This document shows positions 1 through 64,000 of a stretch of DNA of 64,000 bases, in pieces. A model generated the notes under the pieces. It saw only the letters and a list, made by a program, of their open reading frames with translations. It had not been told where the DNA came from and made no database searches. The translations under genes were made by a program, and so were the position numbers. The stretch's first letter is position 1. Each line of letters begins with the position of its first letter. Source of the stretch: Saccharothrix obliqua (GTDB lineage Bacteria > Actinomycetota > Actinomycetes > Mycobacteriales > Pseudonocardiaceae); the NCBI RefSeq assembly GCF_019375475.1, contig NZ_JAHXGQ010000001.1, forward strand, positions 1,116,001 to 1,180,000, given 5' to 3'.

Positions 1-1
1 T

Positions 2-124
2 GACGACCCCGACGGTGGTCCGTACCAGCCGCACGAGCCGGAGCCCGCGAAGACCGGTCCGGTCCGCCCCGCGGGCGGCCCGTACCAGACGCACAAGACG
101 GAACCGGTCACCGCGCAGAACTGA
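2..124 (+). CDS. C-terminal tail of an unidentified protein (partial)
   Basis: An open frame enters at the window edge and runs 40 codons to a TGA at 122-124. It encodes a hydrophilic Pro/Glu/Lys-rich tail with two degenerate copies of a GGPYQ(P/T)H motif (residues about 5-11 and 25-31 of the visible part). A strong hairpin follows directly, which supports this as a real gene end. The tail looks like a disordered C-terminus of a larger protein; nothing visible gives a function. Confidence 0.55.
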   Translation, partial: DDPDGGPYQPHEPEPAKTGPVRPAGGPYQTHKTEPVTAQN

Positions 125-130
125 ACAACC

Positions 131-176
131 GGCGGACCGCACTGCCGAACCCGGACGGGTGGCAGTGCGGTTCGCC
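131..176 (+). terminator. Strong hairpin terminator after the partial gene
   Basis: A 16-bp stem with one G-U pair (arms 131-146 and 161-176, core ACCGCACTGCC with GGCAGTGCGGT) and a 14-nt loop starts seven bases after the stop codon. There is no long U tract, as is common for terminators of GC-rich actinobacteria. Confidence 0.7.
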
Positions 177-184
177 TGCTTGTG

Positions 185-198
185 CTCTCATATGAGAG
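185..198. promoter_or_regulatory. 14-bp perfect palindrome spanning the CHAT gene start codon
   Basis: CTCTCATATGAGAG is perfectly self-complementary and contains the ATG start (192-194) of the downstream gene. Its AT-rich centre and position suit an operator or an autoregulatory site at a leaderless or short-leader start; function is inferred only. Confidence 0.35.
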
Positions 199-2807
199 TG
201 CCTCTGGCCGCCGATCCCGTGGGGGATGCCCGTGAACTGCACCGCAAGGGCAAGGCGAACGCATCCGCGAACCGCTACCTGACCGCGACCCGCATCCTCC
301 GCCGGGGCCTGGCGGTGCTGGAACGGGCGGACGCGGACCCGGTCGGCCGGCTGGAGGTCCGCATCCGGCTGCTGATCACGCTGTCCTTCTGCCTCGCCGA
401 GACCAACGGCCTGGAGGACGGGTTGCGCCAGTTGGCCGCCGCACGCGCCGAACTGACCGGCCTGCCCGAGGGGCCGCTGCGTGACGAGCTGACCAGCCTC
501 GTCAACGGCGTCCAGGGCTTCCTGCTGTTCCGCGTGGGCCGCATCGAAGAGGGCATCGTCTACGTCGACCTCGACGTCGCCCACCACGAACGCCTCCTGG
601 AGCGCACCAAAGCCGACGGCGGCGACCCGGGCCAGGTCGTGCAGTCCCTCGTCACCACGCTCACCAACCGCGGCAACGCCTACGGCGAGATCCACCGCAT
701 CGACGACGCCGTGCGCGACCTCAACCGCGCCGTCCACCTCGCCGCCGAGCACGACCTGCCGCTGCGTGCCGCCATCTGCACCCACGCGCTGGGCAACGTG
801 CTGCGCCTGGCGGGCGACATCCCGCAGGCGCTGCGCCGCTACCAGGAGGCGAACCGGGCGTTCCGCGACCTCGAACCCGGCCTGCTGCTGCGCCTGAACA
901 TCGACCAGGCCGAGGCGATGATCAGCGTCGGCCTCGCCGACGAGGCGGGCCGCCTGCTGGACGAGGTCCTGCCCGAGCTGCGCAGGCAGCGCATCGGGCA
1001 GGACGTCGCCGAAGCCGAGCTGTACCGGGGCGCCGCCGCCCTCGCCGACGGCGACCTGGTGCTGGCCCGCCGCATGGCGCGCTCCGCGCAACGCCGCCTG
1101 GTGCGGCGCGGCAGCCCCGCGTGGGCGGCCGTCGCCGGCCTCATCGAACTGCGCGTCGACAGCACCCGCGCCGTCGAGTCACGCCGCTCCTCGCCGTCCG
1201 TGCTCGCCCGCGCCCTCGAACTCGCCGCCCGGCTCAGCGCGCTCAAGCTGCACGACCAGGCCAAGCTCGCCACCGTGCTCGCCGCGCGGGTCGAGGTGCG
1301 GCACGGCAACGTCGACCGCGCCGCCGACCTCCTGCGCGGTGTCGCCAACACCCGCCGGTTCGCGCCCATCGACCACCGGATGCTGCTGCGCCTGTGCCGC
1401 GCCGAACTCGCGCTCGCCCGCGGCAACAAGCGCGTCGCGCTCGCCCAGGCCAAGGCGGGCCTCGCCGAACTCGGCCGGATGCGCGACCGCATGGGCGGCC
1501 TGGAACTCGTCTCCGGCACCGCCCTCCACGGCCGCGAACTCGGCGAACTCGCCGTCCGCCTGGTGCTGGAGGACGGCGACTCGCCCACCGTCGCCAAACG
1601 CCTGTTCACCTGGCTGGAACGCACCCGCGCCCAGCTCTACCGCTACGACCCCGTCGAGTCCACAACGGACACCGCGCTCCGCGAGAAGATCGCCGAGGTG
1701 CGGCAGCTCAGCCGCGCCCTGCTGCGCGCCCGCCTCGACGGACTGCCCACCGCCAAGCTGGAGGAACGCCTCGCCGCCAGCCAGCGCGACGCCATGCGCC
1801 TGGGCTGGAGCGAGAGCCCGTGGGGCAGGCCCCGCCCCGTCGCCACCGCCGACGAGGTGATGGCCCGCCTCGGCGACCGCGCCATGGTCAGCTTCGCCGC
1901 GTCCGGCGAAGAACTCGTCGCCGTCGTCCTGGCCGGCGGGCGGGTCCGCATGAAGCGGCTCGGCTCCGCCGACGAGGCCACCGAACGCGCCCGCCGCCTG
2001 CACGCCGACCTCAACGCCCTCGCGCCCGACCACCTGCCGCCACCGCTGGCCGAGGTCATCTCCGCCTCCGCGCGCCGCGAGGCCGAGAAGCTCGACCAGT
2101 TCCTGCTGGGACCCCTCGCGCCGATGATCGGTGACCGGGAACTCGTCGTCGTGCCCACCGGCGCGCTCCACGTCGTCCCCTGGGGCGTGCTGCCGACGTG
2201 CGCCAACCGGCCCACCACCGCCGTGCCGTCGGCCACGTCCTGGCTGTCCACCACCCGCGCCGACCGCGAACCCGTCAGCGGCGTCCTCCTCGTCCGCGGC
2301 CCCGACCTCCAGGCGGCGCAGGGCGAGATCGACCGCCTCGCCGGCTACCACCGCGACGCCAAGACCCTCGACGAGGTCGACGCCAAGGTGGACGTCGTCC
2401 TCGAAGCCCTCGACGGCGTCGAACTCGCCCACATCGCCGCCCACGGCGAGCACGAACCCGAGAACGCCCTGTTCTCCCGCCTCGAACTCGTCGACGGAGC
2501 GTTGTTCGCCCACGAGATCGGCAGCGTCCGCCACCCACCCCGGCAGGTCGTGCTCGCCGCCTGCGAACTCGCCCTCAACCGCGTCCGGCCCGGTGACGAA
2601 CCGCTCGGGTTCGCCGGGGCGCTCCTCGCGAACGGCGCGCGCACCGTCATCGCCGCGTCCAGCCGCGTCGGCGACACGCCGTCCGCCGAAGCCATGGCCG
2701 ACTTCCACCACAACCTCGCCGCGGGCGCGTCACCCGCCGTCGCCCTCGCCGAAGCGATCGCCGTCGACCCGCTGCGCCGGCCGTTCGTCTGCCTCGGCTC
2801 GGGCTGA
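192..2807 (+). CDS. CHAT-domain (caspase-like) protein with TPR-like repeats
   Basis: 871 residues from the ATG at 192; the open frame extends upstream, but only through the terminator hairpin of the previous gene. The N-terminal two thirds are Ala/Leu/Arg-rich helical repeats of TPR character (about residues 20-500). The C-terminal third is a CHAT domain (Caspase HetF Associated with TPRs) with the expected dyad: His751 in IAAHGE and Cys791 in VLAACE, followed by a GFAGALLANGARTVI segment. CHAT proteins are putative cysteine proteases, some acting in bacterial immunity or development; many actinobacteria carry solitary copies of unknown role. No gasdermin, protease substrate or effector gene is adjacent. 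It converges with the LppZ-like gene, leaving a 5-bp gap. Domain assignment is firm, biological role is not. Confidence 0.85.
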   Translation: MRVPLAADPVGDARELHRKGKANASANRYLTATRILRRGLAVLERADADPVGRLEVRIRLLITLSFCLAETNGLEDGLRQLAAARAELTGLPEGPLRDELTSLVNGVQGFLLFRVGRIEEGIVYVDLDVAHHERLLERTKADGGDPGQVVQSLVTTLTNRGNAYGEIHRIDDAVRDLNRAVHLAAEHDLPLRAAICTHALGNVLRLAGDIPQALRRYQEANRAFRDLEPGLLLRLNIDQAEAMISVGLADEAGRLLDEVLPELRRQRIGQDVAEAELYRGAAALADGDLVLARRMARSAQRRLVRRGSPAWAAVAGLIELRVDSTRAVESRRSSPSVLARALELAARLSALKLHDQAKLATVLAARVEVRHGNVDRAADLLRGVANTRRFAPIDHRMLLRLCRAELALARGNKRVALAQAKAGLAELGRMRDRMGGLELVSGTALHGRELGELAVRLVLEDGDSPTVAKRLFTWLERTRAQLYRYDPVESTTDTALREKIAEVRQLSRALLRARLDGLPTAKLEERLAASQRDAMRLGWSESPWGRPRPVATADEVMARLGDRAMVSFAASGEELVAVVLAGGRVRMKRLGSADEATERARRLHADLNALAPDHLPPPLAEVISASARREAEKLDQFLLGPLAPMIGDRELVVVPTGALHVVPWGVLPTCANRPTTAVPSATSWLSTTRADREPVSGVLLVRGPDLQAAQGEIDRLAGYHRDAKTLDEVDAKVDVVLEALDGVELAHIAAHGEHEPENALFSRLELVDGALFAHEIGSVRHPPRQVVLAACELALNRVRPGDEPLGFAGALLANGARTVIAASSRVGDTPSAEAMADFHHNLAAGASPAVALAEAIAVDPLRRPFVCLGSG

Positions 2808-2812
2808 CCGGC

Positions 2813-3997
2813 TCAGTCCTTGCCGCGGTCCTGGCCGCTCATGCGCACGATGACCGCCACGCGGTCGTCGCTGGACACCGGCGCACCACCCGGGTCCTTG
2901 TTCACGGTGCCGATCAACGCCGTGTTGTCGTCCACCATGACCATCGCGCCCACCCGCCCGAAACCGGTCTCCTTGTCCAGGTACGGCTCCGGCTTGCCGG
3001 TGAAGCTCCCGTCCGGGCTCATCGGCATCACCTGCGTGCCCGCGGTCTTCGCCGTGCCGACCCACATCACGTCCGACAGCGACGCGCAGCCGGTCACCCC
3101 CGGCTTGTCCGGCCACGACCACGCCGGGTCGCCCAGCGGCTTACCACCCTCCACCCGGTACAGCAGGTCCGCCGACGCGCCCACGTCCGTCACCCACGTC
3201 TTCGTGCCGTCACCCGACACGCACAACCCGGACGGCGCGCGCAGCCCCGACGACAGCACCCGCGAACCCGCGGTCGGGTTGCCGCGTGCCGGCTGCCCCG
3301 CCGAGTCGATGCGCAACACCTTGCCCGCCAACGACTCCGGGTCGGCCGCCGCCGCCGGGTCGCCCGCGTCGCCGGTCGCCACCAGCAACGCGCCCGTCCG
3401 GTCGTAGGCCAGCGAACCGCGGTTGTTCGACGGTCCCTTCGGGATGCCCGTCAACACCGCCTTCGGCACGTCACCCGGCGCGATCCGCACCACCCGGTTG
3501 TCCGTCGCCGTCGTCAGGTAGACGTACACCAACTGGTCTTCCGGGTACGTCGGCGACAACGTCAACGACGTCAGGCCACCGTCACCCGACGCGTCCACGT
3601 CGAACGTGTGCACCACCACCGGGTCCACGTCCTTCGTCACCCGCACCAGCCGGCCCGTGGTCCGCTCCGTCGCCAGCGCCGTCACCGCGCCCGTCGTCTG
3701 GTTCACGTCCGTCATCGCCACACCCGACACCGGCGACAGGCACGTGCCCACCACGGCCGGGCTGAAGTCCTTGCAGCCCTGCGGCGGCGGCACCGGCGTC
3801 GGCGACTGCCCCGGCTGCTGGCCCTGCGCCGGGCCCTTCGGCATCTCGCCCGGCAGCTCCGGCTTCGGGCCCGCCTGCGGCGTCAGCTGCGGCGCGGCGC
3901 TCCACCCGGTCGGCGCGGGCTGCTCCGGGAAGCTCGCGCAGCCGACGGCCAGCAGGCCGACGGCGGAGCCGATCAGCAGTCCACGGAGACGACGCAC
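2813..3997 (-). CDS. LppZ-like lipoprotein, PQQ sugar dehydrogenase-type beta-propeller
   Basis: 394 residues. The N-terminus is a lipoprotein signal peptide with lipobox LAVGC (Cys20), so the protein is expected on the outer face of the membrane. A Pro/Gly-rich linker follows (residues 21-75), then blades typical of the glucose/sorbosone dehydrogenase family (GSLAYDRTGALLVATGDAGD, then AGKVLRID). In M. tuberculosis, as I recall, the lipoprotein LppZ of this family also lies near doxX and ilvBNC, as here. Only 10 bp separate its start from the stop of the upstream hydrolase, so both are probably co-transcribed. Whether it binds PQQ or oxidises a sugar cannot be told from sequence. Confidence 0.8.
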   Translation of the reverse strand: MRRLRGLLIGSAVGLLAVGCASFPEQPAPTGWSAAPQLTPQAGPKPELPGEMPKGPAQGQQPGQSPTPVPPPQGCKDFSPAVVGTCLSPVSGVAMTDVNQTTGAVTALATERTTGRLVRVTKDVDPVVVHTFDVDASGDGGLTSLTLSPTYPEDQLVYVYLTTATDNRVVRIAPGDVPKAVLTGIPKGPSNNRGSLAYDRTGALLVATGDAGDPAAAADPESLAGKVLRIDSAGQPARGNPTAGSRVLSSGLRAPSGLCVSGDGTKTWVTDVGASADLLYRVEGGKPLGDPAWSWPDKPGVTGCASLSDVMWVGTAKTAGTQVMPMSPDGSFTGKPEPYLDKETGFGRVGAMVMVDDNTALIGTVNKDPGGAPVSSDDRVAVIVRMSGQDRGKD

Positions 3998-4007
3998 GAC
4001 GCCCAGG

Positions 4008-4793
4008 CTAGGCGCGCCGCCGTGAACGTGAGGTGAGCAGGTCCGCCACCGCCCGCTCCACCCCGCGTGCCCGGACCAGCAGCAGCGCCAACTCCTCCGC
4101 CACCGCCCGCGGGTTCTCCAGCGGCAGGAAGTGCGTGTTCGGCAGCACCCGCACGCGTGCCTGCGGCAACCCCGCCACCGCGCCCAGCGACCAGCGCGGC
4201 GACGGCAGGTCGAACCGGCCCGCCAGCACCGTTGTGGGGCACGTCACGCCCGTCAGGTCCGGGCGCGGCGGTGCGTCGTCCAGCGCCGACGCCAGCGCGC
4301 AGTACCAGCCCCAGTCGTGCCCCGCGAACCGGCGCACCACGTCCACCGGCGACAACGACACGTCCGGCACCTTCACCCGGTGCAGCAGCGGACCCGCCAA
4401 CCGCAACGCCGTCGCCGCCGACACGCCCACCAGCCGCCGCACACCGGCGGGCAGCGCCGCGAACGGGTCGCCCGCCACCAGCAGCAGCCCCGAGACCCGC
4501 GCCGGGTGCCGCACCGCCAGCTCCGCCGCCACCGGCACGCCCAGCGACCAGCCCGCCACCACGCACCGCTCCACACCGCCGTCGTCCAGCACGGCCAGCG
4601 CGTCCGCCACGTGGTCCGCCAACGCCACGCGCGGGCCCTCCCGCGGGCGCCAGGTGTGCACGCGCGCGGGCAGCCCGTCCCGCACCTCGGGCACCGCGCC
4701 CAAACCCGGGCCCAGCAACACGTCCGGGCCCGTGCCCGTGCGACCCGACCGGATCCGCGTGCCGTCCGCGGAGACCACGTCACGCTCCCGCAT
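4008..4793 (-). CDS. Alpha/beta hydrolase
   Basis: 261 residues with ATG start. The nucleophile elbow GWSLG (in VVAGWSLGVPVAAELAV), an early PGLGAVPEV oxyanion-type stretch and a late NTHFLP segment carrying the probable catalytic His give the Ser/Asp/His hydrolase pattern. No signal peptide, so probably cytoplasmic. Substrate unknown. It is first in a likely two-gene unit with the downstream lipoprotein gene and is divergent from the 2-hydroxyacid dehydrogenase gene (29-bp gap). Confidence 0.8.
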   Translation of the reverse strand: MRERDVVSADGTRIRSGRTGTGPDVLLGPGLGAVPEVRDGLPARVHTWRPREGPRVALADHVADALAVLDDGGVERCVVAGWSLGVPVAAELAVRHPARVSGLLLVAGDPFAALPAGVRRLVGVSAATALRLAGPLLHRVKVPDVSLSPVDVVRRFAGHDWGWYCALASALDDAPPRPDLTGVTCPTTVLAGRFDLPSPRWSLGAVAGLPQARVRVLPNTHFLPLENPRAVAEELALLLVRARGVERAVADLLTSRSRRRA

Positions 4794-4810
4794 GGTCCGA
4801 CAGTGTGCCG

Positions 4811-4816
4811 TAGCGT
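4811..4816 (+). promoter_or_regulatory. -10 box TAGCGT for a leaderless start
   Basis: TAGCGT lies 6 nt before the GTG at 4823 and there is no Shine-Dalgarno sequence, so transcription probably starts at or next to the start codon. Confidence 0.5.
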
Positions 4817-4822
4817 GCGGGT

Positions 4823-5740
4823 GTGACGCTTACCGTGCTGGTCCCCGACGAACTCGGCGTCCGCGCCCTGGCCGACATCCCCGGTGTGCGCGCGGTCCAC
4901 TACTCGCCCGCCGACAGCGAGCTGCCGCCCGGCGCCGAGGACGCCGAAGTGCTGGTACCCAAGTTCTTGCAGAGCACGGACCCCCGCGCGTTCTACGCCC
5001 GGCTGCCCAAGCTGCGCCTCGTGCAGCTGCTCAGCGCCGGTGCCGAGCGGTTCATCGGAACAGTGCCCGATGGGGTGATGCTGTCCACGTGCCGCGGCGC
5101 GCACGGCGGCAGCACCGCCGAGTGGGCCATCGGCGCGTTGCTCACCCTGTACCGCGACTTCCCGGCGTTCGAACGGGCCCGGGTGGAGCGGCGCTGGGCC
5201 TACCACGCGACGGACACGTTGCAGGGCAAGAAGGTCCTCGTCGTCGGGGCGGGCGACCTCGGCGAGCAGTTCCGGCGGCGGCTGGAGCCGTTCGACGCCA
5301 CCGCCACCCTCGTCGCGCGCACCGCCCGCGACGGCGTGCGTGGTTTCGAGGAACTGCCCGACCTGCTCGGCGACCACGACGCGGTCCTGCTCTTCGTCCC
5401 GCTCACCGCCGCCACCGAGGGCATGGTGGACGCCGCGTTCCTGTCCCGCATGAAGGACGGGGCGATCCTCGTGAACGCCGCGCGGGGCGCCGTCGTGGAC
5501 ACCGGGGCGTTGCTGGCGGAACTGACGACGGGCCGCCTGCGTGCCGCCCTGGACGTGACCGACCCCGAGCCGCTGCCCGCCGACCATCCACTGTGGAGCG
5601 CGCCGGGGTTGTTCCTGACGCCGCACGTGGCCGGGTCGTGTGCCGGGCAGGGGGAGCGCGCGTACGCCGTCGTGGCCGACGAGGTGGCCCGGTTCGCGCG
5701 CGGGGAGGAGCCGCGCAACCTGGTGCGTGGCGAGTATTGA
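4823..5740 (+). CDS. D-isomer-specific 2-hydroxyacid dehydrogenase
   Basis: 305 residues. A Rossmann NAD-binding motif (VLVVGAGDLGEQF) sits in the middle, and the catalytic triad of the family is visible: Arg in NAARGAVVD, Glu in DPEPLPADHPLW and His in TPHVAGSC. The N-terminal half carries the split substrate-binding domain. The family reduces 2-keto acids or oxidises D-2-hydroxy acids with NAD(P)(H); this member is shorter than SerA and lacks ACT domains. Its neighbours do not fix a substrate. GTG start chosen because a -10 box lies 6 nt upstream. Confidence 0.85.
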   Translation: MTLTVLVPDELGVRALADIPGVRAVHYSPADSELPPGAEDAEVLVPKFLQSTDPRAFYARLPKLRLVQLLSAGAERFIGTVPDGVMLSTCRGAHGGSTAEWAIGALLTLYRDFPAFERARVERRWAYHATDTLQGKKVLVVGAGDLGEQFRRRLEPFDATATLVARTARDGVRGFEELPDLLGDHDAVLLFVPLTAATEGMVDAAFLSRMKDGAILVNAARGAVVDTGALLAELTTGRLRAALDVTDPEPLPADHPLWSAPGLFLTPHVAGSCAGQGERAYAVVADEVARFARGEEPRNLVRGEY

Positions 5741-5798
5741 GCCGTTCGGCGTAGTGGAGGGGGCTGCACGGACGCTCGCGCTCGTCCGCCGAACCTCC

Positions 5799-5804
5799 TA
5801 GCGT
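5799..5804 (+). promoter_or_regulatory. -10 box TAGCGT before doxX
   Basis: TAGCGT is 8 nt before the GTG at 5813. The same hexamer precedes the previous gene, and neither gene shows a Shine-Dalgarno sequence, consistent with leaderless transcription. Confidence 0.5.
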
Positions 5805-5812
5805 GCGGGTGC

Positions 5813-6493
5813 GTGACCAGTCACGACGTGGGCGGCGCCCACCACTTCGACGACAGCTACGGCCGGGGTACCACGCCGTTCAGCGCGGCGAGCCCGTTCG
5901 ACCGGGACACGAACACGTTCGACACGTCCGGGTTCGCGCCGGTGCCTGTGGACGAGCCCGTCGAGCGGCGGCCGTTCCGGTGGACGGGCAGCGCCGACCT
6001 GGGGTTGCTGGTGTTGCGGGTGGCGCTGGGCGGCGTGTTCCTGGGGCACGGGGCGCAGAAGGTCTTCGGCGTCTTCGGTGGTCCGGGCATCGACGGTTTC
6101 GCCGCCGAGCTGGAGGCGCTGGGGTACCGGTCGGCGGGGGTGTTCGCGTGGGTGGTGGGGATCACCGAGCTGGCGGGCGGCGGTCTGCTGGTGCTGGGCC
6201 TGTTCACCCCGCTGGCCGCGGCCGGGGTGCTCGGCGTGATGGCGAACGTGGTGGCGATCAGGTACGGCGGGCAGCTGATCCCGCCTGACGGGGCGCGCCG
6301 TTTCCTGAACCCGGACGGGGTGGAGCAACAGGTCGCCTACGCGGCCATGGCCTTCGCCCTCCTGTTCGCCGGCCCGGGCCGAGCGTCCCTGGACAACAAC
6401 CGCCCCTGGTTCCGCCGCCCCCTGCTGAGCGGCATCCTCTGCTTCCTGCTGACAGCCGGCGCAACCGCAACGACCCTCCTCCTCTTCCGCTAA
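5813..6493 (+). CDS. DoxX family membrane protein
   Basis: 226 residues. A hydrophilic N-terminal arm of about 60 residues is followed by four predicted membrane segments: LGLLVLRVALGGVFLGHGAQK, a second near AGVFAWVVGITELAGGG, a third near LAAAGVLGVMANVVAI and a C-terminal hydrophobic helix after RRPLLS. The GHGAQK signature at the end of the first helix is typical of DoxX. In M. tuberculosis DoxX was described as part of a membrane oxidoreductase complex with SodA and SseA in radical detoxification; that role is family knowledge, not seen here. Position close to lppZ and ilvBNC matches the mycobacterial order. Confidence 0.85.
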   Translation: MTSHDVGGAHHFDDSYGRGTTPFSAASPFDRDTNTFDTSGFAPVPVDEPVERRPFRWTGSADLGLLVLRVALGGVFLGHGAQKVFGVFGGPGIDGFAAELEALGYRSAGVFAWVVGITELAGGGLLVLGLFTPLAAAGVLGVMANVVAIRYGGQLIPPDGARRFLNPDGVEQQVAYAAMAFALLFAGPGRASLDNNRPWFRRPLLSGILCFLLTAGATATTLLLFR

Positions 6494-7385
6494 CCCCACC
6501 TCCCCGTTCCCGACCTTCCCGTTCCCGTCCACCCCGCACCCTGCCGCTCCGCCCTCCGCTCCTGCCGCTCCGCCTCCCGCCCCACGCGGCATCCCGCCCT
6601 CCATCCGCCCCCACTGGCCCCGCTTGCCGCTACGTCTGCCCCGCCAGCCGCCACCGGTCCACGCCGCCGCTTCCCGCCCCACCGCCGATTCCCCTCGCCG
6701 CTGGCTCCGCCCCCCGCTGGCTCCGCCCCCCGCTGGCTCCGCCCCCCGCTGGCTCTGCCCGCGTGCTCCTGCCCGGTCCCGCGTTCCGCTCCTGCGGCCC
6801 GCTTCGCCCCGCGACGCGTGTCGCCTCCCACCGCACCGCTCCCAGCGCGTGGGCATCCGCAGCTGCCTCTCCAACCAAGGGCTGTCCCACTCAACGCGCT
6901 CATGCCAGCCGGAGCCCGGCCAGGCGGCGGAACGGGCCGCCGAAACCCGGCTCTCCTTCGGCCTTGGCGCCGGGGCTCGACCGACGACCTGCCTCCGAGC
7001 CTCCGCGCCGCTCGGGCCGGGCGCGCGAGCAGGACGGCCCGGCCAGGCTCGCGTGGGCTCGCCGGAGCGTGGCTAGGCCGACCTCGTCGGCTGACTGGCC
7101 CGCCTAGCCGTCCGCCGAGGGCGGCACCGACTCCACGTACCCGCGCGCCTTCAGGGACCGACCGGTCTTGGCGGTGACCGGCGAGGCCCCTGGGGCTCTG
7201 GCCCGGCGAGGCCCGGAGGGGGCCTGCGGAGGCGACTGGTGTGGACCGGGGGCCTGGGTGGCGATGGGACGCCCGCCGTGGCCGCGCTCCTTGTTTACGG
7301 CAACGTAATCATCCCGTGATATATGCCCGAAAACCGTCCCCCACCAGGGCGAACTTATAGTCGCACAAAGCTCGGGAAACCCGAA
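6494..7385. other. Low-complexity C-rich gap without a supported gene
   Basis: About 890 bp between doxX and the ilvD terminator. The first 300 bp are extremely C-rich on the plus strand and contain a short tandem repeat; the rest is ordinary GC-rich DNA with chance open frames but no start/RBS/protein family I recognise. The last 100 bp (7290-7385) drop clearly in GC, as promoter or terminator regions do. Confidence 0.6.
6699..6762. repeat. 16-bp tandem repeat, three perfect copies plus one degenerate
   Basis: The unit CGCTGGCTCCGCCCCC repeats exactly at 6699, 6715 and 6731, with a diverged fourth copy at 6747. It is embedded in the C-rich gap and has no coding context. Confidence 0.85.
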
Positions 7386-7442
7386 GCAAAAAAGAAGACC
7401 ACCCCGTCCAGAGTGGTGTATGTCGCTGAACGGGGTGATCTT
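7386..7442 (-). terminator. Rho-independent terminator of ilvD
   Basis: Read on the minus strand, AAGATCACCCCGT pairs with ACGGGGTGGTCTT with one mismatch around a 22-nt loop, followed by CTTTTTTG. It lies 10 bp after the ilvD stop. This is one of the few terminators in the window with a real U tract. Confidence 0.85.
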
Positions 7443-7452
7443 CAGGACCCAG

Positions 7453-9297
7453 CTACCGGTTCACGTCGCGCACCGCGCCCATCGACGCGTCAGTGGCCAG
7501 CAGCGCGTAAGCCCGCAGGGCGGCTGTCACCGGGCGGACGCGGTCGGTGGGTTGCCAGGGGCGCTCGGACGCCTCCATCTTGGCCCTTCGCTCGGCCAGC
7601 ACCTCGTCCGACACCAGTAGTTCCAGCTTGCGCTCGTGCACGTCGACCAGAATCCGGTCCCCGTCCTCCACCAACCCGATCACACCGCCACCGGCGGCTT
7701 CGGGGGAGACGTGACCGATGGACAGGCCCGACGTCCCGCCGGAAAAGCGGCCGTCGGTGATGAGGGCGCATTTCTTGCCCAGTCCGGCACCCTTCAAGAA
7801 CGCCGTCGGGTGCAGCATTTCCTGCATTCCCGGACCACCCGCCGGGCCTTCGTAACGCACGACCAGGACATCACCCGGCTGGATTTCCTTGTTCAGGATC
7901 ACCGAAACGGCCTGCTCCTGCGATTCCACGACGCGAGCCGGCCCCTCGAACCGCCACAGCTCCTCGTCCACCCCGGCGGCCTTGATGACGGCTCCGCGCT
8001 CGGCCAGGTTGCCGTGCAGGACGGCCAGCCCGCCGTCCTTCGTGTACGCGTGCTCGACGTCCCGGATGCACCCACCGGCGGCATCGGTGTCGAGTTTCGA
8101 CCAGCGGTTGGTGGTCGAGAACGCCTGCGTCGTGCGGACACCGCCGGGCGCCGCGTGGAACAGCTCGACGGCCCGGTCGGACGGCTCGGCCGCGCGGACG
8201 TCCCACGCCGACAGCCACGACGCCAGGTCCGGCGAGTGCACGGACCGGACGTCCTCGTTGAGCAGCCCGCCCCGCCACAGCTCACCGAGCAGCGCGGGGA
8301 TGCCGCCGGCCCGGTGCACGTCCTCCATGTGGTAGTCCGAGTTCGGCGAGACCTTCGACAGGCACGGCACGCGCCTGCTCACCGCGTCGATGTCGGCGAG
8401 CGTGAAATCGATCTCGCCCTCCCGCGCGGCGGCGAGGATGTGCAGGACCGTGTTGGTCGAGCCGCCCATCGCCATGTCCAGCGCCATCGCGTTCTCGAAC
8501 GCCGCGCGGTTCGCGATGGACCGCGGCAGGACCGACTCGTCGTCCTCCCCGTAGTACCGCCGGCACAGCTCCACGACGGTCCGGCCGGCCTCCGCGAACA
8601 GCTCCCGCCGCGCGGCGTGCGTCGCGAGCGTCGAGCCGTTGCCGGGCAGCGCCAGGCCGAGCGCCTCGGTGAGGCAGTTCATCGAGTTCGCGGTGAACAT
8701 GCCGGAGCACGACCCGCACGTCGGGCACGCCGACCGCTCCACGGTGGCCAGGCCCTCGTCGTCCACCTGCGGGGACGCGGACGCCGCGATGGCCGTGATC
8801 AGGTCGGTCGGCGCGACGGCCACACCGTCCACCACGACGGCCTTGCCGGCTTCCATCGGCCCGCCGGACACGAACACCACGGGGATGTTCAGGCGCATGG
8901 CGGCGTTCAACATGCCGGGGGTGATCTTGTCGCAGTTGGAGATGCACACGATCGCGTCCGCCTGGTGGGCGTTGACCATGTACTCCACGGAGTCGGCGAT
9001 GATCTCGCGCGACGGCAGCGAGTACAGCATCCCGCTGTGCCCCATGGCGATGCCGTCGTCCACGGCGATGGTGTGGAACTCACGCGGCACGCCGCCCGCC
9101 TCGCGCACGGCCTCCGCCACGATGTCGCCGAGGTCGCGGAGGTGCACGTGGCCCGGCACGAACTGCGTGTACGAGTTGGCGATGGCCACGATCGGCTTGC
9201 CGAAATCACCGTCGGTCATGCCGGTCGCACGCCACAGGGCGCGGGCACCGGCGGCGTTGCGGCCGTGGGTCGTCGTGCGGGAACGGAGCGGTGGCAC
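7453..9297 (-). CDS. ilvD: Dihydroxy-acid dehydratase
   Basis: 614 residues, essentially full length for the family. Dehydrates 2,3-dihydroxy-isovalerate and 2,3-dihydroxy-3-methylvalerate to the 2-keto acids in valine/leucine and isoleucine synthesis; cytoplasmic iron-sulfur enzyme. Visible signatures: [14 protein letters not shown] near the N-terminus, [12 protein letters not shown] and [18 protein letters not shown] with the cluster cysteines, and [19 protein letters not shown] near the C-terminus. GTG start with a good GGAGGAG Shine-Dalgarno. It lies 79 bp after the VKOR gene on the same strand and next to the divergent ilvBNC operon, so the whole common Ile/Val pathway is encoded within 7 kb. 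Confidence 0.97.
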
Positions 9298-9376
9298 GGC
9301 TCCTCCAGTCTCTCAATGCTGTGTCGCGAAAAGGCACGTGGTGGGTGCCGTGAGTCCGGGAGCGGTGCTTGAGAGG

Positions 9377-9811
9377 CTACTCTTCCCGCATCGCCGCCGT
9401 TACCAGCACACCCGCCAGTGCGAGTGTGATGACGTGCACGACCGTGCACCACGGGCAGATCTTGCCGATGAGCACGAACTCGGCCGCCACCAGGTACACC
9501 ACGAACAGCACCCCGACGCCCACCGCGCCCAGCCGCACCCAGCGCAGCCGGCGGTCACGCCACGCCACGGGCAGGCACACGAGCGTCAGGAACGCGAAGA
9601 ACGCGAGGCCGAGGATGGCCACCGGGATGCCGAGGAACACCGACTGCTCACTGGTGGTGACCGTGCCGCAGTCGAGGATCTCGCCCTCGGCGCACAGCAA
9701 CGCGTCCGCCGAGAAGTGGGCGACGGTCAGGTAGGCGGAGACCGCGAGGCCCGCCACCGACAGCACCAGGCTGACGACGGGCGCCCAGCGGGGCCGGGTG
9801 TGCGAAGTCAC
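9377..9811 (-). CDS. Vitamin K epoxide reductase family (VKOR) membrane protein
   Basis: 144 residues with four hydrophobic helices. The active-site CPWC is at residues 119-122 and the loop cysteine pair at Cys40 and Cys48, the standard VKOR arrangement. In actinobacteria VKOR reoxidises DsbA-like proteins using quinone, driving extracytoplasmic disulfide formation. The GTG start at 9811 overlaps the stop of the PH-domain gene as GTGA, so the two are translationally coupled. No DsbA-like gene is adjacent. The open frame continues far upstream but that part is antisense to ilvB and its leader. Confidence 0.9.
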   Translation of the reverse strand: MTSHTRPRWAPVVSLVLSVAGLAVSAYLTVAHFSADALLCAEGEILDCGTVTTSEQSVFLGIPVAILGLAFFAFLTLVCLPVAWRDRRLRWVRLGAVGVGVLFVVYLVAAEFVLIGKICPWCTVVHVITLALAGVLVTAAMREE

Positions 9812-10359
9812 TCCGCCGACTCTACGGACGGCGCCGTCGCCTCCGGGGCAGGCGTGGCGGTGGCCTTCGGGCCGGGTTCGGCGGTGGCCTTCGGGCCAGG
9901 CTCGGCGGCGGCCTTCGGGCCGGTGGTCGCCGGGTCCGGCGTGGTGGTCGCCTCGGGGTCCGGCTCGGCGGTGGCCTGCGGATCGGGCGTGGTGGCCTTC
10001 GGGTCGGGCACGCGGCCACCGCTCACCGCGGCCAGCGCGGACAGGTGACCGGCCCGGACGGCGGGCAGGCGCACCAGCTCGTCGTCCGCCAGCACGGCGC
10101 TCAGCCACCCCTTGGGCACGACCTTGATCGCCCGCACGTCGTCCCACGCCACGACCCGCTTGCGGAACGTGCCGCGGGCCGCGATCCGCTCCCGGTCCAC
10201 CGTGGTCCGGTTGCGCAGCACCCACACCGCGAAACCCGCGGGCAGCAGGTACACGGCCTGGAGACCGGGCGCGGCCCACGCGAACGGCGTCGCGCAGATC
10301 GCGATGACACCGGCCGCGATCAGCGCCGGCGAGGGGATCCGGAAGATGAGTTTCTCCAC
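9808..10359 (-). CDS. PH-domain membrane protein (Cfp6-like) with degenerate Pro/Ala repeat tail
   Basis: 183 residues from the GTG at 10359. A hydrophobic N-terminus (residues 9-40, ALIAAGVIAICATPFAWAAP and on) precedes a bacterial PH-like beta domain (NRTTVDRERIAARGTFRKRV, then WDDVRAIKVVPKGW). As I recall, a protein of this type (Cfp6) lies beside ilvB in mycobacteria as well. The last 70 residues are a low-complexity tail of repeated (T/A)xP(D/G)P(K/E)AT units encoded by imperfect tandem DNA repeats (about 9838-10015). Function is unknown. GTG at 10359 chosen because the frame upstream of it is not conserved-looking and overlaps the ilvB promoter. Confidence 0.75.
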   Translation of the reverse strand: MEKLIFRIPSPALIAAGVIAICATPFAWAAPGLQAVYLLPAGFAVWVLRNRTTVDRERIAARGTFRKRVVAWDDVRAIKVVPKGWLSAVLADDELVRLPAVRAGHLSALAAVSGGRVPDPKATTPDPQATAEPDPEATTTPDPATTGPKAAAEPGPKATAEPGPKATATPAPEATAPSVESAE

Positions 10360-10455
10360 GTCCAGGCATGGTGCCACCGGTGCGCGGGGGCTTCCCGGGC
10401 GGGCCGGCTTCACCCGGTCGAGGCGTCCACCATCCGGGAGTGCCGTCCCGCACAG

Positions 10456-10485
10456 TTGACGCCCCTCCGGTTTGACGGTTAACGT
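10456..10485 (+). promoter_or_regulatory. Promoter of the ilvB leader / ilvBNC operon
   Basis: TTGACG at 10456-10461 and TAACGT at 10480-10485 are separated by 18 bp. The box ends 7 nt before the leader ATG at 10493, so the leader transcript is probably leaderless. Confidence 0.65.
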
Positions 10486-10492
10486 CACCGCC

Positions 10493-10540
10493 ATGCAGCG
10501 CACCCTCGTCCTCGTACTTCCCAGGCGCGTCGACGCCTAG
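10493..10540 (+). CDS. ilvB leader peptide (attenuation), [15 protein letters not shown]
   Basis: A 15-residue open frame with five consecutive branched-chain codons (Leu-Val-Leu-Val-Leu, codons CTC GTC CTC GTA CTT) directly ahead of a transcription attenuator and ilvB. Stalling of the ribosome at these codons when charged Leu/Val tRNAs are scarce would favour the antiterminator; this is the classical leader-peptide mechanism. The short length, codon content and following hairpins make it convincing although no homology search was run. Confidence 0.85.
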
Positions 10541-10565
10541 GCGGTACCAAGCTGCGTCGACGCGC
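10525..10565 (+). promoter_or_regulatory. Pause / antiterminator hairpin of the ilvB attenuator
   Basis: GCGCGTCGACGC (10525-10536) is perfectly complementary to GCGTCGACGCGC (10554-10565). The 5' arm overlaps the last codons of the leader peptide, so a ribosome paused on the Leu/Val run or terminating at the TAG would change whether this hairpin forms. Confidence 0.7.
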
Positions 10566-10566
10566 G

Positions 10567-10604
10567 ACCCTCGTCCGACCCGTACGGGTTGGCGGGGGTT
10601 TTTT
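10567..10604 (+). terminator. Attenuator terminator before ilvB
   Basis: A long GC-rich stem (arms 10567-10580 and 10585-10599, one bulge and two G-U pairs) closed by a small TACG-type loop and followed directly by TTTTTT (10599-10604). It lies 42 bp before the ilvB start, inside the leader transcript. Confidence 0.8.
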
Positions 10605-10646
10605 CGTGCCCGGACCGTGCATTCTCCACACCCACGAGGCAGACAG

Positions 10647-12485
10647 ATGACCAGCGCAACCTCGCGACCGGCTCCCGGTGAGCCGCCGTCGCCCCGCCCT
10701 GGACCGCGGCCGAAACCGGCCCCGCCGAGCGGCGCCCCGATCCGCGTGACCGGCGCCCAGTCCCTCGTCCGCTCGCTCGAAGCGGTCGGCTGCGAGGTGG
10801 TCTTCGGCATTCCCGGCGGCACGATCCTGCCTGCGTACGACCCCCTCCTCGACTCCACGAAGGTGCGCCACGTGCTGGTGCGCCACGAGCAGGGCGCGGG
10901 TCACGCCGCGACCGGCTACGCCCAGGCCACCGGCCGGGTCGGCGTGTGCATGGCGACGTCCGGCCCCGGCGCGACGAACCTGGTGACGCCGCTCGCGGAC
11001 GCCAACATGGACTCGGTGCCGGTGGTCGCGATCACCGGCCAGCAGTCCCGCCCGCTGATCGGCACCGACGCGTTCCAGGAAGCGGACATCTGCGGCATCA
11101 CGATGCCGATCACCAAGCACAACTTCCTGGTCACGGACGCGGCGGACATCCCGCGGGCGATCGCCGAGGCGTTCCACCTGGCGGCCACCGGGCGGCCCGG
11201 CCCCGTCCTGGTGGACATCCCCAAGGACGTGCTCCAGGAGATGACCTCCTTCTCCTGGCCGCCGGAGCTGCGCCTGCCCGGCTACCGCCCGACCACCCGG
11301 CCGCACGGCAAGCAGGTGCGCGAGGCGGCGAAGCTGATCGCCGCCGCACGGCGACCCGTCCTGTACGTGGGTGGCGGCGTGATCAAGGCGAACGCGTCGG
11401 AGGAGCTGCTGCGCCTGGCCGAGGACACCGGCATCCCGGTCGTCACGACGCTGATGGCGCGTGGCGCGTTCCCCGACTCGCACCGCCAGCACCTGGGTAT
11501 GCCCGGTATGCACGGCACGGTCGCCGCGGTGGCCGCGATGCAGAAGGCGGACCTGCTGGTGGCGCTGGGCGCGCGGTTCGACGACCGGGTCACCGGCCAG
11601 CTCTCGTCGTTCGCACCGGACGCGCGGGTGGTGCACGCCGACATCGACCCGGCGGAGATCTCCAAGAACCGCCGCGCGGACGTGCCGATCGTGGGCGACT
11701 GCAAGGAGATCATCACCGAGCTGATCGACGCGGTGCGCGCCGAGCGCGAGCACACGAGGCGCGCCACCGACCTCACCGCGTGGTGGGAGCAGCTCGACGC
11801 GTTGCGCGGCACGTTCCCGCTGGGCTACGACTGGCCCGACGACGGCACCCTGTCGCCGCAGTACGTCATCGAGCGGATCGGTGCGCTGACCCCGCCGGAC
11901 ACCCTGTACACGGCGGGTGTCGGCCAGCACCAGATGTGGGCGGCGCAGTTCGTGAAGTACGAGCGCCCGCGCACGTGGATCAACTCCGGCGGCCTGGGCA
12001 CGATGGGTTTCGCGGTGCCCGCGGCGATGGGCGCGAAGGCGGGCGTGCCGGGCGTCCAGGTGTGGGCGATCGACGGCGACGGCTGCTTCCAGATGACCAA
12101 CCAGGAACTGGCCACCTGCGCCATCGAGAACATCCCGATCAAGGTCGCCGTCATCAACAACGGCAACCTGGGCATGGTCCGCCAGTGGCAGACCCTGTTC
12201 TACGGCGAGCGCTACTCCAACACGGACCTGGGCACGCACAAGCACCGCATCCCCGATTTCGTGCTGCTGGCCGAGGCGCTGGGCTGCGCCGGGCTGCGTG
12301 CCGAGTCGAAGGAGGAGGTGGACGCGGTGATCGAGCAGGCCATGGCGATCGACGACCGCCCGGTGGTGATCGACTTCGTGGTCGGCAAGGACGCCCAGGT
12401 GTGGCCGATGGTCGCGGCGGGCACCGGCAACAGCGAGATCATGGCCGCCCGCGGCATCCGCCCGCTGTTCGACGAGGACGAGTGA
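10647..12485 (+). CDS. ilvB: Acetolactate synthase, large (catalytic) subunit
   Basis: 612 residues from the ATG at 10647 (GAGG Shine-Dalgarno). ThDP-dependent enzyme that condenses pyruvate with pyruvate or 2-ketobutyrate, the first common step of Val/Leu and Ile synthesis. Signatures: [14 protein letters not shown], the catalytic-Glu [34 protein letters not shown]-binding [10 protein letters not shown], and the ThDP motif starting [14 protein letters not shown] and ending [13 protein letters not shown] Pro-rich N-terminal arm of about 35 residues precedes the ThDP domain. First gene of ilvBNC, behind the leader-peptide attenuator. Confidence 0.97.
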
Positions 12486-12518
12486 GCCCCGTGTACCGAA
12501 CGAACGAGGACGAGTGAG
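12472..12518 (+). repeat. 15-bp direct repeat at the ilvB-ilvN junction
   Basis: ACGAGGACGAGTGAG occurs at 12472-12486 (last codons and stop of ilvB) and again at 12504-12518, just before the ilvN ATG. The second copy supplies the GAGGA Shine-Dalgarno of ilvN. It looks like a micro-duplication that separated two genes that may formerly have overlapped. Confidence 0.8.
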
Positions 12519-13025
12519 ATGACGAGGCACACCCTGAGCGTCCTGGTCGAGGACAAGCCCGGTGTCCTGGCCAGGGTGGCGGGCCTGTTCTCCCGGCGCG
12601 GCTTCAACATCGAGTCGCTCGCCGTCGGCCGCACCGAGCACCCCGACATCTCCCGGATGACCATCGTGGTGTCCGTGGAGGAACTGCCGCTGGAGCAGGT
12701 CACCAAGCAGCTCAACAAGCTGATCAACGTGATCAAGATCGTGGAGCTGGAGACGTCCGCGTCGGTCCAGCGCCAGCTGCTGCTGGTGAAGGTCCGCGCC
12801 GACGCGACCGTCCGCAGCCAGGTCCTCGAGACCGTGCAGCTGTTCCGCGCGAAGGTCGTCGACGTCTCCCCGGAGGCGGTCACCGTCGAGGCGACCGGCA
12901 CGTCCGAGAAGCTCGACGCGCTGCTGAGGATGCTGGAGCCGTACGGGCTCCGCGAGATCGTCCAGTCCGGCATGGTCGCCATCGGCCGTGGCGCCCGCTC
13001 CATCACCGCGACCGCGGTGCGCTGA
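12519..13025 (+). CDS. ilvN: Acetolactate synthase, small (regulatory) subunit
   Basis: 168 residues. N-terminal ACT domain (LSVLVEDKPGVLARVAGLFS, then GFNIESLAVG) binds the feedback inhibitor valine; the C-terminal half is the ALS small-subunit domain. It activates IlvB and confers allosteric control. Lies 33 bp after ilvB and 27 bp before ilvC in the same operon. Confidence 0.96.
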   Translation: MTRHTLSVLVEDKPGVLARVAGLFSRRGFNIESLAVGRTEHPDISRMTIVVSVEELPLEQVTKQLNKLINVIKIVELETSASVQRQLLLVKVRADATVRSQVLETVQLFRAKVVDVSPEAVTVEATGTSEKLDALLRMLEPYGLREIVQSGMVAIGRGARSITATAVR

Positions 13026-14066
<1,041 letters not shown>

Positions 14067-14081
14067 TCCCGTTTCGCAGGA

Positions 14082-14117
14082 CGGAGCCCGCGGTGTTCAC
14101 CGACGCCGCGGGCTCCG
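14082..14117 (+). terminator. Hairpin terminator after ilvC
   Basis: CGGAGCCCGCGG (14082-14093) pairs perfectly with CCGCGGGCTCCG (14106-14117) around a 12-nt loop, 15 bp after the ilvC stop. No U tract. The TATACC just downstream may be the -10 box of the next gene. Confidence 0.7.
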
Positions 14118-14131
14118 GTATACCTAGCCGC

Positions 14132-14401
14132 ATGAGCGACAGCGCCCCGATCTACGACGACAAGGCCCACGTGCGTGGCAACCTCGACCTGAGCGGCGCG
14201 AACTGGATCCGCAGCGACGAGGGCGCGGAGGACGAGGACGAGCACGTCGAGATCGCGTTCGTCGAGCACACGGACGGCGTGACCTACACGGCGATGCGCA
14301 ACTCCGCCCAACCCGACGGCACGGTGCTGGTGTTCACCCCGGCCGAGTGGGAGGCGTTCATCCTGGGCGTGAAGGACGGCGAGTTCGACGAGCCGTGGTA
14401 G
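14132..14401 (+). CDS. DUF397 domain protein
   Basis: 89 residues, acidic. The family pattern is visible: WIRSDEGAEDEDEHVEIAF in the middle, MRNSAQPDG, then FTPAEWEAFILGVKDGEFD at the C-terminus. DUF397 proteins are small actinobacterial proteins usually encoded next to an XRE-family regulator (BldB/AbaA-orf type signalling modules); no XRE gene is next to this copy. Starts at the ATG 14132, shortly after a possible -10 sequence TATACC. Convergent with the HTH/MarR gene, 4-bp gap. Confidence 0.8.
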   Translation: MSDSAPIYDDKAHVRGNLDLSGANWIRSDEGAEDEDEHVEIAFVEHTDGVTYTAMRNSAQPDGTVLVFTPAEWEAFILGVKDGEFDEPW

Positions 14402-14405
14402 CCGC

Positions 14406-15131
14406 TCAGCGGGTCGCGGTGTCGTCGGGGCGCGCCGCGAGGACACCGCGCCAGTGCTCGGCCGAGCGGACCAGGTCGTCGCTGACGTGCTGGAGGAAGC
14501 GGCCCATGTGATCGAGCCGCGTGCCGGCGGGCGTGGACGCGCCGAGCCTGCGCGCACCGGCCCGGCAGGCGGCGGCGATCTCGGCGTCGATGCGTGAACC
14601 GACCGTGATGGCCTGGAACCACGCGTCGTCGTGGACGGCGTAGCGCTCCGCGCGGCCTCGTGGGTCGCGGTCGCGGTGGAGCACCCCGATCGCCTCCAGG
14701 TAGTTGACCGCCTTGGAGACGGAGGCCGGGCTGACGCGCAGGCGTCGCACGAGTTCGGCCGAGGTGAGGCTCCCGCTGTCGGTGGTGAGGAGCGCGGCGA
14801 GCACCCGTGCCGCCATCCTCGGCAACCCGGTCCGCGTGAACAGCTCAGCGCTGTGCGCGGCCACGCCGTGCACGACCCGCGGGTCGCGACCGCCGAAGCC
14901 GGCGCGGTCCGCCGGCACCGGTGCGGCGCCGGTGCGCCGCTCGGTGCGCGTGCCCGCCCGGTGGGCGAGGTCCGCGCGGTAGTCGTTCGGCCCGCCGTTG
15001 CGCATCACCTCGCGGGTGACGGTCGAGGTCGGCCGGCCGATGCGGCGGCCGATCGCGGCGTAGGTGAGCCCGTCGCGCAACCCGGCGGCGATCTGCCGCC
15101 GGTCCTGCTGGGTCAGCCGCTCCCCGGGCAT
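14406..15131 (-). CDS. Transcriptional regulator: N-terminal HTH_38-type plus MarR/GbsR-type winged helix
   Basis: 241 residues from the ATG at 15131, which has a GGAGGAG Shine-Dalgarno. Residues about 5-50 (LTQQDRRQIAAGLRDGLTYA, then STVTREVMRNGG) match the helix-turn-helix found at the N-terminus of IS30-type transposases (HTH_38). Residues about 95-180 (VLAALLTTDSGSLTSAELVR, SPASVSKAVNYLEAIGVL) form a MarR/GbsR winged helix. The combination suggests two DNA contacts per chain. It is divergent from a serine hydrolase gene, with a 187-bp shared regulatory region, so it probably controls that gene and itself; ligand unknown. Confidence 0.8.
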   Translation of the reverse strand: MPGERLTQQDRRQIAAGLRDGLTYAAIGRRIGRPTSTVTREVMRNGGPNDYRADLAHRAGTRTERRTGAAPVPADRAGFGGRDPRVVHGVAAHSAELFTRTGLPRMAARVLAALLTTDSGSLTSAELVRRLRVSPASVSKAVNYLEAIGVLHRDRDPRGRAERYAVHDDAWFQAITVGSRIDAEIAAACRAGARRLGASTPAGTRLDHMGRFLQHVSDDLVRSAEHWRGVLAARPDDTATR

Positions 15132-15318
15132 CCGCACTCCTCCACGTCGTGATCTCACGCAACGCGATCATTGCATTAGCGCACAGCACCGCGCAACGAA
15201 TTCCGGCCGTTGAGCTGCCGAAACATGCGTTGCTTCAAGAAAGTCTGATTGACCGCCCGGTGTATGCAACATAACTTTCGCGGTGTTGGAAAGGCATCGG
15301 AGCAACAAGGGGGCGGAC
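15132..15318. promoter_or_regulatory. Divergent promoter/operator region of the MarR-type regulator and serine hydrolase
   Basis: AT-richer than its surroundings. It holds several GCAAC/GTTGC half-sites (for example near 15159, 15200, 15226), some arranged as inverted pairs such as GCAA-N8-TTGC at 15160-15175. These are plausible operators for the divergent regulator, but no single perfect palindrome stands out. Confidence 0.4.
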
Positions 15319-16449
15319 ATGATCGACGTGCGGCGGGTGCTGGACGAGGCGGTGGCCGAGTTCGGCGTACCGGGCATCGTGGCGGAGGTCGCGGACGGCG
15401 ACCGGACCTGGTTCGGCACCGCCGGCGTGGCCGACCTCGGCACCGGCGCGCCGCGGCGGCGGGGCGAGCACGCGCAGGTCGGCAGTGGCGGCAAGGCGTT
15501 CACGGCCGCGGTGCTGCTGGGCCTGGAGGCCGAGGGCCGGCTGAGCGTCGACGACCCGGTGCACACGTGGCTGCCGGGCGTGCTCGACGTCAACGGCTAC
15601 GACGGCGACAAGATCACCATCGCGCACCTGCTCGGCAACACCGCCGGCCTGCACCCCACGGGTCTGGCGCCGGAGATCACCCGCCGCTACGCGACCCGGG
15701 CCGCCTTCCAGGAGCACCGCTTCGCGGCGTTCACCGCGGAGGAGCTGTTCCGGATCACGGTGTCTCGCCCGCCGGTCGGCGCGCCCGGCGAGCGCTTCGT
15801 GTACGCCAACGGCGGCTTCTACCTCGCCGAGGCGATCATCGAGAAGGTCACGGGCCACAGCTTCGCCGAGGAGGTCGAGCGCCGCGTGGTCGAACCGCTC
15901 GGCCTCACCGACACCTACGTGCGCTCCGCCGGGGACGTGCGCCTGCGCGAGCCGCACGCGCGCGGGTACTCCTGGCAGTTCTTCGTGGACGGCACCGACG
16001 TCGCCGCGGTCACCCCGGACAACTGGGCGTCGTTCATGGAGGACCCCGGGCTCGAACCGCTCGACGTCACCGAGTTCGACACCTCGTGGCTCCCCGCGAA
16101 CATCGTCTCCACCACCGGCGACATGATCCGCGTGGTGGGCGCGCTGGCCGGCGGCGACCTGCTGCCGCCCGCCCAGCACCGCCGGATGTGGACCACGGTG
16201 ACCACCGAGGGCGCCGGCTGGCTGCCGCACACCCGGTACGGCCTGGGCCTGCTGGAGTTCGACCGCGCGGTCACCGACGGCCGGGTGCTGCGCGGCGTGG
16301 GCGGCAGCTACTGGGGGACCATGTTCTTCACGGTGGCCGACCCCGAGCGCGGGCGGACCATCTCCGTCCACACCAACACCGAGCTGCGGTCCTGGGAGGT
16401 CGTCCGCCGGCTGTTCGCGGCGGGGTTCGGCGTTCCGCTCGGCGGATGA
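15319..16449 (+). CDS. Serine hydrolase, class C beta-lactamase fold
   Basis: 376 residues from the ATG at 15319 (AGGGGG upstream). Shows the S-x-x-K tetrad as SGGK (in VGSGGKAFTAAVLLGLE), the Y-x-N motif as YAN, and LGNTAGLHPTG, all in the usual spacing of the beta-lactamase/D-aminopeptidase/esterase superfamily. No signal peptide, so likely cytoplasmic and an esterase or peptidase rather than a resistance enzyme. Divergently paired with the MarR-type regulator. Confidence 0.85.
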   Translation: MIDVRRVLDEAVAEFGVPGIVAEVADGDRTWFGTAGVADLGTGAPRRRGEHAQVGSGGKAFTAAVLLGLEAEGRLSVDDPVHTWLPGVLDVNGYDGDKITIAHLLGNTAGLHPTGLAPEITRRYATRAAFQEHRFAAFTAEELFRITVSRPPVGAPGERFVYANGGFYLAEAIIEKVTGHSFAEEVERRVVEPLGLTDTYVRSAGDVRLREPHARGYSWQFFVDGTDVAAVTPDNWASFMEDPGLEPLDVTEFDTSWLPANIVSTTGDMIRVVGALAGGDLLPPAQHRRMWTTVTTEGAGWLPHTRYGLGLLEFDRAVTDGRVLRGVGGSYWGTMFFTVADPERGRTISVHTNTELRSWEVVRRLFAAGFGVPLGG

Positions 16450-16553
16450 GGCCGGTGGCCGCCCCCTCCCGGACCGGTGAAGCAGGACGCTCGTACCGGA
16501 AACCAGCAGGTGGGACAGGGCACCCGGGTGGCGGGACGCGTCGCCCCGCCGAC

Positions 16554-16559
16554 TATGCT
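16554..16559 (+). promoter_or_regulatory. Probable -10 box TATGCT upstream of serA
   Basis: TATGCT about 100 bp before the serA start lies in a locally AT-rich patch (ACTATGCTCGTTAACAAC). No convincing -35. An in-frame ATG inside this box is an unlikely start. Confidence 0.3.
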
Positions 16560-16662
16560 CGTTAACAACCCGGACACATCGCCGTGGCCGGCCGCGCGGG
16601 TCTCGGCTCGCTGTGACGGCCCCGCGCTCCCCACCCGTTCGCAGACCCCCGGGAGCACGTCC

Positions 16663-18252
16663 GTGACCAAGCCCGTTGTCTTGATCGCCGAGAAGCTAGC
16701 CCCGTCCGTGCTCGACGTCTTCGGCGAGGACATCGACGTGCGCCACGTCGACGGCACCGACCGCCCGGCGCTGCTCGCGGCCGTGGCCGACGCCGACGCG
16801 CTGCTGGTCCGCTCCGCGACCAAGGTGGACCGCGAGGTGTTCGCGGCCACCACGAAGCTCAAGGTCGTCGCCCGCGCGGGCGTCGGGCTGGACAACGTCG
16901 AGGTGCCCGCCGCGACCGAGCGGGGCGTCATGGTGGTCAACGCGCCGACGTCCAACATCGTCAGCGCCGCCGAGCACGCGGTGGCCCTGCTGCTCGCCGC
17001 GGCCCGCCAGATCCCGCAGGCGCACGCCACTCTCCAGAACCACGAGTGGAAGCGCAGCAAGTTCAACGGCGTCGAGATCAACGGCAAGACCGTCGGCGTG
17101 GTCGGCCTCGGCAAGATCGGCCAGCTGTTCGCCGCGCGCCTGGCCGCGTTCGGCACCACGCTCATCGCCTACGACCCGTACGTCAGCCCGCAGCGCGCGG
17201 CGCAGCTCGGCATCGAGCTGGTGACGCTGGAGGAGCTGCTGGAGCGCGCCGACGCGATCTCCATCCACTTGCCGAAGACGCCCGAGACCAAGGGACTGAT
17301 CGGGGCGGAGCAGCTCGCGAAGGTCAAGCCCGGCGTGCTCGTCGTGAACGCCGCGCGTGGCGGCCTGATCGACGAGGAAGCGCTCGCCGAGGCCCTCAAG
17401 GAGGGCCGGGTGGGCGCCGCCGGCATCGACGTGTTCAGCACCGAGCCGACCACCGAGAGCCCGCTGTTCGGCCTGCCGAACGTGGTCGTCACCCCGCACC
17501 TGGGCGCGTCCACCGCCGAGGCGCAGGACCGCGCGGGCACGGACGTCGCGAAGTCCGTGCTGCTCGCGCTGCGCGGCGACTTCGTGCCCGACGCGGTGAA
17601 CGTGCAGGGCGGCGGCGTGGTCGGCGAGGAGGTCCGCCCCTACCTGCCGCTGGTGCAGAAGCTGGGCGCGGTCGTGGCGGCGTTGTCGGCGAAGGCGCCG
17701 ACGAGCGTGACGGTCGAGGTGCGTGGCGAGCTGTCCAACGAGGACGTCGCGGTGCTGCCGCTGGCCGCGTTGCGCGGCGTGTTCTCCAGCGTGGTGGAGG
17801 AGCAGGTGACGTTCGTGAACGCGCCGAGCCTCGCCGCGTCGCTGGGCGTCTCGGTGGACCTGGTGAAGGAGCCGGAGAGCGCGAACCACCGCAGCCTGGT
17901 GACGGTGCGCGCGGTGCAGGCCGACGGCGCGGTGATCACCGTGTCCGGCACGCTGAGCGGCCTGGACCAGGTGGAGAAGCTGGTGGGCGTGAACGGTCGC
18001 GGGTTCGACCTGCGTGCCGAGGGCAACGTGCTGCTGCTGGAGTACCCGGACCGGCCGGGCGTGATGGGCACCGTGGGCACCCTGCTCGGCGAGGCGGGCG
18101 TGAACGTGGAGGCGGCGCAGATCAGCCAGTCCAAGGACGGTGCGGACGCGTACATGCTGCTGCGCGTGGACCGGCCGGTGGACACCGCCGTGCTGAACCC
18201 GATCGGCGCGGCCGTGGGCGCCCACACCGCGCGTTCGGTCAACTTCGACTGA
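16663..18252 (+). CDS. serA: D-3-phosphoglycerate dehydrogenase
   Basis: 529 residues, the long actinobacterial type. Oxidises 3-phosphoglycerate to 3-phosphohydroxypyruvate, entry to serine synthesis. NAD-binding motif GVVGLGKIGQLFAARL, catalytic Arg in NAARGGLIDEEAL, Glu in DVFSTEPTTESPLF and His in TPHLGASTAEAQDRAG. After residue about 320 come the intervening (ASB) domain and a C-terminal ACT domain (VLLLEYPDRPGVMGTVGTLL), the sites for serine feedback in the mycobacterial enzyme. GTG 16663 chosen because the family starts right before PVVLIAEKL; the open frame extends upstream. Confidence 0.96.
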   Translation: MTKPVVLIAEKLAPSVLDVFGEDIDVRHVDGTDRPALLAAVADADALLVRSATKVDREVFAATTKLKVVARAGVGLDNVEVPAATERGVMVVNAPTSNIVSAAEHAVALLLAAARQIPQAHATLQNHEWKRSKFNGVEINGKTVGVVGLGKIGQLFAARLAAFGTTLIAYDPYVSPQRAAQLGIELVTLEELLERADAISIHLPKTPETKGLIGAEQLAKVKPGVLVVNAARGGLIDEEALAEALKEGRVGAAGIDVFSTEPTTESPLFGLPNVVVTPHLGASTAEAQDRAGTDVAKSVLLALRGDFVPDAVNVQGGGVVGEEVRPYLPLVQKLGAVVAALSAKAPTSVTVEVRGELSNEDVAVLPLAALRGVFSSVVEEQVTFVNAPSLAASLGVSVDLVKEPESANHRSLVTVRAVQADGAVITVSGTLSGLDQVEKLVGVNGRGFDLRAEGNVLLLEYPDRPGVMGTVGTLLGEAGVNVEAAQISQSKDGADAYMLLRVDRPVDTAVLNPIGAAVGAHTARSVNFD

Positions 18253-18263
18253 GGTCGGCGGAC

Positions 18264-18288
18264 CGGGGCGGCCCACCGGGCCGCCCCG
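18264..18288 (+). terminator. Terminator of serA
   Basis: Perfect 11-bp stem CGGGGCGGCCC / GGGCCGCCCCG with a 3-nt loop, 12 bp after the serA stop; no U tract. Confidence 0.8.
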
Positions 18289-18520
18289 TGCGTGTATTCG
18301 CAGGTCTCGGGCGGGGTCGGTGGTTGACCGTTGCTGGCCAAATCTGTTGGTGCCGTCACTCGATCGGTCTAAACGCGAGGGTCGGCGAACCGATTAGGTT
18401 CCACCCACGAGGTTGACCCGGTGTCGTAGAGGGCACGACACCACGCGGGCGGCTCCACCCCTACCGGATGCACGCGACGCTGCCTGCCAGGGTCGTACCA
18501 GACCTCGGTTGGGGCACGTT

Positions 18521-21500
18521 GTGAGTCGATCTCGCGTTGTCGCCAGATCAGCCGTACCGGTGTTGGCCGCGATACTCGTCGCGGGCTCGACCGCCGGCAC
18601 GGCGCTGGCCGCGGAGGATCCGCCGGCCCAGTCCGTCCCCGCGGCACGCGGACTGGACGCCGGCAAGCTGGGGTTGAAGGTGGGCAAGCGCTTGACCGCG
18701 GCCCAAGGTCAGGTCACGGCGTTCGTGGAGTTGGAGGCCAAGCCGGCCGTCGACACCTTCGCCGAGAAGACCAACCAGGGCGCGACCAAGCAGCAGGCCA
18801 AGGAAGCCGCGAAGGCCACGAAGAACGACACCGCCAAGGTGACCGACTCCGTGGTGCGGGACCTGAAGGGCAAGGACGGCGCCACCAAGGAGGTCTACCG
18901 GACCGCCAACGGCGTGCCCGGCGTGGTCGTGCGGGCCGACGCGGAGAAGGTCCGCGAACTGGCGCAGCGCGACGACGTCAAGTCGGTGCGCACGGTGGTG
19001 CCGAAGTCCCGCCAGAACTCGTCCGCCGTGCAGCTGACCAACACGCTCAAGGCGTGGGAGCGGTACGGCAAGCTCGGTGACGACGTCCGGGTCGGCATCA
19101 TCGACACCGGCATCGACTACACGCACGCCGACTTCGGCGGTCCGGGCACCATCGAGGCGTTCCGCGCCATCGACGAGACCAAGGTGGACGCGTCGTACTT
19201 CCCGACCGCCAAGGTGGTCGGCGGCTACGACTTCGTGGGCAACGGCTACGACGGCGCGAGCACGGACCCGGCCGTCAACACGCCCAAGCCGGACCCGAAC
19301 CCGATCGACTGCAACGGCCACGGCACGCACGTCGCCGGCACCACGGCGGGCTTCGGCGTGAACGCCGACGGCTCGACCTTCAAGGGCGACTACACCAAGC
19401 TCACCGGTCCCGCGCTCGACGCGCTGCGCATCGGACCCGGCACCGCGCCGAAGGCGCTGCTGTACGCGCTGAAGGTGTTCGGCTGCGAGGGTTCGACCAA
19501 CGTCACCGGGCAGGCCCTGGACTGGGCGCTCGACCCGGACGGCGACGGCGACTTCTCCGACCACCTCGACGTGGTCAACCTGTCGCTGGGCCAGGACTAC
19601 GGCTCGCCGGACGACCCCGACTCGCTGTTCGTCCGCAAGCTCAACGCCTCCAACGTGGTGACCGTGTTCTCCGCGGGCAACGGCGGCGACCTGTACGACG
19701 TCGGCGGCTCGCCGGGCAGCACCCCCGAGGCGCTGACCGTGGCCAGCACGCGGGACGCGTATGTGCTGCGCGACGCGGCCGAGGTGACCGCGCCGGCGGG
19801 TGTCGCCGGTCGCAAGGCGGGTCAGTACAGCCAGAACTACGGCTACGAGGGCAAGCAGGTCACCGCTCCCGTGGTGCCGTTGAGCGACCCGAACAACCTG
19901 GACGGCTGCCTCCCGCTGTCGGCCGCCGACAAGGCCGCCGTCGCGGGCAAGATCGCGTGGCTGGAGTGGGACGACAACGACGCCAGCCGCCGCTGCGGTT
20001 CCGGCGCGCGCGCCAACAACGTGAGCGACGCGGGCGCGGTCGGCTCGATCTTCAGCTCCACGCTGGAGAACTTCAGCGCGGGCATCGCGGGCAACGCCGT
20101 CATCCCGGTCATCCAGCTCACCGGCTCCGCGACCGCCTCGGTCCGGCCGGCGCTGGCCGCGGGCACGCTGACCGTCCGCCTCGCGGGCGACCTGCGCACC
20201 GTGCTGCCGACCACCGACCCGGCGCTGACCGACACGCCCAGCTCGTTCACCTCGCGCGGCGTGCGCGGCCCGGTCGTGAAGCCCGACGTGGCCGCGCCCG
20301 GCGACACCATCGCCTCGGCCGCCGTGGGCTCCGGCAACAAGACGTCCGTGCTCAGCGGCACGTCGATGGCCGCGCCGCACACCTCGGGCATCGCCGCCCT
20401 GGTCCGCCAGACCCACCCGGACTGGACGCCGGAAGAGGTCAAGGCCGGGATCATGAACAGCGCGTCCGCCGACGTGAAGGCCGACGGCAAGACCTACGCG
20501 CCCAACCGCGTCGGCGCCGGCCGGATCGACGGCAAGGCGGCCCTGGACAACCAGGTGCTGGCGTACGTGCAGGACGACCCGGGCGCGGTGAGCGCGTCGT
20601 TCGGCGTGGTCGAGGTGTCCAAGCCGGTGTCGCTCTCCAAGACCATCAAGGTCGTCAACAAGTCCACCAAGACGGTCGACTACACCGTGAACTACGAGCA
20701 GCTCACGTCCATCCCGGGCGTGCGCTACGAGCTGTCGCAGAGCACCGTCCGGCTGTCGCCGCGGGGCGTCGCGCGGGTCAAGGTCACGCTGAAGATCGAC
20801 AAGCCGGGCGACCTGCGCAAGACGGTCGACCCGACGGTCGTCGCCAACCACCTCGACGTGCCGCGCCAGTTCCTGGCCGACGCGTCCGGGCGGGTCGTCT
20901 TCACGCCGAAGAACGGCTCGACCGTCGCGCTGCGCGTGCCGGTGTACTCGGCCCCGAAGCCGGCGGCGGACATCAGCACGCCGGACAAGGTGACCTTCCG
21001 CGGCAAGGACGCCCAGGCGGTGCTGAACCTGACCGGCCGGGGCGTCAACCAGGCCGGCTACCGGTCGCTGGTGTCGGTGCTGGAGTTGCAGCAGACCTCG
21101 CCGAAGCTGCGCGAGTGCCGCCGCAACGTGACCACCAACTGCACCCTGAACGACACCGCCAAGGGCGGTGACCTGCGGTACGTGGGCGTCACGTCCACCG
21201 CGCCGCTGGCCAAGGCGCAGGGTGAGCCGGAGAACGCGCTGCTCGCGTTCGGCATCGCGACCTGGGGCAACTGGTACAACCTGGGCAACAACACCATCCC
21301 GTTCGTCGACATCGACACCACGGGCGACGGTGTGCCGGACTACGAGGTGTACGCGAACAAGCTGACCGACACCGACCTGCTGGTGGCCGTGACGCAGGAC
21401 CTGCGCACCGGCGCGACCGTCGACATCCAGCCCGTCAACGGGCAGTTCGGCGACGTGGACACCAACGTCTTCGACACCAACGTCGTGGTGCTGCCGGTCC

Positions 21501-21853
21501 TGCTGAGCGCGCTGGGCGTCGACGCGAACGCGGACACCTCGCGGATCTCCTACACCTCGGGTGTTTCCGGCTTCTACGTCGCGCCGGGCACGTCGAACGG
21601 GCTGATCGACTCGATCGACGAGCCCGCGTCGTTCGACCCGCTCAAGCCGGGCCTGTGGGTGCAGGGCGGCGGCGACGCCGCGCTGTCCTACCTCGCCCGG
21701 CCGGGCACCGCGCTGGTCGTCAACCGCGACGCGGCGGCGCTGGCGAAGGACGGCACGGACAGCCTGCTCGTGCTCAACCACCACAACGCCACCGGTGACA
21801 AGGCGGACGTGGTCAAGGTGAAGGCCACGAAGAACAACCGCTCGGCGGACTGA
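18521..21853 (+). CDS. Secreted S8 (subtilisin-family) serine peptidase, multidomain
   Basis: 1110 residues from the GTG at 18521. A Sec signal peptide (AVPVLAAILVAGSTAGTALA) ends near residue 28. An I9-like propeptide covers about residues 45-160. The catalytic triad is intact: Asp195 in GIIDTGIDY, His267 in NGHGTHVAG, Ser615 in SGTSMAAPH. A PA-type insert lies at about residues 420-570 (LDGCLPLSAADKAAVAGKIA and following). After residue about 690 come Fn3-like/beta-sandwich domains and a region with a four-Cys pair cluster (LRECRRNVTTNCTLN). It is probably exported and matured outside the cell; substrates unknown. Single-gene unit between terminators. Not part of the conserved order I know, so likely an insertion relative to mycobacteria. 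Confidence 0.92.
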   Translation: MSRSRVVARSAVPVLAAILVAGSTAGTALAAEDPPAQSVPAARGLDAGKLGLKVGKRLTAAQGQVTAFVELEAKPAVDTFAEKTNQGATKQQAKEAAKATKNDTAKVTDSVVRDLKGKDGATKEVYRTANGVPGVVVRADAEKVRELAQRDDVKSVRTVVPKSRQNSSAVQLTNTLKAWERYGKLGDDVRVGIIDTGIDYTHADFGGPGTIEAFRAIDETKVDASYFPTAKVVGGYDFVGNGYDGASTDPAVNTPKPDPNPIDCNGHGTHVAGTTAGFGVNADGSTFKGDYTKLTGPALDALRIGPGTAPKALLYALKVFGCEGSTNVTGQALDWALDPDGDGDFSDHLDVVNLSLGQDYGSPDDPDSLFVRKLNASNVVTVFSAGNGGDLYDVGGSPGSTPEALTVASTRDAYVLRDAAEVTAPAGVAGRKAGQYSQNYGYEGKQVTAPVVPLSDPNNLDGCLPLSAADKAAVAGKIAWLEWDDNDASRRCGSGARANNVSDAGAVGSIFSSTLENFSAGIAGNAVIPVIQLTGSATASVRPALAAGTLTVRLAGDLRTVLPTTDPALTDTPSSFTSRGVRGPVVKPDVAAPGDTIASAAVGSGNKTSVLSGTSMAAPHTSGIAALVRQTHPDWTPEEVKAGIMNSASADVKADGKTYAPNRVGAGRIDGKAALDNQVLAYVQDDPGAVSASFGVVEVSKPVSLSKTIKVVNKSTKTVDYTVNYEQLTSIPGVRYELSQSTVRLSPRGVARVKVTLKIDKPGDLRKTVDPTVVANHLDVPRQFLADASGRVVFTPKNGSTVALRVPVYSAPKPAADISTPDKVTFRGKDAQAVLNLTGRGVNQAGYRSLVSVLELQQTSPKLRECRRNVTTNCTLNDTAKGGDLRYVGVTSTAPLAKAQGEPENALLAFGIATWGNWYNLGNNTIPFVDIDTTGDGVPDYEVYANKLTDTDLLVAVTQDLRTGATVDIQPVNGQFGDVDTNVFDTNVVVLPVLLSALGVDANADTSRISYTSGVSGFYVAPGTSNGLIDSIDEPASFDPLKPGLWVQGGGDAALSYLARPGTALVVNRDAAALAKDGTDSLLVLNHHNATGDKADVVKVKATKNNRSAD

Positions 21854-21905
21854 CGCCCGAGCGGCCGACCGGGGGCGTGAGCCCGGCGGTCGTTCTCGGT
21901 TCACC

Positions 21906-21943
21906 GCTCTGGCCGGTCGGGACTGCTCCCGGCCGGCCAGAGC
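21906..21943 (+). terminator. Terminator of the S8 peptidase gene
   Basis: 16-bp stem (21906-21921 with 21928-21943; one G-U pair) and a 6-nt loop, about 50 bp after the stop, followed by CGTTTACG. Confidence 0.8.
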
Positions 21944-22013
21944 CGTTTACGCGCATCGGGTGACGCCCGTTCGGGGCGACTGAACCGTTCGGGTGTCCCG
22001 CAGTACGGGAGAC

Positions 22014-22064
22014 ATGACCACTGAAGTGTGTTCCGAGTGCGGCGAACGGGGCGGCGACCGGTAG
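22014..22064 (+). CDS. Possible 16-residue upstream peptide before leuB
   Basis: ATG to TAG encodes MTTEVCSECGERGGDR, with a CxxC pair but no run of Leu codons. GGGAG lies only two bases before the ATG, which is tight spacing. It could be a leader peptide or chance; I could not find an attenuator downstream, only small hairpins. Confidence 0.2.
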   Translation: MTTEVCSECGERGGDR

Positions 22065-22082
22065 CCTTTCGCAAAGGAAACT

Positions 22083-22101
22083 AGTCCCGCGCAATGGGAC
22101 T
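22083..22101 (+). promoter_or_regulatory. Hairpin just upstream of the leuB ribosome-binding site
   Basis: AGTCCC (22083-22088) pairs with GGGACT (22096-22101) around a short loop, 20 bp before the leuB ATG; a second small hairpin CCTTT-CGC-AAAGG lies at 22066-22078. They may influence leuB mRNA stability or translation; no known riboswitch class is recognised. Confidence 0.3.
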
Positions 22102-22121
22102 GATACCTGGGAGGTGTGTGG

Positions 22122-23162
22122 ATGCGGCTCGCAGTGATCCCAGGGGACGGGATCGGGCCCGAGGTCGTCGCCGAAGCCCTGAAGGTGCTCGGTGAGGTCG
22201 TTCCAGCGGCTGAGATCACCCGCTACGACCTCGGCGCGGCGCGTTGGCACGCCACAGGTGAGTTGTTGCCGGAGTCCGTGCTCGGTGAACTCCGCCAGCA
22301 CGACGCGATCCTGCTGGGCGCCGTGGGCGACCCGTCGGTGCCCAGCGGCATCCTGGAACGCGGACTGCTGCTCCGTCTCCGCTTCGAACTCGACCACCAC
22401 GTGAACCTGCGCCCGGCCCGGCTGTACCCCGGCGTGCGCAGCCCGATCGCCGACCCACCGGAGATCGACATGGTGGTGGTGCGCGAGGGCACCGAGGGCC
22501 TGTACGCGGGCAACGGTGGCCTCCTGCGCAAGGACACCCCGCACGAGATCGCCACCGAGGTGTCGATCAACACGTCGTTCGGCGTGGAGCGGGTCGTCCG
22601 GGACGCGTTCGCCCGAGCGGCCAACCGGCCGCGCAAGCACCTGACGCTCGTGCACAAGACCAACGTCCTCACCCACGCCGGGTCCCTGTGGTCCCGCGTG
22701 GTGGAGGAGGTGTCCTTGCAGCACCCGGACGTGACCGTGGCGTACCAGCACGTGGACGCGGCGACCATCCACCTGGTCACCGACCCGGCCCGGTACGACG
22801 TGATCGTGACCGACAACCTGTTCGGCGACATCCTCACCGACCTGGCGGCGGCGGTGACGGGCGGGATCGGACTGGCGGCCAGCGGCAACCTGGACGTGAC
22901 GCGGCGCAACCCCAGCATGTTCGAGCCGGTGCACGGCAGCGCGCCGGACATCGCGGGGCAGGGCATCGCCGACCCCACGGCGGCGGTGTTGTCCGTGGCC
23001 CTCATGCTCGACCACCTGGGCGAGCACGAGGCGTCCCGGCGCATCGAGGCGTCGGTGGCGTTCGACCTGGCCACGCGTGACCACGCGTCGCCGGGTGCGA
23101 CGTACGCGGTGGGTGACCGGTTGGCGGCGTTGGTCAGCTCCAACGCACGCGCCGGGGCCTGA
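22122..23162 (+). CDS. leuB: 3-isopropylmalate dehydrogenase
   Basis: 346 residues from the ATG at 22122, preceded by GGGAGG. NAD-dependent oxidative decarboxylase of 3-isopropylmalate in leucine synthesis. Signatures: [29 protein letters not shown], the substrate-binding Arg cluster ([10 protein letters not shown]), [13 protein letters not shown], and [18 protein letters not shown]. The C-terminal LPTAAVLS-type NAD-specificity loop is present. It stands alone here, while leuCD are 14 kb downstream and no leuA is in the window. Confidence 0.95.
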
Positions 23163-23173
23163 TTTTTGGCCGG

Positions 23174-23207
23174 AGGGCCGTCTCGACCTGCGGGTCGGGG
23201 CGGCCCT
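23174..23207 (+). terminator. Terminator of leuB
   Basis: AGGGCCG (23174-23180) and CGGCCCT (23201-23207) form the base of a 15-16-bp stem that continues inward through several G-U pairs to the loop near 23190; 11 bp after the stop. Confidence 0.7.
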
Positions 23208-23220
23208 TCGCGTTGTGCGG

Positions 23221-23279
23221 GGGTGGGTTGGCTGGTGTGTGAGGGTGGGTTGGCTGTGTGTGCGGGTGGGTTGGCTGTG
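23221..23279. repeat. G/T-rich tandem repeat, three copies of about 21-22 bp
   Basis: The core GGGTGGGTTGGCT recurs at 23221, 23243 and 23264 with GTGTGTG-type spacers. Purely G/T on the plus strand, between the leuB terminator and the riboswitch; it could form G-quadruplex structures. Confidence 0.8.
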
Positions 23280-23324
23280 AGAGAGCGCGTGTGATCTGAG
23301 GGGAGTGGCTGGGCTTTTGGCGGG

Positions 23325-23475
23325 GAGAGGCCGTAGGGTCACCGGAGCCGCCCGTGGGGGAAGTCCGGTCGAATTCCGGCGCTGACCCGCAACGGTAGGC
23401 CCCCGAGAGGGGGCGAGCCCGATCACCCGCGGGCGGTGGAAGGAAGCTCCACTCCTGCCGTGGTCTGCGGGACGG
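23325..23475 (+). ncRNA. Cobalamin (AdoCbl) riboswitch
   Basis: The conserved core is readable: AAGTCCGGTCGAATTCCGGC (B12-box stem, 23361 region), then GCTGACCCGCAACGGTAGG, a variable GC stem, GAGCCCGATCACC and CCCGCGGGCGG that closes the core. It precedes the transporter permease by about 60 bp. The downstream part (23430-23530) is rich in alternative stems around the GAGGTGA ribosome-binding site at 23521-23527, so control is probably at translation. No U-tract terminator is seen. Ends are approximate. Confidence 0.92.
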
Positions 23476-23532
23476 ATGCGCCGGTCCCCGCGGGCCGCGT
23501 GCCGCACGGCCACCTGTTCGAGAGGTGACCGG

Positions 23533-24555
23533 GTGACCAAGCGGCTGTGCGCCGGGCTGACCGCGCTGCTCCTGCTGTCCGTGGTGTGCGGGGTCGCGCT
23601 CGGGCCGGTGAGCGTCCCGTTCACGGACGTCGTCCGGTTCCTGAAGGCCGCGGTCGTGGGTGACGTCATCCAGGCCGCGGAGGCGGGCGCCTACCGCATC
23701 GTCTGGGACATCCGGCTGCCGCGGGTGCTGCTGGCGGCCGTCGTCGGGGCCGGGTTGAGCGTCGTCGGCGTCGCGATCCAGGCGATGGTGCGCAACGCCC
23801 TCGCCGACCCCTACGTGCTCGGGATCTCGTCCGGGGCGAGCGTCGGCGCGACCGCGGTCGCCACCATGGGCCTGTTCGCGTCCCTGGGCATCTACGCGTT
23901 GTCGACGGCGGCGTTCCTGTCGGCGTTGATCGCCATGGCGCTGGTGTACCTGGCCGCGCGGCGTGGTGGCCTGACCCCGTTGCGGCTGGTGCTGACCGGG
24001 ACCGCGATGGCCTACGGGTTCTCGGCGATCGCGATGCTGCTGGTGTTCCAGGCCCCGCGGGGCGAAGCGGCGCGGGCGGCGATGTTCTGGTTGCTGGGCA
24101 GTCTCGGCGGCGTGACGTGGGCGTCGCTGCCCGCCGCGGCGGTGACGGTCGTCGCGGGCACCGTGTACCTGCGCACGCGGGCCAAGCAGCTCAACGCCAT
24201 GTCGATGGGTGACGAGACGGCGACGACGCTCGGCGTGGACGTGACCCGGACGCGGAAGACGTTGTTCGTCGTGACCGCCGCGATGACGGGGGTGCTGGTC
24301 GCGGTGAGCGGCGCGGTCGGGTTCGTCGGGTTGATGCTGCCGCACCTCGTCCGGCTGGTCGTGGGCGCGGACCACCGGCGCGTGCTGACCATCGCCCCGC
24401 TGGCCGGCGCGTGCTTCCTGATCTGGGTGGACGTCGCCGCCCGACTCCTCGCCGCTCCGGAGGAACTGCCGTTGGGCGTGATCACGGCGGCGTTGGGTGT
24501 GCCGTGCTTCGTGTTCCTGATGCGGGGGCGTGGCTACGTGTTCGGAGGTAAGTGA
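23533..24555 (+). CDS. btuC: Cobalamin-type ABC transporter permease (FecCD/BtuC family)
   Basis: 340 residues from the GTG at 23533 (GAGAGGTGA upstream). FecCD signatures: PRVLLAAVVGAGLSVVGVA, QAMVRNALADPYVLGISSGA, LLPHLVRLVVGADHR; about nine to ten membrane helices. Family members carry cobalamin or iron-siderophores; the riboswitch directly upstream makes cobalamin the likely substrate. Followed at 1 bp by the ATPase gene and then the binding protein, forming btuCDF in one transcript. Confidence 0.88.
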   Translation: MTKRLCAGLTALLLLSVVCGVALGPVSVPFTDVVRFLKAAVVGDVIQAAEAGAYRIVWDIRLPRVLLAAVVGAGLSVVGVAIQAMVRNALADPYVLGISSGASVGATAVATMGLFASLGIYALSTAAFLSALIAMALVYLAARRGGLTPLRLVLTGTAMAYGFSAIAMLLVFQAPRGEAARAAMFWLLGSLGGVTWASLPAAAVTVVAGTVYLRTRAKQLNAMSMGDETATTLGVDVTRTRKTLFVVTAAMTGVLVAVSGAVGFVGLMLPHLVRLVVGADHRRVLTIAPLAGACFLIWVDVAARLLAAPEELPLGVITAALGVPCFVFLMRGRGYVFGGK

Positions 24556-24556
24556 C

Positions 24557-25366
24557 GTGGGGGGTTCTGGTGGGAGTTCTGGTGGGGGTTCTGGCGGGGG
24601 GATGGACGTCGAAGTCGACGGGGTTGTGGTCGACGGGATTCTGCGTGGCGTTGAGTTCGCGGCGCGGAAGGGGGAGGTGCACGGCATCGTCGGTCCCAAC
24701 GGGAGCGGCAAGTCGACCACGTTGAGGTGCGTGTACCGGGCGCTGACGCCGTCCGGCGGCGCGGTGCGGCTGGACGGCCGCCCGCTGGCGGCGATGTCGA
24801 TCCGCGACACCGCCCGGCAGCTCGCCGCGCTCACCCAGGACAGCCAGGTGGAGTTCGACTTCACGGTGGCCGAGGTGGTCGCGATGGGCCGGCTGCCGCA
24901 CCAGAGCGGGTTCGACCGCGAGACCGCCCGGGACCGGGAGGTCTGCGCGTCGGCGTTGTCCCGGGTGGACGCCGCGCACCTGGCCGACCGGAGCTTCCTC
25001 AGCCTGTCCGGCGGTGAGCGGCAGCGGGTGCTGATCGCGCGGGCGCTCGCGCAGGAGCCCAGGGTGCTGGTGCTCGACGAGCCCACCAACCACCTGGACA
25101 TCAACCACCAGTTGGCGGTGCTGGCGCTGGTGCGCGGGTTGGGCGTGACGGTGCTGGCGGTGTTGCACGACCTGAACCTGGCGGCGGCGTACTGCGACCG
25201 CATCCACGTGCTGGACGCCGGGCGGGTGGTCGCGTCCGGGACGGCGGAGGAAGTGCTGACGCCCGAGGTGCTGGCGGATGTCTTCCGGGTGCGTGCGCAC
25301 GTCGTGCGCCACCCGGTGAGCGGGGTGCCCCAGTTGTTGTTCGAACACCAGGAGGTTCTGCCTTGA
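24557..25366 (+). CDS. btuD: ABC transporter ATPase (BtuD/FecE family) with Gly/Ser N-terminal tract
   Basis: 269 residues. Complete ATPase motifs: Walker A GPNGSGKST, Q-loop TQDSQVEF, signature LSGGERQRVLIARAL, Walker B VLVLDEPTNHLD, and switch His in VLHDLNLA. The start is taken at GTG 24557 because GGAGG lies 8 nt upstream; this adds a Gly/Ser-only stretch (GGSGGSSGGGSGGG) before the ABC fold, encoded by a GGTTCTGGTGGG tandem repeat. ATG 24602 is the alternative and would give a 254-residue protein of normal length. Energises the cobalamin permease encoded just before it. Confidence 0.88.
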   Translation: MGGSGGSSGGGSGGGMDVEVDGVVVDGILRGVEFAARKGEVHGIVGPNGSGKSTTLRCVYRALTPSGGAVRLDGRPLAAMSIRDTARQLAALTQDSQVEFDFTVAEVVAMGRLPHQSGFDRETARDREVCASALSRVDAAHLADRSFLSLSGGERQRVLIARALAQEPRVLVLDEPTNHLDINHQLAVLALVRGLGVTVLAVLHDLNLAAAYCDRIHVLDAGRVVASGTAEEVLTPEVLADVFRVRAHVVRHPVSGVPQLLFEHQEVLP

Positions 25367-26364
25367 GTGCGGTGCGTTTCGGGAAGCGGTCCGCGGTGGT
25401 GGTCGCCCTGCTGCTCGCGACGACGGCCGGGTGCGGTGCGACGGTCGCCGAGGAGGCGGGGGGAGAGGAGAAGGTGACCCTCCGGAACTGCGGTGTGGAC
25501 GTCACCTACGACAAGACGCCGCGGCGGGTCGTCACCAACGACACGGGGATCGCCGAGCTGATGTTCGCCCTGGGGTTGGCGGATCGGATGGCCGGTTACG
25601 TCATCGCCGACAGCAAGGACGTCACGGACTCGCCGTGGAAGGACGACTTCGCGAAGGTGCCGAAGCTCGCCACGAAGATCAACAAAGAGGTCGTGCAGGG
25701 CGCGTCGGCGGATTTCGTGTTCGCCGGTTGGAGCTACGGGTTCTCCGAGAGCACGGGGTTCACCCCGGACGCGTTGAAGGACATCGGAGTGGCGACCTAC
25801 CAGCTCACCGAGGCGTGCCGGAACGGGGTGGGCAAGCAACGCGGCATCATGCCGCCGTTGGAGGCGCTGTACACGGACTTGCGCAACCTCGGGCGGTTGT
25901 TCGGCGTGAGCGAGCGGGCGGAGGAGTTGATCAAGGGGTACCAGCGGCAGGTCGCCGACGCGGAGGGGCTGATGGCGGGCAAGCCGCGGCCCAAGGTGTT
26001 CCTGTACGACAGCGGCCTGGACCAGCCCTACACCTCCGGCCGCAACGCCGCCCCGCAGGACATCATCAGCAAGGCGGGTGGTGACAACGTGTTCGGCGAC
26101 CTGGACGACAGTTGGACGACGGTGGGGTGGGAGGCTGTCGTGTCCCGCGCGCCGGAGGTCATCCTGATCAACGACTACCCGGACGGGGATGCGAGCACGT
26201 CCGACCAGAAGCGTGCGTTCTTGGAGTCGTACCCGCCGTTGCGGGAGGTGCCCGCGGTGCGGGACAAGAGGTTCTTCGTCCTGCCGTACACGGCGTTGGT
26301 CGAGAGTCCCCGCAACGCGGCGGCCATTGAGGCGTTTGCGCGGTTCCTCGCTGCGGGTGAGTGA
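25363..26364 (+). CDS. btuF: Cobalamin-type ABC transporter substrate-binding lipoprotein
   Basis: 333 residues. The TTG start at 25363 overlaps the btuD stop (TTGA) and has AGGAGG at good spacing. Lipobox TTAGC places Cys24 as the lipid anchor. The rest is a periplasmic-binding-protein (FepB/BtuF, TroA-like helical backbone) fold: RRVVTNDTGIAELMFALGLADR, DFVFAGWSYGF, then an interdomain helix and WEAVVSRAPEVILIND. Cobalamin specificity is inferred from the riboswitch and gene order. Confidence 0.87.
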   Translation: MSAVRFGKRSAVVVALLLATTAGCGATVAEEAGGEEKVTLRNCGVDVTYDKTPRRVVTNDTGIAELMFALGLADRMAGYVIADSKDVTDSPWKDDFAKVPKLATKINKEVVQGASADFVFAGWSYGFSESTGFTPDALKDIGVATYQLTEACRNGVGKQRGIMPPLEALYTDLRNLGRLFGVSERAEELIKGYQRQVADAEGLMAGKPRPKVFLYDSGLDQPYTSGRNAAPQDIISKAGGDNVFGDLDDSWTTVGWEAVVSRAPEVILINDYPDGDASTSDQKRAFLESYPPLREVPAVRDKRFFVLPYTALVESPRNAAAIEAFARFLAAGE

Positions 26365-26419
26365 GTGCGGGGTAAAAGCGACGCTCGCCGCTTGGCAGGC
26401 CGCCAAGGAGAAGTGTGGG

Positions 26420-26549
26420 GTCGTGTTCTCCCCGTATGGCCTGGTCAGAGACAACCACCCTTGGTCAGGGAGGGCAAGCGAAAAGCGTGCTTGCCCTCCC
26501 TGACCAAGCGCGGTTCGCTGGCGCGCAGGCCATACGGGGAGAACACGAC
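26420..26549. repeat. Long nested inverted repeat (24-bp outer, 20-bp inner arms)
   Basis: Outer arms 26420-26443 and 26526-26549 are perfectly complementary over 24 bp. Inside, arms 26460-26479 and 26489-26508 are perfectly complementary over 20 bp with a 9-nt loop. The two hairpins share a common axis region but the spacers are unequal (16 and 17 nt). It starts 55 bp after the btuF stop. Could be a complex terminator or a MITE/REP-like element; no T tract and no target duplication that I can recognise. Confidence 0.85.
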
Positions 26550-26632
26550 GGGGTGACCCATAGCTGATCGCTGATTCCCCGCTGGCCGCTTCGGGCTTGC
26601 CCCCTTCGCCCTTACTGCGGCCCGTCCGATCC

Positions 26633-26830
26633 GCAGCCTGTCCGTTCCGCAGCCCGGCCCCGCTCCGCCCGCCCGTTCTGCCGCCCCGCCCGTTCCGCAG
26701 CCTGTCCGTTCCGCAGCCCGGCCCCGCTCCGCCCGCCCGTTCTGCCGCCCCGCCCGTTCCGCAGCCTGTCCGATCCGCAGCCCGGCCCCTGCTCCGCCCG
26801 GCCCGTTCTGCCGCCTGGCCCGTTCTGCCG
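26633..26830. repeat. 64-bp perfect tandem duplication in a C-rich tract
   Basis: Bases 26633-26696 and 26697-26760 are identical 64-mers built of GTTCCGCAGCC/CCGCTCCGCCC words; a diverged third copy runs from 26761 to about 26830. The rest of the gap (26830-27170) is a looser version of the same C-rich words and holds no gene I can support. Confidence 0.85.
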
Positions 26831-27250
26831 CCTGGCCCCGCTCCGCCCGGCCCCGCCCGCCCGGCCCGTTCCGGAGCCCCGCCCGTTCTGCCGCCCGGTC
26901 CCGCTCCGGCCCGGCCGACCTCCGCCTGGGGTTGTCCCGCTCCGGAGTGCGCCCCTCGGCCGCCTCCTCGCACCCCACTACTCCTTGCCCCCGCGCCTCT
27001 CCGCGCTCCTCGTGCCCCCGTACCTCTCCGTGCCCCCATGCCCCCGGTGCGTCCCCGTGGTCCGCCCCGCCCCCGCCCCTCCGCTCTGCTCCGTCCCCGC
27101 TCGTGCCCCGCGACTCTTCGGCCGCCCTGTCGCTCACCTCCCAGCCCAGCCCATGCGCCCGATTCGTGAACCGAACTCCCGTTATCGCCCCAGTCCGGCG
27201 GTTGGCGGGCGTTTGCGTGTGCTCAGACTGTGGGAAGAGGGGTCCGCAGG

Positions 27251-27280
27251 TTGGTAGCGCGTCGGAGGGTGTGGCAGTAT
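27251..27280 (+). promoter_or_regulatory. Candidate promoter of the cimA leader
   Basis: TTGGTA (27251-27256) and CAGTAT (27275-27280) with an 18-bp spacer. The box ends 6 nt before the GTG at 27287, the same geometry as for the ilvB leader. The hexamers are imperfect matches. Confidence 0.4.
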
Positions 27281-27286
27281 CGGGGT

Positions 27287-27331
27287 GTGGCTCTCCACGC
27301 TGTGATCATTATTTCCGAGCGCGCCGGGTAG
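27287..27331 (+). CDS. Putative isoleucine leader peptide before cimA (MALHAVIIISERAG)
   Basis: A 14-codon frame (GTG 27287 to TAG 27331) with Val-Ile-Ile-Ile at codons 6-9, followed by a long hairpin and a U-tract terminator before cimA, whose product is committed to isoleucine. A shorter version from GTG 27302 (9 residues) is possible. The Ile run plus terminator is the expected design of ribosome-mediated attenuation by isoleucine supply. Confidence 0.7.
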   Translation: MALHAVIIISERAG

Positions 27332-27356
27332 GTGCTTCCCAAGCACCCGGCGCGCT
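27318..27356 (+). promoter_or_regulatory. Pause hairpin of the cimA attenuator
   Basis: AGCGCGCCGGGT (27318-27329) is perfectly complementary to ACCCGGCGCGCT (27345-27356); an overlapping alternative is GTGCTT / AAGCAC in the loop. The 5' arm covers the last leader codons and the stop, so ribosome position decides whether it forms. Confidence 0.65.
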
Positions 27357-27390
27357 GACCTCTCGCATCCTGCGGGGGGTCTTTTTGTTT
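27357..27390 (+). terminator. Attenuator terminator before cimA
   Basis: GACCTCTCGCA (27357-27367) pairs along its full length, with G-U pairs, with TGCGGGGGGTC (27371-27381), 3-nt loop, followed by TTTTTGTTTT. It ends 26 bp before the cimA start, so it must act as an attenuator rather than as the terminator of btuF. Confidence 0.75.
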
Positions 27391-27415
27391 TCCACGTTCT
27401 TCTAGGAGACCCTCC

Positions 27416-29002
27416 GTGACCACGCTCGGCGATTCCTTCCACGTCTACGACACGACCTTGCGAGACGGTGCCCAGCGCGAGGGCATCTCCTACTCGGTGA
27501 CGGACAAGCTGGCCGTCGCGCGGCTGCTGGACGGGTTCGGCGTCGGGTTCATCGAGGGCGGCTGGCCGGGCGCCATGCCGAAGGACACCGAGTTCTTCGC
27601 ACGGGCCGCCGCCGGGGAGTTGACCCTGAAGAACGCGCGGTTGGTGGCGTTCGGGTCCACGCGCAAGCCGGGTGTCCGCGTGCAGGACGACAAGCAGGTG
27701 CGCGCCCTGGTCGAATCGCAGGCACCGGTGGTGACGTTGGTCGCCAAGTCCGACCGGCGGCACGTGGAGTTGGCGCTGCGGACCGACGTCGCCGAGAACT
27801 TCGCCATGGTGCGCGACACCGTCAAGTTCCTCGTGGACGAGGGGCGGCGCGTTTTCCTCGACGCCGAGCACTTCTTCGACGGCTTCGCGTTCGACCCGGA
27901 CACGGCGCTGCGGACGCTGGAGTCCGCTGTGGAGGGTGGCGCCGACGTCGTCGTCCTCTGCGACACCAACGGCGGCCAGCTCCCCCTGGGGCTGGCGGAG
28001 ACCGTCGCCGACGTGATCGCCCGCACGGGCTTCCGCGTCGGCATCCACTGCCAGGACGACACGTCCTGCGCGGTGGCGAACACGATCGCCGCGGTGCAGG
28101 CGGGGGCGACCCACGTCCAGTGCACCGCCAACGGCTACGGCGAGCGAGCGGGCAACGCGGACCTGTTCGCCGTCGTCGGGAACCTCGTGACCAAGCTCGG
28201 CCTGGACGTGCTACCGCACGACAGCCTGGCCGAGTCGACCCGCGTCTCCCATGCCGTTGCCGAGATCGCGAACATCGCACCCGACACCCACCAGGCCTAC
28301 GTCGGGGCTTCGGCCTTCGCCCACAAGGCGGGGCTGCACGCGAGCGCGATCAAGGTGGACCCGGAGCTGTACAACCACATCGACCCGGGCGCCGTCGGCA
28401 ACGACATGCGGGTGTTGGTCACCGAGATGGCGGGTCGGGCCAGTCTCGAACTCAAGGGACGTGAGTTCGGGATCGACCTGGCCCGCCGGCCTGAAGCACT
28501 GACGAACGCGGTGCGGAAGGTGAAGGAGCTGGAGGCGGGCGGCTGGTCGTTCGAAGCCGCCGACGCCTCCCTGGAGCTGCTGCTCAAGAACGAGGTGTCC
28601 GAACTGGACACCCCGCCGTTCCGGCTGGAGTCCTACCGGGTGGTGCTGGACCACGCGGTGGACGGCGCGATCGTGTCCGAGGCGACGGTGAAGGTCCACG
28701 TGGCGGGGGAACGGGTCATCGCGACCGCCGAGGGCAACGGGCCGGTGCACGCGCTGGACGCGGCTCTGCGCAAGGCGTTGCTGCCGCACCTGTCCTGGTT
28801 GGACGGTGTTCACCTGAGTGATTACAAGGTGCGCATCCTGACCGACCAGCACGGCACCGACGCCGTCACCCGCGTACTGGTGGAGTCCACCGACGGCGAG
28901 CGCGAGTGGACGACGGTCGGCGTGCACGGGAACATCGTCGAAGCCAGCTGGCTCGCCCTTTGCGATGCCCTCGTGCACAAGGCGACCCGGGTCAGGCCGT
29001 GA
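27416..29002 (+). CDS. cimA: Citramalate synthase (LeuA-type, third family)
   Basis: 528 residues, GTG start with AGGAGA upstream. Aldolase-type TIM barrel with the HMGL/LeuA signatures: VYDTTLRDGAQREGISYSV at the N-terminus and GIHCQDDTSCAVANTIAAV with the metal-binding HxQDD; then a C-terminal LeuA dimer/regulatory domain (EATVKVHVAGERVIATAEGN). It condenses pyruvate and acetyl-CoA to (R)-citramalate, giving 2-ketobutyrate for isoleucine without threonine. Sequence alone does not fully exclude an isopropylmalate-type role, but the family form (DTTLRDGAQREGIS, FIEGGWPG) and the Ile leader support citramalate synthase. Overlaps the convergent protease-like gene by 11 bp. Confidence 0.88.
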   Translation: MTTLGDSFHVYDTTLRDGAQREGISYSVTDKLAVARLLDGFGVGFIEGGWPGAMPKDTEFFARAAAGELTLKNARLVAFGSTRKPGVRVQDDKQVRALVESQAPVVTLVAKSDRRHVELALRTDVAENFAMVRDTVKFLVDEGRRVFLDAEHFFDGFAFDPDTALRTLESAVEGGADVVVLCDTNGGQLPLGLAETVADVIARTGFRVGIHCQDDTSCAVANTIAAVQAGATHVQCTANGYGERAGNADLFAVVGNLVTKLGLDVLPHDSLAESTRVSHAVAEIANIAPDTHQAYVGASAFAHKAGLHASAIKVDPELYNHIDPGAVGNDMRVLVTEMAGRASLELKGREFGIDLARRPEALTNAVRKVKELEAGGWSFEAADASLELLLKNEVSELDTPPFRLESYRVVLDHAVDGAIVSEATVKVHVAGERVIATAEGNGPVHALDAALRKALLPHLSWLDGVHLSDYKVRILTDQHGTDAVTRVLVESTDGEREWTTVGVHGNIVEASWLALCDALVHKATRVRP

Positions 29003-29582
29003 CGAGGGTGAGCTGCTCGGCGCTGAGGATCCGGTTCAGCGGGAGGAAGTAGGCGGTGCAGTGCGAGCCGCCGATGATGTGGCCCTGCGCGTTGCCGCCG
29101 CTGATGACCGGGTTCCAGCTGTCACCGGGTTGCACGCACAGGTTCGTGCGGGTCAGCCCGGTGACGACCCCGTCGGGGTACGAGACGGACTGGTTCAGCG
29201 CCTGGACGGTCCCGCAGTGCCAGCCCGAGGTCCGGGACGACGTGCAGACGCTGCTGCCGACGGTGGCCGGCGTGCTGCCGGTCACCGGTCGTCCCGCGAC
29301 GGTGGGCGACTGGTACCACTTCTCCGGCTCGGCGAGTCGCACCACGGCGTACGCGTCGCGCACCGCGACGACCGGACCGACGCCGGGCAGGGTGGAGTTG
29401 GCGCGGGCGCACGTCGGCGACACCAGGAGGTGCCCGTGGGTGTTGAAGCCGTTCACGCAACGCGTCCCGGGTAGCTGGCTGCCTGCCTCCAGCTTGACGG
29501 GGGCCGCGGCGGGCGCGGCGGTGGCCGTGGGCGCGGTGATGGCCAGCAGCAGGGCGGCCAGGGTGGTGAGCAGGGTTCTCAT
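28992..29582 (-). CDS. Secreted S1 (streptogrisin-like) protease homologue lacking the catalytic His
   Basis: 196 residues with a signal peptide (LLTTLAALLLAITAPTATA). The streptogrisin scaffold is clear: a first disulfide loop CVNGFNTHGHLLVSPTC, DAYAVVRL, and CVQPGDSWNPVISGGNAQGH ending at IIGGSHC. However the usual AGHC of the first loop is SPTC, so the catalytic His is replaced by Thr, and the GDSGGP loop is GDSWNP: Ser is kept but the two glycines shaping the oxyanion hole are Trp-Asn. The Asp of DAYAV remains. It is therefore expected to be inactive as a protease and may bind rather than cleave. The frame is intact, so this is not a decaying pseudogene. Confidence 0.82.
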   Translation of the reverse strand: MRTLLTTLAALLLAITAPTATAAPAAAPVKLEAGSQLPGTRCVNGFNTHGHLLVSPTCARANSTLPGVGPVVAVRDAYAVVRLAEPEKWYQSPTVAGRPVTGSTPATVGSSVCTSSRTSGWHCGTVQALNQSVSYPDGVVTGLTRTNLCVQPGDSWNPVISGGNAQGHIIGGSHCTAYFLPLNRILSAEQLTLVTA

Positions 29583-29625
29583 GGTTCGACGCTAGGCACG
29601 CCGGGTGGTGTGGCAAGCCGCCGGT

Positions 29626-29631
29626 TAGGGT
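29626..29631 (+). promoter_or_regulatory. -10 box TAGGGT for a leaderless start
   Basis: TAGGGT lies 7 nt before the GTG at 29639 and decides that start over the in-frame GTG at 29630, which would overlap the box. Confidence 0.5.
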
Positions 29632-29638
29632 GATTGTC

Positions 29639-30409
29639 GTGCGCATCGCCCGTATCGCTCAGCCAGATGGCCTCGCTTTCGCCGCGATCGAAGGAGACGG
29701 TGACGACCTCACCGCGGTCGAGATCGCCGACGACCCGTTCGCGAACCCGAAGTTCACCGGCCGCCGGTGGCCGCTCGCGGACGTCCGCCTGCTGGCGCCC
29801 TTCCTGCCGCCCAAGATCGTGGGCATCGGCCGCAACTACGCCGAGCACGCCGCCGAACTCGGCCACGAGGTGCCGGACCACCCGTTGATGTTCCTCAAGC
29901 CGAACACGGCGGTCATCGGGCCCAACGCCGACATCAAGCTGCCCGCCGCGTCCGAGCGGGTGGACTTCGAAGGTGAGTTGGCGGTCGTCATCGGTGTCGG
30001 CGGCCGGGACATCCCCGCCGACCGCGCCCGGCAGTCGATCCTCGGCTACACCATCGCGAACGACGTCACCGCCCGCGACCTCCAGGAGGCCGACGGCCAG
30101 TGGACGCGCGCGAAGGGCTTCGACACCTTCTGCCCGCTCGGCCCGTGGGTGGAGACCGAGTTCGACGCCTCCGACGTCGCCATCCGGACCGAGGTCGACG
30201 GCGTCGTGCGCCAGGACTCGCGGACCTCCCTGCTGCTGCACGACATCCCGGCCCTGATCGAGCACATCTCGTCGGTGATGACCCTGCGCCCGCTCGACGT
30301 GATCCTCACCGGCACGCCGGCCGGGGTCGGGCCGCTCACGGCCGGGCAGACCGTGTCGGTGACGGTGGAGGGCCTCGGCACCCTGACCAACTCGGTGGCG
30401 AACCGGTAG
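29639..30409 (+). CDS. Fumarylacetoacetate hydrolase family protein
   Basis: 256 residues. The N-terminal cap (IARIAQPDGLAFAAIEG) is followed by the FAH core: KIVGIGRNYAEHAAELG, DFEGELAVVIG with the metal-binding acidic residues, ANDVTARDLQ, AKGFDTFCPLGPWV and ILTGTPAGVGPLTAGQ. Members hydrolyse or decarboxylate acylpyruvates and related 2-keto compounds with Mg. An FAH protein next to gltX is also what I recall for mycobacteria; the substrate is not known. Confidence 0.9.
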   Translation: MRIARIAQPDGLAFAAIEGDGDDLTAVEIADDPFANPKFTGRRWPLADVRLLAPFLPPKIVGIGRNYAEHAAELGHEVPDHPLMFLKPNTAVIGPNADIKLPAASERVDFEGELAVVIGVGGRDIPADRARQSILGYTIANDVTARDLQEADGQWTRAKGFDTFCPLGPWVETEFDASDVAIRTEVDGVVRQDSRTSLLLHDIPALIEHISSVMTLRPLDVILTGTPAGVGPLTAGQTVSVTVEGLGTLTNSVANR

Positions 30410-30420
30410 CGGACGTGGGT

Positions 30421-30448
30421 TCGGGCGGCCCCCGCGGGGGTCGCCCGA
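30421..30448. terminator. Bidirectional terminator between convergent genes
   Basis: TCGGGCGGCCCCC pairs with GGGGGTCGCCCGA (one G-U), centred midway between the FAH stop (30409) and the monooxygenase stop (30462). Confidence 0.8.
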
Positions 30449-30461
30449 GGTGTCCGGTGGT

Positions 30462-31706
30462 TCAGGTGCGCGCGATCCGGCTCGGCGCGCGGCGGGCGAA
30501 GTCGGGCGCGTGCTCCGGGCGCAGGCCGATGCCCACGACGTAGGCCGGCACGACCTGGAGCCACGGGAAGCGCTGCATGACCCGCAGCGGCCGGGGCAGG
30601 ACGTCCGGGACCTCCCCCTCCTCCGCCGTCAGGGTGTTCCGCAGGAACGAGTCCTGGATGCGCCGCTGTGCCGCCTGGGTCACGACGGTCGGGAACCAGC
30701 GCCTGCGCCGCACCTTCGCCAGCACGTCCGGCGTGATCCGGCCGCGCCGGGCGGGACCGGCGATGACGCGGGCCGCCGCCACGGCGTCCTGCACGGCGAG
30801 GTTGATGCCGACGCCGCCGATGGGCGACATCGCGTGCGCCGCGTCGCCGATGCACAGCACGCCGTCGGCGTGCCAGCGCCGCAGGCGGTCCAGCTTCACG
30901 TCCAGCAGCTTCACGTCGTCCAGCGACTCGACGGTCGCCATGCGGTCCGCCAGCCACGGGATCAGCCGGCCGACCCGGTCGCGGAACGCCTGCACGCCCT
31001 GCGCGCGCAGCCTGCGGTCGGCGCCCTTCCCGATCAGGAACGCGCACTGGAAGTAGTCGCCGCGCGGGATCAGCACCATCGCGGTGCCGGCGGCGAACCG
31101 GCCGGTGCCCGCGTTCGGCTCGCCCTCGTGCCGGGGCAGGCGGAACCACCAGACGTCCATCGGCACGCCGAACGAGTGGGTCGGCAGACCGGCCTCCTGG
31201 CGCACCAGCGAGCCGCGCCCGTCGGCGGCGACGACCAGGTCCGCGGCGAGTTCCCGCGGCCCGTCCGGCGAGTCGTAGCGGACGCCGGTGACCCGACCGC
31301 GGCTCCGCAGGAGACCGGTGAACTCCGCGTTCATCCTTAACGTGAACGACTTTTCTAGTTTGGCCGCGTCGGCGAGCAGGTCCAGGAAGTCCCACTGCGG
31401 CACGAACGCGATGTGCTTGTGCGGGCCGGGCAACCGCGTCAGGTCGGCCATCGTGGCGACCCCGTCGCGGGTCAGCAGCTGCGCCTTCTCGACGATCTGG
31501 TGCGGCACCTCCGCGAACGACGGGCCGAGCCCCAGCTCGTCCAGCAGCGTCAGCGTGGACGCGTGCACCGTGTCGCCCCGGAAGTCCCGCAGGAAGTCGC
31601 CGTGCTTCTCCAGCACCGTGACGTCGACACCCGCCCGTGCCAGCAGCAACGCCAGCACCATGCCCGCCGGGCCGCCCCCGACGACGGCGATCGTGGTCCT
31701 CTCCAT
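30462..31706 (-). CDS. FAD-dependent monooxygenase (p-hydroxybenzoate hydroxylase type)
   Basis: 414 residues from the ATG at 31706 (AGGTGGGG upstream; GTG 31715 is the alternative). Motifs of group A flavin monooxygenases: IAVVGGGPAGMVLALLLARAG, the DG motif in LVVAADGRGSLVRQEAG, and GDAAHAMSPIGGVGINLAVQ. Hydroxylates an aromatic or polycyclic substrate using NAD(P)H and O2; the Met after AHA and the C-terminal basic tail give no clue to which one. A palindrome upstream suggests regulated expression, although no regulator gene is adjacent. Confidence 0.88.
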   Translation of the reverse strand: MERTTIAVVGGGPAGMVLALLLARAGVDVTVLEKHGDFLRDFRGDTVHASTLTLLDELGLGPSFAEVPHQIVEKAQLLTRDGVATMADLTRLPGPHKHIAFVPQWDFLDLLADAAKLEKSFTLRMNAEFTGLLRSRGRVTGVRYDSPDGPRELAADLVVAADGRGSLVRQEAGLPTHSFGVPMDVWWFRLPRHEGEPNAGTGRFAAGTAMVLIPRGDYFQCAFLIGKGADRRLRAQGVQAFRDRVGRLIPWLADRMATVESLDDVKLLDVKLDRLRRWHADGVLCIGDAAHAMSPIGGVGINLAVQDAVAAARVIAGPARRGRITPDVLAKVRRRRWFPTVVTQAAQRRIQDSFLRNTLTAEEGEVPDVLPRPLRVMQRFPWLQVVPAYVVGIGLRPEHAPDFARRAPSRIART

Positions 31707-31721
31707 CGTCCCCACCTCATT

Positions 31722-31737
31722 TTCAACAGGGGTTGAA
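31722..31737. promoter_or_regulatory. Palindrome TTCAAC-N4-GTTGAA upstream of the monooxygenase gene
   Basis: Perfect 6-bp arms with a 4-bp spacer, 16 bp before the ATG of the monooxygenase gene (read on the minus strand). TTCAACnnnnGTTGAA resembles operators of MarR- or TetR-type repressors of catabolic or stress genes; no candidate regulator is nearby. Confidence 0.5.
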
Positions 31738-31779
31738 TAACCTTAGGATGCTCCTGTCCCCGGCCCCGGTCAAGGCGGA

Positions 31780-31785
31780 TACGCT
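31780..31785 (+). promoter_or_regulatory. -10 box TACGCT of gltX
   Basis: TACGCT is 9 nt before the gltX ATG; no Shine-Dalgarno is present, so the mRNA is likely leaderless or nearly so. Confidence 0.45.
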
Positions 31786-31794
31786 GACCGGGTC

Positions 31795-33273
31795 ATGAGC
31801 ACACCGGCCGTCGTCACCGAGGCCCGCGTCCGCTTCTGCCCGTCACCGACCGGCACCCCGCACGTGGGCCTGCTCCGCACGGCGCTGTTCAACTGGGCGT
31901 ACGCCCGGCGCACGGGCGGGCGGCTCGTGCTCCGGATCGAGGACGTCGACGCGCCCGGCGAGTCGGGCGAGCGGGTGCTGGACGCGTTGCGCCTGCTGGG
32001 CCTGGACTGGGACGAGGGCCCGGAGGTCGGCGGACCGCACGGGCCGTACCGGCAGAGCGAGCGCCGCGCGATCTACGCCGACCTGGCCCGCCGCCTCCTC
32101 GACGCGGGCGAGCTGTACGAGTCCTTCTCCACCGCCTCGGAGGTCGCGGCCCGGCGCGTGGCCGCCGGGCAGGACCCGAAGCTCGGCTACGACAACCACG
32201 ACCGCGACCTCACCGACGCGCGGAAGGCCGCGTTCCGCGCGGAAGGGCGTGCGCCGGTGCTGCGCCTGCGCCTCGCGGACGAGGACATCGCGTGGCACGA
32301 CCTGGTCCACGGCGCGATGGCGGTCAAGGCGGGCGCGACGCCCGACCCGGTGCTGTTCCGCGCGAACGGCGACCCGCTCCACACGTTCACCAACCCGGTC
32401 GACGACGCCCTCATGCGCGTGACGCACGTGCTGCGCGACGCGGACCACCTGCCGTCCACGCCACGCCAACTGGGACTGCACGCCGCGTTGCGCCGGATCG
32501 GCGCGGCCGATTCCACGCCGCGCTTCGGCCACCTCCCGCACGTGCTCGGCGACGGCGACCGGAAGCTGTCCAAGCGGGACCCGCGTGCCGACCTGTCCTA
32601 CTACCGACGTCGCGGATTCCTCCCCGAGGGGCTGCTGAACTACCTGGCGCTGCTGGGCTGGTCCACCGCGGACGACCACGACGTCTTCACCGCGGCCGAG
32701 TTCGCGGCGATGTTCTCCCTGGCGCGGATCAGCGCGAAACCGGTCCGGTTCGACCTGAAGAAGGCCGAGGCGGTCAACGCCGCGCACCTGCGCGCGATGC
32801 CCGTGGAGGAGTTCATCGCGCGCGTGCTGCCCCGGCTGGCGGAGGACGGCGTCCTGGTGGACCCGACCGACGAGCAGTTGGCCGCGCTGCGCGAAGTGGC
32901 CCCCCTGGTGCAGGGGCGTTTGGTGGTCCTGGCCGAGGCGTCCGGGATGGTGCGGTTCCTCTTCGCGGACGAAGCGGAGTTCGCGCCGGAGGGGGAATCG
33001 GCGGCCCAGGTGCTGGGTGCGGACGCGCGTCCGGTGTTGACGGCGAGCATCACCGCGTTGGAGTCGTTGCCGGAGTGGACGGCCGCCGCGATCGGGGCCG
33101 CGCTCAAGGAGTCCCTTGTGGACGGATTGGGTCTCAAGCCGCGCAAGGCGTACGCGCCGGTGCGCGTCGCCGTGACGGGTCGCACCGTCTCGCCACCCCT
33201 GTACGAGTCCATGGAACTGGTCGGTCGGGACCGCTCGATCGGGCGATTGCGCAAGGCGCTCGGGGCAATGTGA
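31795..33273 (+). CDS. gltX: Glutamate-tRNA ligase
   Basis: 492 residues, class I synthetase. HIGH motif as PHVGL in [25 protein letters not shown] as KLSKR near residues 257-261. Charges tRNA-Glu and, in organisms lacking GlnRS, also tRNA-Gln for later transamidation; both tRNA genes lie 1 kb downstream. Two usually conserved stretches differ from the actinobacterial sequences I remember: LRIEDVD in place of RIEDTD, and [15 protein letters not shown] in place of HVLRGEDLLSSTPRQ. The rest is standard, and the conserved position next to the FAH gene argues for the housekeeping enzyme. Confidence 0.94.
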
Positions 33274-33365
33274 CTGGTGCGTTCGGGCGGTTCAGGGGTG
33301 CTTGACCGTGCAAGAACCGCTAGATATCACCTCTCTGGTCGAGTCGGACGGGGGGCGGTCGCACC

Positions 33366-33371
33366 TAGCCT
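33366..33371 (+). promoter_or_regulatory. -10 box TAGCCT of the HAD gene
   Basis: TAGCCT lies 6 nt before the GTG at 33378; no Shine-Dalgarno. Confidence 0.45.
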
Positions 33372-33377
33372 CACTGG

Positions 33378-34115
33378 GTGACAACCGCAGCCCCGACTTT
33401 CACCCCCCGGAGAACCGGCGAGATCCGCGCGGTGAGCCTCGACGTGGACGACACCCTGGTCGACTACAGCACCTCGTCGCGCGCCGCGCTCGCCGCGATG
33501 GTCGGCAACGCCGACAACTGGTCGTTGTGGCAGCGCATCACCGACGAGCACTGCGCCCGCCTGCTCGCGGGCGAACTTGAATACGAGTCGATGCGCAACA
33601 TCCGCACGCGCGCCTTCTTCGCCGCCCTCGGCGAGGAGATCGACCTGGCCGAGGCGACCCGGCGCGAGCTGCACCGCCAGGAAGTGCTCGCGTCCGGCTG
33701 GCGGCTGTTCCCCGACGTCGTGCCGTGCCTGGAGTGGCTGCGCGCCACCGGCCTGCCCCTCGCCGCCGTGAGCAACGCCTCCGGCAGGCACCAGCGCGTG
33801 AAGATCGCCGCGCTCGGCCTCGCCGAATACTTCGACACCGTCCTCATCGCGGGTGAGGTCGGCGCCGCGAAACCGGACCGCGTGATCTTCGACACCGCTT
33901 GTGCGGATCTCGGGGTGCCCGTGTGCGACACGGTGCACATCGGGGACCGCCTGCACGCCGATGCGATCGGGGCCCGCGACGCCGGCATGAAGGGCGTCTG
34001 GCTCAACCGGCAGGGACCGCGGGAGGGAGCGCTGCCCGCGGGCATCACCTCCATCAGCAGCCTGTCTGAGCTGCCCGAACTGCTCGTCTGCGAGCTGTCC
34101 GCGGCCACCGCGTGA
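33378..34115 (+). CDS. HAD superfamily phosphatase (HAD-IA)
   Basis: 245 residues. HAD motif I LDVDDTLVDY, motif II AVSNASG, motif III Lys in GAAKPDRVIF and motif IV HIGDRLHADAIGARDAG are all in place, with a helical cap between motifs I and II. Hydrolyses a small phosphorylated metabolite, not identifiable from sequence. It sits between gltX and the tRNA-Gln/Glu pair. Confidence 0.9.
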   Translation: MTTAAPTFTPRRTGEIRAVSLDVDDTLVDYSTSSRAALAAMVGNADNWSLWQRITDEHCARLLAGELEYESMRNIRTRAFFAALGEEIDLAEATRRELHRQEVLASGWRLFPDVVPCLEWLRATGLPLAAVSNASGRHQRVKIAALGLAEYFDTVLIAGEVGAAKPDRVIFDTACADLGVPVCDTVHIGDRLHADAIGARDAGMKGVWLNRQGPREGALPAGITSISSLSELPELLVCELSAATA

Positions 34116-34135
34116 CCCCCGGGTGACCCCCGATT

Positions 34136-34182
34136 TCCGTTCCGCCGGGCTCTTGGTCTACTATTCCTCCCGGCGGAACGGA
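34136..34182 (+). promoter_or_regulatory. 14-bp inverted repeat enclosing a candidate tRNA promoter
   Basis: Arms TCCGTTCCGCCGGG (34136-34149) and CCCGGCGGAACGGA (34169-34182) are perfectly complementary. The 19-nt loop contains TACTAT (34159-34164), a good -10 for the tRNAs starting at 34229. The element may act as terminator for the HAD gene, as promoter, or both. Confidence 0.5.
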
Positions 34183-34228
34183 CAGCCCCCCGAAGCCCAG
34201 GCGGACGGGAAGTTGATCGGAAAGCCAA

Positions 34229-34300
34229 TGGGGTATGGTGTAATTGGCAGCACGACTGATTCTGGTTCAGTTAGTCTAGGTTCGAGTCCTGGTACCCCAG
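34229..34300 (+). tRNA. tRNA-Gln(CTG)
   Basis: 72 nt without CCA. Acceptor TGGGGTA pairs with TACCCCA, discriminator G; anticodon arm ACTGA-TTCTGGT-TCAGT has CTG; T-loop GTTCGAGTC is canonical. Confidence 0.95.
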
Positions 34301-34384
34301 CTGCCGGCGGTGGAAAAGAGATGTGGTAAGCTACCGCAGGTACGAAAAACTGAATGACCGGGCTTGATCCGGTCGAAAACCTAG

Positions 34385-34457
34385 GGCCCCGTCGTCTAGC
34401 GGCCTAGGACGCCGCCCTCTCAAGGCGGTAGCGTGGGTTCGAATCCCATCGGGGCTA
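34385..34457 (+). tRNA. tRNA-Glu(CTC)
   Basis: 73 nt without CCA. Acceptor GGCCCCG with CGGGGCT (first pair G-U), D-arm with GTCTAGCGGCCTAGGAC, anticodon arm CCGCC-CTCTCAA-GGCGG with CTC, T-arm GTGGGTTCGAATCCCAT. Lies 84 bp after tRNA-Gln, probably co-transcribed, next to the synthetase gene region that serves both. Confidence 0.96.
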
Positions 34458-34467
34458 CAGATTGGGG

Positions 34468-34505
34468 GATCCCTGTGTCGCTGCGCGACACGGGGATCTT
34501 TCGCT
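34468..34505 (+). terminator. Terminator of the tRNA unit
   Basis: GATCCC-T-GTGTCGC pairs with GCGACAC-G-GGGATC (one internal mismatch) and is followed by TTTCG; begins 10 bp after tRNA-Glu. Confidence 0.85.
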
Positions 34506-34511
34506 ATTACA

Positions 34512-34560
34512 CCGGGGGCGGAGCCCCCGGACCCCGCCTTTTTCCTCGGCTTCGCCGAGG
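34512..34560. terminator. Two further GC hairpins downstream of the tRNAs
   Basis: CCGGGGGC-GGA-GCCCCCGG (34512-34530) and CCTCGGC-TTC-GCCGAGG (34544-34560), with CCTTTTT between them. They may back up the tRNA terminator. Confidence 0.6.
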
Positions 34561-34564
34561 GGTG

Positions 34565-35090
34565 GGTGGTCGGGGGTGCTGGGTGGGCTTGGCATCTGGA
34601 GATGGCTTGGTCCCATTGGCATCATGAGTTTGCTTGGCCCCATTGGCATCCCTTGTTGCGATCGCCACATTGGTTGCAAGGGTTGCCTTGGCCACCCCCG
34701 CCGCCGCGCCCGTGCCGCCCGCGCCCCGCTCGCGCCGCCCCGCTCGCGCCGCCCCGCTCGCGCCGCCCGCGCCTCGCCCTCGCCGCCTCGCCCTCGCCGC
34801 CTCGCCCCGCTCGCGCCGCCTCGCCCTCGCCGCTGCCCGCGCCTCGCCCTCGCCGCCGCGCCGCCGCGTCCTCGCCGCCGCGCCGCCCTCGCGCCGCAGT
34901 CGTCGCGCCGCCGTTGCCTTGGCCGTCTTGGCCGTCTTGGCCGTCGCGGCCGTCCTTGCCGCGTGGGCGCGGGGGCGGGTGGGCGCGGGGCGGGTGTGAG
35001 TGCTGGTGGCTGGCTGGCGTGTGGCCTTCTGTTCCCTGGGTGTGCGTGAGCCTCGGAGTGCGGGCACTCCGAGGCTCTGGGGGATGGGGT
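34565..35090. other. Low-complexity gap without a supported gene
   Basis: Contains a 19-bp direct repeat with one mismatch (GCTTGG[T/C]CCCATTGGCATC at 34605 and 34632), then about 300 bp made of CGCCGCGCC/CTCGCC/TTGGCCGTC words that read open in several frames but show no gene signature. The last 90 bp are ordinary. Confidence 0.6.
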
Positions 35091-35094
35091 GTGG

Positions 35095-35796
35095 TTATAG
35101 GCGGGACTGAAGGGCTTCTGCCGCGGCCAGTAGGTCGGCGGCCCAGCGGGCGCCCGGGCGTCTGCCCATTCGGTCGATGGGGCCGGAGACGGAGACGGCG
35201 GCCACGACGGAGCCCGTGCTGTCGCGCACGGGGGCCGAAACGCTGGCCACGCCCGGCTCGCGTTCCGCCACGCTCTGCGCCCAGCCGCGGCGGCGGACCT
35301 CCAGGAGGGTTCGCTCGCCGTAGACCGCGTCGGCCAGCAGCGAGCGCTGGGTGCCCGGGTCGGCCCACGCCGCCAGCACCTTCGCGCCCGAACCCGCCGT
35401 CATCGGCAGCCTCGCTCCAACCGGGACGGTGTCGCGCAGCCCGCTCGGCGGCTCCGCGGACGACACGCAGATCCGCTGCATTCCATCCCGGCGGTACAAC
35501 TGGACGCTCTCGCCCGTGATGTCGCGCAACCTCGGCAGCACCGAGGAAGCCGCGTCCAGCAGCGGGTCGGTCGCCCCGCCCGCCAATTCCGCCAACGCCG
35601 CGCCCGGACGCCACCGGCCGTCCGAACCGCGCCGCAGCAGCCGGTGGACTTCGAGCCCCACGGCCAACCGGTGCGCGGTCGCCCGGGGCAAGCCCGTCCG
35701 GTTGCACAACTCGGCGAGCCCACACGGATCCTTCGCCACGGCGGTCAAGACAGCCACTGCCTTGTCGAGCACGCCGATCCCGCTATGCTGTCCCAC
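35095..35796 (-). CDS. IclR-family regulator (LtbR/NdgR type) of leuCD
   Basis: 233 residues. N-terminal winged helix ([33 protein letters not shown]) and C-terminal IclR effector domain ([32 protein letters not shown]). Divergent from leuC with a perfect palindrome between them; the same arrangement is known for LtbR in Corynebacterium and NdgR in Streptomyces, which regulate leucine and other amino-acid genes. Gene name not assigned because orthology was not tested. Confidence 0.9.
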
Positions 35797-35808
35797 AAGT
35801 CGATACTA

Positions 35809-35829
35809 ACTTCCCACTGTCTGGGAAGT
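35809..35829. promoter_or_regulatory. Operator ACTTCCCA-N5-TGGGAAGT between the IclR gene and leuC
   Basis: Perfect 8-bp arms with a 5-bp spacer in the 69-bp divergent region; closest to the regulator start (13 bp) and 37 bp before leuC. The likely binding site of the IclR-type protein. Confidence 0.75.
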
Positions 35830-35865
35830 CCAGATCTATCGGCCGTCCAGATCCTGGGAGAAGCG

Positions 35866-37278
35866 ATGAGCCGCACGCTCGCGGAGAAGGTGTGGGAAGC
35901 ACACGTGGTGCGCCACGGCAGTGGTGCGGAGCCCGATCTGCTCTACATCGACCTCCACCTGCTGCACGAAGTGACCAGCCCACAGGCGTTCGACGGGTTG
36001 CGCCTGGCGGGCCGCCGCATCCGCCGCCCCGACCTCACCATCGCCACCGAGGACCACAACGTCCCCACGGTCGACATCGAACTGCCGATCGCCGACCCGG
36101 TGTCGCGGACGCAGGTCGAGACGCTGCGGAAGAACTGCGCCGAGTTCGGCGTCCGGCTGCACCCGATGGGCGACGCCGAGCAGGGCATCGTCCACGTGGT
36201 CGGGCCGCAGCTCGGCCTGACCCAGCCGGGCATGACGGTCGTCTGCGGTGACAGCCACACGTCCACGCACGGCGCGTTCGGCGCGCTGGCGTTCGGCATC
36301 GGCACGTCCGAGGTCGAGCACGTGATGGCCACGCAGACGTTGCCGCTGAGGCCGTTCAAGACCATGGCCGTCACCGTCGAGGGCGCCCTCAAGCCCGGTG
36401 TCACGGCGAAGGACGTCATCCTCGCGGTCATCGCGAAGATCGGCACCGGTGGCGGTCAGGGGTACGTGCTGGAGTACCGGGGGAGCGCGATCGAGGCGCT
36501 GTCCATGGAAGCCCGCATGACCATCTGCAACATGTCGATCGAAGCCGGCGCGCGTGCCGGGATGATCGCGCCGGACCGCACCACGTTCGACTACCTCAAG
36601 GGGCGTCCGCACGCCCCGACCGGCGCGGACTGGGACGCCGCCGTCGCGTACTGGGAGTCCCTGCGCACCGACGAGGGCGCGGAGTTCGACGCCGAGGTCG
36701 TCCTCGACGCGGACGAGCTGACGCCGTTCGTCACGTGGGGCACCAACCCCGGCCAGGGCCTGCCGCTGGGCGACCGCGTGCCCGACCCGGAGACCATCGT
36801 CGACGAGAACGAGCGGGTCGCCGCGGAGAAGGCGCTGGCGTACATGGGGCTGGCGCCCGGCACGCCGCTGCGCGACATCCACGTCGACACCGTCTTCCTC
36901 GGGTCGTGCACGAACGGCCGCATCGAGGACCTGCGTGCGGCGGCGGACGTCCTGCGCGGTCAGCGGGTCGCCGACGGCGTCCGGATGCTGGTGGTGCCCG
37001 GCTCCATGCGGGTCCGGGCGCAGGCCGAGGCCGAGGGCCTGCACGAGGTGTTCCTGGCCGCCGGCGCCGAATGGCGGCAGGCGGGGTGCTCGATGTGCCT
37101 GGGCATGAACCCCGATCAGCTCAAGCCCGGTGAGCGCAGCGCGTCCACCTCCAACCGCAACTTCGAGGGCAGGCAGGGCAAGGGTGGCCGCACCCACCTG
37201 GTTTCGCCACTCGTGGCCGCCGCGACCGCCGTGCGCGGCACCCTGTCGTCCCCCGCCGACCTGGTTTCGAGGAGCTAG
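35866..37278 (+). CDS. leuC: 3-isopropylmalate dehydratase, large subunit
   Basis: 470 residues from the ATG at 35866 (GGGAGAAG upstream). Aconitase-family iron-sulfur enzyme that isomerises 2- to 3-isopropylmalate together with LeuD. Cluster cysteines Cys348 (GSCTNGR), Cys408 and Cys411 ([11 protein letters not shown]); substrate region [15 protein letters not shown] and ATEDHNVPT. Forms an operon with leuD 5 bp downstream. Confidence 0.97.
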
Positions 37279-37283
37279 CCCGC

Positions 37284-37886
37284 ATGGAAGCGTTCACCAC
37301 CCACACCGGGGTCGGCGTGCCGCTGCGCCGGTCCAACGTGGACACCGACCAGATCATCCCCGCCGTCTACCTCAAGCGCGTCACCCGCTCGGGGTTCGAG
37401 GACGGCCTGTTCGCCGCCTGGCGCGGCGACGAGGGCTTCGTCCTCAACCAGGAGCCGTTCCGGGCGGGCAGCGTGCTGGTCGCCGGGCCCGACTTCGGCA
37501 CCGGTTCGTCCCGCGAGCACGCCGTGTGGGCGTTGATGGACTACGGCTTCCGGGTGGTCATCTCCTCCCGGTTCGCCGACATCTTCCGGGGCAACGCCGG
37601 CAAGCAGGGCCTCGTGGCCGCCCAGTGCGAGCAGTCCGATGTCGAATTGCTCTGGAAGGTCCTGGAGAACGACCCCGGCACCCCGGTGACCGTCGACCTG
37701 ACGAAGAACACCGTTGTGGCGAAGGACTTCACCGCCCCCTTCACCATCGACGAGTACACCCGCTGGCGGCTGCTGGAGGGTTTGGACGACATCGCCCTGA
37801 CCCTGCGGCACGCCGATGACATCACCACGTTCGAGCGGAACCGGGCCGGTTGGTTGCCCACCACCGAACCGGTGCCCGTGCGGTAG
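37284..37886 (+). CDS. leuD: 3-isopropylmalate dehydratase, small subunit
   Basis: 200 residues. Swivelling-domain signatures: [35 protein letters not shown] and [18 protein letters not shown]. Complements LeuC; same transcript. Confidence 0.97.
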
Positions 37887-37893
37887 CCGGACG

Positions 37894-37930
37894 GGGCCGG
37901 ATTCTCCGCCTGCCAGCGGGAATCCGGTCC
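37894..37930 (+). terminator. Terminator of leuCD
   Basis: GGGCCGGATTC pairs with GAATCCGGTCC (one G-U), with an inner CCGC/GCGG pairing; 8 bp after the leuD stop. No U tract. Confidence 0.75.
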
Positions 37931-37976
37931 CGGACCGGCCGTCCGGGGCCCATCCGGCGTCCCTCGACAGGTCGTA

Positions 37977-38049
37977 ATTGCCCACGCCACAACGAAAAAT
38001 CTGGCGTGGCGATTGGTATTTCCTTGCATATGGGCTTACCGTGGGCAAT
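37977..38049 (+). promoter_or_regulatory. AT-rich promoter region of hupB with nested inverted repeats
   Basis: ATTGCCCACG (37977-37986) and CGTGGGCAAT (38040-38049) are perfect inverted repeats 53 bp apart; inside, CACGCCA (37983-37989) and TGGCGTG (38002-38008) form a second pair around AACGAAAAATC. The region has the lowest GC nearby and ends 45 bp before the hupB start. Exact -10/-35 are not clear. Confidence 0.45.
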
Positions 38050-38094
38050 CAGTCGGCCCGACTAGGGCCGTGAGCGTCCTGGGAGGGACTGAAG

Positions 38095-38769
38095 GTGAAC
38101 AAGGCCCAGCTCATCGAGGCGCTCGCCGAGCGCCTTGGCGACAAGAAGAACGCCGCCGCCGCCGTTGACGGCATCGTCGACGTCATCGTCCGCAGCGTCC
38201 ACAAGGGCGAGAAGGTCAACATCACCGGCTTCGGTGTCTTCGAGAAGCGTGCCCGCGCGGCCCGCACCGCTCGCAACCCGCGCACCGGTGAGACCGTGAA
38301 GGTCAAGAAGACCAACGTCCCCGCGTTCCGCGCCGGGACGATGTTCAAGGACGTCATCAGCGGTACGAAGAAGCTGCCGAAGGTGGCCGCCGCCAAGCCC
38401 GCGGCCAAGACGGCCGCCGCTGCGAAGTCCGCCGCCTCCACCAAGGCTCCGGCGACCCGCAGCACCACCGCGCGCACCACCACGACGCGCGCGACGCGCA
38501 GCACCACCGCGCGCACGGCCGCGGCCGCGACCAAGGCGCCGGCCACCCGCCGGACCACCGCGGCCACGAAGCCGGCCGCCGCCAAGGCCCCGGCCGCGGC
38601 GAAGGCGACCACGGCCAAGGCGGCCACGACCAAGGCCGCCGCCCCGAAGGCCGCGGCGGCGAAGAAGCCCGCCGCCGCCAAGGCGACGACGGCGAAGGCC
38701 ACCACGACCGCGGCGAAGACCACCGCGGCCAAGAAGCCGGCCACCCGGAAGGCCGCGCCGAAGAAGTGA
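38095..38769 (+). CDS. hupB: HU-type nucleoid protein with long Lys/Ala-rich C-terminal tail
   Basis: 224 residues; GTG start with GGGAGGG. Residues 1-90 are a standard HU fold ([40 protein letters not shown] with the DNA-contacting arm). Residues 100-224 are a histone H1-like tail of AAK, KPAA, TTAK and ATR repeats, as in mycobacterial HupB and Streptomyces HupS. The tail binds DNA or RNA nonspecifically and is often post-translationally modified (family knowledge). Gene order leuCD-hupB-mutT1-ppk is as in mycobacteria. Confidence 0.96.
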
Positions 38770-38834
38770 GGCCGAGGCGGAAGTGACGCCACGCCGGGCT
38801 TCGGCCCGGCACGGCAAGCGGTGCCCACGCGCTC

Positions 38835-38864
38835 AGGGCCCGGTGCGGACGCGTACCGGGCCCT
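38835..38864 (+). terminator. Terminator of hupB
   Basis: Perfect 10-bp stem AGGGCCCGGT / ACCGGGCCCT with a 10-nt loop, 65 bp after the stop. Confidence 0.75.
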
Positions 38865-38898
38865 AAGCGTGTCCGCACCAAGGAGCCCCAAGAGTGTC

Positions 38899-38973
38899 CG
38901 CACGGTGGAGCTGTGCCGGCAACCGCACGGTGGAGCTGTGCCGGCAACCGCATGGCGGAGCCGTGCCGACAAC
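38899..38973. repeat. 25-bp tandem repeat, three copies
   Basis: CGCACGGTGGAGCTGTGCCG plus GCAAC (25 bp) is exact at 38899 and 38924; the third copy at 38949 has five substitutions. Located in the non-coding gap between hupB and mutT1. Confidence 0.9.
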
Positions 38974-39019
38974 GGAGTCGTGCCCGGGGTGTCGGACATC
39001 GGGTCTGCCCGCGGACCGG

Positions 39020-39125
39020 CATTCGGGTCCGTGCTCCGCGGTCTCATCGGGCATTCGGGGGCGCCGGGCCATTCGGGTTGCCGGAGCATTCGGCCGACCG
39101 GCCATTCGGGTGCCGGGGCATTCGG
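39020..39125. repeat. Iteron-like array of six CATTCGG motifs
   Basis: CATTCGG, usually within GCATTCGGG or GCCATTCGGG, occurs at 39020, 39052, 39070, 39087, 39103 and 39119: spacings 32, 18, 17, 16, 16. A degenerate CATCGGG at 39045 partly fills the larger gap. The rest of the gap up to 39483 contains CATTCCCG/CATTCCGG variants and no gene I can support. Confidence 0.75.
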
Positions 39126-39483
39126 GCCCGCTCGGCGGTAACCCATCAGCCGCCGATGGGAACACACCGTTGTGGCGGCGGGAGTGCCCGCACACCAAAT
39201 CGGAACCGAGACGTTCCCCGGTCGTGCCCGCGGCGTTCCGACCGGTCGCGCCGGGACATTCCCGCCACGCACCCGCGCCGCGCGGGCGCGTTCCGCGCGG
39301 CGTGGTGGAGTCGGGCTGGGTGGCCTGTGGGCGGCGCCGGGGGCACGTGCCGGACAAGGAGAGCGGGTGGGTCGCACGGGAGCGCCTGCGGGTCGCTGAG
39401 GCCGCATTCCGGAGCGTGCCCGCGGGCGCACTCGTTCGGCCCAGCGCGTACCGCGAACGAACCCGGTGGGCGGTCGGCGTCGA

Positions 39484-40398
39484 CTACGGACGGGGCGCGG
39501 GCAGGGGGCTCGGGAGGTAGTGCGCGCCGACCAGGCGGGGCCACCCGGACGAGTCGTCCGAAGTGGACCACCCCGGCTCCGGCCGGCGGAACGCGAGCAG
39601 CCACAGGCTGCCCTTCTTGCACGGCACGTCGCCCACCGCCAGGCCGGACAACGACGCCAGCGCCGACACCAGGTCCGGTATGACGCCGCCCTGGCTGGAC
39701 ACCACCGGCACGCCCACGCCGTCCGCCACCTCCAGCAACCGCACCAGGCCCGCCTCGCGGTCCGGCCAGTAGCCCTCCTCGGACAGCCGGGGTTCCAGCA
39801 GCACGCCGACGCCGAGGTCGTCCGCCACCCCCTGCACGGTCTCCACGCACCGCACCCGCGGCGCGGAGTGCACGCGGGACGGCGACCACAGCGGCAGCAG
39901 GGCGCGCAGGCCCTCCGCCTGCCGCCAGCCGGCCGAACTCAGCGGGCGCAGGTCGTCGTCGCCCGGCCAGTGGTCCCGCTTGCCCGCCTTGGCGTGCCGC
40001 ACCAGCAGCACGGTCGCCAGGTCCGCGGGCTGCGCGGCGAACTCCGCCAGCACCGCGCGGTCGGTGTCCCGGGTGACCAGTCGCGCCGCCTCCGCCACCG
40101 GCAGCCAGCGCAGCTCGTCCACCTCGTCGTTCGGCTCGAACGCGCCGTCGACCGCCCGCGCGCTGAAGAAGTCCACCACCTTCGGCTTGCCGAACGCGGA
40201 GTAGGACACGGTCTTCAGGTGCCTGCCGAGGACACCGCGGTAACCGGTCTCCTCCCACACCTCCCGCACGGCCGCCGCGGGCGTCGTCTCGCCCGCGTCG
40301 AGCTTCCCCTTGGGCAGCGACCAGTCGTCGTACCGCGGCCGGTGCACGACGGCCACGAGGCCGTCCCGCCACAGGACCGCGCCCGCCGCGCGGATCAC
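39484..40398 (-). CDS. mutT1: MutT1-type Nudix hydrolase fused to a histidine phosphatase
   Basis: 304 residues. The GTG start at 40398 overlaps the ppk stop (GTGA). N-terminal Nudix domain with the Nudix box from GKLDAGE to REVWEETGY at about residues 36-58. C-terminal histidine-phosphatase domain with RHG-like LLVRHAKAG near residue 135 and a second catalytic His position replaced by SSQGGVIP (the usual SHG). In mycobacteria this two-domain MutT1 hydrolyses 8-oxo-dGTP/GTP and diadenosine polyphosphates. Coupling to ppk suggests a link of nucleotide-pool cleaning with polyphosphate metabolism. Minor oddity: the late S-H-x motif reads SSQGG, so one phosphatase His may be absent. Confidence 0.9.
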
Positions 40399-42668
40399 GC
40401 GAGTGCGCGGTGCGCGCGCAGCAGCTCGGTCTGGTGGTCGCGCACCCGCGTGCCGTCCGAGGGGAACGCCTCCCACTCGCCGTCCGGTCGCAGCACCCAG
40501 CACCGGGTGGTCGGCTCCAGCGCCGAGTCCATCACGTCGTCCAGCTGCGCGGTGAGCTTCGGGTCCGTCACGCGCAGCATCACCTCGACCCGGCGGTCCA
40601 GGTTGCGGTGCATCATGTCGGCGCTGCCGATCCAGTGCTCGCCGCACCCGACGAAGTGCACCACCCGCGAGTGCTCCAGGAACCGGCCCAGGATCGACCG
40701 CACGTGGATGTTCTCCGACAGGCCCTTGATGCCCGGCTTGAGCGCGCACACCCCGCGCACCACCACCTCCACCGGCACACCCGCCTGGGACGCGCGGTAG
40801 AGGGAATCGATGATCTGCTCGTCCACCAGCGAGTTCACCTTGAGCCGCACGCCCGCGCGCTCACCCGCGCGCGCCAGCTCCACCTCCCGCTCGATGCGCT
40901 CCACGATGCCGCGCCGCACGCCGTAGGGCGCGACCAGCAGGCTGCGGTAGTGGTCCTGGCGCGCGTAACCGGTGAGGACGTTGAACAGGTCGGTCAGGTC
41001 CGCGCCGATCGTCGGCTCCGCCGTGAACAGACCGATGTCCTCGTACAGGCGCGCCGTCTTCGGGTTGTAGTTGCCGGTGCCGATGTGGCAGTAGCGCTGG
41101 ATGCGCGAACCCTCCTGGCGCACCACCAACGACGTCTTGCAGTGCGTCTTCAACCCCATGAGGCCGTAGACGACGTGCACGCCCTCCTTCTCCAGCGCCC
41201 GCGCCCACTTGATGTTCGCCTGCTCGTCGAACCGGGCCTTGATCTCCACCAGCGCGACGACCTGCTTGCCCGCCGCGGCGGCGTCGATGAGCGCGTCCAC
41301 GATCGGGGAGTCACCCGATGTGCGGTAGAGCGTCTGCTTGATCGCGAGCACCTGCGGGTCGGCGGCTGCCTGCTCGATGAACCGCTGCACGGACGTGGAG
41401 AACGAGTCGTACGGGTGATGCACCAGCACGTCACCCTCGCGCAGGGTGGCGAAGATGCTCTTCGGGGTCTCGCGCTCGCCGAACGCGGGCGGCGTCGCGG
41501 GCACGAACGGCGCGTCCTTGAGCTGCTTGCGGTCCACGCCGTACAGCTGCCACAGGCACGACAGGTCCAGCAGGCCGGGCACCTGGACGACGTCGTGCGG
41601 GTCGACCTCCAGCTCCCGCAGCAGCCGCTCCAGCATGTGCTCGGTCATGTCGTCGGCGATCTCCAGCCGGACCGGCGGGCCGAACCGCCGCCGCATGAGT
41701 TCCCGCTCCAGCGACTTCAGCAGGTCCTCGTCGCGGTCCTCGTCGACCTCCAGGTCCGCGTTGCGGGTGACCCGGAAGGCGTGGTGCTCGATGATGTCCA
41801 TGCCCGCGAACAGCTCGCCCAGGTGCGCGGAGATCAGCTCCTCCAGCGGCAGGAACGTCGCGGTCGGACTGGTCCGGTCGTGCTCGACGCGGACCAGGCG
41901 CGGCACGTTGTCCGGCACCTTGATGCGCGCGAACCGCTCCGCGCCGCCCTCGGGGTCCCGCACCGTCACGGCCAGGTTCAGCGACAGGCCGGAGATGTAG
42001 GGGAACGGGTGTGCGGCGTCCACGGCGAGCGGCGTCAGCACCGGGAACACCTGGTCGGTGAAGTAGTTGGCCAGCCGCAGCTTCTCGAAGTCGGTGAGCT
42101 GCGTCCACGACACGATGCTGATGGCGTGCTTCTCCAGCTCCGGCCGCACGTGGTCGAGGAACGCGCGGGCGTGCTGCTCGACCAGCTCCTGCGTGCGCTT
42201 GGAGATGGCGGCGAGCTGTTCGCGCGGCGTGAGGCCGTCCGCGCTGCGCACCGACAGGCCCGTCTCGTCGCGGCGCTTCAGGCCCGCCACGCGCACCATG
42301 TAGAACTCGTCCAGGTTCGACGCGAAGATCGCCAGGAACTTCGCCCGCTCCAGCAGCGGTTGCGAGGAGTCCTCGGCGAGCGCGAGCACGCGGGCGTTGA
42401 AGTCCAGCCACGACAGCTCGCGGTTGAAGTACCGGTCGTCCGGCAGGTCCGCCTGCTGCTCGGTGGAGGCGGTGGCGGCCGGCGGTGAACTCGGGAACGA
42501 CCGCTGCGTCGACTCGGCCGGCGGCGCCGCGGCCGCGGGGGTGGCGCGGCGGGCGGCGGGACGGGGACGACGGCGTGGCGTGCTCGCGGAGGTCTGGGTC
42601 CGCGGCGTCCTCGTGCGTCGCTTCGGCGCGGGCTGGTCGGGGTTGTTGTCCGTGCTCACGATGCGCAT
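40395..42668 (-). CDS. ppk: Polyphosphate kinase 1
   Basis: 757 residues. A basic, Pro/Ala/Thr-rich N-terminal extension of about 75 residues precedes the conserved fold ([40 protein letters not shown]). The autophosphorylated His is His528 in [10 protein letters not shown]. Reversibly transfers the gamma phosphate of ATP to polyphosphate. First gene of a ppk-mutT1 unit. Confidence 0.97.
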
Positions 42669-42755
42669 TGTCCCTCACATTGGAGGGCGCCGCGCTCATC
42701 GCGACCGACGAGCGGATGAACTCCGCGTCACATGTGAGCGGTCGGCGCAGCCGCG

Positions 42756-42977
42756 TCAGACCGGACGGCGCACCGCCGTGACCGCGCCTCCCGGCGCGCG
42801 TTCCACGGTCACCCGCTGACCGGGTCGCAGCACCCGCCAGCCGCCCGCCGCGACCGCGTCCGCCGGCACGTCGACGAGCACGCCGTCGTCACGCAGCACG
42901 GTCGCCGAGCCGTCCGCGTGGTGCGTGCTCACCGTCGCCTGTTCGGCCGCCCGCTGCCGAGGTTCCCGCTCCGCCAC
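42756..42977 (-). CDS. Small cold-shock/OB-like protein
   Basis: 73 residues from the GTG at 42977, chosen because a -10 box TAGCGT (42991 to 42986 on the minus strand) lies 8 nt upstream. The core DGSATVLRDDGVLVDVPADA and RPGQRVTVER has the beta pattern of small cold-shock-domain-like proteins of actinobacteria. Nucleic-acid binding is possible but inferred. It is 87 bp upstream of ppk on the same strand. Confidence 0.6.
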   Translation of the reverse strand: MAEREPRQRAAEQATVSTHHADGSATVLRDDGVLVDVPADAVAAGGWRVLRPGQRVTVERAPGGAVTAVRRPV

Positions 42978-42985
42978 GGCGGACA

Positions 42986-42991
42986 ACGCTA
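42986..42991 (-). promoter_or_regulatory. -10 box TAGCGT of the small CSD-like gene
   Basis: On the minus strand TAGCGT is followed by 8 nt and the GTG start; same hexamer as at 4811 and 5799. Confidence 0.45.
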
Positions 42992-43067
42992 GCCGATCGG
43001 GGGTGGTGGCCCGCGTCGCGCACCTGCGACGCTCCGCGATAGGCCCATTACCGAGAGGAGTGGGGGC

Positions 43068-44636
43068 ATGAGGGTTCTGGCAGGGGTGGTCGCCGGGGTG
43101 GTGCTGGGCTTCGTCGGCCTGGGCAGCGCGACGGCGGCACCAGTCCCCGACGCACCCGTGGACCGGCCGGTCGCGGCTCAGGGCAACGGGCTCGCACCGG
43201 CGGCGAAGAACGTCGAGCTGCGCAAGACGATCCCGGACACCGCCGGCGCGATCTCCATCAACTTCGCGCAGTACCGGCACCGGGACGTGGCGTTCGTCAG
43301 CGGGACGTTCGGGCTCAAGACCTACGACGTGACCAAGGCGGACGAGCCGAAGCTGCTCGACCACCTGACCAAGAAGGAGCTGGCGCTGCCCGGTGACGAC
43401 CCGGAGCAGCGGTTCTGGGAGAACGAGGACGTCACCGTCGACGCCAAGCGCAAGCTGGTGTTCCTGGCCCGCGAGCGCACCGCGTTCGGCCGCCAGGCGC
43501 CCGGCGAGCGGCCCACCGGCGTGTACGTCATCTCGGCCGCCGACCCGGGCAACCTCGAACTGCTGAACTTCGCGTCGATGGGCACCGGGCACATCACCAC
43601 GTGCATCAACGACTGCACGTACCTGTGGACCACCGGCTACGACGGCACGCCGTCCACCGACCCGGACACCTACCGCCGTTCCGGCAAGGTGTTCGTCACC
43701 GACCTGCGCGACCCGCGCAACCCGAAGACGTTGCCCACCTACGTCGACCTCAACCGCAACCAGGGCGAGACGCACATGACGCACGACGTCCAGGTGGACG
43801 CGGCGGGCGTGGCGTGGGTGGCGGGCACCGGCGGCACCCGCGGGTACTGGACGAGCGGGTGGCACAAGGACCCGTTGAGCGGCAAGTGGCGTGAGGCGAC
43901 CCCGGTGGACCCGGTGGCGTACGCGGGTGGCGCGGCGCCGAAGCTGGACATGCCCACCTCGTTCGCGCACAACTCGTTCCGCCCGGTCGGCCGGACCCTC
44001 GCGGACGGGCCGCGGCCGAGCCGCGCGCACCCGGCGGGCAGCCTCCTGCTGCACACCGAGGAGGCGTTCGAGTCGGCCACGTGCAAGGACCAGGGCCGGT
44101 TCGTGATCTCGTCGCTGACCGGTTCGACCGGCGGCGAGTCGTGGCGGGCCACCCCGGACAAGCCGTTCACGCTGAAGACGGTCGGCGTGTGGAGCCCGGA
44201 CGACCAGGAGGGCACGCTGCCCGGTCCGGACGTGTTCTGCTCGGCGCACTACTTCGACGTGAAGCAGCGGATCGTCGCCTACTCCTGGTACGAGCAGGGC
44301 ACTCGGTTCCTCGACATCACCGACCCGACCAAGCCGATCCAGGTGGCGTACTGGCGGCCCGAGGGCGCGGTGTCGTGGGCGCCGTACTTCCACCGCGACC
44401 GCGTGTTCGTGGCCGACTTCGGCCGCGGCGTGGAGGTGCTGAAGCTCTCCAAGGGCGCGTACGACGCGCAGGAGACCCACACCAACGTGACGTTGAAGAC
44501 GGCGCCGGCGCAGGCGTCGTTCCGGTCCACCGACGCGCCGCGCAAGCGCTTGCCGCTGGCGCCGGACCCGGACTACGGGTTCGCGTGCCCGATGCTGCGG
44601 GGCGGCGGCTGCGGGGACGGCGCGGCCTGCTGCTGA
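43068..44636 (+). CDS. Secreted LVIVD-type beta-propeller protein
   Basis: 522 residues. Signal peptide LAGVVAGVVLGFVGLGSATA ends near residue 24. The mature part has repeated blades of the LVIVD/SBP56-like kind (VAFVSGTFGLKTYDVTKAD, GKVFVTDLRDPRNPKTL, GTRFLDITDPTKPIQVAYW, VFVADFGRGVEVLKL). The C-terminus is Cys-rich (FACPMLRGGGCGDGAACC), an unusual ending that may form a disulfide knot or bind metal. No enzymatic motif; extracellular adhesion or scaffold role is only a guess. GAGAGGAG Shine-Dalgarno upstream. Confidence 0.8.
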   Translation: MRVLAGVVAGVVLGFVGLGSATAAPVPDAPVDRPVAAQGNGLAPAAKNVELRKTIPDTAGAISINFAQYRHRDVAFVSGTFGLKTYDVTKADEPKLLDHLTKKELALPGDDPEQRFWENEDVTVDAKRKLVFLARERTAFGRQAPGERPTGVYVISAADPGNLELLNFASMGTGHITTCINDCTYLWTTGYDGTPSTDPDTYRRSGKVFVTDLRDPRNPKTLPTYVDLNRNQGETHMTHDVQVDAAGVAWVAGTGGTRGYWTSGWHKDPLSGKWREATPVDPVAYAGGAAPKLDMPTSFAHNSFRPVGRTLADGPRPSRAHPAGSLLLHTEEAFESATCKDQGRFVISSLTGSTGGESWRATPDKPFTLKTVGVWSPDDQEGTLPGPDVFCSAHYFDVKQRIVAYSWYEQGTRFLDITDPTKPIQVAYWRPEGAVSWAPYFHRDRVFVADFGRGVEVLKLSKGAYDAQETHTNVTLKTAPAQASFRSTDAPRKRLPLAPDPDYGFACPMLRGGGCGDGAACC

Positions 44637-44642
44637 GGTGAC

Positions 44643-44671
44643 GCCCGGTGGGCCTCAGCCGCCCACCGGGC
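44643..44671. terminator. Terminator hairpin overlapping the 3' end of cofC
   Basis: GCCCGGTGGGC pairs perfectly with GCCCACCGGGC around a 7-nt loop. It lies just after the propeller gene and includes the last codons of the convergent cofC, so it may serve both genes. Confidence 0.7.
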
Positions 44672-45269
44672 ACAGCACCGCCGAGGAGTGCGGCCCCAGC
44701 CCGAGGCCGGTCGCCAGCTCCAGGTCCTCCGCGGTGTCCACGTCGTTGCGCAGCGACGGCCACGGCCCGAGCAGCGTGCGCGCGTCGCTCGCGTGCGCCT
44801 GCGCCGAACCCGCGCCGAACCGCGGGTCGAGGTCGCCGCCGGGCGCGGACAGCAGCAGCGTCGTGCCCGTGCCCTGGCGGTCCGGGCAGAACGCCCGCCC
44901 GTCCGCGGCGGCCAGGGCGAGCTTCAGCTCGTCGGTCCGCAGCGCGGGCAGGTCGGCCTGGAGCGCGCCCACCACCGAGCGCGGGTCCCGCGCGCGCAGC
45001 ACGCCCGCGCCGAACCGCAGCGCCTCGTTCAACCCCTCCGGACCGGGCAGCGACGGCACGCCGATGGCCCGCAACCGCGCCGCCACCTCCGGGTCGTCCG
45101 TGACGGCCAGCACACCGCGCACCACCGGCAACGCGGCGGAGATGGTGTCCAGGGCGAACGCGAGCGCCAGCGCGGGCCGGTCGTCGGTCACGCCGACCAG
45201 CCGCGTCTTCGCCCGTCGAAGGGTCTTCACCGGCACCACGAGGTCCACGTCGGCACGCACAACAGCCAT
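44655..45269 (-). CDS. cofC: CofC/FbiD guanylyltransferase of coenzyme F420 synthesis
   Basis: 204 residues. Nucleotidyltransferase fold with VDLVVPVKTLRRAKTRL at the N-terminus, VLAVTDDPEVAARLRAIG, ALQADLPALRTDEL and NDVDTAEDLELA at the C-terminus. It activates 2-phospholactate or, in mycobacteria (FbiD), phosphoenolpyruvate with GTP for F420 assembly; which substrate is used cannot be told here. No other F420 gene is in the window. Confidence 0.9.
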   Translation of the reverse strand: MAVVRADVDLVVPVKTLRRAKTRLVGVTDDRPALALAFALDTISAALPVVRGVLAVTDDPEVAARLRAIGVPSLPGPEGLNEALRFGAGVLRARDPRSVVGALQADLPALRTDELKLALAAADGRAFCPDRQGTGTTLLLSAPGGDLDPRFGAGSAQAHASDARTLLGPWPSLRNDVDTAEDLELATGLGLGPHSSAVLCPVGG

Positions 45270-45331
45270 ACTCCCCTGACGGGCTCGCGGCTTCCAGGTG
45301 ACCGCGTGCGACCGGACACGGAGGAGAACAG

Positions 45332-46030
45332 GTGGCCAAGGAGAAGGGCGGCTTCTGGGTGGGGCTCGCCGCGGCGGTCTTCTACCCGGCGACCGCGCTG
45401 CTGGCGCGGCGGCGCAACGAGGGCGCCGAACGCATCCCGAGGACCGGCGGCGCGCTGGTCGTGATGAACCACGTGTCCCACCTGGACCCGGTGTACGACG
45501 CGGTGTTCACCCACAAGCAGGGCCGCGTGCCGCACTTCCTGGCCAAGCACAGCCTGTGGAACGTGCCGCTGCTCGGCACGGTGATCAAGGGCGCGCGGCA
45601 GATCCCCGTCTACCGGGGCACCGCCGACGCGCAGCAGAGCCTGCGCGCCGCCCACGCCGCGCTGGAGCAGGGCCTGCTGGTGGTGATCTACCCGGAGGGC
45701 ACCATCACCAAGGACCCGGACGGCTGGCCGATGAACTCGCGCACCGGCGTGGCGCGGCTCGCGCTCCAGCACGACGTCCCGGTCATCCCGGTCGCCCGGT
45801 GGGGCACCCGGGACATCTACGACCACTACCGCAAGAAGTTCCGGCCGTTCCCGCGCAAGACCGTGGTGACCAGGGTCGGCGCGCCGGTCGACCTGTCCGC
45901 CCACCGGGACAAGCCCGAGTCGCTGGCGTTGCTGCGCGAGGTGACCGACCTGCTCATGGGCGAGGTGAAGGACCTCCTGGCGGACGTCCGCCAGGAGACC
46001 GCGCCCGACGGCTTCTACAAGAAGGGCTGA
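45332..46030 (+). CDS. plsC: 1-acyl-sn-glycerol-3-phosphate acyltransferase family protein
   Basis: 232 residues. PlsC motifs: H-x4-D as NHVSHLD (His47, Asp52), [10 protein letters not shown], and [10 protein letters not shown] hydrophobic N-terminus ([17 protein letters not shown]) anchors it to the membrane. Acylates lysophosphatidate in phospholipid synthesis. The next gene, gpsA, supplies glycerol-3-phosphate and starts 1 bp after this stop, so the pathway link is strong. Confidence 0.92.
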
Positions 46031-46031
46031 C

Positions 46032-47036
46032 GTGGAGCGGGTCGCGGTGATGGGCGCGGGGTCGTGGGGCACGGCCTTCGCGAAGGTGCTGGCCGACTCG
46101 GGCACGGACGTCGTGCTGTGGGCGCGGCGGGCGGAGGTGGCCGAGGAGGTCACGCGGACCCGGGTGAACTCCGGCTACCTGCCGGGCGCGGTGCTGCCGG
46201 ACAACCTGTCCGCCACGCACGACGCCGAGCGGGCGCTGGCGGGTGCCGACGCCGTGGTGCTCGGCGTGCCCAGCCAGACGCTGCGGGCGAACCTGGAGCG
46301 GTGGCGGTCGGCGTTGCCGCGCGGCGCGACCCTGGTGAGCCTCGCGAAGGGCGTGGAGCTGGGGACGCTCAAGCGGATGAGCGAGGTGGTCCGCGAGGTC
46401 GCCGGGGTGCCCGAGGACCACGTGGCGGTGGTGTCCGGGCCGAACCTGGCGAAGGAGATCGCGGCCGGGCAGCCGACCGCCACGGTCATCGCGTGCACCG
46501 ACCACGACCGGGCGGTCGCGTTCCAGCACGCGTGCTCCAACTCGTACTTCCGGCCCTACACCAACACCGACGTGGTGGGCTGCGAGCTGGGCGGTGCGTG
46601 CAAGAACGTCATCGCGCTGGCGTGCGGCATGGCCGCCGGGCTGGGTTTCGGCGACAACACCATGGCCTCCATCATCACCCGCGGCCTGGCCGAGACCGCC
46701 CGGCTGGGCGCCGCGCTGGGCGCCGACCCGCTCACCTTCGCGGGCCTGGCCGGGTTGGGCGACCTGGTGGCGACGTGCGCGTCACCGCTGTCGCGAAACC
46801 GGTCGTTCGGCGAGCGGTTGGGGCGTGGTGACACCGTGGCGCAGGCGCAGGAGGCCGCGCACGGCCAGGTCGCCGAGGGCGTGAAGTCGTGCTCGTCCAT
46901 CCGGGAGCTGGCGGCGCGCATCGGTGTGGACATGCCGATCACCGACGGGGTGCACCGGGTGTGCCACGAGGGGTTGGACCCGCGCGCGCTGACGGCCGCG
47001 CTGCTGGAGCGGGAGCGGAAGGCGGAGCGGCAGTGA
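46032..47036 (+). CDS. gpsA: NAD(P)H-dependent glycerol-3-phosphate dehydrogenase
   Basis: 334 residues. Rossmann motif [19 protein letters not shown]; substrate motifs [57 protein letters not shown]. Makes sn-glycerol-3-phosphate for phospholipids. Middle gene of plsC-gpsA-lyase; stop overlaps the next start as GTGA. Confidence 0.96.
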
Positions 47037-48097
47037 GCGCGGAGTACGGGGACGGCACGCGGGTCGTGCACTCGGTGCGGGCGGCGGCGGGCGAGCCGTT
47101 CCTCGGGGGGCCGGTGTTCGCGTCGGCCTACCACCTCGGCGGCGGGAACGCGTACGGCCGGTCGGACAACGCGACGTGGCAGGCGTTGGAGGGGGCGCTC
47201 GGCGCGTTGGACGGCGGTGAAGCCGTGCTGTTCCCGTCCGGGATGGCGGCGATCTCGGCGTTGTCGCGCGTGGTGCTCGCGCCGGGTGACGTGGTGGTGG
47301 TCCCGTCGGACGGGTACTACCTGACCCGGACGTTGGTGGCCGGGTTGCCGGTGCGGGTGGTGGAAGCGCCGACGGTCGGGCCGTACCCGTCGTTCGAGGG
47401 CGTGCGGTTGGTGTTGCTGGAGACGCCGTCGAACCCCGGAATGGACGTCTGCGACATCGCCGCGTTGTCGGCGGCGGCGCACGCGGCGGGTGCGTTGGTG
47501 GCCGTCGACAACACCACGGCGACCCCGCTCGGGCAGCGGCCGTTGGCGTTGGGGGCGGATGTCGTGGTGAGCAGCGACACGAAGGCGGTGGCCGGGCACT
47601 CCGACGTGCTGCTCGGCCACGTGTCCACTGTGGATGCCGAGCTGGCCGCGCGGGTGCGGGCGGAGCGGACCACGTCGGGCGCCATACCCGGGCCGTTCGA
47701 GGTGTGGTTGGCGCACCGCGGGTTGGGCACGTTGGACTTGCGGTTGGCGCGGCAGGCGGAGAACGCGGCGGCGCTGTACGCGGCGCTGCGGGGGCGGCCG
47801 GAGGTGACGGGGTTGCGGTGGCCGGGTGCGCCGGACGATCCGGCGTTCGCGGTGGCGTCGCGGCAGATGCGCCGGTTCGGCGGCGTGCTGACGTTCCGGT
47901 TGCGTGACGCGGCGGCGGTGGCGGACTTCCTGTCCCGGTCGGCGTTGGTGGCGGCGTCGACCAGCTTCGGCGGCCTGCACACGACGTTGGACCGCAGGGC
48001 CCAGTGGGGCGACCCGGTCCCCGAGGGCTTGGTGCGGCTGTCGGCGGGGTGCGAGGACACGGCCGACCTCGTGGCGGACGTGCTGGCAGCCCTCTGA
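47033..48097 (+). CDS. Cys/Met metabolism PLP enzyme (cystathionine gamma-lyase/synthase family)
   Basis: 354 residues. Family signatures: [65 protein letters not shown] and the PLP-Lys motif [17 protein letters not shown]. Probably a cystathionine gamma-lyase or related sulfur amino-acid enzyme; the exact reaction is uncertain because it is shorter than usual and has SSDTK in place of HSxTKY. Translationally coupled to gpsA. The next genes are a cysteine-type leader and a cysteine dioxygenase, which fits cysteine metabolism. Confidence 0.85.
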
Positions 48098-48352
48098 CCG
48101 CCACAAGCCCGTCTCCCGCCCGCAACGGCGGCCCTCGGGCACTGCCGGGCCGGACGTCGTCGCCCCGGCCGCTTCCGCCTGGAGCCCGGCCTCTCCTCGG
48201 GCCGGCCGAACAGTCCCGTTCGAGCGCCGCGGGGTGCCGACCGCGCCGGCCTTGCCGCCCCGGTGGTGGGGACGCGGGTGCCTGAGGGCAGCCGCGTTCC
48301 AGTCCCTGGGACGCGGTTGCCGGTGCGGGACGTCCCTGCCACCCTCTGCGGC

Positions 48353-48433
48353 ATGTCTTCCCGCGCTTTGAACGCCGGCCGGGGTCACATCGACCTCCGC
48401 CTGGTGGCCAGCGCGCTCTGTCCTTCCCGGTGA
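48353..48433 (+). CDS. Cysteine-type leader peptide before the cysteine dioxygenase
   Basis: 26 codons ending in HIDLRLVASALCPSR. The pattern (basic)-x-(H/V)-(I/V)-D-L-x-x-V-A-S-A-x-C near the C-terminus is that of the short leader peptides found before sulfur-metabolism genes in Streptomyces and relatives, with the Cys codon close to the stop. Ends 60 bp before the dioxygenase start; a GCGGGCG / CGCCCGC hairpin (48448-48466) lies between. No U-tract terminator is seen, so control may be translational. Homology pattern is from memory. Confidence 0.7.
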   Translation: MSSRALNAGRGHIDLRLVASALCPSR

Positions 48434-48493
48434 GCGACTCGCGACCGGCGGGCGGCTGACGCCCGCGCCAACCGCACACCCCGAGAAGGAACC

Positions 48494-48961
48494 ATGTTCG
48501 CCGTCCCGGAGAACACGATCGCCCTGCCCCAGTCGCACGCCGCGCTGCACCCCGTGCGGATCGCGCTCGACATGGCGGCACGGCGCGAGCGCTGGGCCCA
48601 CCTGCTGCGCTACGACCCCGAGCACCGCTTCTCGACGCTGGTCGAGCGGACCGCCGAGCAGGAGGTGTGGTTGCTGGGCTGGCTGCCCGGCCAGCACACC
48701 GACCTGCACGACCACGGTCCGTCCACCGGCGCGTTCACCCTGGTCAGCGGCTCGCTGACGGAGATCGTCGCGCCCGGCCGGACCCAGGTGCTGCACCACC
48801 TGACGGCCGGCCAGTCGCGTGTGTTCGGTCCCGACTACGTGCACCAGGTGCGCAACGACGGACCGGACCCCGCCGTCTCGATCCACGTCTACCGCGACGG
48901 CGGGCGCACCATGCGCCCCTACCGGTACGACCCGGTGGCCGGGGCTACCTCCGCCCGCTGA
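48494..48961 (+). CDS. Cysteine dioxygenase (type I, cupin)
   Basis: 155 residues. Single cupin barrel with probable Fe ligands His72 and His74 (LHDHGPSTGAF) and His117 (YVHQVRN), and SIHVYRDGGRTMRPYRYD at the end. Converts cysteine to cysteine sulfinate with O2. GAGAAGGA Shine-Dalgarno before the ATG. Its position behind a cysteine-type leader peptide and after a cystathionine lyase-type gene supports a role in cysteine homeostasis. Overlaps the convergent PNPOx-like gene by 17 bp. Confidence 0.87.
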   Translation: MFAVPENTIALPQSHAALHPVRIALDMAARRERWAHLLRYDPEHRFSTLVERTAEQEVWLLGWLPGQHTDLHDHGPSTGAFTLVSGSLTEIVAPGRTQVLHHLTAGQSRVFGPDYVHQVRNDGPDPAVSIHVYRDGGRTMRPYRYDPVAGATSAR

Positions 48962-49592
48962 CGTGCGGCGGCACGTCCCACTCGCCCACCAGCAGCGGGT
49001 CCGGCTCCGGAGTGCCCCACGACGTGTGCAGCGGCAGCACGCCGGCCCACGCCCGGTTGGCGGCGACGTCCTCGTCCTCGTCACCGGGCGGGCCGGTGCG
49101 GATCTTCACCGACGCCTCCGCCAGGTCCACGGCCAGCACGGTGGTGGCGGCCAGTTCCTTGGCGCTCGGCTGCCGGGCGTAGTCCCACGAGCCGGGCGCT
49201 ATGTGCTCGGTCAGCACCCGCAGCGCGTGGGTCTTCGCCGCCGGGTCGGTGACCGGGACGGCCGTGCCGTGGATGACCGCGGACCGGTAGTTCATGGAGT
49301 GGTCGAACACCGAGCGCGCGTAGACCACGCCGTCCACGAGCGTGACCGCCACGCACACCGGGATGCCGGTCGCCGCCTCGCGCATACTGCGCGCGCCGGT
49401 CGAACCGTGCAGGTAGATGGTGTCGCCGTCCCGGCCGAAGCCGGTCGGCAGCACCAGCGGCGCACCGTCCACCACCACCGCGAGGTGGCAGACGAGGGCG
49501 GCGTCGAGCACGGCGTGCAGGGCGTCCCGTTCGGTCACGGCGCGCTTGCGGCCTCGCCGCACCGTGCTGCGGGGCGTCGGTGACAACGTCAT
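48945..49592 (-). CDS. Pyridoxamine 5'-phosphate oxidase-family flavin protein
   Basis: 215 residues from the ATG at 49592. Split-barrel FMN-binding signatures: AVLDAALVCHLAVVVDGAPL, LPTGFGRDGDTIYLHGSTGA, VDGVVYARSVFDHSMNYRSA. This subgroup (PNPOx-like, FMN-binding) contains proteins with FMN, F420 or heme; no specific function known. Divergent from a MocR regulator with a PLP-binding domain, which suggests the pair is tied to vitamin B6. Confidence 0.85.
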   Translation of the reverse strand: MTLSPTPRSTVRRGRKRAVTERDALHAVLDAALVCHLAVVVDGAPLVLPTGFGRDGDTIYLHGSTGARSMREAATGIPVCVAVTLVDGVVYARSVFDHSMNYRSAVIHGTAVPVTDPAAKTHALRVLTEHIAPGSWDYARQPSAKELAATTVLAVDLAEASVKIRTGPPGDEDEDVAANRAWAGVLPLHTSWGTPEPDPLLVGEWDVPPHVSGRR

Positions 49593-49610
49593 CCGCTCAG
49601 CATCACGGGT

Positions 49611-49661
49611 AAAGTGGACCTCCTCAAGATCCAATTACCAGGTATTCGAGGAGTCCACTTT
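49611..49661. promoter_or_regulatory. Inverted repeat in the PNPOx/MocR divergent region
   Basis: AAAGTGGACCTCCTC (49611-49625) and GAGGAGTCCACTTT (49648-49661) are complementary except for one extra C; the centre holds TACC-A-GGTA (near 49637-49645). The right arm contains the GAGGAG ribosome-binding site of the MocR gene, so binding there would block its own translation or transcription. Confidence 0.6.
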
Positions 49662-49662
49662 G

Positions 49663-51054
49663 GTGGAGACGGCGCTGCCCGTGACCCTGGACCGCGCTTC
49701 GGGCGAACCGCTGGCCGTGCAGCTCGCGGACGCCCTGCGCGCCGCGGCGGCGGACGGGCGGCTGCGCAGCGGCGACCGGCTGCCGTCCACCCGCGCCCTC
49801 GCCGAACGGCTCGGCGTCAGCCGCACGGTGACCGCCGCGGCGTACGAGCAGCTGCACGCCGAGGGCTGGATCGCGGGTCGGCACGGGTCGGGCACCTACG
49901 TCACCACCACCCCGCCCGGCGCGCTCAAGGGCAGGCCGCGTCGCGCCGTCACGCAGCCGCCCGCGCCGGAGTTCGTGGACTTCGCACCCGGCGCGCCGTG
50001 GACCGAGGGCCTCGACCGGGCGGCGTGGCGGCGGGCGTGGCGGGCGGCGGCGGACGCGTTGCCGTTGTTCCGGCCGCACCGCGGTGGCCTGCCCGAGTAC
50101 CGGGCGGTCGTCGCCGAGCACCTGCTGCGTCACCGCGGGCTCGCCGTGCACGGCGGGTTGAGCGCCGAACTCGTGCTGGCGACCGGCGGCACCACCGCCG
50201 CGCTGGTGGAGCTGGCGGCGACCGTGCTGCGGCCCGGTGACGTGATCGCCGTCGAGGAACCCGGCTACCAGCGTGCCGTCGGGGCGTTGCGGTCGGCGCG
50301 GATCAAGGTCGTCCAGGCGCCCGTGGACGCCGAAGGGCTGCTCGTGGACGGCGTGCCGGACGGCGTGCGCGGCGTGTACTGCTCGCCCGCCCACCAGTAC
50401 CCGATGGGCGGTCGGATGTCCGCCGCCCGCCGGGTCGCCCTCGTGGAACGGGCACGACGCGAGGGCTGGCTGGTCGTGGAGGACGACTACGACGGCGAAC
50501 TCCGCTACGACGTCGCGCCGCTGCCGCTGCTCGCGGCGCTCGCCCCGGACGTCGTCGTGCACCTCGGCACCACCAGCAAGATCCTGACGCCCACGCTGGG
50601 CGCGGGGTGGATGGTCGCGCCCGAGCCCATCGCCGCCGAAATCCTCGCGCACCGCGACCGCACCGGCACCAGCCCGTCCGCCGCCGGCCAGCGCGTGCTG
50701 GTGGAACTCGCCCGCACCGGCGACCTCGGCAGGCACCTGCGCAAGCTGCGCCGCGAGCTGGCGGAGCGGCGTGCGCTGGTGGCGTCCGCGTTGGAGGCCG
50801 CGGACGTGCCGGTGCTCGGCGACGACGCCGGCGCGCACGTCGTCGTGCTGCTGGAGGACGCCCGTGCCGAGCGGGAGGTGCTGGTGCGGGCCGAGGAGCG
50901 CGGCCTGCGGTTGGACGGCCTCGCCCGGCACCACGCCGCGCGGCCCAGGGTGTTCGGGGTCGCCATCGGGTACGGGGCGTGCTCGCGCGAGCAGCTGCAC
51001 GCCGCGTTGCCGGTGCTGGCCGACCTGCTGCGTCCCGTCCGGGCGGCGCGCTGA
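49663..51054 (+). CDS. MocR-family regulator (GntR HTH plus aminotransferase-like PLP domain; PdxR type)
   Basis: 463 residues from the GTG at 49663 (TTG 49660 also possible; GAGGAG upstream). N-terminal GntR winged helix (LPSTRALAERLGVSRTVTAA, GWIAGRHGSGTYV) and a type I aminotransferase domain with PLP-binding Lys306 in GTTSKILTPTLG, and VEEPGYQRAVGAL, EDDYDGELRY. MocR proteins sense PLP or related ligands; PdxR members activate vitamin B6 synthesis. The divergent PNPOx-like gene is its likely target. Confidence 0.9.
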   Translation: METALPVTLDRASGEPLAVQLADALRAAAADGRLRSGDRLPSTRALAERLGVSRTVTAAAYEQLHAEGWIAGRHGSGTYVTTTPPGALKGRPRRAVTQPPAPEFVDFAPGAPWTEGLDRAAWRRAWRAAADALPLFRPHRGGLPEYRAVVAEHLLRHRGLAVHGGLSAELVLATGGTTAALVELAATVLRPGDVIAVEEPGYQRAVGALRSARIKVVQAPVDAEGLLVDGVPDGVRGVYCSPAHQYPMGGRMSAARRVALVERARREGWLVVEDDYDGELRYDVAPLPLLAALAPDVVVHLGTTSKILTPTLGAGWMVAPEPIAAEILAHRDRTGTSPSAAGQRVLVELARTGDLGRHLRKLRRELAERRALVASALEAADVPVLGDDAGAHVVVLLEDARAEREVLVRAEERGLRLDGLARHHAARPRVFGVAIGYGACSREQLHAALPVLADLLRPVRAAR

Positions 51055-51064
51055 GCCATCCGGG

Positions 51065-51070
51065 TAGGGT
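51065..51070 (+). promoter_or_regulatory. -10 box TAGGGT of ddl
   Basis: TAGGGT is 8 nt before the ddl ATG at 51079; the gap carries no Shine-Dalgarno. Confidence 0.45.
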
Positions 51071-51078
51071 CGGCGTTC

Positions 51079-52146
51079 ATGACGCGAAAGACCAAGGTCG
51101 CCGTGGTGTTCGGCGGGCGCAGCAGCGAGCACATGGTCTCCTGCCTGTCCGCCGGCAGCATCCTCCCGCACCTGGACCGCGACCGGTTCGAGGTCGTGCC
51201 CGTGGGCATCACCCACGACGAGGGCCGTTGGGTGATCGGCGCCGACGACACGAAGGCGCTGGAGGTCCGCGACCGGAAGCTGCCCACCGTCGACGCGTTG
51301 GTGCCCGTGTCCGGCGGGCGGCTGGTCCCCGTCGCGCCCGACGAGGTGCTTGCGGACGTCGACGTGGTGTTCCCCGTGCTGCACGGGGCGTGGGGTGAGG
51401 ACGGCACCGTGCAGGGGCTGCTGGAGCTGGCGTCCGTCCCGTACGTGGGGCCCGGCGTGCTCGCGTCCGCCGTGTCGATGGACAAGGAGTTCACCAAGCG
51501 GCTGCTGCGTGGTGCGGGTCTGCCCGTCGGCGAGTGGGCCGTGCTGCGTCGGGACGAGGAGACGCTGTCGGCCGACGACCGCGACCGCCTCGGCCTGCCG
51601 GTCTTCGTGAAGCCCGCGCGTGCCGGGTCGTCCGTCGGCATCTCCAAGGTGGTCGACTGGTCGCAGTTGGACGCCGCCATCGCGCTTGCCCGGAAGACCG
51701 ACCCCAAGGTCATCATCGAGGCGGCGGTGGTCGGGCGCGAGATCGAGTGCGGCGTGCTGGAGTTCCCGGACGGCCGCGTCGAGGCGTCCGTGCCGGCGGA
51801 GCTGCGGATCGTCGGGGGAGCGGTCGACTGGTACGACTTCGACGCCAAGTACCTGGACGACGTGTGCGAGTTCGACATCCCGGCGAAGCTGGACGACGCG
51901 ATCGCGCGGGAGTTGCGGGAGATGGCGGTGACGGCGTTCCGCGCGCTCGACTGCCAGGGGCTCGCGCGGGTCGACTTCTTCGTCACCGAGCGGGACGAGT
52001 TGGTGATCAACGAGGTGAACACGATGCCCGGGTTCACGCCGATCTCCATGTACCCGCGGATGTGGACCGAGACCGGGGTGGACTACCCGACCCTCCTGAC
52101 GACCCTCGTCGAGACCGCGATCGCCCGGGGGACGGGGTTGCGCTGA
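51079..52146 (+). CDS. ddl: D-alanine-D-alanine ligase
   Basis: 355 residues. ATP-grasp ligase with [17 protein letters not shown] at the N-terminus, [33 protein letters not shown], the omega-loop [11 protein letters not shown], and [20 protein letters not shown]. Makes D-Ala-D-Ala for peptidoglycan. The Tyr in the omega loop (AKY) and normal N-terminal motif argue for D-Ala-D-Ala and not D-Ala-D-Lac specificity. Confidence 0.96.
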
Positions 52147-52169
52147 GGCGCACCGGCGGCTGGTGCGCC
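52147..52169 (+). terminator. Terminator of ddl
   Basis: Perfect 8-bp stem GGCGCACC / GGTGCGCC directly after the stop codon, 7-nt loop. The remaining 236 bp up to ung show nothing recognisable. Confidence 0.7.
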
Positions 52170-52405
52170 ACGACCGGGTCGCGGGTCCGGGAGTGGTGCC
52201 GGCGGACCGGTTCCGGTGTTCGGGATCGGCGCCGGCAGCGGGGTCGGGGGCGCGCTTGTTCCTCAAGCGTCACACCGGTGCCCGCTCGACAACCCCGGAC
52301 AGGGGAGTGGGCGGGGTTCCGGGGCGGGGGTGCCCGCCCCGGGAACTGTCCGGCCGGTGGCTCGCCGGGGCGGTCACCCCGGCGTGGTGGTCGAGCCCCC
52401 GACGG

Positions 52406-53080
52406 CTAGGGCAGCTTCCAGTCGATCGGTTCCGCGCCCTGCTGCACGAGGAGTTCGTTGGCGCGGCTGAACGGGCGCGAGCCGAAGAACCCGGCCGCCG
52501 CCGAGAGGGGCGACGGGTGGGCCGACTCGACGCACGGGAACGGCGCCAGCATCGGCTTCAGGTTGCGCGCGTTGCGTCCCCACAGGATCGCCACCAGGGG
52601 CTCCTCCCGCGCGGCCAGGGCCTTGATCGCCTGTTCGGTCACCGCCTCCCAACCCTTGCCCTGGTGGGAGTTCGACTTGCCCGGCTGCACGGTGAGCGCC
52701 CTGTTGAGCAGCAGCACGCCCTGCTCGGTCCACGGCGTCAGGTCGCCGTTGGTCGGCTTGGGGTGCCCCAGGTCGTCCATGTACTCGCGATAGATGTTGG
52801 TCAGGCTCTTGGGGATCGGCCGGGTCTCCGGCGACACCGAGAAGCTCAACCCCACCGCGTGCCCCGGTGTCGGGTACGGGTCCTGGCCCACGATCAGCAC
52901 CCGCACCGAGTGGAACGGTTGCTGGAACGCGCGCAGCACGTTCTCCCCCGCCGGCAGGTATGTGCGCCCGGCGGCCACCTCGGCGCGCAGGAACTCGCCC
53001 ATCTCGGCGATCCGATCGGCTACCGGCGCGAGTGCCCGCGCCCAGCCTGCTTCCACGACTTCCTCAAGCGGACGTGCCAC
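52406..53080 (-). CDS. ung: Uracil-DNA glycosylase, family 1
   Basis: 224 residues. Catalytic Asp in [17 protein letters not shown], uracil-binding [17 protein letters not shown], and the minor-groove loop HPSPLSA. Removes uracil from DNA in base excision repair. Single gene; canonical length. Confidence 0.97.
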
Positions 53081-53155
53081 GGCGGGACCCTATCCCAGTC
53101 GGTCCGGCGGAGATTTTCGCGGTGGGTCAAGACGTTCCTCGGCGGCGAAAGGCCG

Positions 53156-53941
53156 CTAGCCGGTCACCACGCCGGCCAACAGCTTCGCTGTGCCCTCCGG
53201 TGACTCCACCGGGAAGTGGTGGGTGCCCAGGTCCACCAGGACGAACTCGACGCGGTCGGCGTAGCGTTCGACCGCCGCCGGCGCGACGAGATCGCGGATC
53301 GCGAACGCGGTGACCGGCTGCCTCGTCTCGCGCAGCACAGCGTCCATGTCCCAGCGGATCAGGGATTCGATGGCACGCAGGCCCGCGGGTTGCCGCACCG
53401 CGACCATCTTCCGGAAGTACCGCTCGCCGAGAGCGGGGTCGGCGCCCGCCGGGGTGCCGCCCTCGACGAGTCGCCGCACCGCCGTCGGGAAGTCGTCGCG
53501 GAACAGGCGGATCACCGCGTCGGCCCGGTCCGCGCTCATCGCCGGGAACAGGTCGTAGTGCAACGCGTCGAGCGCCACCACGTGCGCCACCGCGTCCGGG
53601 AGCAGTCGGCCGGCCTCCACGGCCACCGCGCCGCCGAGGGAGTGCCCGGCCACGACCGCGTCCGCCGCGGACTCCGCCTCCAGCACCGCGGCCACGTCGC
53701 GGGCGAACTCCTCGATCGTCCAGACGTCCCTGGTGGAGCGGGACTCGCCGTGCTCCGCCAGGTCGATCGCGAGGACGCGGTGGTGCTCGGGCAGGTGGTC
53801 GGCCACCGCGTCGAAGTCGGTGCGGTCGCAGGCCCAGCCGTGGACGAGCGCCAGGGTCGGCCCGCCGGCCGGGCCGCTCGCGGTGTAGCGGATCGTCGTG
53901 TGGCCCGCGCGCCGCACTTCGCGGTTTTCCTTGGTGGTCAT
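53156..53941 (-). CDS. Alpha/beta hydrolase
   Basis: 261 residues. HGWACDR oxyanion motif, nucleophile GHSLGG, and catalytic His in LGTHHFPVESP near the C-terminus. Resembles haloperoxidase/esterase-type enzymes; substrate unknown. Lies 10 bp after the MFS gene on the same strand, so probably co-regulated by the divergent TetR regulator. Confidence 0.85.
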   Translation of the reverse strand: MTTKENREVRRAGHTTIRYTASGPAGGPTLALVHGWACDRTDFDAVADHLPEHHRVLAIDLAEHGESRSTRDVWTIEEFARDVAAVLEAESAADAVVAGHSLGGAVAVEAGRLLPDAVAHVVALDALHYDLFPAMSADRADAVIRLFRDDFPTAVRRLVEGGTPAGADPALGERYFRKMVAVRQPAGLRAIESLIRWDMDAVLRETRQPVTAFAIRDLVAPAAVERYADRVEFVLVDLGTHHFPVESPEGTAKLLAGVVTG

Positions 53942-53951
53942 GGTTTTCCCG

Positions 53952-55172
53952 TCACTTGTCGGCAGGACGCCGGGTCCTGGTCTGGTTGAGGCGGAGGGCG
54001 AAGGCGGACGAGGTGATCAGCACGACCGCCACCGCGTAGATCACGGTGGCGGTGCGCAACCCCAGTGCTGTCACCGCGATCCCGCCGAGCACCGCGGGCA
54101 CGCTGTTGCCCAGGTAGCTGATCGTGTTGGCCATGGCGAACACCGCGCCGCGCTCGTGCGGCCGGGCTGCCCCGGCGACGACGCCGAACGTCGCCAGCAT
54201 CGACGCGCCGAAACCGACGCCCGCCACGACCGTGCCGAGCGCGGCGAGCCAGGCGAGGCCCCCGGTCGTCCCGGCGAGCGACACCAGGGTGCCCAGCCCG
54301 AGAACCGCGGACGACGGGGCCAGCAGCGACGACGCCGGGCGGGAGCGGAGGAGCAGGACCGTGAGCGCGCCGGTGCCCGCGAGGAGCGTCACGACGACGC
54401 CGCCGGTCAAGCGGTTGTGCAGGCCCAGCAGTTCGGCCGCGACGGACGGGCCCAGCGAGAGGTACATGCCGGCCAGCGCCCAGGTGGCGATCATCGCCGG
54501 CACCACCGGGACGACGTCGGCGCGCACGTGCGCGGGCATCGCGATGCGCGGGCGCAGGGACGCGAGCGCTCCCGGCCGTTTGAGCGACGTCTCCGGCAGC
54601 CGGGCGACGACGATCGCCGCCACCAGCACCCCGCCCAGCAGCACCGCGTAGACCAGCCGGGTCGGCGCGGGGCCGAACCGCACGAGCACGCCGCTGCCCA
54701 GGGCCCCGAGGGCGAGCCCGGTCAGGGGCGCCACGGCGGTGACGGCGCCGGCCCGCCCGCGTGACGGTTCGAGGTCGACGAGGGTGGCGCTCAGGGTCGT
54801 TGTCGCCGCTCCGGTCGCGATGCCCTGCACCACCCGTGCGACGGCGAGCACGCCCACGTCCCCGGCGACCAGGAACAGCACGAGCGCGACCGCCTCCAGG
54901 GCGATCGCCGCGGCGAGCACCGGTCGGCGGCCGAGGTGGTCCGACAGGGCTCCGACGACGAGCAGCGAGCCCAGCAGGCCGAACACGTAGAGGGCGAAGA
55001 CGAGCGTCAGCACCCAGGCCGGGAAGTGCCACTGCTGCTGGTAGACCACGTAGAGCGGGGACGGCGCGCTGGACGCGGCCAGGAAGAGCACGAGGACGGC
55101 GGCCACCATGGGGAAGGCGCCTTTCCACGCCGGTGGGCGGAGCGGGGAGGGGGCGAGCGCGTGGACGGACAT
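53952..55172 (-). CDS. MFS efflux-type transporter
   Basis: 406 residues, 12 predicted helices. MFS motif A is visible as GALSDHLGRRPVL between helices 2 and 3; AVFAMANTISYLGNSVPAVLG near helix 11. Probably a drug/metabolite exporter. Controlled by a divergent TetR-family gene with two palindromes between them, and followed by a hydrolase in the same unit. Confidence 0.88.
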   Translation of the reverse strand: MSVHALAPSPLRPPAWKGAFPMVAAVLVLFLAASSAPSPLYVVYQQQWHFPAWVLTLVFALYVFGLLGSLLVVGALSDHLGRRPVLAAAIALEAVALVLFLVAGDVGVLAVARVVQGIATGAATTTLSATLVDLEPSRGRAGAVTAVAPLTGLALGALGSGVLVRFGPAPTRLVYAVLLGGVLVAAIVVARLPETSLKRPGALASLRPRIAMPAHVRADVVPVVPAMIATWALAGMYLSLGPSVAAELLGLHNRLTGGVVVTLLAGTGALTVLLLRSRPASSLLAPSSAVLGLGTLVSLAGTTGGLAWLAALGTVVAGVGFGASMLATFGVVAGAARPHERGAVFAMANTISYLGNSVPAVLGGIAVTALGLRTATVIYAVAVVLITSSAFALRLNQTRTRRPADK

Positions 55173-55195
55173 GCGAGCCTCGCAGTGATCGTTGC

Positions 55196-55215
55196 GTTAG
55201 CGGGGCCACGCTAAC
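55196..55215. promoter_or_regulatory. Operator GTTAGCG-N6-CGCTAAC (MFS side)
   Basis: Perfect 7-bp arms with a 6-bp spacer, 24 bp before the MFS ATG on the minus strand. Confidence 0.65.
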
Positions 55216-55221
55216 ACAAAC

Positions 55222-55258
55222 GCACTGATCGCTGCGATTAAAACGCAGCGATCAGTGC
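55222..55258. promoter_or_regulatory. 15-bp-arm operator (TetR side)
   Basis: GCACTGATCGCTGCG (55222-55236) and CGCAGCGATCAGTGC (55244-55258) are perfect inverted repeats with a 7-bp AT spacer (ATTAAAA), ending 12 bp before the tetR-type ATG. A diverged half-site (GCAGTGATCGTTGCG) recurs at about 55182-55196. Confidence 0.75.
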
Positions 55259-55270
55259 AACAATGGCCAC

Positions 55271-55873
55271 ATGTCCGCCGCGACCTCCGCATCCCGCGCC
55301 GACAGCCGACCCGGCGGTCGGTCGGCACGGGTTCGCTCGGCCGTCCACCAGGCCGTCCGGGACCTGCTCGCCGACGGGACCACCGACCAGCTGACGATCC
55401 CGCTCATCGCCGCCCGCGCGGACGTGCACGCCACCACGGTCTACCGCCGCTGGGGCTCCGTGGGCGACCTGCTCGCCGACGTGGCGACCAGTCGCTTCTC
55501 CGGCGGCTTCGTGGTCCCGGACACCGGCAGCCTCCGCGGCGACCTGGAGCGGTACGCGGCGGACCTCGCCAAGGACCTCGGCGACCCGGACACGCTGGCC
55601 CTCGTGCGCGCCACCATCGGCGTCGGCGGCGAGCAGGGCGCGGCCGTGTGCCGCAAGGAGCGCCAGGACCAGCTCGAAGCCATCCTCGAACGCGAGCGGA
55701 GCCGGGGCAACGAGGTCCCGGAGGTCGACCGCACCATCGACGCCCTGCTCGCGCCGCTCTACTACCGGGCCGTGTTCACCGACCGCGTCCCCACTCCCGA
55801 ATGGGCGCGCACCCTCGTGGCCCACCTGCTGCCGGAAGCGGCCGACGCCGGCCCCGGTGGCACCACCACGTAG
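55271..55873 (+). CDS. TetR/AcrR-family transcriptional regulator
   Basis: 200 residues. HTH in LTIPLIAARADVHATTVYRR (residues about 43-62), then an all-helical ligand domain. Divergent from the MFS gene across two palindromes; expected to repress the exporter and itself. Inducer unknown. Confidence 0.9.
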   Translation: MSAATSASRADSRPGGRSARVRSAVHQAVRDLLADGTTDQLTIPLIAARADVHATTVYRRWGSVGDLLADVATSRFSGGFVVPDTGSLRGDLERYAADLAKDLGDPDTLALVRATIGVGGEQGAAVCRKERQDQLEAILERERSRGNEVPEVDRTIDALLAPLYYRAVFTDRVPTPEWARTLVAHLLPEAADAGPGGTTT

Positions 55874-55918
55874 GTCGTCCGGGAAGACCGCGTGGTCGGT
55901 TCGGCGGTGCGCGGCCCC

Positions 55919-56389
55919 CTACAGCTCCTTCGCGTAGCAGAGGCTCTCGGGGTGGTGCCGGTAGACGCCGAAGTTGTCGATGCGCGCGTACCCGCTCGTC
56001 TCGTACAACCGGATCGCCTCGGGCTGCCGCTGCCCGGTCTCCAGGACCACGCGGGTGCGGCCGGCGGCCCGCGCCGCGTCCTCCAGCACGGCCAGCACCC
56101 GGCGCGACAGGCCCCGGCCGCGCACGGCGTCCACCGTGTACATGCGCTTGATCTCGGCGTCACCGGGCCGGATCGGGTCGTCCGCCACGTCGTGCGCCCG
56201 CCACCCGCCGCACGCGACGGGCACGCCGTCGAGGTAGCCGACGACGAAGTGGCCGCGGGGTGCGGCGAACTGGGCGGCGTCGACGGGCGTGTGGTCCGCC
56301 TCGCCGTAGCGGACCACGAAGACCTGCTGGAGGTCCGCGATCAGCTTCGCCGAGTCCGGATGATCATACGCGCGCGTGAATATTTCCAC
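55919..56389 (-). CDS. GNAT-family N-acetyltransferase
   Basis: 156 residues from the GTG at 56389, which follows a -10 box TAGCCT at 7 nt. GNAT motif A is clear: KRMYTVDAVRGRGLSRRVL with the R/Q-x-x-G-x-G/A acetyl-CoA loop, and motif B YETSGYARIDNFG. Acetyl acceptor unknown. Possibly independent of the adjacent thiL gene 14 bp away. Confidence 0.87.
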   Translation of the reverse strand: MEIFTRAYDHPDSAKLIADLQQVFVVRYGEADHTPVDAAQFAAPRGHFVVGYLDGVPVACGGWRAHDVADDPIRPGDAEIKRMYTVDAVRGRGLSRRVLAVLEDAARAAGRTRVVLETGQRQPEAIRLYETSGYARIDNFGVYRHHPESLCYAKEL

Positions 56390-56396
56390 ACCGGTC

Positions 56397-56402
56397 AGGC
56401 TA
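56397..56402 (-). promoter_or_regulatory. -10 box TAGCCT of the GNAT gene
   Basis: Minus-strand TAGCCT ends 7 nt before the GTG at 56389. It lies in the short gap next to, and barely overlapping, the thiL end. Confidence 0.4.
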
Positions 56403-56403
56403 C

Positions 56404-57369
56404 CTACCGCCAGTGCTCCCAACCAGGGGGCTTCTCGTACGCGCGGCCGTCCACGGTGACGCCGCCGCCGTGCCGCACGGTGCCGATGGTGCGCCACCCC
56501 TCGGGCACCGCCGCGGGCTCCGGGAACGTCGCCGCCAACGCGTGGTCCTCGCCCCCGGTCAGCACCCAGTGCCGCGCGTCCGCGCCCAGCGCCGACGCCA
56601 CGTCCAGCAGTCGCGGGTGGACCTCCAGCAGCTCGGTCCGGATGTCGATGCCGATGCCCGACTCCTCCGCGATGTGCCCGAGGTCGGCCAGCAACCCGTC
56701 GGACACGTCGATCATCGCCGTGGCGCCGGCCGCCGCCGCCTGCGGTCCCGCGGAGTACGGCGGTTCGGGGTTCCGCTGCGCCCCGACCACGGCCACCGGC
56801 GACCGGAAACCACGCCCCAGCACCGCCAGCCCGCCCGCCGCCCAACCCAGCCGCCCGCACACCGCCACAACATCACCCACTTGGGCTCCCGACCGGGTGA
56901 TCGGCTCGTAGCCGCCCATGTCGCCCAACGCCGTAACGGAGATCACCAGGGTCGCGGACGACACCATGTCCCCGCCCACCACGCCCGCGCCCGCCGCGCT
57001 CGCCTCCTGCCACAACCCGGCCGTCACGCCCTCGATCAACGACGACGGCGTGTCCGGCGGGCACGCGAGCCCCACCAGCAAAGCGGTCGGCATGGCGCCC
57101 ATGGCCGCCACGTCGGCCAAATTCACGGCCGCCGCCTTGCGGCCCACCTGCTCGGGAGTCGACCAGTCGAGCCTGAAGTGGACGCCCTCCACCAGGACGT
57201 CCGTGGAGACCACGACGCGCCCGTCCGGCGCGGCCACGACGGCCGCGTCGTCACCGGGCCCCAGGAGGGTCGTAGGTGGCTGCGTCCGACCTGCCGTCAC
57301 CCGGCGGATAAGACCGAACTCACCCACTTCAGCGACCGTGTCCGCGTTCTGCGGCGGCTCCGGACGCAA
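56404..57369 (-). CDS. thiL: Thiamine-monophosphate kinase
   Basis: 321 residues; TTG start at 57369 with GGGAGG upstream. AIRS-like fold: GEFGLIRRV, LLGPGDDAAVV, STDVLVEGVHFR, AAVNLADVAAMGA, VVGGDMVSS, DVSDGLLADLGHIA, VLTGGEDHAL. Phosphorylates thiamine monophosphate to the diphosphate, the cofactor that IlvB in this window uses. Further upstream starts are possible but lack a ribosome-binding site. Confidence 0.94.
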   Translation of the reverse strand: MRPEPPQNADTVAEVGEFGLIRRVTAGRTQPPTTLLGPGDDAAVVAAPDGRVVVSTDVLVEGVHFRLDWSTPEQVGRKAAAVNLADVAAMGAMPTALLVGLACPPDTPSSLIEGVTAGLWQEASAAGAGVVGGDMVSSATLVISVTALGDMGGYEPITRSGAQVGDVVAVCGRLGWAAGGLAVLGRGFRSPVAVVGAQRNPEPPYSAGPQAAAAGATAMIDVSDGLLADLGHIAEESGIGIDIRTELLEVHPRLLDVASALGADARHWVLTGGEDHALAATFPEPAAVPEGWRTIGTVRHGGGVTVDGRAYEKPPGWEHWR

Positions 57370-57466
57370 GATTGCCTCCCGTTCTGAGCATTCGGAACCC
57401 CAACTGGGGTACGTTGCTGAACACGTTCCTACCCCGACCTGACCTGTCACGACGAAGGGGCACGCC
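57370..57466. promoter_or_regulatory. Divergent promoter region thiL / Lrp-type gene
   Basis: 97 bp, locally AT-richer, with CCCCAACTGGGG (near 57401) as a small inverted repeat and CGTTGCTGAACACGTTCCTAC, where promoters for both directions probably lie. No precise boxes assigned. Confidence 0.35.
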
Positions 57467-57700
57467 GTGGTGCACGCATACATCCTCATCCAGACCGAGG
57501 TCGGAAAGGCAGCCGCCGTGGCCGCCGAGATCTCCGGCATCCCCGGCGTGACCACCGCGGAGGACGTCACCGGTCCGTACGACGTGATCGTGCGCGCCGA
57601 GTCCGAGACCGTCGACCAGCTGGGACAGCTCGTGGTCGCCCGCATCCAGAACGTGGAGGGCATCACCCGAACACTGACCTGCCCGGTGGTCCACCTGTAG
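57467..57700 (+). CDS. Stand-alone Lrp/AsnC ligand-binding (RAM) domain protein
   Basis: 77 residues, GTG start with AAGGGG upstream. The whole protein is one RAM/AsnC_trans_reg fold (AYILIQTEVGKAAAVAAEIS, VTGPYDVIVRAESETVDQLG, IQNVEGITRTLTCPVV); there is no helix-turn-helix. Such proteins bind amino acids and form decamer-like rings; a function apart from DNA-binding Lrp is not established. Confidence 0.92.
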   Translation: MVHAYILIQTEVGKAAAVAAEISGIPGVTTAEDVTGPYDVIVRAESETVDQLGQLVVARIQNVEGITRTLTCPVVHL

Positions 57701-57720
57701 CGCCGTGTTGTCATAGCCGG

Positions 57721-58302
57721 GTGGCACCCGAACCCGAACCCACCCCACTGCTGCCCCGCCCCCTGCTCGCGGTGGCCGTCGGCCTGCCCGCGCTGCTGGC
57801 GGCGGGCGTGGCGGCCGTCGGGCTCTTCCTGGGCACGGGCGGTCAGGAACAGCCGGCGGACCCGTCCTCGGACCGCTCCGGCCCGCTGGCCCTCGTGCCG
57901 GTGCCCGCGCCGCGGGCGGAGGCCGACGAGTGCCGGGGCCTGCTGAGCAAGCTGCCCATGCAACTGGTCTCCAACGGCGCGACGCTGCCCCGCCGCGAAC
58001 TCGCGTCGCCCGCGCCACCCGGCGCGGTCGCGTGGGGTGACGCGCGGCACGAGCCGATCGTGCTGCGGTGCGGCCTCGACCGGCCGGGCGACCTCACGCC
58101 CACCTCGTCCCTGCGCGTCATCTCCGACGTGCAGTGGCTGGAGATCACCGAGGGCGGCAACGCCACCTGGTACGTCGTGGACCGCCCGGTGTACGTGGCG
58201 CTGACCGTGCCGTCCGACGCGGGCACCGGCCCGCTCCAGGACATCTCCACCACGGTCCGGGACGCGCTGCCCGCCGTGCCGTTGGACACCAAGGGTTCCT
58301 GA
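57721..58302 (+). CDS. DUF3515 membrane-anchored protein
   Basis: 193 residues, GTG start. One N-terminal membrane helix (LLAVAVGLPALLAAGVAAVG) then an extracytoplasmic domain with two Cys (ECRGLLSKLP, VLRCGLDRP) and DVQWLEI, typical of DUF3515 (Rv2980-like) proteins. Function unknown; in mycobacteria, as I recall, it lies between ddl and thiL. Follows the RAM gene at 20 bp, so probably one transcript. Confidence 0.82.
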   Translation: MAPEPEPTPLLPRPLLAVAVGLPALLAAGVAAVGLFLGTGGQEQPADPSSDRSGPLALVPVPAPRAEADECRGLLSKLPMQLVSNGATLPRRELASPAPPGAVAWGDARHEPIVLRCGLDRPGDLTPTSSLRVISDVQWLEITEGGNATWYVVDRPVYVALTVPSDAGTGPLQDISTTVRDALPAVPLDTKGS

Positions 58303-58332
58303 CGGAGCACACGCCGACGCGGCACACGCCGA

Positions 58333-58362
58333 AAGGCCCCCGGAACGCGTTCCGGGGGCCTT
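58333..58362. terminator. 30-bp perfect palindrome, bidirectional terminator
   Basis: AAGGCCCCCGGAACG followed by its exact complement, between convergent DUF3515 and rpmB genes; ends with AA/TT on both sides. Confidence 0.88.
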
Positions 58363-58385
58363 CGACAACGCTTCCGCACGCGGCC

Positions 58386-58577
58386 TCAGCCGCGCACCAC
58401 CTTGCCCGCCTTCAGGCACGAGGTGCACACGTTCAGCCGCTGGCGCTGCGAAGAGGACACCTTCGCGCGCACGGTCTGGATGTTCGGGTTCCACCGGCGG
58501 TTGGTGCGTCGGTGGGAGTGCGAGACCGACTTGCCGAAGCCCGGCCCCTTGCCACAGACGTCGCACACGGCAGCCAC
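58386..58577 (-). CDS. rpmB: 50S ribosomal protein L28
   Basis: 63 residues from the GTG at 58577, giving [20 protein letters not shown], the normal L28 start, with AAGGAG 8 nt upstream. The Cys pairs CDVC and CTSC form the zinc ribbon, so this is the zinc-containing (C+) form. Many actinobacteria have a second, zinc-free L28 under Zur control elsewhere. Confidence 0.96.
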
Positions 58578-58710
58578 GTCAGCCACTCCTTAAGGTTTCT
58601 CCAGCGGTACTCACGCCCCGGCGGGCGCGCAAGCGTGCACAAGCCTCAGCCGGGCATGGCAACCCAGACAGGGTAGCCGGTGGGCCGCGACGCCACCAAA
58701 CCGGGTCGAA

Positions 58711-58716
58711 TACCCT
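58711..58716 (+). promoter_or_regulatory. -10 box TACCCT of the DAK2 gene
   Basis: TACCCT is 7 nt before the ATG at 58724, no Shine-Dalgarno. Confidence 0.45.
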
Positions 58717-58723
58717 CCCCGCC

Positions 58724-60313
58724 ATGCAGGCACTCGACGCGGTGGCGGTGCGCCGGTGGGCGGACGCCTGCGTCCGTTCCCTGGATGCGAACCGCGACGA
58801 CATCGACCGCATCAACGTGTTCCCGGTCCCGGACGGCGACACCGGCACCAACCTGTCCCAGACCATGCGGTCGGCGCAGGACTCGCTGCTCCGGACGCCC
58901 GCCGACTCGGCCGGGCAGGCGTTGGCCGCGCTCGCGCGGGGCGCGCTGGCGGGCGCGCGCGGCAACTCCGGCGTCATCCTCTCGCAGGTCCTGCGCGGGC
59001 TCGCGGAGGCGGCGCAGGGCGCGTCCACGGCGGGCGGCCAGGCGATCCGCCGCGCACTGCACCGCGCCGACGAACTGGCCACGGCCGCCGTGTCCAAGCC
59101 GGTGCCCGGCACCGTGCTGACCGTCCTGCACGCCGCCGCCGAGGCCGCCCGCGACTGCCCGTCCGACGCCCTGGACGAGGTGGTCACGGCCGCCGCCAAG
59201 GCGGGTGCGGAGGCGTTGGCCGACACGCCGCGCCAACTCGCCGTGCTGGCCAAGGCCGGTGTCGTGGACGCGGGTGCGAAGGGCCTCGTGGTGCTGCTGG
59301 ACAGCCTGGTCGCGGTGATCACCGGGCAGCCGGTCGAGACGACCACCGCGGCGCCGCCGCCACGCTCCCGTGAAGCGCTCACCACGGCACGCGAGGCCGG
59401 GTCGGGCGAGTTCGAGTACGAGGTGATGTACCTGCTCGACGGCACACCGGACGTGGCGGCGCTCAAGCGGCGGCTGAGCGCGCTGGGCGACTGCGTGTCC
59501 GTCGTGGGCGACGGTGCGGGACTGTGGACCGTCCACGTGCACTGCAACGACATCGGCGCGGCCGTGGAGGCGGGTGTCGAGGCGGGTCGGCCGCACCGGA
59601 TCACGGTGGCGCGGTTCGCCGACCAGATCGCCGCGCAGGCGCCCCGGTTCGGCCGCGACCGCGCCGTGGTGGTGCTGGTGGAGGGCGCCGGCGCGCTGGA
59701 GCTGTTCCGCTCCGAGGGCGCGGTGGCCGCCGCGCCCACCGCCGACCCGGCCGACCTGCTGGCGCTGGTGGTCAGCACGCGTGCCCGGCACGTCACCGTG
59801 CTGCCCGGCGACCCCGCGCTGCGTGAACCGCTGGAGCTGGTGGTGGCGCAGGCCGCCGAGGCGGGTCAGGACGTGGTCGTGGTGCCGACGTTCTCCCCGG
59901 TGCAGGCGTTGTCCGCGCTGGCCGTGCACGACCCGGCGCGGCGGCCCGGCGACGACGTGGTGGCGATGGCCGAGGCCGCCGCCGCGACGCGTCGCGGTGA
60001 GGTCCGGGTGTCCGACCGCGACGCGATCACCTGGGCGGGCCGCTGCCGCCCCGGCGACCTGCTCGCCATGCTGGACGGCGAGGTGGTCGCGGTCGAACCG
60101 GGGCCGGGCGACCCGCTCGGGCTGTCCCGCCGCCTGGTGGACCGGATGCTGGCCGCCGGTGGCGAGCTGGTCACCGCGCTGCTCGGCGAGGGCGCGCCGG
60201 ACGGGCTCGCCGACCTGCTGGAGGAGCACCTGCGGGTCGCCCACCCGGAGGTGGAACTGGCGGCGTACCAAGGCGGACAGCCCGGTGCTGTCCTGGTTGT
60301 CGGAGTCGAGTAG
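58724..60313 (+). CDS. DAK2-domain (DhaL/FakA-like) protein
   Basis: 529 residues. N-terminal DhaL domain with the nucleotide/Mg motif NVFPVPDGDTGTNLSQTM and GARGNSGVILSQVLRGLAE; the C-terminal half is the FakA/YloV-type domain (FEYEVMYLLDG, HVHCNDIGAAVEAG). In firmicutes FakA phosphorylates fatty acids bound to FakB; in actinobacteria the partner and substrate are not settled, and no fakB-like (DegV) gene is in the window. Directly upstream of recG by 14 bp, as in many actinobacteria. Confidence 0.9.
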   Translation: MQALDAVAVRRWADACVRSLDANRDDIDRINVFPVPDGDTGTNLSQTMRSAQDSLLRTPADSAGQALAALARGALAGARGNSGVILSQVLRGLAEAAQGASTAGGQAIRRALHRADELATAAVSKPVPGTVLTVLHAAAEAARDCPSDALDEVVTAAAKAGAEALADTPRQLAVLAKAGVVDAGAKGLVVLLDSLVAVITGQPVETTTAAPPPRSREALTTAREAGSGEFEYEVMYLLDGTPDVAALKRRLSALGDCVSVVGDGAGLWTVHVHCNDIGAAVEAGVEAGRPHRITVARFADQIAAQAPRFGRDRAVVVLVEGAGALELFRSEGAVAAAPTADPADLLALVVSTRARHVTVLPGDPALREPLELVVAQAAEAGQDVVVVPTFSPVQALSALAVHDPARRPGDDVVAMAEAAAATRRGEVRVSDRDAITWAGRCRPGDLLAMLDGEVVAVEPGPGDPLGLSRRLVDRMLAAGGELVTALLGEGAPDGLADLLEEHLRVAHPEVELAAYQGGQPGAVLVVGVE

Positions 60314-60327
60314 TTGAATAGGCCGGG

Positions 60328-63219
60328 ATGACGACCTTCGACGAAAAGCTGGTGTCGGTGCTCGGGAAGAAGAGCGCCGACGCGCTGGAGAGCGGCCTCG
60401 GGCTGACCACGGTCGGCGAGCTGCTGCGGCACTACCCCCGGCGGTACGACGAGCGCGGCAAGCTCACCGAGATCAAGGGGCTGGAGCTGGGCGAGCACGT
60501 CACCGTGCAGGCCCGCGTGAAGAGCGCGCGCCAGCGGCGGATGAAGAGCCGCAGCGGGGAGCTGCTGGAGGCGGTGATCACCGACGGCTCGTCCGACCTG
60601 CACCTGGTGTTCTTCGGGCGCGGGTCGCGGAAGGTCGAGCGGGAGCTGCTGCCCGGTCGGGAGGCGATGTTCGCGGGGAAGGTCGGCGTGTTCAACGGCA
60701 AGCTCCAGCTCGCGCACCCCGACTACCAGGTGCTCGACGGAGGGGACCCGGAGGGCGCTGGAGGTGCCGAGGGCGACGCGGTCGCGCGGTTCGCGGGCGC
60801 GTTCATCCCCGTCTACCCGGCGGCGCAGGGCATCCAGTCGTGGAACGTGTCCAACTGCGTCGAGCAGGTGCTCGCGGTGTGGGACGGCGTGCCCGAGGAG
60901 GAGGACCCGCTGCCCGCCGACCTGCGTGCCGAGCACGGCCTGGTGCCGCTGGAGCGCGCGCTGCGGGACATCCACCGGCCGGACGGGTGGGCCGCGATCG
61001 CCGTGGCGCAGCAGCGCCTCAAGTGGGACGAGGCGATGGCCGTGCAGCTGGCCCTGGCACGCCGCCGCCGCTCGGCGACCGCCCGGCCCGCGCCCGCGTG
61101 CCCGCCCGTGCCGGGGCTGGTGCGGGACGCGTTCGACGCGCGGCTGCCGTTCGAGCTGACGGCCGGCCAGCGGGAGGTGGGCGAGCGGATCGCGCTCGAC
61201 CTGTCCGGCGAGCACCCGATGAACCGCCTGCTCCAGGGCGAGGTGGGCTCGGGCAAGGCGCAGCCGCTGGACGCGCTGGTGCTCACCACCGAGGGCTTCG
61301 TGCCGATGGGCGACGTCGAGATCGGCACCGAGGTGATCACCCAGGACGGCTCGGCCACCACCGTGACCGGCGTGTTCCCGCAGGGCGAGCGCGAGGTCTA
61401 CCGGGTGGTGCTGTCCGACGGGAAGTCCGTCGAGTGCGACCTGGACCACCTGTGGGCGACGCACGCGGGCGAGGTCGTCGCGCTCCGCGAGATCCGCGAG
61501 GACCTGCTCCGCCACGACGACCCGTCGCGCTGGCGGTTGCCCATGGTCGTCGCGCCGGACGTGGACTGCGTGGAACTCGCGCCGGTCAAGGAGCGGCACG
61601 AGCTGTTGCAGGGCCTGCTCACCACCGGCGGCCGGTGCGACGGGACGGACGTGGTGTTCCGCACCGAGTCCACCCACCTGGTCGAGTACGTGAGCGAGCT
61701 GGCGGAGTCGCTGGGCGGCACCGGGGTCGTGCGGTACGGCTACGAGACGCACGAGGTGACCGTGCGGCTGCCGGAGGAGTTCCCGCCGTTCCGCGACGCG
61801 CTGGACCGCACCGCGCCGCCCGCCCGCTACGTCGAGCGCGTCGAGTACGTGGGTGTGAAACCGGTGCAGTGCATCGCGGTCGCGCACCCGTCGCGGCTCT
61901 ACGTGACCGACCACTTCATCGTCACGCACAACACGATGGTGGCGTTGCGGGCGATGCTCCAGGTCGTGGACGCGGGCCGGCAGGCCGCCATGCTCGCGCC
62001 CACCGAGGTGCTGGCCGCGCAGCACGCGCGGTCGCTGCGGGAGCTGCTCGGCGACCTCGCCCGGGCCGGTGAGCTGGGTGGCGCGGAGCACGCGACCAGG
62101 GTGGCGTTGCTGACCGGCTCGATGCCCGCCGCGCAGCGGAAGAAGGCGTTGCTGGAGATCGTCACCGGTGAGGCCGGGATCGTGGTCGGCACGCACGCCC
62201 TGATCCAGGACAAGGTGGAGTTCGCCGACCTCGGCCTGGTCGTGGTGGACGAGCAGCACCGGTTCGGCGTCGAGCAGCGGGCCGCGCTCAGCGCCCGGCC
62301 CGGCGGGTCCACGCCGCACGTGCTGGTGATGACCGCGACCCCGATCCCGCGGACGGTCGCCATGACCGTGTACGGCGACCTGGAGGTGTCCGCGTTGCGC
62401 GAGCTGCCGCGGGGGCGTTCGCCGATCAGCACGTCCGTGGTGCCGGTGGCGGAGAAGCCCGCGTGGCTGGACCGGGCGTGGCAGCGCATCCGCGAGGAGG
62501 TCGGCAAGGGCCACCAGGTGTACGTGGTGTGCCCGCGCATCGGCGACGGCGAGGCCGAGGACCCGTCCGGCGACGAGCCGCCGAAGGAGGACGGTGCCGA
62601 CCGCCGGCCGCCGCTGGCCGTGGTGGACGTGGCGCAGCGCCTGGCCGAGGGCCCGTTGCGCGGCCTGCGGGTGGACGTCCTGCACGGCCGGATGCCGCCG
62701 GACGAGAAGGACGCCGTGATGCGGGCGTTCGCCGGCAACGAGGTGCAGGTGCTGGTCGCCACGACCGTGGTCGAGGTCGGCGTGAACGTGCCCAACGCCA
62801 CCGTCATGGTGATCATGGACGCGGACCGGTTCGGCGTGAGCCAGCTGCACCAGCTGCGCGGTCGGGTCGGCCGGGGCAGCGCGCCGGGCCTGTGCCTGCT
62901 GGTCACCGAGCTGCCCGGGGGCACGCCGACGATGGCGCGGCTGCGCGCGGTCGAGTCCAGCCTGGACGGCTTCGAGCTGGCGCAGCTCGACCTGGAGCTG
63001 CGTCGCGAGGGCGACGTCCTCGGCGCGGCGCAGTCGGGCACGCGGTCGGGGTTGAAGATGCTGTCGCTGTTGCGTGACGAGGACGTGATCGCCGACGCCC
63101 GGGTGGTCGCGCAGCGGGTCGTGGACGACGACCCGGACCTGGACCGGCACCCCGGTCTCGCGTCGCTCGTGCAGGGCCTGCTCGACGCGGAACGGGCGGA
63201 ATACCTGGAGAAGGCATAG
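60328..63219 (+). CDS. recG: ATP-dependent DNA helicase RecG, intein-containing precursor
   Basis: 963 residues. Residues 1-310 contain the wedge/OB domain (GEHVTVQARVKSARQRRMKS) and helicase motif Q; Walker A LLQGEVGSGK ends at Lys310. A 225-residue intein (311-535) interrupts the motif; after it TMVALRAML continues motif I, then VVVDEQHRFGVEQR (DExH box), VMTATPIPRT (motif III), DRFGVSQLHQLRGRVGRG (motif VI) and a TRG region. Without the intein the protein has 738 residues, the normal size for actinobacterial RecG. RecG remodels stalled forks and Holliday junctions. As the intein splits the phosphate-binding loop, the helicase can only be active after splicing. Confidence 0.96.
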   Translation: MTTFDEKLVSVLGKKSADALESGLGLTTVGELLRHYPRRYDERGKLTEIKGLELGEHVTVQARVKSARQRRMKSRSGELLEAVITDGSSDLHLVFFGRGSRKVERELLPGREAMFAGKVGVFNGKLQLAHPDYQVLDGGDPEGAGGAEGDAVARFAGAFIPVYPAAQGIQSWNVSNCVEQVLAVWDGVPEEEDPLPADLRAEHGLVPLERALRDIHRPDGWAAIAVAQQRLKWDEAMAVQLALARRRRSATARPAPACPPVPGLVRDAFDARLPFELTAGQREVGERIALDLSGEHPMNRLLQGEVGSGKAQPLDALVLTTEGFVPMGDVEIGTEVITQDGSATTVTGVFPQGEREVYRVVLSDGKSVECDLDHLWATHAGEVVALREIREDLLRHDDPSRWRLPMVVAPDVDCVELAPVKERHELLQGLLTTGGRCDGTDVVFRTESTHLVEYVSELAESLGGTGVVRYGYETHEVTVRLPEEFPPFRDALDRTAPPARYVERVEYVGVKPVQCIAVAHPSRLYVTDHFIVTHNTMVALRAMLQVVDAGRQAAMLAPTEVLAAQHARSLRELLGDLARAGELGGAEHATRVALLTGSMPAAQRKKALLEIVTGEAGIVVGTHALIQDKVEFADLGLVVVDEQHRFGVEQRAALSARPGGSTPHVLVMTATPIPRTVAMTVYGDLEVSALRELPRGRSPISTSVVPVAEKPAWLDRAWQRIREEVGKGHQVYVVCPRIGDGEAEDPSGDEPPKEDGADRRPPLAVVDVAQRLAEGPLRGLRVDVLHGRMPPDEKDAVMRAFAGNEVQVLVATTVVEVGVNVPNATVMVIMDADRFGVSQLHQLRGRVGRGSAPGLCLLVTELPGGTPTMARLRAVESSLDGFELAQLDLELRREGDVLGAAQSGTRSGLKMLSLLRDEDVIADARVVAQRVVDDDPDLDRHPGLASLVQGLLDAERAEYLEKA
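61258..61932 (+). other. Class 3-type intein in the Walker A motif of RecG
   Basis: The insert runs from Ala311 to Asn535 of the precursor, between GSGK and T(MVAL). Residue 1 is Ala, not Cys/Ser. The class 3 signature triplet is present: Trp376 (CDLDHLWATHAG, block B), Cys515 (KPVQCIAVAHPSRLYVTDHF, block F) and Thr533 (FIVTHN, block G), with penultimate His534, terminal Asn535 and +1 residue Thr536. The first beta segment LDALVLTTEGFVPMGDVEIG is block A. The middle (about residues 415-475) keeps one LAGLIDADG-like helix (ERHELLQGLLTTGGRCDG) and its downstream part (STHLVEYVSELAESLGG) but the acidic D-T-D-G reads TTGG, so the homing endonuclease is degenerate. Splicing itself is predicted to be intact. 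Confidence 0.9.
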
Positions 63220-63221
63220 CC

Positions 63222-63872
63222 ATGCGCCCACTGTCGCCAGCCCGTGCCCGTGCCCTGGAGATCGCCTACGCGCGCGCCGAGCTGCGGGCGCTGCGGGACG
63301 ACCGGCCCGACGTCCGCGGGATGGTGGTGGAGTCGCTGCTGCCCGCGTGGTTGGCGACGAGGTACCTGGCGGAGCGCAAGAAGGCGGGCGTGCTGATGCT
63401 GGGCGCGGCGCTCGCGTCGTTCGGGGCGAACCTGGGCGCGCCGTGGGGGTACCAGCTCGTGACGGTGCTGCTGCTGGCGTTGGGCGTGGCGACGTCGTGG
63501 GGTGTGCTGGTCGAGGTGCGCGACCGCCGTGCGGAGGCGACGCGGCTGCGTGAGCACGGGCCCGACGAGTACGACACCGCGGTGGCGGCCGGGGTGCGCG
63601 TGACGACCCGGCCGTGGTGGCGCAACCTGCTGGGGCGGTTGCTGGACGTGGCCGTGCTGGTGCTGCCGGTGTTGGCGGCGGTGCGGGCGTGGCGTGACGA
63701 CGGGTGGCCGGCGGGGATCGCCGCGGTGCTGGCCGTGGGGTGCGTGGTGGCGGCGACGGTCTGCTACCTGCGTTCGGCCCGCGAGATCGGCCGTTGGCGG
63801 GCGGATTTCCTGGCGCAGGAGGGTTTGGTGCTGCCGCCGTTGCGACCCGAGTGGCAGGTCCTGGTCGGCTGA
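63222..63872 (+). CDS. Integral membrane protein of unknown function
   Basis: 216 residues, two pairs of hydrophobic helices (AGVLMLGAALASFGANLG, YQLVTVLLLALGVATSWGVLVEV; LLDVAVLVLPVLAAV, GIAAVLAVGCVVAATVCYL) with a basic cytoplasmic linker between the pairs. Two bases after the recG stop, so co-transcribed. I do not recognise the family. Confidence 0.75.
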   Translation: MRPLSPARARALEIAYARAELRALRDDRPDVRGMVVESLLPAWLATRYLAERKKAGVLMLGAALASFGANLGAPWGYQLVTVLLLALGVATSWGVLVEVRDRRAEATRLREHGPDEYDTAVAAGVRVTTRPWWRNLLGRLLDVAVLVLPVLAAVRAWRDDGWPAGIAAVLAVGCVVAATVCYLRSAREIGRWRADFLAQEGLVLPPLRPEWQVLVG

Positions 63873-63891
63873 GCGGTATCGTCGGCCCACT

Positions 63892-64000
63892 GTGCGCCGT
63901 CTGCTGCTCGCCCTGGTCCCGTTCGCGCTGGTCGCGTGCTCGTCCGGTGAGGCGGCGGCACCGCCGACCACGCCGCCGAAGGGCGACCTGGCCGTGCTGG
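63892..64000 (+). CDS. N-terminus of a lipoprotein (partial)
   Basis: GTG start at 63892; RRLLLALVPFALVACSS is a lipoprotein signal peptide with lipobox LVAC. The frame leaves the window after 36 codons with a Pro/Thr linker (AAAPPTTPPKGD). Function cannot be inferred. Confidence 0.65.
   Translation, partial: MRRLLLALVPFALVACSSGEAAAPPTTPPKGDLAVL

Follow-up and report, generated by a model that had tools for sequence, protein, structure and literature searches.

The recG gene of the window, by which we mean the whole 64,000-nucleotide stretch of DNA analysed here, carries in motif I what we are highly confident is a class 3 intein, predicted from its residues and a structure model to be a formerly mobile element that would be spliced out to leave a RecG of 738 residues. 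The point that we consider new and worthwhile is a biased erosion among RecG inteins, which by sequence comparison appears to lead to a dead half-endonuclease. The coordinates of the features are collected in Table 1.

Table 1. Features of the intein-bearing recG gene, in positions of the window
Feature	Position	Strand	Basis or remark
recG with in-frame intein	60328..63219	+	963 codons + stop; NF008167 RecG equivalog
N-extein, 310 residues	60328..61257	+	C-terminal end is Walker A GEVGSGK
Predicted class 3 intein, 225 residues, A1 to N225	61258..61932	+
Predicted Hint N-terminal part, residues 1-75, blocks A and B	61258..61482	+	Ala-Gln-Pro start
Block B, D61-x-x-H64-x-W66, DxxH motif and class 3 Trp	61438..61455	+	sequence, alignment with 6riz and 6bs8
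Codon of class 3 Trp W66 (B:12)	61453-61455	+
Putative homing endonuclease remnant, one LAGLIDADG half, residues 107-172 (approximate bounds)	61576..61773	+	alignment with 342-residue relatives, model
Degenerate LAGLIDADG motif 2, LLQGLLTTGG	61603..61632	+	LLQGLLDTDG in full-length relatives
Predicted Hint C-terminal part, residues 194-225, blocks F and G	61837..61932	+
Cys205, block F:4, predicted first nucleophile	61870..61872	+	alignment with engineered Cys of 6riz
Thr223-His224-Asn225: class 3 Thr (G:5), penultimate His, terminal Asn	61924..61932	+	sequence
C-extein, 428 residues	61933..63216	+	first residue is Walker A Thr and +1 nucleophile

The host is identified as RecG by NF008167, which scores 1140.6 bits against a curated cut-off of 995 with the match falling in two stretches, and the 225-residue insert lies between GEVGSGK upstream and TMVALRAML downstream. 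Since RecG scores above the curated cut-off and relatives have an uninterrupted GSGKT at the exact site, a chance insert is excluded. The first-pass annotation had described a continuous RecG frame with 225 extra residues between GSGK and T, and both the frame and the bounds of the insert hold. Its precursor numbering is correct throughout (Trp376 is W66 of the intein, Cys515 is C205, Thr533 is T223, His534-Asn535 is H224-N225, and Thr536 is the +1 residue), as is the arithmetic of the mature length, 963 - 225 = 738. It had also pointed to intein-free RecG of relatives as a comparison, and 15 of the 25 genomes sampled from the window's genus do have an uninterrupted GSGKT at the same place. 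The remaining 10 have a P-loop insert in RecG, of 225-230 residues in 7 genomes, the window's included, and of 342 residues in 3. For wider comparison the N-terminal-query, homology-scan and genus sets were merged, with identical inteins taken once, into 131 distinct RecG inteins: 73 full, 51 reduced, and 7 short ones that form the window's clade.

Residue 1 of the insert is Ala rather than Ser, Thr or Cys, and it is Ala in all 71 loci from the N-terminal query described below and in 131 of 131 distinct RecG inteins. The Trp at position 12 of block B, which belongs to the class 3 definition (PMC3196547), is represented by W66, whose counterparts in the alignment are the Trp engineered into 6riz and that of 6bs8; those of C205 are the Cys engineered into 6riz, at a position occupied by Asp in native 6qaz, and the Cys in block F of 6bs8. 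Thr223-His224-Asn225 is invariant across the 82-row alignment A3, a THN end is found in 71/71 loci from the N-terminal query, and the +1 residue in the window's RecG is Thr. A first structure model from 10 close rows reached a pLDDT of 56 and was discarded as too poor. The good model was built on an 82-row alignment; the insert has the Hint fold, and PI-SceI aligns with the model over 218-221 residues. The nearest profile and structural matches of the insert are class 3 inteins, and the profile favours the gp41-1 variant engineered to carry Trp (B:12) and Cys (F:4).

Pfam and NCBIfam, run on the insert, return no match above cut-off, the best Pfam intein models being Hom_end_hint (17.1 bits against a cut-off of 32.1), LAGLIDADG_3 (14.3 against 22.5) and Hint_2 (13.1 against 28.4). 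The first-pass annotation had proposed a comparison with intein profiles; the Pfam models stay below cut-off, and the Hint fold is present in the predicted structure. For annotation practice, it matters that Pfam gathering cut-offs overlook this intein. The class 3 claim itself, with its W/C/T triplet, is supported by residues, profile and predicted fold. Insert-bearing relatives lacking Trp/Cys/Thr had been named in advance as the evidence that would count against it, and the triplet is conserved in the 131 distinct RecG inteins. On residues and predicted fold we classify the insert as an ordinary member of class 3, within a widespread RecG intein lineage, and the segment very probably cuts itself out of RecG.

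We infer the splicing steps from the class 3 pathway known for relatives. The 963-residue precursor would be translated whole, Cys205 would attack the Lys310-Ala1 bond, the N-extein would be transferred onto the side chain of the +1 Thr, and Asn225 would cyclise to give the 738-residue RecG with an intact GSGKT. Until splicing, the P-loop would be split and RecG presumably unable to use ATP. Because the insert separates the Walker A Lys from the Thr, the precursor should lack ATPase, and we can soundly infer that splicing would be a prerequisite for RecG ATPase activity.

The first-pass annotation went further and saw a potential conditional switch. On such a reading, splicing would be regulated, for example through oxidation of Cys205, and mature RecG made only in chosen conditions. 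We consider this improbable. Its precedent is the M. smegmatis class 3 DnaB intein, regulated via a disulfide of the catalytic Cys (PMC6195587), and the RecG inteins have non-catalytic cysteines to offer, with Cys60, Cys104 and Cys127 fixed in the 7 distinct short inteins and residue 60 being Cys in 124 of the 131. However, the partner Cys48 of the M. smegmatis intein aligns with Val47 of the RecG intein, and position 47 is Val in 128, Ile in 2 and Thr in 1 of the 131 inteins, never Cys, which leaves the suggestion without support and led us to reject a DnaBi1-type redox switch. No sequence result favours regulation as such, and the sporadic distribution (15/25 genus genomes intein-free) opposes a generally needed switch. 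Cys60 itself adjoins the Asp of the DxxH motif, and is replaced by Ser in 6 of the 131 inteins, 5 of those full-length.

Clearly less probable again is an inactive intein, its residues present but splicing lost and recG in effect a pseudogene. The class 3-like Arth_1007 is indeed unable to splice, but it is without the block F Cys (PMC3196547), while here the class 3 residues are all present, the exteins of carriers are under strong purifying selection (omega 0.16), and the frame is open in 7/7 short-intein genomes of the genus. That the insert is class 2, or class 1 with a drifted residue 1, is scarcely credible: gp41-1, which is class 1, ranks among the nearest PDB relatives, but Trp B:12 with Cys F:4 is the class 3 signature, the profile prefers the variant with those two residues engineered in, and Ala1 is shared by every distinct RecG intein. 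Least credible of all is a permanent structural part of RecG, against which stand the Hint fold, the intein block residues, a site inside the Walker A motif and relatives with scarless empty sites, with nothing found in favour.

The class 3 intein that we prefer contains the remains of a homing endonuclease. Alignment with the 342-residue relatives, which have two LAGLIDADG halves (for example LLGLLLGDG and LLQGLLDTDG), indicates that the first half has been deleted from the window's intein. In motif 2 the catalytic Asp has become Gly124 and the packing Gly119 is retained. The window's clade reads LLQGLLTTGG in the second half, with an LLSTGG variant once, and the acidic catalytic residue at the motif end is not present, being Gly in 7/7 distinct short inteins. 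In the model the remaining half is a folded helix-strand-strand-helix-strand-strand unit. The endonuclease of the window's intein is thus predicted to be dead, with a folded half left beside the Hint domain, and autonomous homing should no longer be possible because the first half and the catalytic Asp of the second are lost.

The same lopsided loss is seen across the RecG inteins, where we ourselves set the limit between full and reduced copies, at 335 residues, and the bounds of the halves. The 71 N-terminal-query loci (70 from Streptomyces plus G523) comprise 45 full copies, with a mean occupancy of 0.99 in half 1 and 0.94 in half 2, and 26 reduced copies, with 0.34 and 0.91 (half-2 minimum 0.83). 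For the 131 distinct inteins the two occupancies are 0.98/0.95 in full, 0.31/0.91 in reduced and 0.00/0.91 in short copies, and half 2 exceeds half 1 in 51/51 reduced, 7/7 short and 1/73 full; the first LAGLIDADG half is thus the more heavily eroded one in 58 of 58 distinct reduced copies (51 plus the 7 short). In motif 2, the catalytic Asp is kept in 69/73 full, 11/51 reduced and 0/7 short copies, and the packing Gly of the motif 2 helix in all of them (73/73, 51/51 and 7/7). Reduced copies share clades and are not independent cases: in an intein tree made by a quick method without bootstrap they fall in 9 clades, a single one of which holds 40 rows, the starred branches force only 3 changes, and long branches may also attract reduced copies, so that the number of independent losses lies between 3 and about 9. 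An endonuclease half is no requirement of class 3 as such, because splicing proceeds without one in the class 3 inteins of DnaB, which are 139-145 residues long (PMC6195587, PMC7664689). Two full-length copies, L009 (G010) and L011 (G015), already have Gly at the catalytic residue of motif 1 (LLLGGG) with motif 2 intact, which is perhaps an early stage of decay.

The leftover half-domain would most likely be kept as a folded part by packing on or with the splicing domain. A more speculative idea, to which we give some room while leaning against it, is that the dead half has been co-opted: its helix, no longer occupied by the first half, would either pair with that of another copy, bringing two RecG precursors together, or have become indispensable to the splicing domain, and the half would have been kept for that through repeated, separate nuclease losses. 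Were this true, the bias of the erosion, with half 1 and the Asp lost and half 2 and the packing Gly kept, would reflect selection rather than chance. Within the short clade, the extein has an omega of 0.162 and the Hint parts one of 0.311 (0.202-0.454), about twice as high, so the Hint is under weaker constraint than RecG. The half-endonuclease (107-172), pooled with bootstrap limits, gives 0.314 (0.140-0.585), and the LAGLIDADG helix stretch (107-125) gives 0.036 (0-0.116), a striking constraint but on few codons (19). For the Streptomyces reduced group, the half stands at 0.559 (0.418-0.730) against 0.180 for the Hint. In the window's clade the half and the splicing domain are preserved to a similar degree; in Streptomyces the half is drifting. 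An initial median omega of 0.174 over 107-156, a RecG-like value, suggested a special constraint on the whole half in the window's clade, and this was dropped with the pooled value at the Hint level. Since that value equals the Hint's and the Streptomyces half is relaxed, we make no case for strong selection across the entire half.

RecG inteins are not confined to one genus. The best 80 of at least 508 confirmed candidates from a genome scan were read, and consist of 76 RecG loci, all interrupted at the same bond, and 4 loci with PhoH-type flanks; 76/76 of the RecG loci have Ala1, W, C and THN, features for which the scan and pattern partly select. Because the scan patterns and ranking favour inteins like the query, an independent count was made with an N-terminal query that runs from 20 residues before the junction, in the N-extein, to residue 75 of the intein. 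A RecG-type match is found in 71 of 392 sampled genomes of Streptomyces, the genus of Streptomyces endophytica (L062), seed G102 included, with E = 5.8e-33 or better; the matches begin at query residue 1 or 2 and so cross the N-extein/intein junction. Beside this count, an intein-free RecG as query gives an intein in 13 of 79 RecG-bearing genomes, seed included, and three further split matches that were read are all empty. Five of 396 genomes in a phylum sample have a RecG-type match to the N-terminal query, namely the window's own, three from one genus of the same class, and G523 (locus L292) from another class. Of 80 genomes sampled from the family, 79 have a match, and among the matches listed 27 new loci (L032-L058) are all empty, with the inspected match pairs adjoining without a gap. 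Second loci of counted genomes (L027-L031) are excluded from the counts, and L059-L061, L093, L096 and L100, whose insert DNA is identical to that of L003, L006, L007, L009, L010 and L011, are counted once.

The first-pass annotation took RecG to be a notable host, and on this it has to be corrected: RecG is not a rare host, given 71/392 Streptomyces genomes and its listing as an intein host in the review PMC5874633, which in the part available gives neither class nor site there. Physiologically, roughly a fifth of the sampled Streptomyces should need RecG splicing before ATP use. A literature search covering few subscription papers found no paper on class 3 inteins in RecG, and PMC1193525, in the part available, uses inteins as nothing more than a drawing convention.

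The full-length RecG inteins have the look of mobile elements, with a synonymous divergence about twice that of the host gene and a lower GC3, and reduced ones look mainly vertically inherited. The indicator is the ratio of synonymous divergence in the Hint parts to that in the extein, as a median over within-group pairs, which share branches. It is 2.32 in full Streptomyces copies (230 pairs), 2.39 in Actinomadura (28), 2.60 in Lentzea (3) and 1.45 in the window's genus (3); it is 0.99 in reduced Streptomyces copies (105 pairs) and 0.90 in the short ones of the genus (21). The Streptomyces reduced group (15 loci) was hand-picked; the all-pairs table of 78 distinct inteins was not, and gives, for full vs reduced, 2.34 vs 0.98 at extein divergence 0.15-0.30, 2.48 vs 1.12 at 0.30-0.45, 2.00 vs 1.42 at 0.45-0.60, and 0.98 (4 pairs) vs 0.57 (3 pairs) at 0.02-0.15. 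L074, with its short N-extein, is excluded from the divergence pairs. The contrast is absent in the closest full pairs and narrower among distant reduced pairs, as would be expected if the closest full copies have not yet moved and distant reduced copies come from separate acquisitions.

GC3 of insert vs extein is 0.831 vs 0.956 in full copies (lower in 37/38 distinct inserts), 0.907 vs 0.944 in other reduced copies (19/34) and 0.987 vs 0.980 in short ones (1/7), a measure that is not independent of the synonymous divergence, because composition affects that as well. In a RecG tree, the full-intein copies of the genus sit among empty relatives, and the short-intein copies need two changes, or one in 63% of 200 bootstrap trees. 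The simplest reading is a homing cycle, for which PMC8966425 provides the framework, in which full copies move from host to host, are stripped of their endonuclease and persist as residents; the window's intein would be an ex-mobile element now inherited along with its host gene. RecG inteins thereby offer a natural series at one site across genera, from empty through full and mobile-looking to half-eroded and short resident copies, on which the homing cycle becomes testable at close range. A class 3 family retaining half of a dead endonuclease also bears on how splicing and endonuclease depend on each other.

Other inteins were met along the way. The same genome has, outside the window, a second one in a radical SAM protein (PF04055, 53.4 bits; L295 in G000:C12, 2-1777, minus strand), class 1 by its ends, with a Cys-Leu-Ala-Gly-Asp-Thr start and a Val-Ser-His-Asn end followed by Cys, and scoring 30.9 bits with Intein_splicing, under the cut-off of 35.8. 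A genus genome, G018, has a DnaB (PF03796, 323.9 bits; L299, 863-3529) with a class 3-type intein in the P-loop, reading GVGK, then ALALD, and a THN end before Ser, with endonuclease sequence still present. PhoH proteins (PF02562, about 300 bits each) in genus genome G001 (L296, 1089-3308) and at L101 (2293-4161) have AQP...THN inteins inserted between MRGR and Thr, a site outside the usual P-loop; Pfam confirms PhoH for L101, and PhoH-type flanks also occur at L104, L112, L116 and L298. Class 3-type inteins of the AQP...THN form are found in many viral contigs (loci L139-L218), hosted by P-loop proteins and by others, and L143 has two different ones within one stretch. RecG is absent from the flanks of the 67 viral loci (of 80) at which these were read, and a viral source of the intein-bearing RecG was set aside, as a search of viral contigs, which distant relatives would escape, gave no close ones.

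Among known systems, the class 3 DnaB inteins of M. smegmatis (DnaBi1, 6bs8) and M. chimaera (6rix) have DnaB as host and Ser at +1; at 139-145 residues they are without an endonuclease half, whereas the RecG intein has one, and in DnaBi1 the place of its Val47 is taken by Cys48. Class 3 inteins found in PhoH and in P-loop ATPases of phages mostly share the AQP start, have Trp-Cys-Thr in the aligned ones and a THN end, and are mostly inserted after Lys/Arg and before Thr, but in hosts other than RecG. Full-length RecG inteins of the window's genus, Lentzea, Actinomadura and Streptomyces (336-344 residues) have the same host, site, AQP start and THN end, with 60-64% identity to the window's intein in the genus and two Lentzea copies and about 50-55% in others, and differ from it in having two LAGLIDADG motifs where it has one half. 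PI-SceI, the VMA1 intein (1jva, 1ef0), is a class 1 intein with an active homing endonuclease, and has two LAGLIDADG halves against one in the RecG intein. The PhoVMA intein resembles the RecG remnant in having kept an endonuclease fold without the catalytic Asp (PMC8966425), and differs from it in keeping both halves, in its archaeal VMA host and in starting with Cys1 (C1A in the solved form).
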